A DNA stretch of 64,000 bases, taken from assembly GCA_025558075.1 (NCBI GenBank), contig JAHLKF010000026.1:1-64000 (forward strand), read 5' to 3'. The notes under the pieces are model-generated. The model made no database searches and was not told the origin of the DNA. It saw only the letters and a program-made list of their open reading frames with translations. Shown here one piece after another: positions 1 to 64,000 of this stretch (position 1 is its first letter; each line of letters starts with the position of its first letter). Position numbers and translations under genes: made by a program. The DNA is from Gaertneriomyces semiglobifer. Taxonomy: Eukaryota; Chytridiomycota; Chytridiomycetes; Spizellomycetales; Spizellomycetaceae.

Positions 1-53
1 GGCTGCCTGTTCACCATTCTCCTAATCTGGCGCTCGTCAGCACCTTGATTCAT
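1..53 (-). CDS. Start of a truncated gene at the left edge, possibly bZIP-like
   Basis: An ATG on the minus strand (base 53) opens 17 codons that run off the left edge without a stop. The peptide is rich in Arg, Gln and Asn (ending RRMVNRQ), which resembles the start of a bZIP basic region. That is too little to name a family. The following divergent stretch would be its promoter, shared with ATP-citrate lyase. Confidence 0.2.
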   Translation of the reverse strand, partial: MNQGADERQIRRMVNRQ

Positions 54-1045
54 TGCGGAACCATTACTTTCCAACGACGAGTCCCATTGGAGCTAATGCA
101 TAATTAGTGTCAATACCCTAAATTTACTGTCTTTCAGGTTCCCTCATCCATTTCCGGTCATCTTTGGAGGCAATGGGCTGATTTCCCAGGACGGTAGATC
201 GTGGGAACGGGTATTTCCTTTTTTGTCCAAGACCGGCCGGCGGTGGAGTGTCCGAATCGATTGGAGGCTCGGCAGAACGCGAGAACTGAGAAACGTGGAA
301 GTCCAGACGCTGGCGCAGTCACGCTAAGTTGACATCGTCTGATTGACACCAAAGATCTTTTGATGATTGATGGATGATAATGCGGGGAAACGGGTTCTCC
401 AATTGCTGATGAGCGGTGTTCTGCCGTCTGGTCTGGTCTGGTCTGATGTTGATCTCGGTCGCCAAGAATTAGAAGAGCAAAACTCACCATCGTCCAACGA
501 TGGGCAACGAGAGATGGATATTGTGAGGCGTTAATGGAATCCATCCGCTGATCATGCTATGCGTCCTCGGACGTGTGCAATGGAACAACACTTTACTAGC
601 ATTATCGGTATTAATTAATGAATGACTTGTTCGCAAAATGAATGGCCAGCATCGATCATTTGATGCGCCTATTATCCAGATGGTTCTTTACAGCTGCCTG
701 CATTAGTTAACAGCGCAGAGCAGGTTCTCAAATTCGCCAGGGTAATATTAACTCAAGCAGCAATCGAGTCCATCCGCAGCCTGTCCGGGTAAACGACAGA
801 ACTTCAACCTTGACAGCGTTGCATGCCACACCACACCATCGTCGACAACAAGCCGTATCAAATATAAATACAGATAACTATCGATTGCAGCCGCTACTAC
901 AGGAGCCGTCTTTGTTTAAAAGCCGTGCGTTCAACCAAATCACCATTCTCTTGTACCCTTTCATAGCTTGAAAGCGGGTCGTTCTACTCGCGACGATTGC
1001 TCCTTCTGACTGACTTTCACATTACTGCATTTACCATCGACCACC
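54..1045. other. Intergenic region upstream of ATP-citrate lyase
   Basis: About 1 kb with no supportable gene. A 128-codon minus-strand frame (158-544) has no family resemblance and lies in low-complexity sequence. An AT-rich TATA-like stretch (AAATATAAATA) sits near 857-867, roughly 180 nt before the lyase ATG. Pyrimidine-rich runs follow, as in many fungal promoters. Confidence 0.4.
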
Positions 1046-4000
1046 ATGTCAGCTAAAGCTATTCGCGAATTCGACGGGAAGCACATCCTCAACTACTGGC
1101 TCCCACGCCTATCCAAGGCCGATGACACCACCACTTCCAATGATACGTCTACCGCCCCGGCACCGTCGTTCCTTTCCACGCAGACAATGGCCCATCTGGA
1201 CTTTGACATATCCATCAAAGAGCCTCACCTTTTCGAACAACACGTCAAAGACGTCTTCACAAAGACCGAGAGAGAACACGCGTGGTTGAAGGAGACCAAG
1301 CTCGTCTGCAAACCCGACCAATTGATCAAGAGAAGAGGGAAAAATGGCCTACTGGGGATAAATCTTGACTGGGAGAGCGTGAAACAATGGATCGCTCAAA
1401 GAGCAGGGAAACCGGTCACTGTAAGTTGCATGAATGACAAGCGTTTGTGGACGTGGACCCCGTCACTGAAGTTTTATCTTTTTTAGCTCGAAAGCACCAC
1501 CGGCCTCTTACACACATTCATCGTAGAGCCTCTCTGCGTGCACCCGCAAGAGTCAGAATATTACGTCTGTATCAACTCTGTTCGCGACGGTGATTGGATT
1601 TTGTTTACACACGAGGGTGGGGTGGATGTCGGCGACGTTGATACCAAAGCGCGCAAGCTTTTGGTGCAGGTCAACCAGCCTTTCCCCAGCGCGTCCGAGA
1701 TTGAGAATGCTCTACTTCCTGATGTCCCGTCCAAAACACAGAGGACAACGTTAGTTGAGTTCATTACCCGGTTATATGCCGTCTACACCGACCTTCAGTT
1801 CACCTATCTTGAAATCAACCCGCTCGTCGTACTGGAAAAGGAAGGTCAGACCACGCAGGTCTTTTACTTGGACCTCGCTGCCAAGCTTGATCAAACCGCA
1901 GAGTTTGAATGTGGCAAGAAATGGTCCATTGCGCGTGCAAATGCCTACTCTATACCCGGCACCCCTTCTTGGGGCCCTGCCATTGAGTTCCCTGCTCCAT
2001 TTGGTCGCGAGCTGACCAAGGAAGAAGCGTACATTGCGGATCTTGACGCCAAGACGGGCGCCTCTCTAAAGTTGACCGTGCTCAACCCTACTGGCCGCAT
2101 TTGGACAATGGTTGCAGGTGGAGGTGCATCTGTTGTCTACTCCGACGCCATTGCCGCTCTTGGATACGCCCATGAATTAGCCAATTACGGAGAGTACTCT
2201 GGTGCTCCCTCCGAGTCTCAGACATACGAATACTCAAAGACGATCTTAGACTTGATGACCCGTGGCAATCCTCACCCAGAAGGCAAATTCCTGTTTATCG
2301 GTGGTGGTATTGCCAACTTCACGAACGTTGCCGCCACATTCAAGGGTATTATTCGTGCCTTGAAAGAATATCAACGTCTTCTACAACACCACAACGTCAA
2401 GATATACGTTCGCCGTGCTGGCCCCAATTACCAGGAAGGATTGAGGTTAATGCGTAGCGTCGGCGAGAGCCTTGGTGTAGACATTCATGTCTTTGGTCCC
2501 GAAATGCATGTTACTGGCATTGTGCCTTTGGCATTGACTGGTGCCGCGCCTCGCGGCGCTGAGTCTTCGACGGACAGCCCGACGGGAAGCGCCAGCGGTA
2601 GCATCTTGGACATTGCCAATCCTACTCCCGCCAACGGCAGCGAAACGTCATCCGCAAGCAACTCCGCACAAAACGGCAAAGCAAAGAATGGATCCGCAGT
2701 GAGCAGCAAAACCGCCGAATCCGTACCTGCTGGGTTCGTGCCGACCTTCCAGCCCAAAACACGTGCATTCGTCTACGGCATGCAGCCTCGTGCTGTCCAA
2801 GGCATGCTTGACTTTGATTTCATGTGCGGCCGTGAAGCACCATCCGTAGCATGCATGATCTATCCCTTCGGTGGACACCACGTGCAAAAGTTCTACTGGG
2901 GCACAAAGGAAGTTCTCATTCCGGTGTATCCCAGTGTCAAGGAGGCTCAAGAACGGTTCGAGGGCGTTGATGTCGTGGTGAACTTTGCCAGTTGCCGGAG
3001 TGTCTACGAGAGTACCATCGAGATAATGCAATACCCTTCTATCAAGACAATCGCCATCATCGCTGAGGGTGTCCCCGAAAAGCGCGCCCGTCAACTTCTT
3101 CACTTTGCTCGATCAAAGGGGGTGTTGATCATTGGTCCCGCCACCGTCGGTGGAATTAAGCCCGGTAGCTTCAAAATCGGAAACACTGGTGGTATGATGG
3201 ACAATATTGTTTCTTCCAAACTCTACCGCCCTGGCAGCGTCGCTTACGTTTCCAAGAGTGGAGGTATGAGTAACGAGTTGAACAACATCGTTGCGCGTTT
3301 CGCCGATGGTGTGTGGGAGGGTGTTGCGATCGGTGGAGACCGATACCCCGGGTCCACCTTCTTGGACCACTTGCTCCGCTACGAGCAAGACCCCGGTGCC
3401 AAAATTCTTGTCGTTCTTGGTGAGGTTGGTGGCGTGGAAGAGTACGCTGTGGCTCAAGCTGTGCGCGAAGGCAGAATCACCAAACCCGTTGTCGCATGGT
3501 GTATCGGTACTTGCGCTGGAATGTTCGGCACTGAAGTCCAGTTCGGTCACGCAGGAAGCTTTGCTGGAAGCAACGCTGAGACTGCTGAGGCCAAGAACCG
3601 TGGCTTGAAGGCGGCTGGATGTATTGTTCCTGACACCTTTGAGGAAATGCCGAAAGTTCTGCAAGAAGTGTACGAGAAGTTGCTGTGCGATGGCACCATC
3701 TCTAAGCGCAAGGAACCCCCGGTTCCCAAGATTCCCATCGACTACTCCTGGGCACAGGAACTGGGCCTGATTCGTAAGCCTACGTCCTTCATCTCCACGA
3801 TCTCTGATGACAGAGGCCAAGAGCTTCTGTATGCCGGTATATCTATCTCGGAGGTGTTTAAGGAGGATATTGGTGTTGGTGGTGTCTTGTCCTTGCTGTG
3901 GTTCAAGCGCCGCCTTCCACCATACGCCTGCAAGTTCATCGAGATGGTGTTGATGTTGACAGCTGACCATGGCCCAGCTGTTTCTGGTGCCCACAACACC

Positions 4001-4681
4001 ATTGTCACTGCCCGCGCAGGCAAGGATCTTATTTCGTCTTTGATTGGAGGTCTTGTCACTATCGGTGAACGCTTCGGAGGTGCTTTGGATGGAGCTGCGA
4101 AAATGTTTTCTGAAGCCTACGACGCAAATTTGACACCCCAAGAATTTGTTTCGTCAATGCGCAAGCAAAACAAGTTGATTCTTGGCATTGGTCACAAGGT
4201 TAAATCCAGGACCAACCCAGATCTCCGTGTGCAGATTGTCAAAGAGTTTGTGTTGAAGAACTTTGCCAGCTGTGACATTTTCAAGTACGCACTCGAGGTT
4301 GAGAAGATCACCACCAGCAAGAAGGACAACCTTATCCTCAACGTCGACGGTGCGGTTGGTGTCGCATTTGTTGACCTCCTGCGTGGTTCTGGTGCGTTCG
4401 ATGCCAATGAAGCTGAAGAGTATATCAAGATCGGCACGTTGAACGGACTGTTCGTTCTCGGGCGCTCGATTGGCTTCATTGGACACTACCTCGACCAGAA
4501 GCGGTTGAAGCAAGGCCTGTACAGACATCCATGGGATGATATTTCCTACATTACCCCAGAACATGAAACTGGCTCGGATGAAGGGTACGGAGCGACTGGC
4601 GGCAATACTGGCAGGAGCGTAGGCAGAACGATGGGCGATGCTAAGGTCGTGATCAAGAAGGGAGCTGAACGTGGAGCATGA
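1046..4681 (+). CDS. ACLY: ATP-citrate lyase, fused single-chain form
   Basis: Cytosolic enzyme that cleaves citrate with CoA and ATP to acetyl-CoA and oxaloacetate, supplying lipid synthesis and acetylation. Two exons: 1046-1420 and 1487-4681; the 66-nt intron (GTAAGT...TTTTAG) is phase 0. The product is about 1189 aa. Visible in order: N-terminal ATP-grasp/citrate-binding half; a Ser/Ala/Gly-rich linker at about residues 478-545; CoA-ligase-like half carrying the phospho-histidine motif FGHAGS (His about 813); and a C-terminal citrate-synthase-like domain with GIGHKVKS. Animals and many non-ascomycete fungi have this fused form; most ascomycetes split it in two genes. It is somewhat longer than the ~1100 aa animal enzyme, mainly through the linker. 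The start is the first ATG and gives the conserved N-terminus. Confidence 0.96.
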
Positions 4682-5642
4682 GTATTTTCAATTGTTATTT
4701 GGGTTTTAGAAATCGTGTTGTTTATGATCGATGCGTGGTTTTGGGAGGTTGCATACATTGTATAAACTTGTAAATTTCTTTCAATTGATTTGAATGAACC
4801 ATCACAAACAAGATGCTGCTACACGAGAGTGCCTTTTTCCTCTCTGCCATTTTACAACCTGGCGATAGCATGTAGATGGGGATTCCATAACACATACTAC
4901 ACGCGCGAGCACGTACAGCGGAAGTAGTCGGAGTGACGCGTTGGGTGTTAAGCCCTAGCTCTCTCGGCCTGTCGAGGACATTTTTTGTTGTCAGCCATTT
5001 TGGGTTCCTTTTTGACTTTGCGCCTTTTACAGCTTTCTCACTCATAGGCCTCAGGCTCACTGGTGGGCAGCTGGACGGAAGACTACACAAGGACTTATCC
5101 CTACCTTGTCATTCCTTTGGATCCAACTGCTTGGCAAGAATCTCCTGGTTCTCGCTTACCGGTCAAGTTGGTAGCTGTCACTTCCAGTTGGACCGTAGTA
5201 CTGGGAAGATCCTTTGGCACGCTTTCCACTTGAAAGCCACCTGTGGACATTGTAACTAGCGGTCAGCCACCAATACCATTTCGAAATAGTGCTTTACCGC
5301 GGGACATTCACTACCGAAGGCATTGCCGGACCATTCTGCATTTTCCCGAATACCTTTTTCGAAATTTCCCCGAGTTTTGCAGACTTTCGAGCTGGATTGA
5401 GCCTGGTTAGGCTTTTATTACCGGAGTCTTGCAGAAGGGAGGGTCGTCGGATAGTCGAGTACTGTTGAGGTTAGTTGAAACGATTTGCGCACGTCAAATT
5501 TGGCATCAGCAATCGGCCATTGCTCCGTTATGCACATTTGCTTTTATCTGCTAAAGAGTTGAGTGGGCGGCATACTAATCTTGCTGGATGTGGTGTTAGG
5601 CGAACTGTTGCGTCTCATCCCTCGTTCGTGTCCTGAAACCCA
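4682..5642. other. Intergenic region between ATP-citrate lyase and LARP1
   Basis: Holds the lyase 3' UTR and the LARP1 promoter/5' leader. A possible 5'-UTR intron end is seen just upstream of LARP1 (a CTAAT-type branch site near 5574-5580 followed by GGTGTTAG at 5592-5599). The open frames on both strands (4722-5090, 4933-5259) look random. Confidence 0.35.
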
Positions 5643-8600
5643 ATGACCGCATCGGACTCTCTGTCCGTTGACACTGTTGTCGCCGAACCGTCTACTTCCA
5701 CAGTTACACCTACAACCACAGAAAAGCGTACAGCTGGAATGTCTTGGGCGAGCTTGTTATCGAAGGCAGTGACGAGCGAGAGTGCGGGTTCTGTAGGGTC
5801 CTCGCCCGCCGCCGAAGCGTCCAGGGACGTAAAATCACCGACCGCGGATGTCACGAAATCGACACAAGTGATTGCTGAAGCAGCGTCAGATAATGCGGAT
5901 AAGACTGATGATAAGCCTTCAGAGTCTAGCGTTGAGAAAGAAGAGGCAAAAGCACTGCCTGCTCCCCCTCCCAAAGTAAATGTTTGGAAAGTACGCTTGG
6001 AAGAACAGCAGCAAAAGCACGTCGTACCGGAAAGCTCAGACGATTCACAAACCGAACAACAGGTTCAGAAACAGGCGACACAAAAGCCGACCGAGGAACG
6101 TCGGCAACGGCAGTCAGCAAAGGAGAAGGCTCGCAAGGAGCAGGAGGACAAGGATGCAGCTGACGGTTTTGTAAAAGTTCAAAACAAAAAAGTAACCAAA
6201 AAGGATCGTAAAGCTGGTAAGGCTGCCACATCGACACCTTCATCTGCTGCCGCGTCCCCGAAGAAGGCCAAGAGCTCCGCTTCGGATGATTCTTCTGCAT
6301 TAAAGGCTGCGCAAACAGACAAACCGGACAAGGCTGCGGCGCCTGAAGGTGCAGAGGCTAAGCCTGACGTTCCCAAGCCACAAGTCCGGACCGGACCTGT
6401 TGCTGCGAAGGTAAGAGTGTATTTCTTTTTTAGATCTACCTTGTTGATAGCTCACGCAGCCGTGGCTAGATTGTTCAAACTGCTGCAAGAAGTGAGAACC
6501 TTTTGGCGAAGGAGGCCGACACAACACCCGCCCCTACTGCCGCGAATCCTGATCTGTGGCCCACTCTAGGTGCTGTGCCAGCGTCTCCGTCGCGACCTAG
6601 TGCACAAGCAGCCGCCGTACCCGGGAACAGTATTAAGGATGCCCCCGGCGCTGTTGGGAAGAAAGCTGCATGGGCGAAGTTAGATGTGTCTATCCAGTAC
6701 CCCCCTCCTGCTTCAGCCGCCCCGCGTGGTTCTCGAAGTGCGAAGAATGGCTCTCGCCGCTCAGCTGATACCAAGGGCAAGGGTTCATCGGAGTCTTCAG
6801 TATCTCAGAAGGAAGCAAGTGCTAAACATGAAACCAGTAACCTCGCTGGATCATCATCATTATCTACCGACCGACCTCGTGGACGGGGTGGCCGCACTGG
6901 CGGAGGCATCACTACCTCTGCGTCGCGTGACCCCAGACGTGAATCCAACGCATCTGCTGTTTCGACTACATCTAGCACAGCTCTCCCAAATAGCTCATTG
7001 GACCACACTGGACAACCACAATCTATGTTCAATCGCCCCGGTCGCCGTGGGGGCCGTGGAGGACGTGGCCGAGCTGGTTTGCCTCGACCCCGTATGTACA
7101 GTAATTATGGTTACGGCACGGGCGCCGGCTTTGGGTCGATGGCGGCTCAATCGGTCGTGCACCCAAGCTATTATGGTTATGCTGACGATGGCGCTGAACT
7201 TGAGACAGTCAAGCACTGGATCCGTACACAAGTGGAATTCTATTTCTCCGTGGAGAACCTTTGCCGCGATATTTATTTCCGTCGTCAAATGGATCCTACA
7301 AATGGATGTGTACCAATTGGGCTTATTGCTGGATTCAACCGCGTTAAAGCTCTTATTACCATGGTCAAGGAGAAAGCCATCACACATTCACTCGCGTTGC
7401 ATCGTCCGCCTACTTCTCCCACTAGTCCATCAGCCGTCCAGGGTGAGATCGATGTGCCTGATGTTGAAAGCCCAAGCTGGACAGATGAGCTCGTGCGTAG
7501 CGCCTTATCTGGGAGCGAGGTTGTCGAAGTGTTCATCAATGCGCAGGGTCAATCGTGCGTGCGTCGGAAGGAAAATTGGGAGTACTGGCTTCTGCCGCCA
7601 GAGAGCCCACCGGTGGAGTCGTCGTCAGTATCGCCAATGGCTGCCACGCCTTCCGCAGCGTCCGCTCAAACTCCTGCTGCCGCCCCGTCTACACTATTAA
7701 CTCCTCCTCATTCACCTTCTGACGCCCCCACAACTTCCGAGATATCTGCGCCTGCTACCACTGAGACCGGCCACCCAAACGGGGTTAGCCCAGCCACAAG
7801 AGCTGGGCGAACAGTTGAAACCGGCGACGTCCTGGAGAGCGACGAAGGCTGGGAGAAGGCCGTTCCCAGGAGGCGGCAAAGTCGAGTTCGGAACAGTGAA
7901 AAAGCCGCAGGCCTGACGCCATCTTCCAGCAGAAGTGGCAGTTATGGGGTAGTAGTGGAGGAGAGCAGTGAGGGTGATGATACCGAAGAGTGGGTAAATG
8001 GCCGGAGTGGGCGGCGTAGATTCAGTAACGCTGGCTTCCATGCATCCATCCCACAACTTCCGTCCGACACTGCGGTGAGCGAGAGCGAGAATAGCGACGA
8101 TGAGGATCCAGACATCGTTGTGGTTGCTCGTCATATTCCCATCACCCAACTCAATGGTGATGTCAATGGCGTCAACGGTATTGTTCACAGCGACGATTAT
8201 GACTCTTCAGACGATTGGCACGATATAGATGATGACGACGTTGATGCGTTGTTAATTGTTACGAAGAGAAGTGATGATATGGACATCATCACCATTGCAC
8301 CGCAACCGCAGGCGGGCACTGCTCCCGGAACAACCGTCAGACCAACTGCGTCCGAACTACATGCCGCTGTTTTCCAGCAATCGCATCCTCCAAACCTTCC
8401 TCCCCGCAAGCACGCCACTGCCCCGTTTGACAGAAGCCGTGCGGATCAAGAGATCAACGAGATCATCAATGAGGGGCTATACTACTACGAGCACGACTAC
8501 CTTACGCCGAAGAAACCCAGGAGCAAAGTATTCAGTGTCAGCAATGAAGAGTTCCGCGAGCTGCAGGAAGGCATGTACAGTCCGAAACCACAGGCCAACG

Positions 8601-9603
8601 GGTCATCGTACTTTGATGTGAGCAAGCAGCAGAAACAAGCACACACCAACGTTGAAGCGGCTCAACCCAAGCCCATTAAGACCCCTCGCCGTTACTGGGA
8701 GAGTGCTACTAGTGCGAGTCCTCCCGTAGGTTATCTCATGGGCGCTCTGGAAGCTGGCCTTGGAACGTCTCCGTTAGAAGGCAAGCAACATCTGACTGTT
8801 CCTGGGTCTAAGCCAGCTGGTAATGGCAAGAATGCGGTCAATGGAAGTGGCCAGGCGAGAAGTTTCAAGGAATTTCCCTCTTTCCAACACCCAAGTTACG
8901 AGCTGCTAAAGGAGAACGGGTTTGTACAACAGAAGTACTCGAAGTACCACGGAAAAGCCTTGAACGGTATGTATATAATGATGTTATAAGGACTGCTGCG
9001 TGTCACAGAGACTGATTAGGGCTTGTTGCAGAACGCAAACGTTTAGGGCCAGGAAAGTCCCCAGAAATGAACACCTTATATCGGTTCTGGTGTCATTTCT
9101 TACGTGATCACTTCAACGGCCGCATGTACAATGAGTTCCGTCGTTTGGCAGCGGAAGATGCTGCAGCGAACTACCGTTATGGTTTGGAGTGCTTGTTCCG
9201 CTTTTACTCATATGGATTGGAAGCGAAATTCCGCAAAGATCTCTTTGCCGACTTCCAGGAGGAGACTGTGCAGGATTATAATAGCCGGGGAGAGTTGTAC
9301 GGATTGGAGAAGTTCTGGGCTTATTTATTTTATCGGAAGGACAAACTGAAGCGTCCGGATATTGACGACATGGTTCGTCCAGAGTTACGGGAAGCTCTTC
9401 AAAAATACCGCACCGTGGAAGACTTTAAGAAGGACCCGCGCCGGAATCGCCGGACACAGGTTGGGAAAAAACAAAAACAGCGTAAAGGGAAGGGCGGCAA
9501 GAAGGATGGGAAGAAGCCCACCGATGTCGCTAAACCTATTGCGGAAGATGAAAGTGGTACTTTGTTTGAGATGGAGATGGAGTTCCCGCCACTTTCAAAA
9601 TAA
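5643..9603 (+). CDS. LARP1: La-related protein 1 (LARP1)
   Basis: RNA-binding regulator of translation. In animals LARP1 binds the cap and 5' end of TOP mRNAs under TORC1 control. Three exons: 5643-6410, 6470-8966 and 9032-9603; introns are 59 and 65 nt and the frames join exactly. The product is about 1278 aa. A long disordered Ser/Ala/Glu/Arg-rich N-terminus includes an RGG-like stretch. The La motif follows at about residues 500-590 ([15 protein letters not shown], then the conserved DIYFRRQMD). After an acidic Ser-rich linker comes the C-terminal DM15 repeat region from about residue 1055 ([17 protein letters not shown] and [10 protein letters not shown]), which defines LARP1 against other La-related proteins. 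A basic tail ends it. Confidence 0.93.
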
Positions 9604-10070
9604 GATATTTGAAGAAGAGGATTGATTTGGGGAAGAAGCATAATATTCCGTTTATTGAGATTGCCTGGAGGGAGTGGCGGCTCATTTGCAAGGCGATTTT
9701 TGATGACTCCGGTTCTGTTGCTTGTTATAGAAGTTTCATTATTTCTTTTTTTTTGTACGTCGTTCTCTCGTTATATGGAATCGGCCCACACACTTTTCAA
9801 CAGGGCCCATATTCTGTTTATATTCAAACAATGTCAAAAAAGTGTCAAAAAATAGCTGTGTCTGAGTCACAAAGTCCACGGAGTCGGTGACTTAACAACC
9901 GATCCATTATCGTGTTGAATACGAAGGAAAATTAAAGTTTGTGAGTATAAATAAAAGGACCGTCGCAGCATTGACCCAACCACAGACAGGACGTGGGAAC
10001 GAGACATCGATGGTTGCCTGTAGCGTAAATGGTTTCGGTGACTCAGTGTATTTATTAAAAGATACCAACC
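9604..10070. other. Intergenic region, LARP1 3' end and ENA ATPase promoter
   Basis: No gene seen. T-rich 3' UTR sequence of LARP1 is followed by the ENA ATPase promoter with a TATA-like element at 9946-9957. Confidence 0.4.
9946..9957 (+). promoter_or_regulatory. TATA-like element of the ENA-type ATPase gene
   Basis: TATAAATAAAAG about 115 nt upstream of the ATG at 10071, a usual distance for a fungal TATA box. Sequence match only. Confidence 0.45.
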
Positions 10071-13000
10071 ATGCAATACCACACGGAGGAAGTTGAGAAG
10101 GTTGCTCAGGAATTCAGCACTTCGCTTGATACCGGCCTGGCATCTTCGGAAATCCCTACTAGGCTCGAGCGATATGGCTCCAACCAATTGGAGGGTAAGG
10201 AAGGATCAGCATGGATCAAGATTCTCCTTCGACAATTCATTGACCCCATGAATTGGGTTTTCATCGGCTTGGGAGTTGGTGGTTTCGTATTGAAGGATTG
10301 GCCTACTGGGAGCGTATTGGTCACGATTGCGTTTATCAATCTTTACCTGACTTTTTCTCAAGAATATGCCGCTGAAAGGACCCTGGCTGCTTTGCGCAAA
10401 TTGTCCTCTCCTCTTGCGACCGTCATTCGCGACGGAGTTGAACAGCAAATTCCAAGTGTGGATGTTGTTCCAGGAGACGTTGTTGTCATCAATGATGGTG
10501 ATTCCGTGCCCGCCGACTGTCGCCTGTTCTTTGTCAGTAACCTTGAGACGGATGAGGCTCTGCTGACTGGCGAATCAATGCCGGTATCCAAAGCGACCGC
10601 CCGTTTGCAGAAGGACGACGAGGCTCTTGGTGACCGCTTCAACATGGCTTACAGTTCGACGGTTGTCACTCGTGGTCGTGGAATGGGTATCGCTGTTGCC
10701 ACCGGAATGGAAACCCAAATTGGAAAAGTTGCCATCAAGGTGATGAATGACCCAAAATCGGGATCGACCCACATCCAGAAAGCTCTATTTAAGATGTACA
10801 TCTTCCTTCTGGGAGTTGCTGTTACCGGCCTTATCATCGTTATGGCGGTTGCGAAGTTCAAAGTTGACGAGGCTGTCGGTTTATACGCTCTCTCCGCCGC
10901 GCTGAGTGTTCTCCCGGCTGGACTGACCACCGTCCTGACACTTACGCTCGTTTTGGGTGGGAAGGAAATGGCAAGACACCGAGCAGTAGTTAGAAAGCTC
11001 AAGAGTTTGGAGACGCTTGGTAGTGTCACACACATCTTTTCTGATAAAACCGGGACTTTGACCATGGCAAAAATGGTGCTTACCAATGTATGGATTCCTA
11101 CAATTGGCCATTTTTACGTGGAAGGAAATGGAATTGCTCCAGAAGGTCGTGTGTTTATGACGGGCAATGATGCAGTGGAAAGCGTTGTGGAAGCTGAGGG
11201 CAAGTCCGTTGTGGCCTTGCAAAGCATGCCTACCGAATTGAGTACGTTTACCACATGTGCTGCGCTGTGTAATGTTGCTGCGATTGCGGAAGTTCCAGTG
11301 GAGGTAACCGATAAAAATGACAAAGAAGAATCCGTTTTGTGGGCCACATCTGGAAGCCCATCCGAAGTGGCCATCCAAGTCTTCGCGCACAAGCTCAAGA
11401 TGGGTCGACCAGATTTGGAGACATTGACGCCTGGAAAGTCCCGCGTGTGGGAACGCTCAGCGGAATTCCCTTTTGACAGCCGGTTAAAGCGGATGTCTGT
11501 GGTGTACGTCTGCCGACAACGTGGCGACCTCAAAGGTGACGAAGCGATCCCAGTGTCAGCCCATGTATTCACCAAAGGGGCCATAGAGATGATATTGGAT
11601 ATGTGTACCCAGATTGATGTTAAGACACGCACGGATATTATGAGGATCGTCAAAGATTTGGCGTCCCGTGGTTTGCGGGTAATGGGTTTTGCTACGAAAG
11701 AAGTATCACTCTCCGATTTGAAGAATATTGACGACCTCCCTTCTGCCGCTGTACGTGCTTGGAGAGACGAAATCGAAAAGGATTTGAACTTCCTCGGTCT
11801 CTGCTCCATTTATGATCCCCCCAGGCCAGAGTCTCAGAGAGCTGTCAAAGAAGCCCATCAAGCAGGAATTTCCGTGCACATGCTTACCGGAGATCATCGT
11901 GATACCGCTATCGCTATTGCCCATGACATCGGAATTTTGCCCGCACGCGGCTCGATACCTCCGGAGCGAATGGCACAGCTGATAACCACAGGTCCTCAAC
12001 TCGACGCGCTTTCGATTCAAGAGCTCGACGCTCTACCAGCTCTTCCGTTGGTTGTTGCTAGATGTACTCCTGAATCAAAGGTGAAGATTATTGAAGCTAG
12101 CCGCCGAAGGAACTACATCAGTATAATGACGGTAAGGCCGTTGAGATGTGATTACCACGCATGAACAACATCTAACAAGTTTCTCCTTTCAGGGTGACGG
12201 TGTGAACGACTCACCGAGTTTGCGACTGGCCGACGTTGGAGTGGCTATGGGCGGTGGCAGTGATGTCGCTAAAGCCGCTTCGGACCTGGTCCTGTCTGAC
12301 GATAACTTTGCGACTATTATAGTTGCCATCGCCGAGGGACGCCGCATTTATGTAAACATTCAACGCTTTTTGCTCTATTACTGGATTACGCTTCTTTCCT
12401 GCTTCATTATTATAGTGACCAATTTGTGGGTAACCGATCCCGCTGGCGTCACTGTGGCACCACTTACGCCTGTTATTATGATATTTGGATATGCCGTGAT
12501 GACTCCTCCCGCCGGATCCCTCAGCGTACAGAAAGCTCACAAAGATAACATGCGAAAACCTCCGCGTCCTCCAAAGGAATCCCTTTTCAATTCCGAAATT
12601 TTGTGGGATTTATTTTTCTATTCGCTTTTGATGTCAGTTTTGTGCTTGAGTTGCTACTGGGGAATGATTTGGATACCGTACGGCGAGACTGCTACTGGGG
12701 TTGCTGCGACTGGTTGTGACGTTGAATATTCAGAATACGGGTGCAGACATCTCTTCAGTGCCCGCGCGACGCTTATCTTGATGTTCTCGATTGCCGCGTT
12801 CATTCAAGCTATTCATTGCATTTCGTTCCGTGAGGCGGAATTTGGAAGCCGATTTTGGACTACTGTAAAGAACGACAAGACTTGGTGGATATCGCTTCTT
12901 GTGACGCTTGCAGTTTTCTGCGTGTTTGACTATATCGATGTCGTTGCGATTGATGGCTTTGGCATGGCGGCCGTCAATTGGGTTGGATGGGTTCTGGTTA

Positions 13001-13125
13001 TCGGATCGAGCATTGTATTTATTGCTGGCGGTGAGGCGTACAAGGCGTACAAGCGACGTTTTTGGAAGGCTCGCCAAGTGAACAATAACGTGGAAATGGA
13101 GATCTACTCCACTGTACTTGTATAG
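10071..13125 (+). CDS. ENA: Type IID (ENA-type) P-type cation ATPase
   Basis: Membrane pump of the ENA subfamily, which exports Na+/Li+ (sometimes K+) across the plasma membrane of fungi. Two exons: 10071-12131 and 12193-13125, with a 61-nt phase 0 intron splitting the hinge motif just before GDGVND. The product is about 997 aa. It has an N-terminal cation-ATPase domain, TGES actuator motif, the phosphorylated Asp in SDKTGTLT (about Asp325), the TGDH and MTGDGVND motifs, and about ten membrane segments. A C-terminal block with PAGSLSV and the absence of Ca2+-pump-type PEGL in M4 fit ENA better than SERCA or PMR1. The fourth membrane segment reads SVLPAGL. Ion preference cannot be told from sequence. 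Confidence 0.88.
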
Positions 13126-13638
13126 ACGACAGATTGTATCAAATATCATACTGCCCATTGGCTGTGGCTTCCATTCATCGTGATTTGCCTCAGGTGCCTG
13201 TAGCTATTTCTACTTGAACGGCTAGCATGATTTCCGTCGTTCGCTAGTGGAAATTTTTCGGGGCCTTATCTTTTCAACAAGATGCGAGATGCTGTTTTCT
13301 GTCCGATTGGAATCATGGTTGGCTTCAACGACACCAGCAGGTGAGATGACCTAGATGACCCAGGTGAACGACACTAGCAGGCATTGAAAGATGCGTGCAA
13401 GCATTCTTCATTACGCAGTGCGAAAGGGGCATTGTACCGCCATTCCCATTGATTTTTCCTTTTGTAGCAGAACAAGATATAGTGGACAACGCAGATCTGA
13501 ACCAACGCGGTTTTATACCACTGCGCTCGGTGGCACAGCACTGCTGATGTAAGCGTCCCGCAAGACGTGGAGTCGTTCGCTTGCGCTTCCACCAAAAAGC
13601 AGCTGCTACTGGTTAATGTGTGGGCAAGCATACTCATC
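13126..13638. other. Intergenic region with short imperfect direct repeats
   Basis: No gene. Contains two near-identical 14-mers (AACGACACNAGCAGG type) at 13328 and 13368, offset by 40 nt, and small GATGACC repeats between them. It lies directly before the EndoU gene. No start ATG in frame with EndoU is found before 13639. Confidence 0.35.
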
Positions 13639-15006
13639 ATGGACCTCTCCAAATTCAAGCAATTCTATCATGACATCAAGGATGAAATCAAGGACTTGCA
13701 CAAGCATCTGAAACCAGATGCCAATTCCTCTGAGCACGTCGGAACTCAACAACAGCAGAACCATCAGCAGCATCAGTATCAGCCTTCAGCAAGTCATCAA
13801 CACGCGCCTGCTCAACACCAGTCCTACGGAGTAAATGATACTGCGCAAGAGAAGCAACCACAAGGCGCTTGGGTTCACGGTCCTCCCGCCTTCCAGCAGA
13901 CGCCGTATGGTGGCCCTCCACCAACTCAAGCACAACAACCACCTGCCGCACCTATTTCACACGGTCATGCCCATAGTCAGGTGAATGTAATACCGACTCA
14001 AGCAGAGCTTGACAACGTGCAAATGGCAGCTAGCAAGCTATGGGATCTGGATGTCAATCGGCTCGAACCTGGTCGGGACTTTCAGATCAACTTGCAGAAC
14101 GCGACGAAAGTATATGCGAATGGTAAGATGGGCACGATGCTTGGATAGGCCTGCTCTGTGTGGCTAATATGGTGGCTGGCCTAGTTGACGCCGCTCGGGA
14201 TCCATTCTTCAAGCATGTTCATGAGAATATCTTTAGGAGGCTTCCCACCTACAATCTTTTCTACTGCCTGCTAGACAACTACCACTCACATACCGGAACC
14301 TCTGAGAAGGTGACGAGTGAAGAAATCAGAGAACAGAACGCCTTCATAGCGGAGTTGCTCAAGACGCCAGTAATTCAATACTGTCACCAGTACCTGGCCG
14401 CGAAACGGCTTGCGCCCCAAGATCTAAGCCAATTTGGTAAATTGTTACAGGAGATATGGTTTACTCTCTACAAAAGGGAGGTTGCCAATGATTCATCTGC
14501 ATTCGAGGTAAATGAGGTTTTGACGAGTTTGGGATCAGCATCATTGACAGCCAGTTGTCCTCGTAGCACACATTTGTTGGTGAGATTAGAAGCGGAAAAG
14601 GCATCACGGGCTTCCACAACTGGATTCAGTTTTTCTACGAAGAGCGGAAAGGGACAGTCAATTACCAGGGGTATATCTTACCACGAGGATGCCGAGCGTC
14701 GCAGCCCGAGCGCGCACATGTATTGAGCTTACAATTAAGCTGGCATGGAGAAGTCAAACCCGTCTCTACGTTTTTTATGGGTAGCAGGTGGGTTCCTTTT
14801 CATTCTGATTGTGCGTTTATCGCAAACCCTTGACCTGTGTTTGCTGCAGCCCAGAATTTGAGGTCGCCTTGTACACATTGATATTTTTGGCTGGCAACGA
14901 GGATAATTATGTGAATTTTGAGGGATGTGATATGAATCTCAAGTGCCATAGATTTAGGAATCGGGATGGACAACGGCTCGGATCATGTTATCCGGTGTGC
15001 AGCTAG
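13639..15006 (+). CDS. EndoU (XendoU) family endoribonuclease
   Basis: Family enzymes cut RNA at uridylates to leave 2',3'-cyclic phosphate ends. Four exons: 13639-14122, 14185-14507, 14567-14787 and 14850-15006; all junction frames match (phases 1, 0, 2). The product is about 394 aa. Residues 1-125 are Gln/His/Pro-rich and probably disordered. The EndoU domain fills the rest and keeps all three catalytic residues: His about 270 (in FEHTFVGE), His about 286 (GFHNWIQF) and Lys about 333 (GEVKPVS). The family end motif SSPEFEVALYTL is also present. No signal peptide is visible, unlike many animal EndoU proteins. The first ATG upstream of the conserved frame was taken as the start. Confidence 0.9.
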
Positions 15007-15274
15007 AGGGACGTTCCACCGAATGTTTAGGTGTGACAATTGTTCATTAGGTAGGATACGTAGACAAAGTAGCATCAAAAATATGGCATGCAAGAACGTG
15101 GTCTACCAATCGTTATGATGATTCTTGTAGGTCTAGCGGTGTAAACACGGACGCTTCTATCTCCAGCCGCGGCGGTCAGACACGGTAGTTCCTGCGCTAT
15201 TGGGCAGGAGAGCAATAGCGAGCGCCTGGTGTGATGCCACGGACAGCGTTCTTGTTGTCGTGGTCGGGCTTATT

Positions 15275-16333
15275 CTATGGACACCGTGACGCCGGGTGAT
15301 TGTCACTGCCGCATCGCGAGCATTCGTGGAGATAGAAGCAATTGGTGTGTCTTGAGCAGCGCCCCCTGTTCCAGTTGCGGCAAATCTCACGGTTGACTGC
15401 CCGTTGAGCATCAGTACCAGCACCGTCGTCAAAGTCGGAGTGTTCGGTGGCTTTAGCAATGAGATACCTGTTCGCAAGACTTCCCACCCATTCGGCCAAA
15501 GGCACCTGCGGGTTGTCTGACGCATAAAGGCGGCGGGCCTTGTCGTACTCATACACCACCTGCCATGACCACATTTCATGACATTCGTTGATATGTTCCT
15601 GGTAAGCGTCCAAATCTGTCAGGCGGGAGGGATAAAGGAAGCGGTGCACCTTTTTGTAGACCCCCCAAGCTGTCATCCAGGTCGCATAATTACGAATTGC
15701 CACGCCCTTGGAGCCAGCCGGAATCAATTTAAGCTCCCCTGTCGAGTCGTCCATGGAAACGTTGAAATACCGGTCAGAACTGGAATTTTTCGCCAGGGGA
15801 TGGAGTTCTTCCAAATGCGTGAAACGGATGTAAATGATGTCCTCCAAGCTTTCGTCAGGGATAACAGGACAACCGCTTATCATGAAGTTTCGCTTAACTG
15901 TGGCCAGGTCATCGAGGTGGTGATGACGCTTCCGGAGCATTGCGTCAATCGCAGAATCGGAAGATCTGAGCGGGGAAAAAGATGTCAAAGTAATGGGGGT
16001 GATACCGTAGAGGGCCGCCAACTGCCGTTCCCGTGGGGTAAGAGGCATAGGCTCCAGAGTCTTTTCGGTCTCCGTGTCAACCAACCGGCGAATGTCACGC
16101 TCGGTGGCAGTACGTTTGCGCTTGTTGCTTGGCCCCGGAGTCGAACCGGCGGCCCGATGAACTTTCCCACTACGCTCTTCCTTAGCCAGCCTGGAGCGTT
16201 CACGTTCGGCGTAATGAAGGGACTTGAGTGTCTCGAGATCCGGCTCAGCCTCACTATCGTCGGCGGCCAGGATGGAGTCGATGAAGTCATTAGCTTCAAC
16301 CGACGTGGCAAAGACAGGACGATCTTCAGGCAT
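15275..16333 (-). CDS. Lone Gag-like protein with CCCH and CCHC zinc knuckles
   Basis: Intronless 352-aa frame, ATG at 16333. The N-terminal two thirds has no recognisable domain. The C-terminus carries a C-x7-C-x5-C-x3-H finger followed at once by C-x2-C-x4-H-x4-C, ending in ASRCP. This pairing at the end of a 300-400 aa protein is typical of Gag/ORF1 proteins of retroelements, such as DIRS-like elements. No reverse transcriptase, integrase or tyrosine recombinase lies downstream (EndoU occupies that side), and I saw no flanking terminal repeats. It may be an orphan Gag remnant with an intact frame or a domesticated copy. A cellular RNA-binding protein is the alternative. Confidence 0.6.
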   Translation of the reverse strand: MPEDRPVFATSVEANDFIDSILAADDSEAEPDLETLKSLHYAERERSRLAKEERSGKVHRAAGSTPGPSNKRKRTATERDIRRLVDTETEKTLEPMPLTPRERQLAALYGITPITLTSFSPLRSSDSAIDAMLRKRHHHLDDLATVKRNFMISGCPVIPDESLEDIIYIRFTHLEELHPLAKNSSSDRYFNVSMDDSTGELKLIPAGSKGVAIRNYATWMTAWGVYKKVHRFLYPSRLTDLDAYQEHINECHEMWSWQVVYEYDKARRLYASDNPQVPLAEWVGSLANRYLIAKATEHSDFDDGAGTDAQRAVNREICRNWNRGRCSRHTNCFYLHECSRCGSDNHPASRCP

Positions 16334-16824
16334 GTAAGGCGAGCGATGACGGTGGCCAGAGAGAGAGTCGTAGACGTTGGTTGTATGGTGCGGCTAACGA
16401 CGGTACGAACAGTGGCAAATTCCGTGGGAAAATCTAGGTTGAGCGCATCTGTCAAGTAGGGAATAACAAAGGATGGGAAAGTCGGTACGGTCGTTAGGAA
16501 GATTACTAGCGAAGTGGGCTCGGGTAAGAGAATTGTGAACAAGTATATCAAACGTAGGTACCTCTGCTGTCTTCGCCGTTGTAGATCTACATGAAGGTGA
16601 AGACGCTTTTGCCTCTCCAACGACCTGTCCATACACCTCTCCCGCTTACGTGATTCACCTACTGCGCCTTTCATAAGCACCCCTTATTGGTGACAGCTGG
16701 GTAACGGAGGAGGTACTCGGTCCTCCAGCGCCACACGAGCGCCACTGTAAATTTTTTGTTAAAGTGACAGTCTGACAGATGTTCTACACAATTGCCTCAA
16801 AACTCTGATGCAACCTGCATCAAG
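16334..16824. other. Intergenic region between Gag-like ORF and EF-hand gene
   Basis: Divergent promoter region. No gene is supported; the frames in it are out-of-frame extensions over the Gag-like ORF. No long terminal repeat was recognised. Confidence 0.35.
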
Positions 16825-17281
16825 ATGCCACTTTACCTCCTAGACGACGATGATGTCTTTATTCCGGCCTGCGAGGCTGCACTCAAAGAGATATTCCACC
16901 GGTTTGATGTTGACAAGGATGGTGCTTTGAGTCGAGATGAACGAGATGCATTTGCAGTGGCCGCAAATGGAGAGAAGGTATTTGTGAAAAGACGTCACGA
17001 ATGTTGATGCACATGTGTATAGATCGCCTCTCATTGCATTCGTGCGGTTATAGTTTTCGGAAGAATCGCACGCAGAGCTTCTCGAATATTTTGACTGCAC
17101 GCCGGACGGCAAACTCACCCTTGAAGGATTCCTAGAAATGTACCATTTGCAAACTTCGTCGGATGAGGACGAGACATGGAAAGATTTAAAAGCTTTTGGA
17201 TATAATGAGAAGCTAAATCTGGTCAAAGAAATCCCAGAGAGCGCGTCGGAAAAGGTTGCGAAAAAGGAGGAAAAGCAATAG
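16825..17281 (+). CDS. Small EF-hand protein
   Basis: Two exons: 16825-16977 and 17054-17281, with a 76-nt phase 0 intron. The product is 126 aa. One canonical Ca2+-binding loop (DVDKDGALSRDE) lies near residues 28-39. A second, degenerate loop (DCTPDGKLTLEG) lies near residue 65-76. An acidic TWKDL-containing segment and a Lys-rich C-terminus follow. It is probably a soluble calcium sensor or regulator; the partner is unknown. The nearer upstream ATG at 16808 is in another frame and would act as a short uORF. Confidence 0.75.
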
Positions 17282-17481
17282 GAAACGGCTATGATGATGT
17301 CTAATGCAAAAATGTGGCGGGATCCATTGTTATACTTTACATAGATACGTTGCGTATCAGATAGTATCAAAATGAGCGTGCTTTGTCTATCTATCGTCTA
17401 TCTATGGGCTTTCCGGGTGAATGGTGAACGTCGTTTGTTTTGATGTAGATGGCATGAGGAAAACTTTGTGTGCTGTGTCCA

Positions 17482-19398
17482 TCACTCTGTTGGCGCCGGT
17501 TGCGTTACGTCTGCCTGCGTTGTAACGCTGGTATCTACCGCATCCGCAACAGCATCAGATGTTGCTTCAGGGTTCAAACCGGTATTCTCAACCATGGACT
17601 TCCTCGACTTTGTCTTCTTTGATTTTTTCTTTTTCGAGCTTTTACTATTTCCTGGTAGCGCCCCGCCTTGTGCCATCGCGATCTGCTGCATCTGCATCAT
17701 GTACTGTTGGTAGTAGTAGTATTGAACGTATGCCGCGTATTGCTGTTGCTGCTGTTGCCATTGTTGCGCCTGTTGAGGACCCATCCCTGACGCATCCGGT
17801 GTTCGACCAGGTGTCGCAGGTGGCGTTATTTGGTCAACGGGCAACGCAGATGGATAAGGTTCCGCAGGAGCTGTGACGGTATCGGATGTCGCTGTGTGGG
17901 GGCTGTCAGGAGTTTTAGCTGATCCGGCATCACTGGGTTGGTTGCTGAAATCTTGAAACCCTCTTATGAGCGGTTCCGGAGCGGTTTTATCACTGCCAGA
18001 TGTAGACTTGGCGGAGGGCGCGAATGAAGACAGCGCCGACAGTTGTGGCATTGGTATCCCATATGTAGCAAAATATTCCGGGGCCGGATAGACACCCCCA
18101 GCGGTCATACCCGGCGGCGTCATTCCTTCAACCGTCTGCCTCGCAGCGCGCTCCGTCAATGCTTCCGCACTCATATGCCGTTTTCGATCAGCTAATCCAC
18201 GCCATACCGGCGCCTGCACATGTCTGGTCCCGGAATTAGCGGATGAGGCAGTGCTACTCGACGGCGTGATATACCCAAATGGAGGTTGCCTCTTCTGGCT
18301 CTCGAGCGGAGGTCCAACGGAAGATGCCCGTCTATCAGTAAACGATGTGATCGTCCGCGGCTCTCCTGTGACGGGCTGACGGGAAACCCAACTCTCTACT
18401 GATGGGTCATGCGGCGCTGCCGCTGCGTTTCCTGCACGCTTAATTGCATTCTCGATTGCCAGACGGCGCGCTGCACGCCCTCGAGGTGCACCGTCTCCAC
18501 CCGCCATCCTCGCTGCAGCAGCACCACCTGGTACACTTGCACGAGCAAGCGCCACAGGAGTATCCTCATCATCCGACGAATCGGAGCCATCGGATTGTTC
18601 TTCTGTGGATGACGATGATAAAGCAATGGACGGTCGACGAGCAGGTTGATGAGGATTGCGTTTCGCGGCACGATTATACACGCGGTTTGCTCCACCGTTA
18701 CTTTTCGCTGGTTCACGGGCAGAGTACCGATCTGATTGCATGGATGATTTCGTAGATACACCGTCCAAGCCTTTCCATTTTGCCCAATAATCATCCTCAG
18801 CGTCGTTCATACTTGTTTGGGGCCGATCACGTTCTGGTTGAGTCTGGCGTTTGAGTGCTTTGCGGACTTCGGTGGGCCCTATTCGATCCGATGAACCAAT
18901 CCTATGCACCCGGGCGGTATACGCATTCGGAGGTTTGTCAACAGACGATGAAGATACATTTGTTTTTGGCAGTGGCGGTTTAGCGGGTTCCTTCGAAGAT
19001 CGCGAGGCGATACCTGTGGTAAAAGCGCTATTCAGCATTCGCGTTACGAGGTAAAACGATATCGGAGCCTAAAGCATACCTCGCCGGAACTGTCTCTCAT
19101 TTGATTGCGCAGCGTGCTCATCGTCGTCCAATTGCAGTTTATCCAAACTTGACATGATATCCTCAAAAAGCCCTCCAGACCCTAACCCAGAGCCGGAACC
19201 CAGGCCCGTACCTGCCGACCCATCATTTCTTCTCCTGTTGCCTCGGCTGCTGCTGTGATCGGCGGAGGTAGCTACGTCCGGTAAGGTTATCTGCGTTGGC
19301 GAGGGTCTGCTGTCGGGTTTTTCGACGGCTTGTCTTGGCGCAGATTCCCGCACCTCGCGAGGGGTCTTTGAGGAAGAGAACAGCTTTCCAAGCCCCAT
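17482..19398 (-). CDS. Disordered Ser/Pro-rich protein of unknown function
   Basis: Two exons on the minus strand: 19398-19080 and 19013-17482; a 66-nt intron (phase 1) rejoins an open frame. The product is about 616 aa and is nearly all low complexity, rich in Ser, Ala, Pro and Arg. A short helical-looking stretch (FEDIMSSLDKLQL) ends exon 1. Near the C-terminus lies a Gln/Tyr run (poly-Q then YYYYQQYMMQ), then a Lys/Ser-rich basic patch that could be a nuclear signal. The N-terminus MGLGKLFSS would permit N-myristoylation. I recognise no family. Confidence 0.7.
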
Positions 19399-20536
19399 CG
19401 TTCAGGTGCGTGCGCTTTGCACGGTTACTGTACTGTTCAAAAAATTCGCAGCCGTCTTCACCAACTATCTCCCCAAAGTGCCAAAAAGAGTGCCCGGGCC
19501 AAATATCAATTAATTACACTATTTGTATGCTTCTGAGAGAAATGAAATGGGAAAACCGAAGAAAGTTTAGAACCAAGCGACAGAACGCCACGGTGACAGA
19601 CCACCACCAAATCGCCAATGGCGAACACGTACCGTTTCATCCGATCTCGATTTCACAAAGATGGCTTCAGTTCAGCATCGCACGCCACTCCTCTCCTCGT
19701 CCTGGGAATGCTTCAACTCTATACAGATCGCATAGACCACAACCACACACCTCCACCACCGAAAGCCTAATCTCCGCAATCTTCTTCTCAGTAGTTCCGT
19801 TTTCTCCCGTCGTTCGTCGTCGCTTCCCGCCGCCGCCCAAATTCGAACGTCGGCAAAAAGTCTTTTTTCGACAACGTCGTTTGTGTCGTTTGTCGCTTTG
19901 CCCCGGGCGCGGGCGGGGGGGCGCGCGCACATTGGTCGAAACAGTTCCTTTTCATGAACACAAACTGCGGGTTTTGCGCGTTTCTGTGCGCGGCAAAACG
20001 GTGTACAGCGCCTGTCGAACGGAGGCGGTTGTTTCCGTCGGTTCCCCCCCAACTCTAATCTGTGTCTATTTGTTCGCTCCGCGGAAAAGAGCTTATATCG
20101 TTTCATCCTTCATGTGAATGCAGACATGAAATGTGTCCACTCCCGGTTGAAATTGAGGGGCGTGTCATTTCCCAAATGGGGGGCCACAAGTTTCATTTGT
20201 TTGTGGCGTACAAACTGTCCAGTGGCGCCGTGAGGGGCGAGTTTCGTGTTCAAAGCCTACTGCGGAAACTGAAATTGAAGAAAGCCATCTCACCTGCATT
20301 GTGGGATGCACATGCATGCAAAATAAAATTGCACTGGGCACAGCTCAAAGAGCGCTCACGGCCAGGTACTTGCACGCGTGCGAAATTGCTGGACCATCTA
20401 TTCTATGAGAACCAAAACAATACAATCGTCTCTTGTCCATACAGAAGCACTGGCTGACACACCACACACCACAACATTATCATACAAAGTAAAAACCCTA
20501 AATTCGTAGTTTACCTCTCTCCAACAAGCTTACGCC
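19399..20536. other. Long intergenic region with pyrimidine-rich tracts
   Basis: 1.1 kb between the start of the disordered-protein gene and the 3' end of the Pus1-like gene. There are CT-rich tracts around 19680-19830 and a G/C-rich run near 19905-19925. A 273-codon plus frame (19296-20117) begins inside the neighbouring exon and has Arg/Pro/Ser-biased random composition, so I do not call it. Confidence 0.35.
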
Positions 20537-22523
20537 TTAAGCAAGGAGCTCCTCCTTGGCAAATAATCCGTCCACAACTTTTCCATCCGCCTCCATCTTT
20601 CTCCGTCGCTCTTCCTCTACTGCCTGAGGGCTCAAGTACGCATTGTTAGGCCTGACCACACCGCGCTCGTTGAGGAAGTACGTGTAAAGGAACGAGTACG
20701 AATCGAGAGAGCGAAGCCATGCGCCGAATCGCATCTGCTGCAGTTCCGAGCGGTAAATGGCGTCGTGAAGTTCGTGGTGTCTGAATGACGTGATTTCAGG
20801 CTATAAAATGGCATAGCGGTTAATACAGAAACAGCGCCGCAACTCCTCCTCTAATGCAACACTTACCAAGAACTTGTCGAAATTGATCGTCGCATAGTCA
20901 TCCCGTCTCTGGCAATCCGAGTTGAATGTTTCATACACTGGCTCATCTAGGATCAATCCCATGCCAGGGGCCTCCGGGATTTCAATCTTGGCTACTCCAA
21001 AGGAATTCGCCACCACACTCCTAGGAGTGTTAGTGCGCACAACCATGACGGCCATGGCAATCATTTTACGAATCTGGAACCTTGCAAATGCCTTCGCTTG
21101 AATCTTGACGCGAATCCATTCCATTCCGAATTGAACTTCTGGGAGGGAAGACTCAATGTTCAGAATGCGCATGTAACAACGCGGGTCTTCGTATTTTGCC
21201 CCAGCAATGTAGTTGTGCCAGTTATGCGTGCCGTTAAAGATGGCGAGAATGTGGTTGAACGCTTTCAACTGGTCTTCGCTGATCCGGAATTGACGGACCA
21301 AGGAGAATTCCTCCTCTGTGGGAGCCGGGAGATTCAGCGGGTCAAAGTATTCCGGGGCAAAGCCGTTCCCCTCGTCTCCTTCAGCCTCATTCGTGTCGTG
21401 GAGAGAGTTCAGCTCAGGATCACGTCTGACTGAGCGGCGGGAAACAGAGCGCTTTAGGGTTGACATCAAACTAAATCCTTCTTCACGGTCGGGCGGGGAA
21501 GTGGAATAGTGCACCGACTCGGAGGAAAACGTAGCCTGTACATTAGACGGTCTATCGTTGTAACCCCCCTTCCTGCTCTGCTGTCTGGCAATAGTGGCAG
21601 CCGTCTGATCCTCCTGCTGTTGCTGCTTCTTGCGACCACCACGAGTCAAAGTCTCAAAGAGCTTTCTGAAACCGCTCTTCTTCTCAGGAAGAACTGGTGA
21701 TTGTGGAGGAGATGGCAGCATGTGTCCAGGAGTAGGTCTGCGCGGATTGTCAGAAGGAGGTGGAGGGAGGGCCTCATCAGAAGGTTGTCGGTTACGTGTG
21801 GCGTTACGGTTAAGGGACCGGGCACGGCTTTTGCTGCGTTTCATCGACATACTGCGCTTGATGGTTTTGAAAAGACCACCTGGAGGGCCCTGGACGGTAT
21901 CATCTTCCGGATACGGATCGTCTATATCATCGGTTTGTGGTGGATAACAGTAGTATGTCTCGGGCGGCGGGGGAGCAAAAACATATGTCTAAAAGGCAAT
22001 GATAAGTCAAACTCATGGAATGAGTATGAGCAGAGTGATGCTCGCTCCGGACGTACGTACCGGAAGAAGATACTCAAAAGTCCGCGTGTCGCACGTTCTC
22101 CTGGCAGAGAACGAAGTGTTCAATTCTACAACATCAAGTACTTTGATTCCATCCGGCAACAGATTCTGAATAGCTTCGGTAGTAGGAATCGGCCCATTCG
22201 CGTCTTCTCCAGAAATTTCGAGAGAGAGGACCTGACGAGCTGCGTGCTCGTCGGCTTCAGTGGCAGAGGCACGAGAAATATTCAAAAGCTATGATAGTCA
22301 AGCGAACGTGTCAGATAAGAGGAACAGGCAGTAGCAAACAGGCATTGTAACCCACCGAGATCTTTTTGTTTGGGTCTGCTTCACCCACAATAGAGGCGAT
22401 GGCTGTCAGCAAGGAACCTTCGACAGTCTTCAGACCCTTTGTTCTTTCGAGGCCTTGGAATTTGGAGCCATTGTAGGCATATAGGATAGCGAGGCGCCGT
22501 GACCGTGCGAATTCGGCGGCCAT
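20537..22523 (-). CDS. Pus1/TruA-family protein with altered active site and long insertion
   Basis: Four exons on the minus strand: 22523-22356, 22288-22061, 21988-20867 and 20800-20537, all phase 0. The product is about 593 aa. The fold-defining segments of Pus1 pseudouridine synthases are present: AILYAYNGSKFQG, the CDTRTFEYLLP strand, FNGTHNWHNY, and the RIKMI-like core QIRKMIAMAV. In the catalytic loop, where family members have R-T-D-x-G, this protein reads A-T-E-A-D. Glu about 67 therefore replaces the nucleophilic Asp, and the preceding Arg is Ala. About 200 mostly disordered residues (roughly 140-345) are inserted between the two halves of the catalytic domain. It may be a non-catalytic RNA-binding paralogue. 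The start is uncertain: upstream sequence stays open but lacks an in-frame ATG. Confidence 0.82.
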
Positions 22524-24322
22524 ACTGCGCAAACTAGGACTGAGTTTAAGGTTAGGATTCAATTCGGGTGGGAGTGATGAATCCGCTGAGAGAGAATCCG
22601 ACTCTGCGCTGTCCCTCTTTATGTTTTTGAGTTTGCCTAAATGGTGGCCAAATGCGCATGGCAATGGCAAGCCACACGTTGTTGTTCACTTTTCCCTGAC
22701 TGACTGATCAGCCTGATCTGCAAAGTGGTCCCTCCTCCTCCTCCTCCTGCTCCTCCCGTAATAATAGCACATGCATAATAGTACGCCGTCATCAACTTAC
22801 GATTGTCTGTCTCTCCACGTATAGTCTACAATATGACGTTTACTTTCCCACTGCGCTCACCACCCGTGCAATACTGATATATCGATGGGGGATATTCCAC
22901 CCTTTTCTTTTTCCAGTTCCACTTTTTTCACTCGCTGTCGTCTTCTCCTCCGATCTCGTATTCTCTCTCTCTCAGGAATAATAACTCTAATCACTCCCTT
23001 ACGCTCAGAAGCATCCAAATGCAAACCTACTCGCACTCCGCCAAGACGACAAGGCGATGATCAATGAAGCAAGGCGATGATGTTCGTTTGCACCGCCGCC
23101 TCCAAAAGGGAAAAAGGGAGGCGACACTTTCAGGCCGCTGCGTGACTCACATTTGAAACACTGCCGCCGCCTCAATGTTAGGTAATGCAACATTCTAGTT
23201 ATCGATCTATTGACGTAACGAGTCACGGGTATCGACCTGGGCGGAGATGACCGCAACCCTCGCTCTCATGGCGTCATCACATATCGCTTTTGGCAGTCAG
23301 GGATCCAGATCATGCAGCGGGGATAAATAACGTAATCCGACGCCGGGACGCGAGACAATTTTGCTCATGTCCGCATCCGGTTATCGGTAACCTCGCTGTC
23401 AGCCCAACGGCACAGTCATGAAAGCATGCAAGTTCGTCGCGAGGGTCGCTCAAAAACGAAAATTTTGGGTTGCGGTTTACTTTTGCGTTGTGTTGTTTGC
23501 GTTGGTGTGAAATTTGACTGCCGTTCGAACCAACCAACGAAACGGGGCAGCCTGCCCCTGCGATGCAACGATGTGCGATCCATACGACGAGTATTATTAA
23601 CTGTTACGACGGCCCCGCATCGCATCGCAGCGTTCGTGTGCGTTGTGTTTGCGCTGCATTTTTTGTCGCGTTGAGAATTGGCTCATTGCGCATAGCTCAG
23701 AATTGAACAATCGCAGGTCAAGGGACCGGAATTGCGACGCTGCGACCTGCGTTTGTTGTTGACTGTTCTGATAATATTAATCAGGAAGCGACAACGACCT
23801 GGTGGTGGACTGTTGTTCCCGGACTCGAAATTCTCGAATCATCACTCGCATCGCGAACGAAACGGGAATTCGAAGCGCGGCAGCGTCCCAGGAAATCGTG
23901 AGAACCTGAAATTCCCTCGACGATCTGTTGTTCTACATCTTCTGCGGCCGCATTCCGTTTTCGTTTTTAAAGGAACCGGTTCGCACGCTCCCGCTCTCCG
24001 CTTTCCATCAATAGATGGATTCCACTTAGATAACAACTTTTCCACCCGCACTCGTCGGACCTGATATATAAAGCTGCTGGCACAGCTGCACACACACACA
24101 CACACACACACTCTCCCTCGGCGCACTCATCACCTTCCAACACTCAGAGAGAGAAGCGGGACAGGTACCTTCTTCTTTTTCTTTGTGGTCTGCTTGTTTG
24201 TTTTGTTTGGCTTGGCCCAAACACTGATTAGCTTAATAGAATAGACTAGATATATACGGTTAGTTTAGCGGTACTTTTCTAATTCGACGCCCCGGTTAAA
24301 CGCCCAATTCAAGTTAATCATA
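22524..24322. other. Divergent intergenic region (Pus1-like / fungalysin)
   Basis: 1.8 kb separating two divergent starts. It contains CT-rich runs (22731-22757), several short non-convincing frames, a TATATAAAG element at 24063-24071 and a CA dinucleotide tract. The first 147 nt upstream of the Pus1-like ATG are open in the Pus1 frame and may be leader. Confidence 0.4.
24089..24111. repeat. CA dinucleotide microsatellite
   Basis: An uninterrupted CA run of about 11 units in the fungalysin promoter, about 210 nt before its ATG. Confidence 0.9.
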
Positions 24323-27277
24323 ATGGTCAAGTACACTGTCCTTGCCGCCGCTGCGGCTCTCACCCTGTCCGCCCAGTCCCAGGCGGCCCCGGCACCTTCA
24401 TACAACTCGCCGGCAGTTCCCGCTTTCACCAGAGAGGCCTCCTTTAACACCTATGGAACAGCCGGTGCTCAGCTGCCAGAAGGCTTTGGTGACTTGGACG
24501 ACAGCGAGCTGGCTCTCGCGTTCTTGTTGGAAAAGACTCCCGGCCTCACAAGAAACGATCTCTTGGTCACCGATGAATACGTCACCGGTAACATCCGAAA
24601 GATCTACATCCAGCGCTCCATCAACGGTGTCCGTCTGTCCAACCAGGTCGCCAACATTGCCATCAGGGATGGCAAAATCATCTCATTCGGTTCCTCCATC
24701 GTCTCTCCCGCCAACTCGCTCACTGAGCCCGTCATCGATCCCCCAAAAGTCACAGTGGACGCTGCGCAGGCCGTCGCGAACGCTGAAAGGGTTTTGGGAT
24801 TGAAGAAGAACGACATCGAGCCGTACCTTCGTTACACTGAAACCGCCGAAGCCAAGTACAAGTACGTGTGGTGCTTCCAGGTGCGCAACGAAGTTGAGGA
24901 CCCCAACTTCCAATGGTTCGAAGTCGACGTCGCTGCCGATTCCGGAGAAATTGCTGCTACCTACTCTTGGGTCGCCCACGCCGCACAGTACTCGGCTGTC
25001 GACTTTCGTTCCAAGGACCCGAACCCAGACGACCACCTGATCACTCACGGTGACCTATCGTTGAAGAACGCGAGCCCCAATGGCTGGCACGACAACAACA
25101 AACAGACCAGCGGAAACAACGTCATCTCCTTCCGTAAGCAAGGATCGGAAAGGTTGTTGGTGAAGGGCAAGGGCGCTGAAGGCGATCAGTATGTCGCACC
25201 GTACGATCGCACCCAAAGCCCCAAAACACCCGAGCACCAGGACCTTGCGGTCATCAACAACTTTGTCACCGTTAACCGCATCCACGACCTTCTGTACCAA
25301 TACGGATTCACCGAAGACGCAGGCAACTTCCAAATCGACAACTTTGGCAAGGGTGGTAAGGGCGGCGATGCCGTCACTGTCTCTGCCCAAGATCCCGCTG
25401 GTGTCAACAATGCGGATTTCACCACTCCGCCTGACGGCCAAGCTGGTGTCATGCGCATGTACATCTTCACCTCCACCAACCCCAACCGTGACGCATCCTT
25501 GTCCAACGACGTCACCATTCACGAATATGTCCATGGCCTGAGCAACCGTCTTACCGGCGGTCCCGCTAACTCCAACTGTCTGCAAACCTTGCAGAGCCGT
25601 GGTATGGGTGAAGGTTGGGGTGACACCGTAGCCATCTTTGTTCAGCGTGATGCTACCCAGACGCGCAACGACGATGCCACCGTCGGCTCATGGGTCACCA
25701 ACAACCGCAACGGTATCCGCGCCAAACCCTACTCCACCGACTTCTCCCGCAACGACTTGAAGTATGCCAACATTGCCAGCATGACATCCGTCCATCAGGT
25801 TGGTACCGTCTGGGCCACCATGTGGAACGAGGTTTTCTGGAACTTGGTCGACCAAGCTGGCTTGGCTGAAGACATCTTCAACGCCCAGCAGGAGAAAGGA
25901 AACGTCATTGCCCTGCAATTGCTCGTGGACGGTCTTGCTCTTCAGCCGTGCAACCCCACCTTTGTGCAAGCGAGGGACGCCGTCCTTCAGGCCGAGCAGA
26001 CCCGCTACGGTGGAAAGTACAAGTGTGCGATCATCAAAGGATTTGCAAAGCGTGGATTGGGTATGCGTGCCACCTCGACTCCTGCGAACGACGAAACTGT
26101 GCCTCCAGAGTGCGAGGGTCCTGTCACCCCCAACCCAGAGCCCACTACCACCGTTGCCGTACCCACCGCTGAACCTACCACTGTTGCTCCTACCGTTGAG
26201 CCTACTACCACCGTGGCTGAGGAGACCACCACTGTTGCCCCTACCGTTGAGCCTACTACCACCGTGGCTGAAGAGACGACCACTGTTGCCCCTACCGTTG
26301 AGCCTACTACCACCACCGTGGCTGAGGAGACCACCGTTGTCGTTCCTACCACCGAGGTTGAGCAGACCACCGCCGCTCCGGCACCTACTACCGAGTTGGT
26401 ACCTGGTACCACTCAAGTTGAGCAGACCACCGCTGTCGCAACTACCCTTGCCGTTCCTGAGCCTCAGTCTACCTCCGCTGATGTCCCTGCTACTACCGTA
26501 GCTGCACCTGAGACTACCACCGCTCCCGACGCGCCCAAAACGACTGCTGCCGAGGAGCCCTGCACCACGGAGACTGTTGTTGTGCCCAGCGCCAGCACTG
26601 ACGTGCCATCCGTTCCTGGAACCACTGACGCCCCATCTGTCCCTGCCCCGACGACTGTTGCTGGCGAGGAGCCCTGCACTACGGAAACTGTTGCTGCGCC
26701 CAGCGCCAGCACTGACGTTCCATCCGTTCCCGGAACCACCGACGCCCCATCTGTCCCTGCCCCGACGACTGTTGCTGGCGAGGAGCCCTGCACTACCGAC
26801 ATCGAAGTTGTCCCTGTACCCACCACCGTTGCCGGCGAAGAGCCCTGCACTACCGACATCGAAGTTGTGCCCGCGCCTAGCAACACTGCTACTGTTGGAG
26901 CTCCCGAAGTGACCGTTCCTGCTTACAAAGTCCCTGGCCCAGCCTCTCCCGCACCATCCAGCGTCCCTGCCGCTGTCCCGACCAAAGTTCCGGGCCCTGC
27001 CTACCCTGCACCCCCACAACCTACACAGGGCACTCCATACCAACCCCCTGCTGGATCTATTCCTCCCGTGAGTGGATCCGTTCCTCCCGCTGATGGATCC
27101 GTTCCCGCTGATGGATCCATTCCTCCCGTTGGTGGACCGTCCCAGGAGGAGCCCAATAAGCCAGTTGTTGGCGACAATGGTGAGGCCGAAGTACCGATCT
27201 TCAGCTCAGCGCACAGGAGTGTCGGTGTTCCCTCCGTAGTCAGGTTGGCTTTCGGTGTGTGGAAGTTGGTGTTCTAG
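24323..27277 (+). CDS. Secreted M36 metalloprotease (fungalysin) with Thr/Val/Pro stalk
   Basis: Zinc endopeptidase of the fungalysin family, secreted as a pre-pro-enzyme. Single exon, 984 aa. A signal peptide occupies about residues 1-21 (VLAAAAALTLSA, cleaved near SQAAP). An FTP-type propeptide runs to about residue 230. The catalytic domain holds the zinc motif HEYVHG (His about 400, Glu 401, His 404) and the downstream GEGWGD providing the third ligand near residue 430. Ordinary fungalysins end near residue 600-640. Here a further ~350 residues follow, made of Thr/Val/Glu/Pro repeats, two near-identical CTTE-containing copies and Gly/Pro/Ser blocks. The last residues are hydrophobic (VRLAFGVWKLVF), which could be a GPI-anchor signal. 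That would place the enzyme on the cell wall. Confidence 0.94.
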   Translation: MVKYTVLAAAAALTLSAQSQAAPAPSYNSPAVPAFTREASFNTYGTAGAQLPEGFGDLDDSELALAFLLEKTPGLTRNDLLVTDEYVTGNIRKIYIQRSINGVRLSNQVANIAIRDGKIISFGSSIVSPANSLTEPVIDPPKVTVDAAQAVANAERVLGLKKNDIEPYLRYTETAEAKYKYVWCFQVRNEVEDPNFQWFEVDVAADSGEIAATYSWVAHAAQYSAVDFRSKDPNPDDHLITHGDLSLKNASPNGWHDNNKQTSGNNVISFRKQGSERLLVKGKGAEGDQYVAPYDRTQSPKTPEHQDLAVINNFVTVNRIHDLLYQYGFTEDAGNFQIDNFGKGGKGGDAVTVSAQDPAGVNNADFTTPPDGQAGVMRMYIFTSTNPNRDASLSNDVTIHEYVHGLSNRLTGGPANSNCLQTLQSRGMGEGWGDTVAIFVQRDATQTRNDDATVGSWVTNNRNGIRAKPYSTDFSRNDLKYANIASMTSVHQVGTVWATMWNEVFWNLVDQAGLAEDIFNAQQEKGNVIALQLLVDGLALQPCNPTFVQARDAVLQAEQTRYGGKYKCAIIKGFAKRGLGMRATSTPANDETVPPECEGPVTPNPEPTTTVAVPTAEPTTVAPTVEPTTTVAEETTTVAPTVEPTTTVAEETTTVAPTVEPTTTTVAEETTVVVPTTEVEQTTAAPAPTTELVPGTTQVEQTTAVATTLAVPEPQSTSADVPATTVAAPETTTAPDAPKTTAAEEPCTTETVVVPSASTDVPSVPGTTDAPSVPAPTTVAGEEPCTTETVAAPSASTDVPSVPGTTDAPSVPAPTTVAGEEPCTTDIEVVPVPTTVAGEEPCTTDIEVVPAPSNTATVGAPEVTVPAYKVPGPASPAPSSVPAAVPTKVPGPAYPAPPQPTQGTPYQPPAGSIPPVSGSVPPADGSVPADGSIPPVGGPSQEEPNKPVVGDNGEAEVPIFSSAHRSVGVPSVVRLAFGVWKLVF
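26140..27125 (+). repeat. Thr/Pro-rich repeat stalk within fungalysin
   Basis: In-frame tandem repeats: four copies of an EPTTTVAEETT-type unit of about 45-48 nt (26155-26340), two copies of a ~126-nt unit starting with the CTTE block (26556-26810), then DGS/PPV repeats. Near-identity between copies at silent sites points to recent duplication. Confidence 0.75.
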
Positions 27278-28155
27278 ATTTTACATTTGTGAGCTTGGAC
27301 AAATAGTGATTCAACAGACTTTGAGGAGAGTGTATAGGACTTTTTTGGTTAGTTCTGTAGACAACCTGTAGACGATCGGAACGTTTTTTTTTTTTTTTTC
27401 GTCTCATAGGCTCGTTTGGCGTCATGTTATAATTTTGGTAATGAAGATTCTATAACCATTACCTGCAAACAGTTGTTCCCAAAGGCCAAAAAAGCGCGAG
27501 TTGAGCTGAACGAATGCTTACGTACTAACTCCGCCGCCCGCTGAGATAATCTGTAATCGATATGCGCAACACGTCACTGGTGTGGGACACGTCCCCGCAA
27601 CGCCTTTTGCGCACGCCCCCAAGTCTCGCGCCGCCGCTCGTCCGTTTTCCCCTTTCGCATTTCGTCAACGAACAAGAACACACACACTCGACGACGCTAA
27701 ATATATCATAAAAGACCGAACGCAGGCGGGTGGACCCCTCCCAACTGAAGACAGGGTAACTACTATTCATGGCCTGCACGGTGGTGCTATTCACGACGGC
27801 TGATTAAAAGGGCCCTAGCTCGCTTCGTCAATACAAGTTTCTCGCCGAATCCGTGGGAGTACATTTGAAAGCAGAACCTCAGTTAGACGCTGAAAGAGAA
27901 AGTTTGCCCAGGCGATCCCCGAGTCATTCATTCGTACACCCTGTCAACACATACAAGATCCCTACTAAGCAAAAAGTCAATCTTGGAGGATTTTTGGGTT
28001 TCTTGTTATCGCAAAGAAGAGAGAGACACCATCAAAAAAGAAAGAGGAACGACTGGATTCTCACCATCACCCTGCCTCGACCACCTTCCTTGTGGAAACA
28101 TTTGATAGTTATATGACCTCTACTGTCCGTGCGCTTAGTACAAGTTCATAGGAAA
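27278..28155. other. Intergenic region after fungalysin
   Basis: No gene seen. Includes a 17-nt poly-T tract at 27384-27400 in the fungalysin 3' region, and small open frames without family resemblance. The end forms the leader of the next membrane-protein gene. Confidence 0.35.
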
Positions 28156-29226
28156 ATGTCTCCTACCAGAGGAGTTGGATGGAGAGCCCTTTTCGGCGTC
28201 GCCACCGCGCTGGCTGCAGAAGTGAGTGGTGCGTTGACCTCCTTAGACATCGTTCCATCGACATCGGTGTCTTGTACGGCGGCCCCTGCCACTGGATATT
28301 GCGACAATCAGCATCCGATCCACGTCGTTGCCGGGGAACAGGTCATTTTGAAATGGACCAGAGATGACTCTACGACGGACGGAATAGATATCGGGTTCCA
28401 CGCATCACAAGAACCGGAAGGTATTACATATATTAAAAAGGGCGTATCAGCAACATTACCAGAGTATTCGTTCATCATGCCGCCCACGACCCTCTCAAAC
28501 TTTGTCTTTTCTGCCTCGTACAACACACCGGGATCAACCCCCATCTTCTCACCACCTCTGGCGGCCGCGAAGAGTAAGACAGATGCAGAACCTCCCAAAG
28601 ACGTATCGCATATCTATGTCATCATTGGGCTCTCTTCACTTGCTGCACTCGTCATATTGATCAGTGCCTGGACGTGGTGGAAGTGCCATGTGCGGAAGCG
28701 ACCGGGGTATCAGGATCGCAAGTATCAGCGCAAGCTAGGAGTGAGCGTCGTACGATGCAAGATGCAGAGGATGTGGAGGGACAGTTTGCAAAGAATGGAA
28801 CGCCGACCCAGTGATGATGCTGAGAACCACCGACATGTGGCTATGTCGCCTGAAGACAATGAAGCGCAATTGCCGTCTCCATCAAGTTTTCAGAGTTCAA
28901 TGAGGCTGCCTTCACAGCAGAGCTCGAATTTTCCGGGGCATGGATGCTTTCGACCCTCAAGCGATATCCTGCCACCGACTCTGTGTCGCACATATACATG
29001 GCAAGACAAGCCCCGAGTGCCTCGACCACCCAGCGAGACGGGGATGGATATCAGACAAGAGAACGCGAATCCATTCAGTGACCCTACCGCGGGATGGGAC
29101 GATGGATGGAAGCGAACGAGTTATAAAGAGAACGATGTGCTTTTAGATGATGCCAGCGCCATTGATGTGGATCTAACTGTAGATTCAGTGTCCGAGGGAA
29201 GGAGCACTGGGCGAACTGTAGTTTAG
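28156..29226 (+). CDS. Single-pass type I membrane protein, unknown function
   Basis: Intronless, 356 aa from the ATG at 28156. A signal peptide is seen at about residues 10-27 (ALFGVATALAAEVSGA). An ectodomain of about 120 residues has alternating hydrophobic strands and two Cys pairs, with a pattern (VVAGEQVILKW, later FVFSASYN) weakly like Kre9/KNH-type surface domains. One membrane segment follows (IYVIIGLSSLAALVILISAW, about residues 155-175). The cytoplasmic tail is basic, then Ser/Pro-rich. It is likely a cell-surface sensor or wall-associated protein; the role is not deducible. Confidence 0.75.
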   Translation: MSPTRGVGWRALFGVATALAAEVSGALTSLDIVPSTSVSCTAAPATGYCDNQHPIHVVAGEQVILKWTRDDSTTDGIDIGFHASQEPEGITYIKKGVSATLPEYSFIMPPTTLSNFVFSASYNTPGSTPIFSPPLAAAKSKTDAEPPKDVSHIYVIIGLSSLAALVILISAWTWWKCHVRKRPGYQDRKYQRKLGVSVVRCKMQRMWRDSLQRMERRPSDDAENHRHVAMSPEDNEAQLPSPSSFQSSMRLPSQQSSNFPGHGCFRPSSDILPPTLCRTYTWQDKPRVPRPPSETGMDIRQENANPFSDPTAGWDDGWKRTSYKENDVLLDDASAIDVDLTVDSVSEGRSTGRTVV

Positions 29227-29558
29227 ATAGATACGTTTCCATCGCTTGTACATGTAGATAGTGCTTGTTTTGGTGTGATTTGAATCTGTATCTGCTCAAA
29301 CCAAACCTAATTTCGTGTGTTCTGTTGGACACCCGACTTTGCTTATGTCATTGCATCAGGTTGGTGCACAGTCATCCAATCTTCGGATGTGAACCTCACA
29401 CGTATCTGTCACTTCCAACTGGCAACGTCCTGAAAGGGGAACCTGCAGGCGGTAGGCTGCAGTGAAGAGATACAGAACAGATACGTCGCAAAGTGGGAAG
29501 CTGAGGAAGAGCAGTGTTTGACGTTGGTTACATCACGGGACGAAAGATTCGAGAAGCA
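29227..29558. other. Short intergenic region
   Basis: About 330 nt between the membrane protein and the FYR-domain gene; nothing recognisable beyond UTR sequence. Confidence 0.35.
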
Positions 29559-31113
29559 ATGGCGCCTGCTTCAACACCTCGGGGCAAAAAGGAGAAGCTG
29601 CCATCTGCCCCAAGCGAGGAAAAGTACAAGCTCTTAAAGTTGCGATTGAAGGAAATTCTGGAAGTAAGGATAATATGAGGTACTTGTCACTAGGATTGGC
29701 TGAGTGTTAACCTGCATCTTCCGTGTAGGACCATGATCGGATGACAGCGCATCTCCGAAAGGCCAAAGCCAAAATCCATCGCCTACGACGAGAGAAAGAA
29801 CTCTTGCTAGATCGATTAGAGAGATATGAGCATGTTTCATCCTCGGAAAATGAAGAGAATGGTTCCCCGGGTGCGTCATCAGGAGATGAAGAAGGGTCCG
29901 GCAGTGGCGGAGACGACTCTTCCAGAGACTCTGACGTGTCCGATGAAGCATCTGGTGCATCAGAGGCGTCAGGCGGGTATAACAATGGCCCTCATTCTTC
30001 CAAGCGGAGAAAGTACAATGATTCGAGACCGTTTCCCTATGAACTCCCTGGCATGCCGTTGCCGATACATGAACCGCCAATACGCGATATCGATGCGGGA
30101 ATAGAAGAGGCAACACGAGCAGCAGCGACGGGGAGACCAGCACCCATGTTCCATGGCTTTGATATACCTCAAATCGAGGTTCATGCACATCATCAGCATG
30201 GTGCAGGATCACCGATACCTCGTCCGGCAACACCAAGTGGAGCAAGTAATAATGAAACGGTCAAGAAGTCAAGAAAAGCGCAGCATCCGCCTTCAAGACG
30301 TGTAGCAAATATTCATAAACTGCGGAAAGTTCAGCATGTGCCTTTGGATGAATCAGGGAAACCTATTCTGCCGGTGACAATTGGAATCATTACTGTACAT
30401 CAGTTGGGCACGGTTGTGTGGGACCGAAAGGGTTACTACAACGATCGGTATATCTTTCCTGTGGGATACACGTCGACAAGGTGAGACCCAGACCTTTTTA
30501 AATGCATGCCTCATGTATCTCACGTTGGTGGTTTTCCAGATCGTATGCCAGCATGATCCATCTCGGCCAGACCACAAATTACACGTGTAGCGTAGGTGAG
30601 GGACCCGATGGTCCCCGTTTCTACGTTACGCCAGCGGATGCTCCAGATCGGGTCGCCGAAGGGTCGACACCCACCGGCGCATGGACAGTCATCGTCAAAG
30701 CGGTCAACGCCCTTCGCGGAAAAGAACAAACCTCCACAGTGTCTGGCCCAGATTACTTCGGATTTTCACACCCGACCATTTCCAAACTCATTCAAGACTT
30801 GCCGGATGTGGATAAGTGTGAGGGGTACATATGGCAACAGTTTGAGGAGATCAGAGGTCGCGGAACGAAGCGTGTCAGAAGTGGATCTGCTGCTCCAGTT
30901 TTGCCATCTGCGTCACCACTGGCTACCGCGAGCGTCACAAGTTCGCCAAAGCGAAAGGTACCGACAGAACTTTTGGAACTGCCGCCGGATTGGGGTGAAC
31001 TGGGCCATTCAAGCGGTCCGTCTGGGTACCTGGAGCCTGCTGGTTACTCGCGAGGCCAGAGTCCTGAAAGCGATAGTATGGTGAGTGAGGAGGATGAGAG
31101 CGATGATGAATGA
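29559..31113 (+). CDS. TBRG1-like nuclear protein with FYRN and FYRC domains
   Basis: Three exons: 29559-29663, 29729-30480 and 30540-31113; introns are 65 and 59 nt and frames rejoin (phases 0 and 2). The product is 476 aa. A coiled-coil N-terminus (KYKLLKLRLKEILE, then AHLRKAKAKIHRLRREKELL) is followed by an acidic Ser-rich stretch. The FYRN (VVWDRKGYYNDRYIFPVGYTS) and FYRC (DGPRFYVTPADAPDRV and GPDYFGFSHPTISKLI) halves are adjacent. This arrangement matches TBRG1-type chromatin proteins rather than MLL or JARID1 proteins, which carry FYR domains with SET or Jumonji. An acidic tail ends it. It is probably a chromatin or transcription regulator. An AATAAA-like signal lies near 31204. Confidence 0.88.
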
Positions 31114-31277
31114 AACTTCGATCGTTGTATAGTCTATTGGATTATAGATGCAAGTGTGCTTTGAAGCATGCCCCCTAATGCCCTACAATGTATGCCAAAC
31201 TTTGAAATAAATAAGTGCTCCTCAGCAGGTGAAAGTTATCTATAACTATTCTACCTATGCAATCTTTCTACTATGCC

Positions 31278-32566
31278 CTATTGCCGCCCATCATACTCAT
31301 AATTGTAGCCATCATAACTCTCCCTCCACCGGGTGCTACTCTCGGTGACGGCACTGACATCTTCGCTGCTGCTACTTACCACTGTGGGTTCAGTCTCTAT
31401 GATCATTGGGATATCACCTTCAGGAGGAACCAATACTGTGCGAGGTGCGGAGAGGGTTGTAGGTAGAGAAGAGTGTGCAGAGATGGTTGGATAAGAGTTC
31501 TCAGCAGCAGTGGCGTACGACGTTCGGGAGTATCGGGCTGCAGGCGCTGGTGTCGGCGTTGGATACGTGACTGGAGAGTGTGGCGGAGACCCTATAGGAG
31601 ACATCGGCGGACTTGTCGACCTCGCTTCCAGTGGAGTGGATATGGGAGTGGAGTACTGGTTTTGGGAAGCGTTTCGGTTTTTCTTTGACGAGCGTTTCCA
31701 GCCTTCCCAGTTCACGATGCTGGGTGTTCGCACCGCATCATTGTCGATTGGGGTGTTACTAGCATTCCAATCGCGCAAGGCTAATAGGATGACTCCAGGA
31801 ACTCCTGCGACGGCAGTCGCCATCGCCACGCAAACAAAGATAAACGACAATGAGAGCTTGTACGACACCGTCACGGTGTTGAATGGCACACGCGATAGTT
31901 GCGAGGAGAGTTCAGATAGATCGCGCAGTAGCGAGAGGATTGTCAAAAGAAGAATGGTTGCCGTGAGTGTACATAATGCTAAAAGAAGTACGAATCGGTT
32001 AGGCTTAGTGGCGACCAAATGCACGGATGCGGCCTCAACTTACCCATGGCAACACCACCGCCCACTGCAAATATACCTCCTGCTGCAGCTCTCTTCCCAC
32101 CTTTCGCTCCAACCTTTTTCGCTATCAACGCGATCGCTAACCCGATCAAGTTAAACAACCCGCCCAACAGCGCCAAGCACATCAGTACTCGGGCAGCATT
32201 CATTCGTGGGCATAGCTCCCCTTCCTTATCCACAAATTCTTGCGCCAATCCAAATGCAGTCTCATTGCGTGTCCCGGTTTCCACGTTTTCTAATTGCGAG
32301 AGAGATCGTCCTGCTTCGGTGTTGCCGCAGGGAAGGTCCAGATCTATGCATCCACTGTCCTCATTGCACCGACGCCAAAATCCGACTTTTGTGGAGAGCG
32401 ATGAGAGAGATGATGGTGTTGTGTCTGGTCCATTTGTGGCGGCGGGAATGTTGCGTGCAATGTATAGGGATGAAATGCCTTGTGAGACGGCGTTGAAAGT
32501 CAGGGACAAAACGGAGAGAACGAGGAGGAACAGGCACAGCTTGGGAATGGCCAACGTTTTACTCAT
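31278..32566 (-). CDS. Four-TM (SUR7/PalI/claudin-like) membrane protein
   Basis: Two exons on the minus strand: 32566-32044 and 31978-31278, with a 65-nt phase 1 intron. The product is 407 aa. There are four membrane segments: near residues 8-28, about 140-165 (CLALLGGLFNLIGLAIAL), about 176-195 and about 220-245. The large loop between TM1 and TM2 has Cys residues (RRCNEDSGC and DLPCGN), as in claudin-like and SUR7/PalI proteins of fungal plasma membranes. The C-terminal tail is Ser/Pro/Thr-rich and cytoplasmic. Family assignment rests on topology only. Confidence 0.7.
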
Positions 32567-33661
32567 AATGGGATTTTATGACCTGGACGCCGACAAGATA
32601 GTCTTTTGAAAGCGATTTGCAGATGTTCACCACAACGGGAGGCTCCCTAGGGTCCTGGAAGTTTGCCGAAAGGCGACAGCTGCTGCAATGATCAAGGGCA
32701 CACGTCGTAACGTTCCAGCTGACAACCTCCCTATTCTCATCCAGACTCTCACAGACTCTCACCCTGTCGAATTAATATTGTCCGTTGGCCAGTTTCAATG
32801 TTTCCCACTGTAACGTCGTGACAAAAGATGCGCATTTTTGGCTGTCAAAAAGTTTCGTAACTCGTAACACGACCACGCAACAATTGAAGCACTCGGAACG
32901 GAACAATCCACAATGTAAATTTGAAGGATTCAAACAAGAAGTTCAACAACATTGGACAGTGGACTTTGCAGCAGCGCAAGCGCTTCTTTGGTGTGCGGGT
33001 GTAAACCACAATGGGCAACAGTAGCCACCCGCATAGGAGCCTACCCTTAAGCCTCGAGTACTCACTTTGACCAATTGACTGCAGCAGATTAGCGGGTAGG
33101 GACCCAATGCGCAGGACTTGATGGAGCTGCTGCTCGATCTAGTCTGTACGGAAAAGCACTTTCTCTCTCTCCATCATTTACACCTTGCTGCAGTATCAAA
33201 GTCGGCAAGAATAGTTAAAGGCCCGTTGTCTTCAGTGAGTGTGGTTAGGGTTGTCTGATTTGATAATCAGCGGAGTTTTAGCCGAACGCGTCCAACGATT
33301 TAAAGGTCGAGCTCCTTTTGTTTGTGGTCAAGGGATGTGTTAGAACATCTGATGTGTTGCGTCTTCAAGACTATTAGGCGGATGATTCATGCGATGAGGG
33401 GAACGTATCTTGATCGCGCTCCCAGCTTACTATGTTTAGACAGGGTGTTGTGTGTGCACTCTACTTTTTGGCTTGCGCCTTTATTTGCCCTTGCCAAACA
33501 ATGCAGTTCCAAACCCTCGGAAACTTCTACCGGTAATGTAAACTTAAAATACACCGGTCCCCCACGGACTTCTTAAGAACTTAAACATCAGCACCATACC
33601 CGACGAGTTGCCAGATAGTGTTGGCGTTACAGGCAGTAATAACAACAACTAATTTTCAACC
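32567..33661. other. Divergent intergenic region (four-TM protein / oxidase fusion)
   Basis: 1.1 kb between two divergent starts. Frames at 32785-33024 and 33322-33576 lack family resemblance and good start context, so I see no gene. It presumably carries both promoters. Confidence 0.4.
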
Positions 33662-36600
33662 ATGCTGTGGAGAACATGGCTTCTCCTCATTCAAATCTTG
33701 AGCTTTGGTGGAACATGTGTATGGGCGGACATTTACATGCGTAAGTGGCAATGCGACTGGTACCTTCGCCATTGACTCATGTACTCATCGTCCTATTAGA
33801 CAACCCTCGTGGCTCTAACAACAAGCTCAATGAACAGAATAACAACCGCAATAATGGGAACCGCCTTTTTGACAGTCAAAACAACGGGAACGGTGGATAC
33901 AACCATGGCGACAAGTGTGACGGCCCATGCCATGGCAATGGCAACGGGGAAAACGCGGAGTATAACAAAGACCTTCCCGGCGCCGGAGAAGGAATCATGG
34001 AGTTCTATGAAGGGAGTGAGCTCCAGGTGGAGTGGACGAACCAACATGGGTGCGGCTTAAATCCTCGATTGCACTGCAATGTAGTGATGCAGTACATGTG
34101 CGAGGATTCGGCTCCCGGTTTACGCGATGGAACGACCACTGACACGATTCCTGTCATCGACGCAGACAATATTGTTTATCCCAATGACTGGCTCACCTAT
34201 GGTCAACATGAGCCGTTTTGGTATTACAATCAATGCAGCGTCCGACCCCGGAACAAGGGCCTGTTCCTTGCGGACCGCAATTTGGGAGGCGGACAAGCTA
34301 CGGCCAGATACACTCGCCAGAACAATGGTGGGACTCGATATGGGTACGAATGCCCTGAAGAAAAAGACTACTATCCTTACTGGCACCCAACTCCTTGGAG
34401 AGATATTTATACGTGCACAGATGAGCCGGCGCGATGTAGTTATTACCGCGAGCAATCACAGAATGTCGTCAATAAAGGCAATTGCAGTCTTCCAAGTTAT
34501 AATGTCAAGTTGGACTGCGAAAATGCCGGAGGACGTTGGGAATTCGTGGGAAAATGGAACATGGATAAACCGGAATGTGGAATATGCCCCACCACTCGCA
34601 ACAACCACCTAGGTGAAGCGTCTAACTCTCCTGGTCAAGGACCGCATTATACGTGGACGATTCCGGAAGATCTTCATCCGGATGGAGCTCTCTGCGTTCT
34701 CCGTATTCGGTACAACATCTCGACATTCGATTACGACGGTTGGTCTACCGACTCCTTGTTCAATGGCCAAAACTCAAAGGTCAAGGGGAACCCCACGAAC
34801 GACTTTGTTGGTCTCGGGCAGAACTCGTCTGGACCGCTCACGCTCAACATCAATACTGCTCAGTTCGGGCGGACTTTTCAGGACCGTTCGCATGTTTTCC
34901 GAATTCGTAAGGCCCCAAAGGACCTCAAGCGCAACTTTATCGGTACCAGCAAGATCATCAACCTGAACGTACGCGGGCGCCGCGGGAATATTGTTCAAGT
35001 CTACCCATCCGTTGAGTACGACTTTGTGCCCAATACGGTAAATGCCAAAAAAGGAGATTTTCTGCATATCCAATGGGTCGGGTCTGACTCCAATCCTAAT
35101 AACGATGGGAACGGCCGTATTCGCACAGATCGCAGCAATCTGGTCCTTGTCAGCTCTCAAGGCGTAAATTACCCACTGAACATTAACCCAGATGGTGCCT
35201 CGGCCCCAACGCATTTCACCAATCACCGAGATATTATCTCGCGTCTGGCGTATCTCGACCAAACAAATTGCGACTTGACGACTAATGATGCCAATGATAT
35301 TCGCAACTGTGGACGGTTGAATAGCGCACCCGCATATTTCAATGCAGGGTTGGTGAGGATTGATAACACGGGCACCTTCAACTTGATCAGCACTCGAAAC
35401 AATGCGTTCTCCAATCGAGAACAAAAAATGACCCTTAAGGTCAGCCAGGATATGGCGGCCATCGGAGCCGCAATTGGAATTGCTGTCGCAGGAGTGGCTT
35501 TTCTTGCAGGTACGGGATATGCAGCTGTTGGTGTGGCAGCATATGGCTTGGCAAACCCGGGCACCATGGCTGGAGCTGTTGTGGCGTTCCTGGGCATCAA
35601 GAAGCGTCAAAAGAAGAAGCGTAGCCCTGACGTACTGGAAGTTGGAGAGGCGGAGAAGAAGGTTGGATGGCTTCGCGCTAAGCTTCAGAAGCTTTGGTGG
35701 TGGGAAGGACCGCGAATCATGGTGGTCGGTTTGTACACACTCGCAAACATCATCGTGTGGATCTACGGATGGGCTTCGAATAAGGACGTGTCACCCGCCC
35801 CATACTTTCCCTACGCCAAAGGCTTTGGAAAGATGCTCAACGTCAACTGCTCGTTCATTATTCTACCAGTTTTGCGCAATATCCTTTGCTGGCTACGTTC
35901 CACGCCCGTCGCTGACATAATTCCCTTGAATGACAATATTAAGATGCACAAGATCGTCTTTGGCTTCACAGCTTTTGGAGGACTTGCTCACGCGACACTC
36001 CATTATCTCAACTTCGCTTGGGCTCACCAACGCTTCGGCGAGAGCATTGCCAAACAAGCCCTCGGTAATCTTGTCGGCATCACCGGACACCTGATTAGCT
36101 TCATCATGCTTCTTATGGCTATCACGGCGTTCTTCAACCGGAAGTTGATCAACTGCTTTGGCCGCAGGTTCGACGGTTACCGTACCTTTTTGCTGGTACA
36201 CAAGTTGTGGATTCCCTGCTTTGTTTTTCTCTGGCTCCACGGTCCGCAGTTCTGGGCGTTTTCCATCTGGCCATTGCTGCTCATGGGAATGGAGAAAATG
36301 GTTCAAACGTCCCGCGCAAGGGTTGACGTCGCGATTGTGGAAGCCAAGATTGTTGGGCGCGATGTCCTTGCTCTCAAGATGAAGCTCCAGAGCAAACGCA
36401 AATTCGTTTACAAAGCTGGAGAGTACCTCTATCTCAATTGTCCTCAAATTGCAGAACTCGAATGGCATCCTTTTACCATATCAAGTGCCCCGGAGGACGC
36501 TTATTTCAGCTGCCATATACGCTGCAGACCTGACATGGATTGGTGCTTTCAGCTGAGAACATTGCTAGGCCTAGCATCAAGCGACAAAGCCGCCAAGCCG

Positions 36601-37311
36601 ACCGTAAATGTAGTTGCGTCCGCGGACATTGAGAAGAGCGCCAAAGCGCCAGATTCATTTGGAGGATATCAAGGCCCAACTGCGGAGGCGGAAAGAAGTC
36701 TGGTGCGTCTTCGTGTGGATGGGCCATACGGTAGCCCCTCAGAGGAAGTGTTTGACCACGACACGGTCGTTCTTGTCGGCGCTGGAATCGGCGTTACCCC
36801 ATTCATCTCCATTCTGAAGTCAATTAGCATCCGAGCACGCCAGCGGGAGATCGCAGGGTCGATGGACAACCTTCAGCAACAAAGCCTCAAGGTGTACTTT
36901 TACTGGATTTGCCGTGATGAGCAGGAATTCCACAGCTTCAAGGATCTCATTGACGCAGTTATTGATTCCGCCGACTTGAAAGACAGTCTGCAAGTGAACA
37001 CATATACAACTGGCGTGAGTGTTTTCATTGACTACATCGCCCTGAGGCGTGTTTTTTTAACTTTGGGATTGCAGGAATTGAACTTGAAGCAGGTGAAGCT
37101 GGAGAGATACAATCAATACTCTGGAAAGCCTAATTGGGGCCGGATCTTGAAAGAAATTGCAGGCGATCATCAGGGTGAAGAGATTGGCGTGTTCCTATGT
37201 GGCCCTCCAGCTTTGGCACGCGAACTGCAGGCATCCTGCAAGCGTCAAAATCAAACTGCCAACAAGCTGAACAGCAAGACGATTTTCAAATTCCATAAGG
37301 AAAGCTTTTAA
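33662..37311 (+). CDS. DD3-3-like ectodomain fused to NADPH oxidase (NOX)
   Basis: Predicted plasma-membrane oxidase that moves electrons from cytosolic NADPH via FAD and two hemes to outside oxygen. Exons: 33662-33740, 33800-37014 and 37075-37311. The second intron (60 nt) has no stop and keeps frame, so a read-through form is possible. The product is about 1176 aa. A signal peptide is followed from residue 24 by an ectodomain of about 550 residues beginning YMHNPRGSNNKLNEQNN, the hallmark start of DD3-3-type proteins of Dictyostelium and oomycetes. Hydrophobic segments near 580-625 lead into the ferric-reductase/NOX domain with heme His pairs (MHKIV/HATLH and VHKLW/WLHG), FAD motif HPFTISSAP (about 917), NADPH motifs GAGIGVTPF (about 1021) and FLCGPPAL, and a C-terminal Phe as in NOX enzymes. 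There are no EF-hands. Confidence 0.88.
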
Positions 37312-39389
37312 AGGACGTCGTGAGGATTTACTTACATTACCTGGGAACTTTTACTCCCTAAATACACGTCTGCTGGCAAAGTTAAACAGGAGAAATCAAT
37401 CCGAGAGTCACAACCAAAGGCTCGTTCACGAAAAAATATATTGCTATTGAAACGAACATAACAATCACAACAAACGTAATTCGATCGTTTTAGAAACAAT
37501 ACTCGCACCTGAAGAACAGACATAAGTCAGCACAAGTTGCGGACCCAAATGAAGAGCTCGCAGGCAGTGACGATTGGCTCAGAAATTGTTCACCCAAAGT
37601 AAATATCATGAGAATGATGGGTTTATCTACTAGATGCCCATCGTCATATGTCCCTATGGAGTTTATAATCACAGCCAATCGCCAACCACCACGGTCGCTC
37701 GTAAATCTGCACTCCAAAGAAGGGCTCTCATGCTCACCTTGTGACTAGAATGTAAAGTCTTGACAAGGTTGTAACAGGGGTGGGTAGAAGAAAAGCAAAT
37801 CTATTCCAAAGAAAGCAAACATAAGTACGAGCCAGAGGATGCTTGCGAAAAGCCATCGAGATTCATAGCAGCACCAGTCAGAGGTGATAAAATTAGGTAG
37901 CTCGGTTTTTGCTATCATCCGTGGCAGACCAGCATAACGCTGGAAGCCCCGTACAACCAAATGCCTTTTGATCATCATTCTGAGCTGCTTTTGAATCCCG
38001 ATTGACCGACCGACCACATCTGCAAACGACACTTACCAGACAATAACACTGACCATCTTCCGTTCCGAGTGGCCAAGAACAAGTGTCTGGGTCAAGCACT
38101 TTGGAAAGGAAGATGGCCCGAACTGGAGCCCAATGAGGAGAAAGGCATCTTGGTCTAGGAGAAAAAGCGGGCCTTTATATACTTCCAGCTTACATAAGCG
38201 AGTTCCCGTGCAAAAAGAAATTATCACTGCGCCGCTGTGGCTGGCTAACCCTGCCCCTAATGCAGCGAGGGGTTTTCTTCGATTTCAGCTCAGATCGCAA
38301 CCTTTCTTCTTCATTCTCTGTCTTGGAGATCTGACGAAGCAGAGTACAGGCGATATTTGGGATTGGTCAAGAGCTGAGTAGGTGGGTATCAGTCGTGTTG
38401 TATTGCAGCGGAGCACAGGAGAATGTGAGGACACCACAACCAGGACGATGATCCAAATTGGTCCGTGTTTCCGATTGGGACGTAAGACCCCCGCATAAGA
38501 AGATACTATTCCAGCCTGCGCTCGCGCGTGGGTCTGACTGTTTGCTGGTGCATCTTTCATTCGCATTCTGCTTGCTCTGCGGGCACTGTTTTTTTTTTTT
38601 TTTTTGGTGCGAAATCAGTATTGACCCATTTTACATCTTTACAGTTACTGCGACTACTCATGCCCGATGATAAAGTGTAGTATAGATACTTTCGTGAATT
38701 TGTACCCTGCATACTTTGCCTCTGTGAATGTGATGATATTGAAACTTAGTTACGCATATTTCCTTGACCTGGTGATGAGCCGTGTATGTCGGCGGCGTAT
38801 GTGGAAGGGAGGTCCTGCGAGGATCCTTTGACCACTTCTGGGCACTTTTGCTTGAAGTCGCCCGCGCCGGCGCTCTACTACGTTACCAGGCCCTCTACGT
38901 TGGCCAAGCACTCGCATTGATTTTTCCGTGTTTAAATTTACGTTGTCGTAAATGCGGGCAACATCATCTCAATGAGAGTGCTTCGAACGGCCACGGCTCA
39001 ACGTTTTCACTGTCATCGTAACATGCGTGCATGTTCTCGAAAGACCTTCCTCGCAAGCGGTCTCCGGCGACTCTCCGGCGAGGGATTTGAGGGATTTGAG
39101 CGATTTGTGCCGAGGCCACGCTGTTCGCAAAACGCGCGGGTTTTGTGCCCCGAAAAGTCAATAATAAAAACACCAGCGAAATGGCCTCGACCAAGGCATA
39201 AACAGCGCAGTGGAGGTGCCCCCGCTCGAATATAAAAAGGACGTCGCCGTGCTCCTTCCCCCCTGCCAACTCCAGTCTACCAACTCCAGTCTACAAGATA
39301 GGTACAGCAACAACGAACTACTCAACTTCGTGATATCACCAACGCGATCACTCATCTGCACAACACAACAACATACAACAACAACCATA
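37312..39389. other. Long intergenic region before metallothionein
   Basis: 2.1 kb without a convincing gene. A minus frame at 37745-38032 encodes a single hydrophobic segment (FASILWLVLMFAFFGIDLLFF) in a 95-codon frame and might be a small membrane protein exon, but no upstream exon could be joined. There is a 17-nt poly-T tract at 38589-38605. The metallothionein promoter occupies the end and includes a TATA box and a direct repeat of CCAACTCCAGTCTA (39265-39294). Confidence 0.4.
39231..39240 (+). promoter_or_regulatory. TATA box of the metallothionein gene
   Basis: TATAAAAAGG, 150 nt upstream of the ATG at 39390. An untranslated leader rich in CAACA repeats follows, as in many highly expressed fungal genes. 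Confidence 0.65.
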
Positions 39390-40301
39390 ATGTCTTCTGT
39401 ATCTGAAATCAAATCTTGCCCGTGCGGTACTACATGTACCTGTGTCGCTGCATCCACCTCGGCGAGCTGCCCCTGCAAAGGTCAATCCAGTGATAAGGTC
39501 CGCTCTGAAGGGTGCAAGTGCGGAGACAAATGCGCATGCCCGCCCGGTAACTGCACGTGCGGCCAAGATGACAAGAAGGTTCGCTCTGAAGGGTGCAAGT
39601 GCGGAGACAAATGCGCATGCCCGCCCGGTAACTGCACATGCGGTCAAGATGACAAGAAGGTTCGCTCTGAAGGATGCAAGTGTGGAGACAAATGCGCATG
39701 TCCGCCCGGCAACTGCACTTGTGGCCAAGACGACAAGAAAGTCCGCTCTGAAGGGTGCAAGTGTGGAGACAAATGCGCATGTCCGCCCGGCAACTGCACT
39801 TGTGGCCAGGACGACAAGAAGGTTCGCTCTGAAGGGTGCAAGTGCGGAGACAAATGCGCATGCCCGCCCGGTAACTGCACATGCGGTCAAGATGACAAGA
39901 AGGTTCGCTCTGAAGGATGCAAGTGTGGAGACAAATGCGCATGTCCGCCCGGCAACTGCACTTGTGGCCAAGACGACAAGAAAGTCCGCTCTGAAGGGTG
40001 CAAGTGTGGAGACAAATGCGCATGTCCGCCCGGCAACTGCACTTGTGGCCAGGACGACAAGAAGGTCCGCTCTCAAGGGTGCAAGTGCGGAGCGAGCTGT
40101 GCATGTCCTCCGGGCCACTGCACTTGCGGTCAAGATGACAAGAAGGTTCGCTCTGAAGGATGCAACTGCGGAGACAAATGCGCATGTCCGCCCGGCAACT
40201 GCACTTGCGGTCAAGGCACCAGCAGCTCCAAATCATCCAAGGGCTGCTGCGACTGCTGCGGTGACAATTGCGGATGTCCTTCCGGCAAATGTTCCTGCTG
40301 A
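39390..40301 (+). CDS. Large tandem-repeat metallothionein
   Basis: Cys-rich metal-binding protein, expected to chelate Cu, Zn or Cd in the cytosol. Intronless, 303 aa, 68 of them Cys. After a short Cys-rich head (CPCGTTCTC) come eight full 27-residue units and a ninth terminal unit (from residue 36). Each contains C-x-C-x3-C-x-C-x4-C-x-C. A tail of GCCDCCGDNCGC type closes the protein. There is no signal peptide. Most fungal metallothioneins are 25-80 aa, so this is a strongly amplified version. Unit 8 differs (SQGCKCGASC), as does unit 9. The ATG at 39390 is the first in frame and follows a clear TATA box. Long frames in other registers over the same bases arise from the 81-nt period. Confidence 0.93.
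   Translation: MSSVSEIKSCPCGTTCTCVAASTSASCPCKGQSSDKVRSEGCKCGDKCACPPGNCTCGQDDKKVRSEGCKCGDKCACPPGNCTCGQDDKKVRSEGCKCGDKCACPPGNCTCGQDDKKVRSEGCKCGDKCACPPGNCTCGQDDKKVRSEGCKCGDKCACPPGNCTCGQDDKKVRSEGCKCGDKCACPPGNCTCGQDDKKVRSEGCKCGDKCACPPGNCTCGQDDKKVRSQGCKCGASCACPPGHCTCGQDDKKVRSEGCNCGDKCACPPGNCTCGQGTSSSKSSKGCCDCCGDNCGCPSGKCSC
39495..40212 (+). repeat. 81-nt tandem repeat array coding metal-binding units
   Basis: Nine in-frame copies of an 81-nt unit. A higher-order period of 243 nt (three units) is visible: the block starting near 39651 recurs almost exactly at 39894, including silent-site differences between units. That indicates a recent three-unit duplication. Confidence 0.88.
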
Positions 40302-40549
40302 TGACAAGACTGCAGAATTGATACCCGTGGTGCCTACGAACGCAGTGTGAAGCTAGTTGGTTAGGACTTACGAAAACAGAAGGACTGTTTCCACGAATGG
40401 TGCTTTGCAACTTGTACATTTTAAACATAGCTCAATGAAACTGTTTTGCCTGTATTCATTGTCCAGATCACTGATTGACCCACACAACTTATGGTATAAA
40501 CAATATTTCGCCTCCCTCACTCATCGTCTAGTACGACGTATGTTGCGAT

Positions 40550-43500
40550 CTAAGTGGAAAATTGGTCAACATTGCAACCAACAGCACTGCAACCACTGCG
40601 ACCGACAGGCCGGTGGAGTACTTTACTTACCTCCAATGTGGAGTCGCGTGGTAAACTGTAGTAGTCGATCTTACCCTGCGTATTTCGCGCAATCACATCG
40701 AAAACTGTTCTTCGTAAACGGGCAATCCAAGAGCTTTTCGGCCCAGTTTGTATCATATCGCGACCAACAACGAAAGCCACCTCTTCTCCAGCCTGCAGGC
40801 GAAGCCCTCTCTTCTTAGCTCTCTCAACAGCTGCTACAACGTTCATTGAACGTTCTGCGTAACCATAAGAGATCACCAGTCGATAAATTCCCGCCACTGC
40901 ATCGACCGTCCTAAAGACAACCTTTTCTTCTTCGGCAATGAAAGGAGCCGGTTGCGCCACAGCACTCATGCAAATAATATTGGCCGGCAGACTGTTCAAT
41001 CTTCTGGCGCAAATACTGAGCACATTGGGCACGTCCTCGTCCGTGTTACTCACGAACAGCACCGTGCCTTGGGTTCGAGAAATCAGTTTCACATTCTGCC
41101 GTAACTCTGACATCAATAGGAGTCTATCCCGAGACCACTGATTGACTTCGTTGGTGGTAAAGTACCAAATAAACATCAGCACGAAGAAACAGGCGGCGAT
41201 GAGCAGCGCGACCCAACCCAAATGAGCGACTTTCCGCAAAGACGACGAAAAAAGAGTCAGGTCAATCGTCAGGAATAATAATCCGTAGGCGAGCGTGTGC
41301 GTCCAGTGATGCTTCCACGCATGATGCATCACGACCATATAAAGGAATGAGGTCATCATCATGGAACCACTAATATTGATACCTGCAATAGCGGCAATCG
41401 AATCACTGTGCCGAAAGCCGAGGGTCAAGCCAACGGTCCCGCAGAACATGATAAAGTTAAGCGCCGGAATGTACACTTCGGCGGCCGATGTCGGGTGGAC
41501 GGTAGCAAAGTTGGGGAAAGTTCCCAAAGATATCTACCCAGAACCAGAATATACGTGAGAAACTGTGCCCATTCACAAGATGTTATCCACGGTACCTACC
41601 GATTGATCAATCAGACTGGAGGTTCCTGATATGGATCCCTGAGCAGCCATAATGGCGGCGAGCGTGGCAATCACTAGAACAGGCCATTTCACAGGTTCCG
41701 GAACCGATGTGAAAAACGGGCCGTTCGCAGCCTCCGGGTGACTGTAAATATATGCGCCTTGGCTGTTTCCAAGCGTGGCATTAGAGCACAAAGCTGTGTG
41801 CGAGAACGTCACCAAAGTTACATACCCGAAAAAGCTAAGCATTATTGAAGGGTACACGATCGACATGAATGCCAGGCGGATAGGGCGTGCTGTAAAATGA
41901 CCCAAATCTGCGTACATGCTTTCACATCCGGCAACGGCTAGGACTCTGTGCACGGTCTCTTTCTTTGAGTGTTGGTCGACAGTAACACGGCAGAAGGAAA
42001 TCACTTACACATTGCTGAGAACCGAGAATGCGCGGAAAGGGTTGTTGCCTATGTACATAAATAATCGATGCGGACTTATGGCTTCGAAGATCCCAGGGAA
42101 GTAGTGAATGTTGTACGCGCCGACGAGGCCTATCACCAAGAACCAAGACGCAAACAGAGGAGCATATACTCTCTGAAGAAATTGGGTGCCGAAGCGTTGC
42201 CAGAAGTAAATTGAGCAGATCACTGCCACGGCACACCCGGTCACTTCCCATTGTCCGAACGACGCAGAGCCGGCATATTGTTGTACACCCTCGAACGCGG
42301 ACAAAACGCTGATTGCCGGACTCATAAGCTACGCTGCGAATTAGTTTGAGTTACACTGCGCTGAAGTACTGTAGGTCTTACCGAGTCTCCTACTAAAAAG
42401 GCCGCAGATAATAATCCCACCACATAAATTACTGTACGGTGCTTCCAAATGTCAGATTCATCGCTGTCGAAGGGTAACTGAGCTATCAATGCCCAAATTC
42501 CGCCTTCACCGTTTTTGTCAGCTGCGGAAAGCATAGTCAGCGAAAGCAAGCGTCGGTGCCGATGGGAAGAAGCCTACCTTTCAAAACAAACAGGTTGTAT
42601 TTTATACCAACAACCAACGTGATAATCCAAAAAAGCATAGAAAGTGCCCCCAGAATACCGTCTTTATCCACTGGATGCCAGTCGTGGTCTACTCCAGCCG
42701 TAACGATGGGGTGTCCGAAAATTGTCTTCATCACATACAGAGGTGAAACACCAATATCTCCATATACAATACCTGTACCATCGCAGAAAATCATCAATTT
42801 AGATGCAAGTACAACGCTCAAAAACTGTTCTCACCGGCAGCAGCGAAGGTGAGCTTCAATAATTGAGCGAGTCTCATGTCATGGCTCATACGCGGTGGTG
42901 GTGGGATGCACAAGGCCGCTCCGAGTGACATACGCCGCTTTTCTGCCGGTTTGTCACCACCATCTTTACCTCCAGCGGCCTTTTTTCGTTGTCGCATGGT
43001 GGGCGCGGCAAACGGGTTGAGTGTGGGTGCCGCTCCGTCCTGTGCCTCACTGGCGGATCGCAGGATGGTAGATGCCGCCGCACCCGGTCTTTTACTTATT
43101 GTTCCTGTTGCAGACATGTCCGGATAAAACCCAGGCGCAGCGCCTCCTGGTCCGAGCGGTGTTGCAGATACAGCAGGTACCAACGCTGCCCCTGCTGAGT
43201 TCGTTACTACTGGAGCCGTCGTCTTTGTAGCATCACTCTTCGGTTCAGTGGCATTCTCTGTGGGTCGTGCTTGGGCAACGCCTTTCTCTGCTTCATCCTG
43301 TGCTTTATCCGCAGGCACCGGATCGCGGTTGAGAACCTCTTGCGACCATCGTATGTTCGATTTGCTGGAGGATGATCCTTTTGGAACCAGAAGACCTTGT
43401 GATCTGTTGTTGAGACTCGTTCTGCTCGCGCCAACGGCTCCAACCAGCGACTTGATAGATCTCGTTGAGGCATCACTGTTAGCCTTGCCACGCTTTCGCT

Positions 43501-43723
43501 CAGTAGCGTCAGTCGGCCCCGCTTCCAGGTCCAACTCCTCCTTTGACTTTCCACCGTTATCTGTCATTGAGCTCGCTCGGTTCGGTGTAGATGAGAGTAG
43601 TGACTCTGATTCGCTCAATGAGTCTGTACTTTTCGACGATGCTGAAGCGTTGTCTTGAATTTGCGGAACACTGGCCTCCAAGTCCACAAGAGCAGTAGAT
43701 ATAGGCCAATCGCCTGAGCTCAT
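40550..43723 (-). CDS. HAK1: HAK/KUP-family potassium transporter
   Basis: High-affinity K+ uptake at the plasma membrane. Six exons on the minus strand: 43723-42835, 42772-42578, 42521-42382, 42328-42009, 41945-41600 and 41533-40550. Introns are 53-66 nt and all phases match. The product is about 957 aa. The transporter core starts near residue 297 with the family signature GIVYGDIGVSPLY. The motifs NGEGGIWALIA, SPAISVLSAFEG, MYADLGHF and GSISGTSSLIDQ follow in order, with about twelve membrane segments and a cytosolic C-terminus. The N-terminus carries about 290 residues of Ser/Ala/Pro-rich disorder, much longer than usual. It converges with the metallothionein gene. Confidence 0.93.
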
Positions 43724-44347
43724 AACCTACCGTACTGGGCGCTGGATTGGGGAAAACACGCCAATCTACAGTATTAATGCAACTTGGCGGAGAATACACC
43801 ACCGCATTTGCCGAGAGCTGAAAAATGCGAACCGCCGGGAAAATCCACGGGCATAGATGATGAGAAAGTCTATATATATCCTACAATCAGAATGAGCGGG
43901 TGCCTGTTGGCTATTCAAGATCATACTTAGCCATATTCGCTGACATCATCCAGGAGAATGTTAGCGACGGTCCTACTTATCTGCGGCACCACTTGATAAG
44001 TTCCTGCTGGGATTCCGGCAAGCAGCCATAGTATCGAGAAAGTTTGAGTGGAACTCTCAGATATTGGCGGAGTTGGCTTACCTAATAGAGCGTGGAGCGG
44101 CTTTTACGCGAAGTTGTTATGGAGCAAGTGAACATTGTAAGATTACTTGTGATTCGAACAGTGCTACATATAATTATACGATACAAGTGTACAAAGTAAA
44201 TCATCCAAAAAGGGTCTACCATTTCGAGGCGCGCTCCAGGCTCGGTGCGAGTCGCTTCCGTGGTCTTTTTCTCCTGTCCAAGAGTAGTCACTACTCATTG
44301 TTGTCGTCCACCTAGTCTAGTCGTCGGCCTGGCCCACGTTATCCACG
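43724..44347. other. Intergenic region between HAK start and repeat-precursor end
   Basis: About 620 nt. No gene: short frames only. It holds the HAK promoter (a TATATATA stretch near 43871-43880) and the 3' end of the repeat-precursor gene. Confidence 0.35.
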
Positions 44348-46216
44348 CTAATCATCATTGGCGTCGTCATCTTCGACATTGCGGAAGGGAATCGCTGGGG
44401 GAATGATACTGTTGGTCGGGCGGATGGAAACGGGTGAAATAACTGGCAAAGTCACTGTGACGGTTGTGGTCGTCGTTGCCAACTCAGTCGTGGTGGTAAC
44501 ATCGGTGGACGTTGCAACGTCGGTTGTGGTAAAATCCGTAGACGTTGCAAAGTCGGTTGTAGTTACTTCTTCCGTAGTAGTAGGAGTGGGGGCATCTTCC
44601 TCGAGATCGAACCACTTTGCACACTTCTTCTTCCACCAGTCCTCGTCACGGCGGGCGCGCACAGGAGTCGGCGTAATGGACGGAATCAAGGTAGGAATTG
44701 CGGGGAGAGGAGCAATGGTGACAGGGATGATGTCTCCGTCAGCAGTGGCAGTGGCTGTCCAGACCGCAGTAATGGCTGCGCTGGGCGATGGAGAATCCTG
44801 GCGCTTCTTGAGAGGAAAGACATCTGCGGGTGTCGGAAGAAGGTCCCAGTAAGGCTCAGTGGCAGTTGCTGTGGCGGTTGCAGTTTCCTCCTCAATGATA
44901 TCATCATCCTCATCCTCATCTTCATCATCATCGCTATGACGCTTCTTGAATGGTAAGACGTCTGCGGGTGTGGGAATGATGTCCCAGAACGAGTCGGTCG
45001 CCGTTGCTGTTGCGGTGGCAGTCTCTTCACCGAAGATGTCGTCGATAATGTCACCAAGTTGACGCTTCTTCAGCGGAATGCCTGCGGGTGTAGGAATGAT
45101 GTCCCAGAACGAGTCGGTCGCCGTTGCTGTCGCGGTGGCAGTCTCCTCCTCAATGATGTCGTCGATAATGTCACCAAGTTGACGCTTCTTCAACGGGATG
45201 CCTGCAGGTGTAGGAATGATGTCCCAGAACGAGTCGGTCGCCGTTGCTGTCGCGGTGGCAGTCTCTTCACCGAAGATGTCGTCGATAATGTCACCAAGTT
45301 GACGCTTCTTCAGCGGAATGCCTGCGGGTGTAGGAATGATGTCCCAGAACGAGTCGGTCGCCGTTGCTGTCGCGGTGGCAGTCTCCTCCTCAATGATGTC
45401 GTCGATAATGTCACCAAGTTGACGCTTCTTCAGCGGAATGCCTGCGGGTGTAGGAATGATGTCCCAGAACGAGTCGGTCGCCGTTGCTGTCGCGGTGGCA
45501 GTCTCCTTCCCAATGAAGTCGTCGATAATGTCACCCAGTTGACGCTTCTTCAACGGAATGCCTGCAGGTGTGGGAATGATGTCCCAGAACGAGTCGGTCG
45601 CCGTTGCTGTTGCGGTGGCAGTCTCCTCCCCGATGAAGTCGTCGATAATATCACCCAGTTGACGCTTCTTCAACGGAATGCCTACGGGTGTAGGAAGGAT
45701 ATCCCAGAACGAGTCGGTCGCCGTTGCTGTCGCGGTGGCAGTCTCCTCCCCAATGATATCGTCGATAATGTCGCCAAGTTGACGCTTCTTGAGTGGGAGA
45801 ATGCCTGCGGGTGTAGGAATGTCCCAAGAGCCAGTAGCTGTTGCTGTTGCAGTGGCAGTCTCCTCCTCAACGAGGTCGTCGATAATGTCACCTAGTTGAC
45901 GCTTCTTCAGCGGAATGCCTGCGGGTGTAGGAATGATGTCCCAGAACGAGTCGGTCGCCGTTGCCGTTGCAGTGGCTGTCTCCTCCCCGATGATGTCGTC
46001 GATAATGTCACCAAATTGACGCTTTTTCAGCGGGAAGACGTCTGCAGGGGTCGGAAGGATGTCCCAGAACGATTCGGTAGCCGTCGCTGTCTCAGCGATT
46101 GCTGTAGTGTCAATGGCGCGCCAGTCGACTTGACGACGGTGGATGTTGTACGGCAGGGCGAAGGCGGAGCCTGCAATTGCCAAGGCGAACAGTTGGGTCT
46201 TCATGTTGAGCAACAT
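44348..46216 (-). CDS. Secreted Kex2-site repeat precursor protein (KEP-like)
   Basis: Intronless, 622 aa from the ATG at 46216 (a second in-frame ATG at 46204 gives the core signal peptide). Signal peptide MKTQLFALAIAGSAFA is followed by HRR at residues 26-28. Eleven units then end in KKR: residues 29-66, 67-106, 107-145, seven more of about 40 residues to 426, and an acidic 46-residue unit at 427-472. Kexin is known to cut after Lys-Arg or Arg-Arg in the Golgi. Ten of the eleven residues after KKR are Gln. Each unit has an acidic DIIDD block, an ETATATATAT run, a conserved aromatic-Trp-Asp core (FWDI), then PTP and a hydrophobic residue before KKR. A 150-residue tail follows with RARR and a Thr/Val-rich region. 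It is a likely precursor of secreted peptides; a structural surface role like Ustilago Rep1 is the main alternative. Confidence 0.88.
   Translation of the reverse strand: MLLNMKTQLFALAIAGSAFALPYNIHRRQVDWRAIDTTAIAETATATESFWDILPTPADVFPLKKRQFGDIIDDIIGEETATATATATDSFWDIIPTPAGIPLKKRQLGDIIDDLVEEETATATATATGSWDIPTPAGILPLKKRQLGDIIDDIIGEETATATATATDSFWDILPTPVGIPLKKRQLGDIIDDFIGEETATATATATDSFWDIIPTPAGIPLKKRQLGDIIDDFIGKETATATATATDSFWDIIPTPAGIPLKKRQLGDIIDDIIEEETATATATATDSFWDIIPTPAGIPLKKRQLGDIIDDIFGEETATATATATDSFWDIIPTPAGIPLKKRQLGDIIDDIIEEETATATATATDSFWDIIPTPAGIPLKKRQLGDIIDDIFGEETATATATATDSFWDIIPTPADVLPFKKRHSDDDEDEDEDDDIIEEETATATATATEPYWDLLPTPADVFPLKKRQDSPSPSAAITAVWTATATADGDIIPVTIAPLPAIPTLIPSITPTPVRARRDEDWWKKKCAKWFDLEEDAPTPTTTEEVTTTDFATSTDFTTTDVATSTDVTTTTELATTTTTVTVTLPVISPVSIRPTNSIIPPAIPFRNVEDDDANDD
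44801..46132 (-). repeat. 120-nt tandem repeat array coding Kex2-delimited units
   Basis: Eleven in-frame units; seven of them (about 44,980-45,780) keep an exact 120-nt period with very few differences even at silent sites. Unit 2 lacks one codon, unit 9 gains one, and unit 10 has an inserted acidic run. Variation concentrates at three positions in the DIIDD-xx-xE segment (I/L/F, I/V/F, G/E, E/K). Confidence 0.9.
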
Positions 46217-47878
46217 CTTGGGGTGATAGAGATGGTAATAGTTGCGAAGATCACCCAAGTTTTGAAGAGCCGATGCACTCTACCAGTCTTGCGTTCAGGG
46301 TCTGGAGGGACCCAAAGTAATATCTCTCTTTTATACCTGAGTATGAGAATGAAAGACTCGCAATATGACGAGACATATAGCCACCTTTTTTGGTCCTAGC
46401 TCGCCCAGCTCGGCGAGGGCCATATTGTCCATCCATCTACATGGCGTAATTCGCTCAACCAAGCTCCGCACTAGATCGAGGCAGGCCGCTATCAACCCGT
46501 ATCGGCTCGTGCAATTCACACCTTATGTCATCTCCAGAATTTATGTATACCGTCCCGCCAGGGGCCTGCGCCTTTGGAACTTTTTTTGCGCACTGTATGC
46601 AACGCGTAGAATACTGAAAAAAGGTAACTCTTTCGTGCCAACTTGCCGCATTCAAATATAGTAAGGTTGAATACACAAATGCAGTTTTTGGGCGCGATTA
46701 TCACCTGCATTCGACAAGAAGATGGCCCACTCAGAGCTTACAGCTTACTTCTCCACGCATTAGATCGATCGATATGTGATGCAACTTGCATGTGAGATAA
46801 TGCGAATGAAGCAGCAAGAAAGAAGTTGAAGACATAAACGTAGAAGACATGGATGAATACCAAGACGCTGGTACTAAGACGGAACCTCACCCGCCATTAC
46901 TCATCTCTCCACGAACCCTCATCCATCTGGGTTCCCAGACAAGAGTGCTCCCCGAGCAACATCAAAATGCTTCGGTGCCTATCCGTGTCGAGCGGAGTTA
47001 CGCGACCTGCCGATTACGTAAACAACTTTGGGGAACTACTGCAATAGGAAGTTGACCAGAGACAAACCCCTGGGGCCTTCATAGCGTACGCAATCGATTC
47101 AAGCTATCCCACATATCTTTCTGGCTGCTGGATGCGATGGGTAGCAGCAGAACAAGGTTCTAAATTCCCAAGGCCGTGAGATTGCTCGCAAACATGGATT
47201 TCAAAATAAGGTTTTGCTATTGGAATGACCACTTACGTAATTATAGAATTTCACACTTCACACCGCGTCTTTTGCTGGCCACGCCGTGCAGCGACGCGTT
47301 TCTCATCGGCTTGCCAGCGCAAGTAACACGGGCGTGCAACATGGATCATAATAATATATACGCAACCCGCCAACGCTTTCATTATCATGCCAACCCAACT
47401 TGGCATCATTACGAGCTCTAGGTCGCCCAGGGTGCCACCTATGTAATATACCATCACTACTAATTTGCTTTCGCCAATTCTGTAGCGGGCCTTCATCTTC
47501 CTTTCCAGATCTAGAAGTTTGAGAGCCGTTTGTTCGTTATTAGCGTATCACCCTTCTTGCCTTCTTACTGGGACTGCGTTCAATTCAAGCTCTGACTTGA
47601 CCACGCGTGTGCCCTTTGTTCTACGTGGCTAAAAATAGTTTCTATCGACCAATTGTAGACCCACCCGAACTGTTCCGTTTCTTGATTGCGAATTCGAGGA
47701 TCTTTCATCCCCATTGGTCCTCACTGCTGGGCAGACCGTCAACACTGCCCCAAGCAGCACTTTTGAGCCCTTAAGGAGCACTGCACCAGGACGCGGTTCG
47801 TAGATCTGAGACACTAACTGGAGTCTAAACATCTGCATCATCGATATTGTCTCTACCGTGTGCGTTACAGCGTCCAAC
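46217..47878. other. Divergent intergenic region (repeat precursor / MT-ATP-grasp)
   Basis: 1.66 kb between two divergent starts, so it could hold a shared control region. A TATA box for the precursor lies on the minus strand at 46328-46335. A minus frame around 47251-47530 contains a charged stretch (LKLLDLERKMKARYRIG) that may be an exon or relic, but I could not build a gene from it. Confidence 0.4.
46328..46335 (-). promoter_or_regulatory. TATA box of the Kex2-site repeat precursor gene
   Basis: TATAAAAG read on the minus strand, about 112 nt upstream of the first ATG (46216). Confidence 0.55.
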
Positions 47879-50290
47879 ATGCCCCAAACCGCTGTTAGTC
47901 CACCCAAAGTCCAACCGGCTTGGAGAACCGACCTTGATCATCTCCGCAAGTCGAATCCGGTATTCCCAACAAAAGCCGCCGTTGCTGTTGCGGCGATTAG
48001 TGCATCTCCGGCAAAACCAATCAATGGCCATGTTACGCCCCAGGTAGTCTGCCATGGTCGTGTCACAGATCTTGAAGAAATGGTTCCTTCCCAGTGGTGG
48101 AAACATGTTTTCGCTGACGAAATGTATCTAAGGACGGACGGTGATATGGTTGAAGATCCGGAAATCACCAAAGAGGAAGTTGGATTACTGGAACAAGATG
48201 AGGAAGTGATGAAAATTTTCTTACGTGGAACTGATCATGGTCCGCAGGGTTAGTACTTTGCTTCTACTTCGACGTTGGCTGTGGAAGATCAGGAAGGATG
48301 AAAGTGAACATTAGAATTGTGTGGTTGACCCTATCCTTATCACATAGGTCAACCTGCGAGAATTTTGGATCTTTGCTGCGGACAAGGTCGCCACATCTTG
48401 CACCTAGCACAAAAGTATCCACACATTTCTTTCCATGGACACGATCAGTCTTCCTTCCTTATCCAACTTGCGCAGCACCGTTCTGCTGCCCAGCATGCGA
48501 CGAACAACACGGTCTTCACAGTGGGTGATTGTCGCTCGATTCCATATCTTGAAAACAGTTTCGACCTTGTGATGGTAATGGGAAATTCATTTGGGTACTT
48601 CTCGGATGAAGACGGAGACAAGATCGTGCTGAAGGAAATAATGCGAGTTCTTGCGCCAGGCGGTAGGGTCATTTTGGATTTAACGGACGGGGAGTACATG
48701 CGAGACTATTACGCCGAACGAAGCTGGGAGTGGATTGATGATGCCACGTTTGTTTGTCGAGAAAGACAGTTGAGCAAGGATGGGAAGCGGTTGGTTTCCC
48801 GTGAGGTGGTCAGCTCAACTACTAAAGGGGTGGTCCGTGACCAGTTCTATCAGGAGCGCTTGTACAGCAAGAGTGAAGTTGAGGCGCTTGTGAAATCCAT
48901 TGGATTCTCTGTTCTTCCTGGCAAGAAGCAGACGGACATTGTCGCGCTCGGAGATTTGAGTAAAAGAAAAGAAGATCTAGGTATGATGGAGCAAAGGTTG
49001 CTTCTTACTGCTATGAAGCCCTTGCTCTATGAGAACGGAGTGAGCACTGGAGCCAAAAAAGTGAATGGTCTGCAAACTTACACCAATGGGATTGCGCACA
49101 GATTGCCAAACGGGCATTCAGCTGGCGTTAGTAGAAAAGTTTCTGCGGAGACCGACTTCAAGTGGAACGCAGATGCGGCGCCACCGTCGTTCCCACATGT
49201 TACGGTGTTGCTCGGGGATCCGTCTCAACGATGCATCGGCAAGCTGAATGATAACTGGAATCCCGAAGATTTTGAGACTCGGGACAAACTACTCCAAGCA
49301 CTGAGGGATCTTGGGTTTCCTTCGAGTGCTATCTCAGTTTTGGACAAGCACGACAATTATCTTCGGGAACTCAGCGAGCGTCATTCCACTTTTGTGTTCA
49401 ACCTTTGCGATGAGGGCTACAACAATGATGCTCTACAAGAGCTTCACGTTCCCGCCTTACTAGACATGCTAGATTTGCCGTACTCGGGTGCAGGCCCGAA
49501 TTGCCTAGCTTACTGTTACGATAAAGGATTGGTTAACCGAACGGCGGCCGCCATTGGCGTTGCAACGCCGAAGGAGACATTCTATTTTGCCGATTCTGCA
49601 CCAGAGAAGGAAACGTTACATGCAACTATATCTTCTGACATTGGATACCCGGCTTTCATCAAGCCAGTGAAAGGCGACAACTCACTTGGAATCACTACCC
49701 GCTCTATTGTACATAATGAGGAGGAGTTGGATACCTACATGGACGAGCTGCGAAGCCTGGGTATCAAGGACGTCATTGTCCAAGAGTATCTTCAAGGGAG
49801 CGAATACGGCGTGGGAATGGTCGGCAACAAGGAGATGGGCTTCCATTTCTTCCCAGTACTGGAAGTCGATTACAGCCAGATCACTTCCCAGAACCTTCCG
49901 CCCATTTTAGGCTACGAATCCAAGTGGGATCCAACCTCACCCTACTGGACAGACATCTCATACAAAAGCGCATCGCTTCCTGAGAGCACCATCAAGCAAT
50001 TGCAACAGTGGTGTGTAATGCTGAACGAACGCTTCGGTTGTCGCGATTACGCCCGCTTCGATTTCAGAGCGGATGCAGAGGGGAATATCAAGCTCCTTGA
50101 AGTGAACCCGAACCCCGGTTGGTGCTGGGACGGGAAGATGGCTTACATGGGCAAGCTGGAAGGCCTAGACTATAAAGACGTGATTGGGATGATCTTGAAG
50201 GCGGCCTGTGATAGACTTCGCCTGGAGAACGGAAATAAGGCGACAGACAAACTAGAGCTGGAAGCTCAAAAAGGAACTTTAGGACATTGA
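47879..50290 (+). CDS. Class I methyltransferase fused to D-Ala-D-Ala ligase-like ATP-grasp enzyme
   Basis: Two exons: 47879-48248 and 48348-50290, with a 99-nt phase 1 intron. The product is 770 aa. After about 120 residues of unclear role comes a SAM-dependent methyltransferase (motif I ILDLCCGQGRH at about 128-138; acidic GHDQSS; VMVMGNSFGYF; LAPGGRVILDL) to about residue 345. A D-Ala-D-Ala ligase-type ATP-grasp domain covers about residues 400-760: FNLCDEGYNND, LPYSGAGPNCLA, the ATP-binding YPAFIKPVKGDNSLGI, VQEYLQGSEYGVG, and the metal-binding end LLEVNPNPGW. ATP-grasp ligases join a carboxylate to an amine or similar group. Fungi make no D-Ala-D-Ala peptidoglycan, so the substrate is something else, such as an amino acid or peptide product. 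No signal peptide is seen. Confidence 0.88.
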
Positions 50291-50499
50291 AAATGTATTT
50301 GCTAAACGTATAGACTTTTAAGAGTTGGATTGAAGCTGCGGGTGTTAACTTTTGAGAGCTTCGCGCGACTCGACTTGAAAGGCTGGCGGTTTGACAGATT
50401 GGAACGGCGTTTGCGCTGCCATGCCTCCCATTCATATCATATATGTGTGCATCTGTGTCTATGAGTTTGCTTCTATCAGTAGTTGAGTGGATCCTCTGA

Positions 50500-52374
50500 A
50501 TGGGAATGGCTGCAGCCATAGCTGTTCCAGAAGAAAGTGGGACCCTTGCGACCGATACCAACATGCCTGTCCCCACTGTTACAAATATCAGATACCAATC
50601 TACGTCAGCATATCCGAACTACGAGGAGGAGCTTTCAGAATGTCTGCAGGAGCAGTTTGAGGATGAGGATTTGGCATGCATCAACGGTAACGGAACTCTT
50701 AGTGACGGTGACTACTGCACGAACCGTGTCAAAAGACAACGCCGCCCCAAACAGCCTGGCCACCGAAAAGCTGCCCCCACATGCCCTCTACCAGCATCAG
50801 GCGCATCGTCACCCGACAGTAACCGTTCATCGCTATCTGCAAAGTCCGATAACACGCCCTCAGGCGCGGTACATGCCAGCTCCTCAATACAAGTCATGAG
50901 AACTGGGAAATGGTCAGATGAGGAACAGAAACGCTTCCTTGATGGACTGGAGACGTTTGGCCGGGATTGGCATGCGATTGCTCGGTACATTGGCACACGG
51001 CCGGTCACTCTCATTCGAGCGCGTGCATCAAGATACTTTGCTCGCCTTTACCTCGCCAGCAAGCCTCTACCAGCCAAGGTCCGAGAATCAGGACATGGAT
51101 ACACTGTTAGTGGAAAACCACTCCTGTCAAGCTCTCCCACATTGACTAGTATTTACCGTGGTGCGATCGATCCGTCTACGTTACCTTCTCAAGATGGTGC
51201 CAGCCCTTTGGTGGTGGTCCCCACGATAAAGAGAGAACAGGCCAAGGGAAAACTGAAAGGCCGGCCATATGTTGAGTTCAAGGTCCCTAAACCACAATCG
51301 AAGCGCAAGCGCAGTGTGAGCCCTCATGACAATCCAATTGGTGCGGATGGTCGAACAGATTATGTTCGGAACCGACCTAGACGAGAAGCCACGAAGAAGA
51401 AACGACAGTATGCAGAAGATGAATACCATTTGCTACCGTGTCCACGATTCCGAAACTCGCCGGGTGACGGTCAACTCGGCAGCCAACCTTATCAGTTGCA
51501 AGTGGAGCGAACTGCTATAGCAGTCGTCGATCTCCATTCACATCTACTTGATACGGAGGTGGTTGGTCTTCTTGCGGGCACATTTGATGCCGAACAAAAG
51601 CTCTGTACTATCAAAACTGCTTTCCCTGCCCAAAGGAAAGTAATAGACGCAGACACTAGTATCACTGTTGAGGAATCTCTCGCAGAGGCTTTGTCGTTGG
51701 CTGACTCGCTGGGAATGCAAATAATGGGCTGGTATCATAGTCATCCGGTCTTCCATACGAACCCAAGTCAAATGGATGTTCAGACGCAACATGTTCATCA
51801 GAAGGCTTTTGGTGGATACCACCAAGACGACGACCGGACGCAAGCTGGTGAACAAAAAGACTGGAAGCCATTTCTTGGTGCCATTTGTGGGCCATATCAC
51901 CAAGCTCTTCCTTCTTCTACATCTGACTTCACCTGGTTCATCCTACCAGATGCATCGAAACCACTGCCACGATCACTTGATTATGTTTTGCTTGGCTTAG
52001 AGCGGATTAAAACCGAAGGACTTAGCCGAAAAGATTTCAACAGCATGATTGATCTGATACGATCTTTTAAAATCGATCGGCATGATGAGGAGCGCGTGGA
52101 TTTCACTGAAAAGTGGAAGAAGAAGCAACTTAGAGTAGAAAAGTGTGTGAGAAGTCTGAGGAGCTGGCTCACAGATTTCGAAGATCCGTCGACAGAAGAG
52201 ATTCAGCCAAAGGCATCAAACCACTTCATCCCCGTCGAATATGCACTGGAACGGATTGCGGATGAACTGCAGAACTTTAAGTGCGCTTCGGCCAATTATG
52301 ACAATGGGGCGAATGCACAGCTCAGCAGTAGCGGAAGTGGGGACGATGCTGGGATCGGGCTCAATAGCGTCTAG
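50500..52374 (+). CDS. MYSM1-like SANT + JAMM deubiquitinase
   Basis: Intronless, 624 aa. A Myb/SANT domain lies at about residues 134-185 (GKWSDEEQKRFLDGLETFG, then WHAIARYIGTR). An MPN+/JAMM metalloprotease domain lies at about 330-480 with every zinc and catalytic residue: Glu in TEVVGLLAG, then H-S-H, seven residues, S-x2-D (GWYHSHPVFHTNPSQMD). This order matches animal and plant MYSM1-type enzymes that remove ubiquitin from histone H2A. The SWIRM domain normally between them is not recognisable; a basic Lys/Arg-rich stretch replaces it. A helical C-terminus follows. Nuclear location is expected. Confidence 0.86.
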   Translation: MGMAAAIAVPEESGTLATDTNMPVPTVTNIRYQSTSAYPNYEEELSECLQEQFEDEDLACINGNGTLSDGDYCTNRVKRQRRPKQPGHRKAAPTCPLPASGASSPDSNRSSLSAKSDNTPSGAVHASSSIQVMRTGKWSDEEQKRFLDGLETFGRDWHAIARYIGTRPVTLIRARASRYFARLYLASKPLPAKVRESGHGYTVSGKPLLSSSPTLTSIYRGAIDPSTLPSQDGASPLVVVPTIKREQAKGKLKGRPYVEFKVPKPQSKRKRSVSPHDNPIGADGRTDYVRNRPRREATKKKRQYAEDEYHLLPCPRFRNSPGDGQLGSQPYQLQVERTAIAVVDLHSHLLDTEVVGLLAGTFDAEQKLCTIKTAFPAQRKVIDADTSITVEESLAEALSLADSLGMQIMGWYHSHPVFHTNPSQMDVQTQHVHQKAFGGYHQDDDRTQAGEQKDWKPFLGAICGPYHQALPSSTSDFTWFILPDASKPLPRSLDYVLLGLERIKTEGLSRKDFNSMIDLIRSFKIDRHDEERVDFTEKWKKKQLRVEKCVRSLRSWLTDFEDPSTEEIQPKASNHFIPVEYALERIADELQNFKCASANYDNGANAQLSSSGSGDDAGIGLNSV

Positions 52375-52511
52375 CGATTTGTTGCTGATCAATTGTGTCA
52401 TCATTCGAGGATCATTGTTACTCGAGTACTACTTAGTTTGAGCAGGCGGTAAAGAAGATACCCAAAACATGTACAGTAAAATGTTTCATAAACTGCCGTG
52501 CGTGCAGTATC

Positions 52512-54168
52512 TCAATGTCTACTTTGACCGTCCGAGGCACATTTTGGGGTTACAGGTGAGTCAACAAGACCATTCGGCGCATAGACGAATCTGCGGAACT
52601 CCTCATCCTTGTCAAGGAATGCCCATACCGGCTCGCTCAAAGACAAAGTGACAACAAGAGCATCCTTGTCGTTTACGCCATTTGCTTGTGAGTATGAGGG
52701 CAGGAAGTGAGCGAGCCCATCAACCGATGAAATTGCTGTGAAGGGTGGCATCACCATAAGCGGCGGAGCTTCAAAGCTGGCGCCATCGTACATGTCCATC
52801 TTATTCCACTGAGTGACCATAAACGATCCATTCCCAAAGCGAAACCCTTGTTTGATCTGGCGCTTGTCCGACTGCGCTGCGATCCACCGAACTGTATTGA
52901 CCACGTCGTCCGCAGAGGTTATCGCGGGGATAAGCAACAAATCATGCAGAGCTTTCACGATCTGCCAAAGAGGCCCATTTTCGAGAAGCTCTGGAGACAC
53001 TGATGTAAAGACGGTCATGATTCCGTTAGGAAAGTAGCGCGGTGCAAATATTTCGGGGCCCATTCGCGCACGCAGGTTGACAGAAGTGAGAAAGTCTGGA
53101 AATGACAGGCTACCGTGTTCACTGGGTTCGACGATGCGTAACTGAACACGGGCACGATGCACACATCGGTATAAGAGACCACTCAAGGCCTCAAATGTCG
53201 ACACCCAGCTGGTACCAGATCCGGGTTCCGTTGCGTAGGCTTTAAGAGCTGCCAGCGAACTGCCGGAAAAGCACATCACACGTCCTGTGACTGGAGTCGC
53301 CCGAGATGTCGTTTGCACTCCAGACACGAGATCGGTTGCAACCTTCCCTTCAGTATCCACGTAGAACAGAGATGGCTTATAGCGTTGGGCAAGTTGTCGC
53401 TCTTCGAGTGTCATACCACCATTCATCAGCTGGGACTGGTATGAGCTCACATGAGGAGGAGAAGAGAGGTGGGACTGAACCGCCCCGTCAGCGAAACCAC
53501 GATAGAGCTCAGCCAAATCACGGACGAGTTGAAAGTAACCATCGGCATCGCAAACTCCATGATGAACCCGTATCCCAAGCACGACCCTGCCACAGGCGAA
53601 ATGCGTGTGCTGTAGCGTGAGTAGCGGCTTACTGAAGACTCCTTCAACCGTTAGATCGTAAGGGGCCAACAAAGCATTGCCTCCATCCGGTAGATCCAGC
53701 ACGGTAAGGCTTCCATTGCGCGAAAAATCACTCAAAGGATGCCCGCATTCTGCCTCTAGAAAGTCGGCACCGGCTCCAAGTTGCCCGATCTCAATGGAAC
53801 CATCTGAAGAGTTAAATTGCAAGCGACCAGTTAGATGCGGGTAGTAGTCTAGTAGCCTAGAGAGAGCTCGATAGAGTTGGTCGCGAACGATGAGCTGTGC
53901 ATCTGCACTGGCAAGTTGTTGCTTGTAAACAAAGAGCACTGCAATAGGCACAATAGGCACCGTCAGTGAGTCCAAAGGCCCCAGAACGAACGGCGATGGC
54001 AGCGCTTTCCAGGATGTAGGATCTGCCGCCAACACCGTGCGACGAGCTGTAATCACCACCGCCTGCTCGGACAAGTTGTGAGTCAACTTGGCGCCGTATA
54101 CACTCTGCCGAGCAACGATAGGGCGGTACTAATACCTTCTGCGGACGAGACGGAGGCTGACTTATCAT
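52512..54168 (-). CDS. BAHD-type (transferase family) acyltransferase
   Basis: Acyl-CoA-dependent O- or N-acyltransferase of the BAHD/trichothecene-acetyltransferase superfamily. The catalytic HxxxD motif is present (HHGVCDADG, about residue 180). The family's second motif, DFGWG, is replaced by a QWNKMDMYDGASF stretch, as in other fungal members. The main exon is 54062-52512. It lacks an ATG. The best start is ATG 54168 with a 33-nt first exon (54168-54136) and a 73-nt intron (GTATTA...GAGCAG), giving about 527 aa; this short exon is a guess. It could modify a small metabolite or peptide. Its position next to the MT/ATP-grasp gene is suggestive only. Confidence 0.82.
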
Positions 54169-54238
54169 GGCCGGAAACTGGTTGACGTCTTGGTGGCTTC
54201 AACCTGGAAGCTGCGAGTCTGCGACCCGACCCGCCCAA

Positions 54239-54247
54239 CTATAAAAG
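54239..54247 (+). promoter_or_regulatory. TATA box of the C2-domain gene
   Basis: CTATAAAAG, 100 nt upstream of the ATG at 54339, within a 170-nt divergent promoter shared with the acyltransferase. Confidence 0.55.
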
Positions 54248-54338
54248 CGTTGGGTTGGTAGTGGCTTTCCCTCATCTTATCCAACTACAGTTGTACTTCA
54301 AACACGATACACCCTTTTATATACCTACTAACATCAAC

Positions 54339-55003
54339 ATGCTTGCTACTGGGGATGCGGCCAAGCCGGTCAAGCGTATCAAAGGTCTTCTTTCCATTAC
54401 TGTCCTTCAAGCGACCGATCTTCCTAAGAGCGACTTCATTGGTGCGAACGATAACTATGTGATCATCTCTGTCAACAAAGCGCCTGATGCACCCAAGGTC
54501 TTGAAGACCGAGGGGGATGAGCTGTGCGGCAGAACCCAGGTCATGTGTGGAAAGGATCCCATTTGGAACGAAAAGGTAATAAACGCCTGACAGCGTCGCC
54601 TACAAGAACAGTCTCACCTAAATGATGGTTGGCGAGCCAGCTGGTCTTTCCTGTAGAGACCAGCATCTCCGCAATCCATGTGCAAGTGCATGATGAAGAT
54701 TACGACAAGGACGATCTCCTCGGCGTGGCTCTCATCGACTTCGCCGGCAGCGAGAACTTGAAGAATTTGTCATTGGACAAGCTGTGGCTCCACGAGATGT
54801 GGGTCGACCTCCGTAATAGCAAGGGCGCTTCTGCCGGAAAGGTCAAGTTGTTACTCCACTTTGTCCCTGAAAGTACGGCAGCCTACATGGCCAAAAAGTG
54901 GGACGCGACGACGGGCATGGTCAAGCAAAAGGTTACCCAAAAAGTCGTTAGCAAGTTCACTGATATGGCTGCTTCTAACGTGAAGAGCTACTTTGCTGTT
55001 TGA
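54339..55003 (+). CDS. C2-domain protein
   Basis: Two exons: 54339-54575 and 54641-55003 (65-nt phase 0 intron); 199 aa. Nearly the whole protein is one C2 domain: LLSITVLQATDLPKSD, GANDNYVIISV, DPIWNEK, then VQVHDEDYDKDDLLG and KVKLLLHF. The five acidic Ca2+-ligand positions are largely kept (D, D, then D-x-D-x-D). An insert rich in charged residues (PKVLKTEGDELCGRTQ) lies between strands. The C-terminal 45 residues form an amphipathic helix-like tail. It likely binds membranes in response to calcium; there is no catalytic domain or membrane segment. Confidence 0.85.
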
Positions 55004-55166
55004 GCGTCCACTGCGCTGGGATGGGCGTCAATGAGGCCGGCAGCGCCATCCGATACCCTGTGCATTATACCAACTGAACCTGTTGTAGTTCATAATACCA
55101 CGCCTGCATCTTTTCTTATTGTTTTTCTTCACCATACATTTGGATTGAATGATACTTGTGATTCCT

Positions 55167-55836
55167 TTACTCATCGTCGTCCGCGTCTACATGTTTACGC
55201 ACCAGTGAGCTGTAGGGGCTTCGATTCCGACAGACAACTGCTTGCTTACCATCTGGTCCAAACTGGGTATAATCAATCTTTTTCCCTCTTGTCCGGCGAC
55301 CAGAGCTTATGATGTTAGACGTGTCGAGAAAGTCCAAATCGTCACCTGGTTGAAAATCATGAGAAATTCCTCGGCCCAATTTAATAGTTATTTTGTGAGC
55401 CTACCGAGATCCTCCTCATCGTCGTCGCTTCCGGGTTCGACTTCGTCATCACTGTCCTTATTCTTTTTAGCGGGCTTAGATTTCCGCACCTCCTTTTTCG
55501 TGGGCTTCTTTTTTACAATTGTTTCTTCTTCCTCGGCACTCAAGTCTTCCGAGTCATCGTCCTCATCCTCATCTTCCACCTCATGGCGAGCTTTTTTGGC
55601 TGACTTTTTCTTCGGGGGCTCTTCTTCCTTACGAGTAACCTTCTTTGCTCCAGACTTCTTCGTAACCGCTGCGCCCTTCCTGCGAGGCCATCCCTTCAAT
55701 TTACTTTATAACGGGTGATCATCTGGCACGGAACAACTTACTTGGGAGCTATATCGTTACCGTCAGATGCGGGTTCCTCAGCTTCGGCCTTCCGCTTGGC
55801 TGCCAGCGCTGCGAGCTTTGATTTGCTTTCCGACAT
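55167..55836 (-). CDS. CHZ1: CHZ1-like histone H2A.Z chaperone
   Basis: Small acidic/basic nuclear protein. Four exons on the minus strand: 55836-55742, 55679-55405, 55345-55250 and 55186-55167, with introns of 62, 59 and 63 nt. The product is 161 aa. A Lys/Ala-rich N-terminus and a long Glu/Asp and Lys-rich middle lead to the CHZ motif (LDTSNIISSGRRTRGKKIDY), which in yeast Chz1 contacts H2A.Z-H2B. It ends in an acidic DADDDE. The last intron is a multiple of three without a stop, so an unspliced message would give 182 aa with the same ending. Exon choice at intron 1 could also use a nearer acceptor (38-nt intron), which I consider less likely. Confidence 0.78.
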
Positions 55837-56007
55837 ATTTGATGGTCCTTCAACGGTGTGAGGTATTCCTGTGGACTTTTCAGTTGCCCAGCAATGTCAG
55901 ATCCGGACGCGAAAAAGTAGGGTTTCCTGCATGCACCTTCGCTCGTGCTCTTAATTGACAGGCGAGTAGGAATTTGACGGCGATATTCTTATAAAAAACG
56001 GCCAGTA

Positions 56008-56020
56008 ATATATATATATA
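56008..56020. repeat. Short AT dinucleotide run
   Basis: AT repeat between CHZ1-like start and eIF3k 3' end, within a 296-nt spacer with no gene. Confidence 0.8.
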
Positions 56021-56132
56021 CATCAATAAGGAACCTATGGCAGCTTCAGTCTATCCATACGCACACAGCGGCGGGTGAGCAGTAACTCTTGGGTTTAAAC
56101 ATCTTTCCTAAACTCTTGCATTTCCCGAGCTC

Positions 56133-57174
56133 CTAGCATACACCAGCATATCCCACAATCTTCGTTAACATTTCGAACTTGACTTCCTCCTGCACCACAC
56201 TCGGTCTGACCATGTTCTCTTTTCCAATCGGTAATTCCACATCATCTCCAGCAATTGTCCACCCCTTGCTACCAACAAATTGTTCCAGATCCTTTCCTTC
56301 CAAGTTCAGGTATGCTGAAAGGCGGGCAAGGCTGATGGTTTGGTATGCAATGGCAATGGTCACAGAGATGTAATCACGGATTTTGCGAGCGAAATGCGGG
56401 GATGAAGTCAACAATGACGTGGTGGAAAGAACACTCCAGAACTCAGTGAATCTCGCCTAGCATTCACATTAACTTCAGACTCCAAGAATTGACAAACAAC
56501 TCCGCTGATTCCATACCTGTTCAAGAAGACGATCCAGTTGTACCAGCTGATCGATGCTCTCATCACCCATCACATCTTCATTTAGCATGTAAAGGCACAG
56601 GTTGAAATCCGCGTCCGGAAGGGCTCCCAAAGCCAAAGAAAGAATATTGCAGATGACATCGTTGTTTGAACATACGGGGTTGAATTGGTATAACTTGAGC
56701 ACGGCTAAGCAAGCGTCGCGATCGTAGAAGTCGTTTTGCAGCTGAGATTCCACGTATGCCTCAAGAACCGGGATATTTTGAGGGTTGTACCGATCGACAG
56801 TCTCAACAATGTGGTGGATCTACATCATTACGACAATACATTAGATTGATTGATTCAACAACAATCACTTCCCAGATGAGTATGACCCAGTCAGCCCACT
56901 ACGCGCTTTCCTCGTACTCCTCGCTCCTCGCAAAATGCACGACACACGACTCCAGCTGTCATTTCCTGGTCCAATCTCCGTCAACACCCTACTTCGCGCG
57001 AGATCTCGATGTCGTTGCGTTAAAAATACCAACCTCTTCGGGACGGTACTCAGGACACGCTGCGACCGGAGACGGAATCCCAAATGTGGCCATTGCTGGA
57101 GAACCCACAGGCGACTCGGCGATATCATCAGTCATTGAGGTGGCGCTGTCGTCCTCGTGTAATGATGCGGGCAT
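56133..57174 (-). CDS. EIF3K: Translation initiation factor eIF3 subunit K
   Basis: Subunit of the eIF3 complex on the 40S ribosome. Three exons on the minus strand: 57174-57034, 56819-56517 and 56456-56133, all phase 0. The product is 255 aa. Visible family sequence: IVETVDRYNPQNIPVLEAYV, LKLYQFNP, ILSLALGALPDADFNLCLYML, FWSVLS, then the winged-helix end with GWTIAGDDVELP, KENMVRPSVVQEEVKFE. The human subunit is 218 aa; the extra is a Ser/Asp-rich N-terminus. The first intron is long for this window (214 nt) with a GTTGGT donor, so the exon 1 boundary is less sure than the rest. S. cerevisiae lacks this subunit; many other fungi have it. Confidence 0.9.
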
Positions 57175-57522
57175 GTTTATAGGACAGAGGCTAAGGAACA
57201 CTTCGTGGGCAATTTCAAATCAGACAGTCAGATTTCAACAGGGCTCCCGCTGGTTTCGTTCTAATTGAATATGCTTCCGGTTGTGGTAGCGTCGTGCAGT
57301 TCGTCGTTCTGCCGTTGTTTGTCGTCGCTTTGGAACTTTTGATGAAAGGTGCTGGTCCCAAAGAAATCGCGAGTGTTAGGGCTCCGTAATTAAGCCAGTG
57401 TGTGTCACACATTATGTCAGCAACTTAGACGGGAAATTATCCGCTGGACTTTTAGCACTTTCGCTTATTATTCCAAGTAATACACACACAGCAGCAGCGC
57501 TAGCACTAGCCCATTGCACAGC
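57175..57522. other. Divergent promoter (eIF3k / CDK12-like kinase)
   Basis: About 350 nt between divergent starts; no other feature seen apart from a short CA-rich stretch at 57482-57492. Confidence 0.4.
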
Positions 57523-60500
57523 ATGGGGACCCACAGCAGTCTTGGCAGGCGCACGTCATCACAACAGAAGGGAGCACCGTTTGAGGATCATGGAGAATAT
57601 GGCAATGATGCGCTCCGGACTCACAGCACTCCAAAGTTCAGAGGTACGGTTATCCGTGCTTAAGCGAGCAAGTTGACCACGACCAAATCTGAGCTTTGTT
57701 ATTTAGATCATGGAGGCCGCACCGCAAGCCGTGGCAACCCCATCGTGGAGCCGACCTCGCCAAAGCTGCAAAAGACGACTTCCCAAGAGTGGTCCGAAGC
57801 ACCGTCTCTCAAACCAGCTGAAAAAACACCTGAGACGCCTGCACGATCAAAAACGAAAGTTCATTTCGGAATTACCAACTTGGCGAAGACTGCAGTGAAG
57901 AAAATGATGGTTGGGAGCTTGGACAAATTGAGCACGAGCAAAGCACGGCATACCTCTCGCTCAGCAACATCAGCGGAAACATCCGGGACCCCAAGCTTCT
58001 CTCCTTTGAAAACGCCACTAACGCCGCTAACATCAGACACAACATCTACAGCCGCGGCTGTGCGTCCCTCAAATACTGCCAACCCCTTAAACAGCCAAAT
58101 AGCGAGCGAGACTGTACCACTTCCAGAGCACGCTATCACACAATCAGACGACCGGCGCCCTATCAATCGTACCACGGAGACGATAGAATGGCGGCGATCG
58201 AGTTTGATTTCGATGACGTCAGATACGACCAGGGGTTGTCATGTATCAACGCATTCCGTCGAAATGGCACCGTCTCGCACAGCAAACACTGATAATGAAC
58301 TCTGTGGAGATAGTGCTGAGACCCTATTGGCGATACCTGATGTCGCGCTCTGTCAGAATTCCCTCTCGACCGAAGATCTTCAACACCACAACCATATACC
58401 ATCAGGAAAGACGGATATAGATGATTCGGAGGCTCCTGCAAAACCGTTTGCCGAGGTGGAGATGCAACTGGAAAGCGCATCAGAAACGAAGGATAGTGCT
58501 TTGGGAAGGACAACAACATGGGCAGCACAGGAAAGCGTTGAGGTGAAATTGGATGTCTTCGAGCGGTCCAATACAGGTGGATCCAGCCAAGAGATTCCCT
58601 CACTGCCGAGAAAAGCCGCGGGCACTTCTCTACCAGAAGTGGATCGTAACACCGCGCCCAAAGATCGAAGTAAAGTACGTATTTCTTGGAAAGATAATCC
58701 TCGGGACAGAAAGGCTAGCATTAGCCATGACCTGCGCGATAGCTTCGAAAAACATTCCGTCAAAGAAGAGAAACGCGCTGAAAGAGAAGCACCGTTGCAC
58801 CGCAGCGCAGGATTAGACAAGGCGGGACCATCGTCCCCAAGAAAGGGGACAAAGACTGTTAAGCAGAACAATGCAGAGGTGGATATACAACGGGACCAGG
58901 ATAAGATATCGTCAAAGAATGCCGGTGTGATATCATCCAAGGATTCTAGTGAACTCTCTCCGAGTGCGAAAGATTCCAGCTCGTTCACGACCGAGAAAGG
59001 ACCTCCGATACAATTGCAGAAAATTCCACGAACACCTCTGGATTTAAAAACCCCACCTCGACTGACGCGATTTAGAATATATCGCAATATGGAAAATCAC
59101 TTCAGTGACCTGGAACAGATTGGCCAAGGCACTTTCGGAACCGTTTTCAAAGCCCGAATCAAAGCGACTGGTCAGGTTGTGGCCTTGAAACAAATTGTTG
59201 ATAAGAAGGCAAAGAACAACATTTTCACGCTTCCGAATGTGCGGGAGTTCAAGTTTTTCATGAAATATAAGCACCGGAATATTTTGGAATGCCTCGGAAT
59301 AGTCAGTTACGTCAGACGTAAGTACTCGTTGGTATGGATCGGGTGTTCGCCATATCTAATATGTAACCACAGATAACCCTGCCGTTGCCCCAGAGCTGTG
59401 TGAATATATGGTTCTGGAGTATATGGACCACGATCTCGCAGGCTTGATGCAACACTACCCCGACAAAAGCCTTTATCGGCTGGAGCACCTCAAGTGCATC
59501 GCGAAGCAGATGTTTGAAGGTTTACAATATATGCATGAAAGAGGTGTTTTACATCGAGATCTTAAAGTGGGCAACTTGCTATTGAACAATGATGGCATTC
59601 TGAAGATTGCCGATTTTGGCTTCGCACGAGAACGCGACATAAACGAAGAATGCGGATATACAAACCGTGTTTGTACGGTTTGGTATCGCCCACTTGAAGT
59701 CTTACTTGGCCAACTGCATTATTCCACCGAGATTGATATTTGGGGAGCAGGTTGCATCGTTGCGGAGATGTTTTTGAAATACCCTATCTTCCATACGCCA
59801 CGAGGAAGAGACACAGAACAGATCAAGAGAATCATGAGCGTTTGTGGATACCCAAGTGATGAAGAATGGGACTTCTTTCGAAGAATGGACCATAGTTGGA
59901 GCAAATTGTGGTTGCGACCTAGGTGGAAATACCCTCGACGCTTGGAGAGTTATATCAGGGAAAAGGCGCAAATACCAGTCACGGATAACTTTGTAGAGCT
60001 GATCGTGCAAATGTTGAATTACGATCCGAGCAAACGCCCCACTGCCAAGCAGGTCTTGGAGTCAAATTGGTTTATGGAAGAACCAAAGGCCTGTGAGCCA
60101 TGGGAATTACCGAAAATCGACGGTACATGGCATGAATACGAGTGCAAGGAGAGAACCAAGCAAAAGCAACAAAACAAAGGGAAAAGGGACATCGACTTTT
60201 TACAGATGACCGCCAAAAATGGAAACGGTGATCCGATATCAACCATTACACAGCAGTTGGGCGTCGCCGAACTTCCCGTTCAAGAACAGCATCAAGAGGA
60301 CACACAACAGAACTCTGAATACCAACCGATATGGAATGAAGAGCGCCAGGCGTATTATCACCCTGAAACCAAGCAATTTTATGTGGATCGCATCAGTGCT
60401 TGGGTCTCAATAGAGGAATTTGACGCAAAATACTACGTGCCGCGGTCGGCTGGCGGTAGTGATAGTCAAGGGCGCGGTCATCGGGATAAGAATGGACCTT

Positions 60501-62017
60501 CCCATGGGGACTACGAAACGCCGCGAAAGTACGATCGTTACTTGAACCCTCAGGGCAGCGCTGGTTTTGACCGCCCAGGTCAGTACAGCCAAGCATCGAG
60601 AGGCCGCGATCAGCGATATGGTGCGTCAGATTCTAATTATGCGGAGTGGAGTGGACGACCTGGCCAGCGGAATCACAGGGAAGAATGGGGCCGGACGGAC
60701 TACCTCAATTCTCGAGAAAATGAGCGACCACCCTTGCGTTCTGCCAGTACAAGGGAAGAAATACCGCCTAAGTTCGGTGACCAGGGGCACCCGTCGAAGT
60801 CATCAGCGACTGGGGACTCGTGGAGGTCGTCTGGGATGCACGAAGCACAACTCTCGCCATCTGCTGGCAGGTCTGGAGAACGCGACTCCTCATCACTGCC
60901 TGCAGAAACACTTCTGCCGAGGGGCAAGCGGCGTAAGGATTCCCCTATTAGCAAAAGAGATATTGAAATGATAAAGACCGGTCGCCCCAGTGACCAAACG
61001 GAAGTTTGGTATGAGGAAAAAGGTCCTGAAAGTGGCAGCGCACGAAAGTCGCCTATTAATGAGAAGGGATGGACTCAACGCGTCAGGAACGATGCACCTG
61101 CAAGGGGAAGTGCAGATGACATTATTGGGGAAGAGAGCGAAATCAATGTTAAAGGCTCTCGCGCTTTCAAGACTCCAACCAAGCTAGACATTCCGCGCTC
61201 ATCCAGTGCTAGCCGGCGGTCTTCGCTTGGCTCAAATCCAGAAATTCGCGAGCAACAGGATCGACGAGATCCCTACCCACCAGCGGACGACGGCAAAGGG
61301 CGCAGTTCAGTGCGGAAGAGTTGGTCACAGGATAATGGCCGTAGCAGAGACTCAAGCAGAAGACTCTCAGATCGCGACTCAGGCTTGTACCGGAGTCGGT
61401 CACGCTCGCGATCAAGGGAAAGTCTTCATCGTCGATCTGAGCGTCAATCGTATCATGCTCGTCGGCGATCGAGCCGGTCTACTAGTCCGACAACGCGAAG
61501 CTCTGACCGGCGCCGTAGCGATCTGTCCCGTGATGCTCGCAATAGAAGTCCAAGCTCGGAACGAGGTCGTAAGCTGAGATTGAGGGAGCGTAGAGAAAGC
61601 GTGTCCTCTACCGCGAGTGGACTTAGCCGCACCTCTGAGCGCGACAGGCCCAGAGAGCAAGATATGAACTCAGCAATGGATTCTACATGCGACAAGGGTG
61701 CCGCCAATGTAGGCAACACAATGGATGTTTTCGCAGGGCTCAAAGACGGCGGAAGCCGTGCAAAGGTAGCCGAGAAGCGTAAGCGGAGTGATGCGGACGA
61801 CGATGAGCAAAGTCGGCAGGAGGCGAACCTACAGCATTCCCCGAAAAAACCACGTACGGAAACTGTGGAACTTTCATTCGAGTGCCTCAGTCCGCCGGAT
61901 GATGCTGAGAATCGAGCACGACCGCGTCTTAACTTGCGACCTTCTACCACCTCATTGGCTTGTGTATATGATACGGTATACATTCGACCAAACGGACCCA
62001 GTTATAATGCGTCTTAA
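57523..62017 (+). CDS. CDK12/13-Ctk1-like cyclin-dependent kinase
   Basis: Kinase expected to phosphorylate the RNA polymerase II C-terminal domain during elongation. Three exons: 57523-57643, 57707-59317 and 59373-62017; introns are 63 and 55 nt and frames rejoin (phase 1 both). The product is about 1458 aa. A 500-residue disordered N-terminus precedes the kinase domain (about 508-810): GQGTFGTVFKA, ALKQI, the cyclin-binding helix PNVREFKF, HRDLKVGN, DFG, T-loop NRVCTVWYRPLE. T-loop and helix sequence suit the CDK9/CDK12 group; overall length suits CDK12/Ctk1 better. After it lies an OCRE-like aromatic segment (PIWNEERQAYYHPETKQFYV) and a long RS-rich tail (RSRSRSRSRES), as in splicing-linked kinases. 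The protein starts MGTHSS, a possible but doubtful myristoylation site. Confidence 0.9.
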
Positions 62018-62207
62018 CACAATAGTTGTACTGAATACCCATACGCATGAATATATTGGCTCCCATGCAATCAGTGTAAGCCCGTACATATTTTATTAGT
62101 GAGCATCAGCCGCTTAGTGGAATTTCCCGATCGAACGCGAACGGTTAGACCTACTTTCAGCTGTAAAAGTTCGGCTTCTTGCACACAATCTTCTGATATC
62201 CAACGGG

Positions 62208-64000
62208 ATGTCCAATCCCCCAGCACCATCGTGGCTACAGCGTCTCTTTGAGTCAGAATTTTTCGACCTACGCCTTGCCCTTTCATACCTACATCGTTAC
62301 CCGGACACCATTGGCATACAGCATTACATTTGCTCAAGACTTGATGACTTTGATGAGGCGGAGAACGAATTTTATCTCCCGCAGATATGCCACCTGCTTG
62401 TCAGCAATCCCAGCGAAAGTGTGGCGCTTGAGGAGTGGCTTTTGACGAAGTGCCAAGAAGATTCCGGGCATTTCGCTATTCTGGTGAGTAGTCCGATCCA
62501 TACAACATGAAAATGCCTTGCAATCTGGAAGGGAAGCCGATCCTCATGGCTTTGGCTTTAGTAGACTCTGTGGTTCCTGCAATCACATTTAAGCGATCTG
62601 CGACGGACACCCAATTCGGAAGCATCCCGTCTGTGCCAGAGAGTCTTCCACAAGTGCCAGGCAACAGTTTTCAGTGACAAGCCCCGTAGTGCACAACGAG
62701 AAACTGACTATTGGTCAACAAGGAAGGAGGCAACAGCGGAGCCAACTAGGAAATCATGGAAAGATATTCTTTTAAATCGGCGTGGAAAGTTAAGGGAAAA
62801 TGTGAAGCCAGCCGTCGTTGGGATCGGGGCAGTGCTGGCTGCTGGGGTGTGTCCCGCAGTGGTCGATAATGCAGGTGGAATGATCATCAGCCAAGGCAGA
62901 AGATGGAAGTCCATACAGCGAGAGGTGGATGGTCTTGAGCCGCCACTAACCCCAACATCCGCCGGCACGGGATTGAGACGAAGCGAGAGTATGAGAGATA
63001 GAAGGCGGCACTCGGCAGATGGTGCGCGGCTCGTGGCGCGAATTCCCACGGGATCCGCCAGCCCTGATGAGTTATCGCGTGGGGGCGCCTTTAGTTTTCG
63101 ACGTTACGTGGCAAAAACGACTGTGAACCACCGGTTTTCGCTTTCTCGAGGGTCACTGAGTGCATCTTCCGATTCTTTACCTGCGCGGCTCTCAAGCTCT
63201 AGCAACGATGCGTCCATTGACGGACTGCATGAGCATCAAGCGCATCTTCGATCATCTCATTACTTCCATGCCGAGTTACAGTTCATGATGACTTTGGTCG
63301 AAATATCGGATCGATTACGGACGGTCCCTAAAGATGCGCGGCAAAGTACATTGATCGCAGAGCTCGCATTGCTAAATCACAATTTGCCGGCAAACGTCTG
63401 TGTACCGCTGTGGTGCCGTGCAATTGACCACAAGCACCATAGGGTTGCCAGAATCAGTCCTGCCGATGCGGTGGTTTTGAATTCAGCGGATCGAGTCCCG
63501 TTCTTAATTTATATGGAAGTACTGGAAGATAAGGAGCAAACGGGAGAAGACACACGGATAGTGGAACACAATGCTCCGCCTGCAGAAAAACGTGACGACG
63601 ACGTATTCGTGACACCGGACTCGACCGATACTGAGAGCGAACAGGACGTGGACCCCGTGGCTGAGCCACAAGGGACCTTGTTGAGTCTATCTCCTCGTGT
63701 AAAACAGGATCAAGAAGATGTCGGAAGCAATGAATCACTTGATGGCTCTGGTGAGGAAACCTTTTCATTCAATTTGGCAGCAAACTCTTACACTTTCCGA
63801 TAGATGGGGGCCGGCGTGAGTCCGAGTCGATGGTGGATTATCATCGCCGATTGATGATACGGCGGAAATCTGCCGTCTCACTTAAATCACAGTTCCTGGC
63901 GTCTTCCCCAGACGCATCGCAGATGGGCCTCCCACCAGATTTACCCCAGGACTCGCGCAGTTCCAACGCGGTGGAGGAGTTTTCCGAACGTATGAGAACA
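62208..64000 (+). CDS. PIK1: Phosphatidylinositol 4-kinase beta / Pik1, N-terminal part (truncated by window)
   Basis: Golgi/nuclear lipid kinase making PI4P. Exons: 62208-62483, 62565-63750 and 63804 to the window edge; introns are 81 and 53 nt. About 553 aa are visible and the C-terminal kinase domain lies beyond the window. Seen: N-terminal lipid-kinase-unique helical region (LALSYLHRYPDTIGIQHYIC, LWFLQSH, LCQRVFHKCQ), a Ser/Arg-rich linker, then the family block HAELQFMMTLVEISDRL, PLWCRAIDHKHHRVARI, AVVLNSADRVPFLIYMEVLE, and finally EEFSERMRT, which in family members directly precedes the kinase half. The last intron removes an in-frame TAG at 63801-63803 and restores the conserved frame. 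Confidence 0.92.

Follow-up and report, generated by a model that had tools for sequence, protein, structure and literature searches.

A candidate KEX2-processed repeat protein with eleven tandem units in the soil chytrid Gaertneriomyces semiglobifer

Gaertneriomyces semiglobifer is a soil chytrid of the Spizellomycetales (Chytridiomycota), and the stretch of its DNA considered here, called the window in the following, comprises 64,000 nucleotides. On its minus strand, a single open frame runs from ATG to stop at 44348-46216 and encodes 622 amino acids plus the stop, so that no intron is necessary to read it; the original prediction had coordinates, strand and frame right. The product begins with a hydrophobic start, MLLNMKTQLFALAIAGSAFA, which is followed by HRR, by eleven units each ended by KKR, and by a tail of 150 residues. 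The succession of HRR and eleven units of about 40 residues, with Gln after 10 of the 11 KKR, had also been foreseen and was confirmed by reading the sequence, the units having 38-46 residues. The features are as follows, taken from sequence reading for HRR, RARR and the units.

44348..46216, minus strand: whole precursor frame, 622 aa plus stop, one open frame
46157..46216, minus strand: probable signal peptide, residues 1-20, hydrophobic FALAIAGSAFA, likely cut after AFA (hydropathy only)
46133..46141, minus strand: HRR, first dibasic site, residues 26-28, Gln next
46019..46132, minus strand: unit 1, 38 aa, divergent, TA run shorter
45899..46018, minus strand: unit 2, 40 aa
45782..45898, minus strand: unit 3, 39 aa, lacking the Phe of FWDI
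45662..45781, minus strand: unit 4, 40 aa
45542..45661, minus strand: unit 5, 40 aa
45422..45541, minus strand: unit 6, 40 aa
45302..45421, minus strand: unit 7, 40 aa, same DNA as unit 9
45182..45301, minus strand: unit 8, 40 aa
45062..45181, minus strand: unit 9, 40 aa, same DNA as unit 7
44939..45061, minus strand: unit 10, 41 aa
44801..44938, minus strand: unit 11, 46 aa, His and an acidic run replacing QLGDIIDD at its start
44351..44800, minus strand: C-terminal tail, 150 residues, beginning with Gln, Thr-rich end, no hydrophobic GPI-type terminus
44648-44659, minus strand: RARR, the 13th site, residues 520-523, within the tail, Asp next

The signal peptide is judged by hydropathy alone: the N-terminus reaches a 12-residue mean of 2.1 and carries the AFA motif. 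Elsewhere, the mean over 19 residues does not exceed 1.69, a value reached in the tail around residue 496, where the stretch contains five prolines. The tail contains a decayed unit-like stretch as well, TAVWTATATADGDIIP, recognized by eye. A sequence search of the whole genome (20.86 Mb, 66 contigs) found no second copy of the precursor. A scan for repeat precursors over the whole 281,991-bp contig, one of the 66, which would miss intron-split ones, returned four frames: the precursor gene, the frame antisense to it, and one off-frame reading in each of two repeat-bearing neighbours. One of these neighbours (39390-40301, plus strand) encodes a Cys-rich, metallothionein-like protein of nine 27-residue tandem units (KVRSEGCKCGDKCACPPGNCTCGQDDK) with a higher-order 243-bp period, for which the Pfam family of plant PEC metallothioneins stays barely below its cut-off (31.6 of 31.8 bits). 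The other (24269-27280, plus strand), named by eye, is a fungalysin-like metalloprotease frame with a long Thr/Pro-rich tandem-repeat tail of 51- and 114-bp units. Three further genes on the plus strand are to be mentioned. At 33745-37311 lies a large protein whose C-terminal part (residues about 700-1165) has ferric-reductase/NADPH-oxidase domains and whose N-terminal half has no Pfam match; at 48329-50290, a fusion of a SAM methyltransferase with an ATP-grasp domain of the D-Ala-D-Ala-ligase type, which is kept in many chytrids and found also in bacteria and a choanoflagellate (among the best 120 of 5506 matches); and at 50500-52374, a protein with Myb-like and JAB/MPN domains, which we take to resemble the histone H2A deubiquitinase MYSM1. 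The precursor gene is flanked by a potassium transporter at 40.5 kb and by the methyltransferase/ATP-grasp fusion at 48.3 kb.

The KKR ends of the units fall at residues 66, 106, 145, 185, 225, 265, 305, 345, 385, 426 and 472, giving lengths of 38, 40, 39, 40, 40, 40, 40, 40, 40, 41 and 46 for units 1 to 11, and their consensus is QLGDIIDDIIGEETATATATATDSFWDIIPTPAGIPLKKR. In an alignment of ten rows, in which unit 9 is omitted since its DNA equals that of unit 7, the rows show 70-95% identity to unit 7 and 18 columns are invariant, including most of the TA run, WD, PTP and KKR. In 10 of the 11 units, the TA spacer has one and the same length. Differences between units interchange bulky hydrophobic residues, L/F at position 2, I/F/L/V at 9-10 and I/L at 28. 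A constant FWDI-x-PTP core, as had been proposed, is found as FWDI[IL]PTP in nine of eleven units, but not in unit 3 (SWDIPTP) and unit 11 (YWDLLPTP). Without KKR, seven of the eleven predicted peptides would measure 37 residues, within an overall range of 35-43, and the charge would be -5 to -8, or -17 for unit 11. For the 40-residue units, the calculated monoisotopic masses of the trimmed pyroglutamyl peptides are 3857.878 (units 2, 5 and 8), 3895.914 (units 7 and 9), 3856.930 (unit 6) and 3851.924 (unit 4); the Gln forms would be heavier by 17.027, and every O-mannose would add 162.053. Helical amphipathicity of the head is weak, being reached by 8.6% of shuffled sequences (4.2% for an 11-residue core), and in the TA run strand alternation does not reach significance (6.6% and 38%).

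How are the presumed cleavage sites placed? The precursor has 13 sites of kexin type, and Leu or Phe, which are good residues for kexin at P4, stand at this position. Of only 12 Gln in the whole protein, one belongs to the signal segment and the other 11 are all found directly after a kexin-type site, so that Gln occupies P1' in 11 of the 13, namely after HRR and after ten of the eleven KKR; the exceptions are His after the tenth KKR and Asp after RARR. The dipeptides following the sites are QL, QF, QV, QD, HS and DE. KKR occurs 11 times in the protein, whereas 10,000 shuffles gave 0.04 on average and never more than 2, and the hypergeometric probability that 11 of 11 post-signal Gln fall on 13 P1' places is 9e-22, a figure in which the units are treated as if they did not share an ancestor. 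Thus, the pattern does not come from chance. It bears also on the idea that the product is an O-mannosylated wall or matrix protein which stays uncleaved or partly cleaved, with KKR as elements of spacing or charge. Wall proteins often contain repeat arrays, and the Thr-rich tail and the TA runs resemble, by eye, stretches for O-glycosylation. However, that all post-signal Gln stand exactly behind sites, that KKR is invariant in all the aligned units, and that P4 is Leu or Phe all speak against such a protein; as it also has no C-terminus of GPI type and the genome encodes kexins, we consider this idea improbable.

Does selection act on the DNA or on the encoded peptide? Among the seven units of 40 residues (21 pairs; the four units of other length were left out), pN/pS is 0.137 as encoded, while reading with the frame shifted gives 1.00 and 6.86, and variable columns fall on codon positions 1, 2 and 3 in numbers of 6, 2 and 15. 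Since unit pairs are not independent of each other, the pN/pS figures are descriptive and not tests, but their direction is plain. Differences are mostly silent in frame and not in the shifted frames; therefore, the encoded unit peptide is under selection. The TA run, which one might take for a microsatellite of the DNA, gives the same answer: in the same 21 pairs, its differences are 28 silent and no replacement, and over all the TA runs of the protein the Thr codons ACC, ACT, ACA and ACG are used 17, 16, 13 and 10 times. With the residues conserved and all four codons in use, the run is not a DNA microsatellite, and the dipeptide repeat is maintained at the protein level. It had been stated that silent-site identity shows recent homogenisation of the units. 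This holds for a part of the array: the DNA of units 7 and 9 is the same at all 120 bases, and over the first 219 bases units 7-8 agree with units 9-10 at 216, so that they look like a recent two-unit duplication. In each of the remaining 20 pairs of 40-residue units, between 1 and 9 of the 40 codons show a synonymous difference, and a wholesale recent event is not supported; homogenisation among the units is partial.

Relatives of the precursor were sought in several collections. In one protein collection, none of 8000 scored candidates matched the full protein at E <= 1, their number being capped, probably because of words from the TA run, and none of 247 matched residues 1-79 at E <= 10. 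This collection includes proteins of G. semiglobifer and of many chytrids; thus, for sequences of the lengths that the search admitted, it appears to lack annotated orthologues and even the product of the gene itself. Annotation may have passed the gene over or given it a very different model, and unannotated orthologues may exist elsewhere; such genes can be absent from public protein sets. Solved structures gave no relative at E <= 1, and Rfam no match in the window. Pfam returned DUF1547 (7.6e-14), DUF7874 (4.5e-07) and CHD1-like_C (0.0012), the former two above their own cut-offs and the last below. We take these as artefacts of repeats and composition, because they cover 21-47 residues in differing parts and no stretch passes alone. 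The claim that the unit belongs to no described family stands as far as the one protein collection reaches.

Is the architecture, then, also without precedent? To count as a KEX2-processed repeat protein (KEP), a protein has to carry a signal peptide, to be free of membrane spans, to fall into four or more fragments on cutting at KR/RR, and to contain three or more similar units (Le Marquer 2019, PMC6339444). Here we have a signal-like start, 13 sites, 11 similar units, a tail past the last site and kexin genes in the genome, and the precursor would therefore fall, as far as tested, under the published definition; it differs from known KEPs in its unit sequence, which has no match in the protein collection searched. 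The original view that such families are described mainly from Dikarya is not supported: KEPs are reported from nearly all fungi, those of Chytridiomycota tending to give long peptides (PMC6339444), and 178 were counted in 14 of 19 Chytridiomycota strains (Umemura 2020, PMC7329392). The genus is not named in those passages of the two main texts (PMC6339444, PMC7329392) that were searched, and the supplementary tables may list this very protein. It appears, thus, that the class of architecture was already known, and that the unit sequence and its species context are new.

If the precursor is to be processed, the genome has to supply the enzymes. The question of whether a kexin homologue is encoded at all had been raised with the original prediction, and the answer is two loci with a P domain (PF01483), on contigs C9 and C27, both with a hydrophobic stretch after it as for a membrane tail. 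The C9 locus gives pieces of an S8 pro-domain, a subtilase and the P domain, and its best solved relative is kexin (3.3e-35). The same three kinds of domain are found at C27, and furin and kexin are near-equal among solved relatives (1e-67 and 1.4e-67). Judged by these matches, the genome encodes two kexin-type proteases. Serine carboxypeptidases are found on C1, C3 and C19, that on C1 being of carboxypeptidase Y type (1.3e-131). The first exon at C19 has KEX1 as its nearest solved relative (3.1e-17), with a slim margin over carboxypeptidase Y (2.8e-16), and, read across one 54-bp intron, the gene continues to YYAGAILLILMLLGIALCAFHH, a membrane-spanning tail as in Kex1; from its reading, this is a membrane-tailed Kex1-like carboxypeptidase. 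Family M28 has ten matches in the genome. Among eight of its loci examined, one on C3 was compared with solved structures, the others being read by eye, and its best relative there is glutaminyl cyclase (7e-72). It has an N-terminal hydrophobic segment, which could be a membrane anchor or a signal peptide; the Golgi isoenzyme of mammalian glutaminyl cyclase is membrane-anchored. In Neurospora crassa, glutaminyl cyclases are located in the ER, ahead of kexin, which exposes Gln in the Golgi (PMC5241404), so that enzymatic cyclisation would need a cyclase in the Golgi. Cyclisation can also be spontaneous, as KEP peptides made in Pichia, which has no cyclase, are partly pyroglutamyl (PMC9769878). 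Two kexin loci, a Kex1-like carboxypeptidase and a glutaminyl cyclase thus provide a candidate enzyme for each step of the processing, and they support the prediction of a secreted, kexin-processed precursor. In the same genome survey, two loci of 3537 bases each, L017 (C1:745137) and L018 (C38:85760), are identical base for base, so that either this stretch was duplicated recently or the assembly contains a redundant contig.

The original prediction had likened the precursor to those of dikaritins, RiPPs in which UstYa-type or neighbouring enzymes would cyclise or otherwise modify the units into a toxin-like metabolite. The layout of the precursor is alike, and the methyltransferase/ATP-grasp fusion gene is found at a distance of 2.1 kb. 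This fusion gene is common to many chytrids and bacteria, however, and is thus not tied to the precursor gene. Tyr, the residue cyclised in ustiloxins, occurs in only one of the eleven units, is absent from units 1-10, and is not conserved in the core; dikaritin cores are also far shorter than units of this length. UstYa had no matches in the genome, as it had none in the control genomes either. With no conserved Tyr, no UstYa found by a search whose control is silent, and a neighbour conserved across chytrids, such a route is extremely improbable, and the likeness is not upheld.

With the frame, the units, the pattern of sites, the selection and the presence of the enzyme genes established, we consider, with a probability of about 0.8, that the gene encodes a precursor of processed secreted peptides, a KEP of G. 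semiglobifer. The precursor would enter the secretory pathway, and kexin in the Golgi would cut it after HRR and after every KKR. A Kex1-like carboxypeptidase would then remove KKR, and the N-terminal Gln of ten units would be converted to pyroglutamate by glutaminyl cyclase or spontaneously. O-mannosylation is probable on the TATATATAT stretch. Eleven acidic peptides would be secreted, seven of them with 37 residues and all within 35-43, each made of three parts: a QLGDIIDDIIGEE head, a (TA)4T spacer of fixed length and a DSFWDIIPTPAGIPL end. Having pyroglutamate at one end and a Pro-rich stretch at the other, they are expected to resist exopeptidases. Peptides of this kind have a counterpart in animals: the TRH precursor is a multi-copy prohormone whose products have N-terminal pyroglutamate and are made by convertase, carboxypeptidase and cyclase. 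Dibasic sites flank the copies in both proteins, with Gln next to the site, and the types of enzymes would be the same, while the present protein has no Gly for amidation before the site; homology is not claimed. Among fungi, KEP peptides of Coprinopsis cinerea were found with N-terminal pyroglutamate, and its genome encodes glutaminyl cyclase (PMC9769878). Gln at P1', with cyclisation predicted here, and a cyclase in the genome are common to both species, but the Coprinopsis peptides have 7-21 residues and sequences unrelated by eye (PMC9769878).

What are such peptides used for? Among known systems, Rep1 of Ustilago maydis, with which Hum3 of the same fungus is grouped here, is the closest in layout. 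Rep1 has 652 aa with 12 repeats of 34-55 aa, and it gives ten peptides of 35-53 aa and one of 228 aa that form amyloid-like surface fibrils (PMC4617103); the present precursor has 622 aa, 11 units, trimmed peptides of 35-43 aa and a tail of 150 aa. The likeness found is one of layout: a sequence relation to Rep1 was not detected in the search of the protein collection, where Rep1 was perhaps not among the candidates scored, and the units of the precursor differ in being strongly acidic and weakly amphipathic. That the peptides work like Rep1 is nevertheless the leading guess for their use, and a tentative one. We would accordingly prefer, at somewhat less than even odds, a peptide made in bulk for the surface or the extracellular matrix, like the repellents of Ustilago, over a ligand of a receptor, because the interchange of bulky hydrophobic residues and the fixed length of the TA spacer are tolerable in a physical assembly or interface. 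Against this role, the charge of -5 to -8 (-17 in unit 11) would disfavour self-assembly at neutral pH, and the weak amphipathicity of the head and the non-significant strand alternation of the TA run speak against it too.

The main rival to the surface role is signalling, by which the peptides would be multi-copy, prohormone-like ligands capped with pyroglutamate and acting on a receptor, as a pheromone or as a signal of zoospores or of density. The multi-copy dibasic layout, Gln at P1' and the near-identity of units would fit it, and so would the clustering of the 18 invariant columns in the TA run and WD/PTP; Le Marquer et al. suggest signalling roles for KEPs (PMC6339444). Precursors of the ascomycete alpha-factor are likewise multi-copy and processed by kexin and Kex1, as predicted here, but the units are far longer in our case: 35-43 residues exceed the 9-24 given for alpha pheromones (PMC6339444). 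Neither XA nor XP, the dipeptides recognized by STE13, follows the sites, although the DPPIV-type (STE13-like) family occurs at two places in the genome. STE2 and STE3 families were not matched in the genome, which weighs little, as the controls were silent too, and the free swaps among I, F, L and V would fit a physical role better. A receptor ligand seems to us, thus, rather unlikely. Another possibility would be a membrane-active peptide like candidalysin, in view of the predicted release by kexin and the partly amphipathic head. Lytic peptides are usually helical and either cationic or neutral, while those predicted here have a net charge of -5 to -17 and a Pro-rich end, and this use is very improbable.

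Returning to the surface role, a more far-reaching form of it would be that pyroglutamate-capped, O-glycosylated three-part peptides, private to the lineage and all cut from one polyprotein, coat the cell or its rhizoids as a repellent-like coat which replaces hydrophobins and arose in a zoosporic fungus independently of that in Ustilago; this picture is quite unlikely in its entirety. The gene is a clean object for testing, since it offers eleven copies, exactly predicted ends, Gln at the borders and identified candidate enzymes. If the products exist, they would, to our knowledge, be among the few processed KEP peptides shown in any chytrid.
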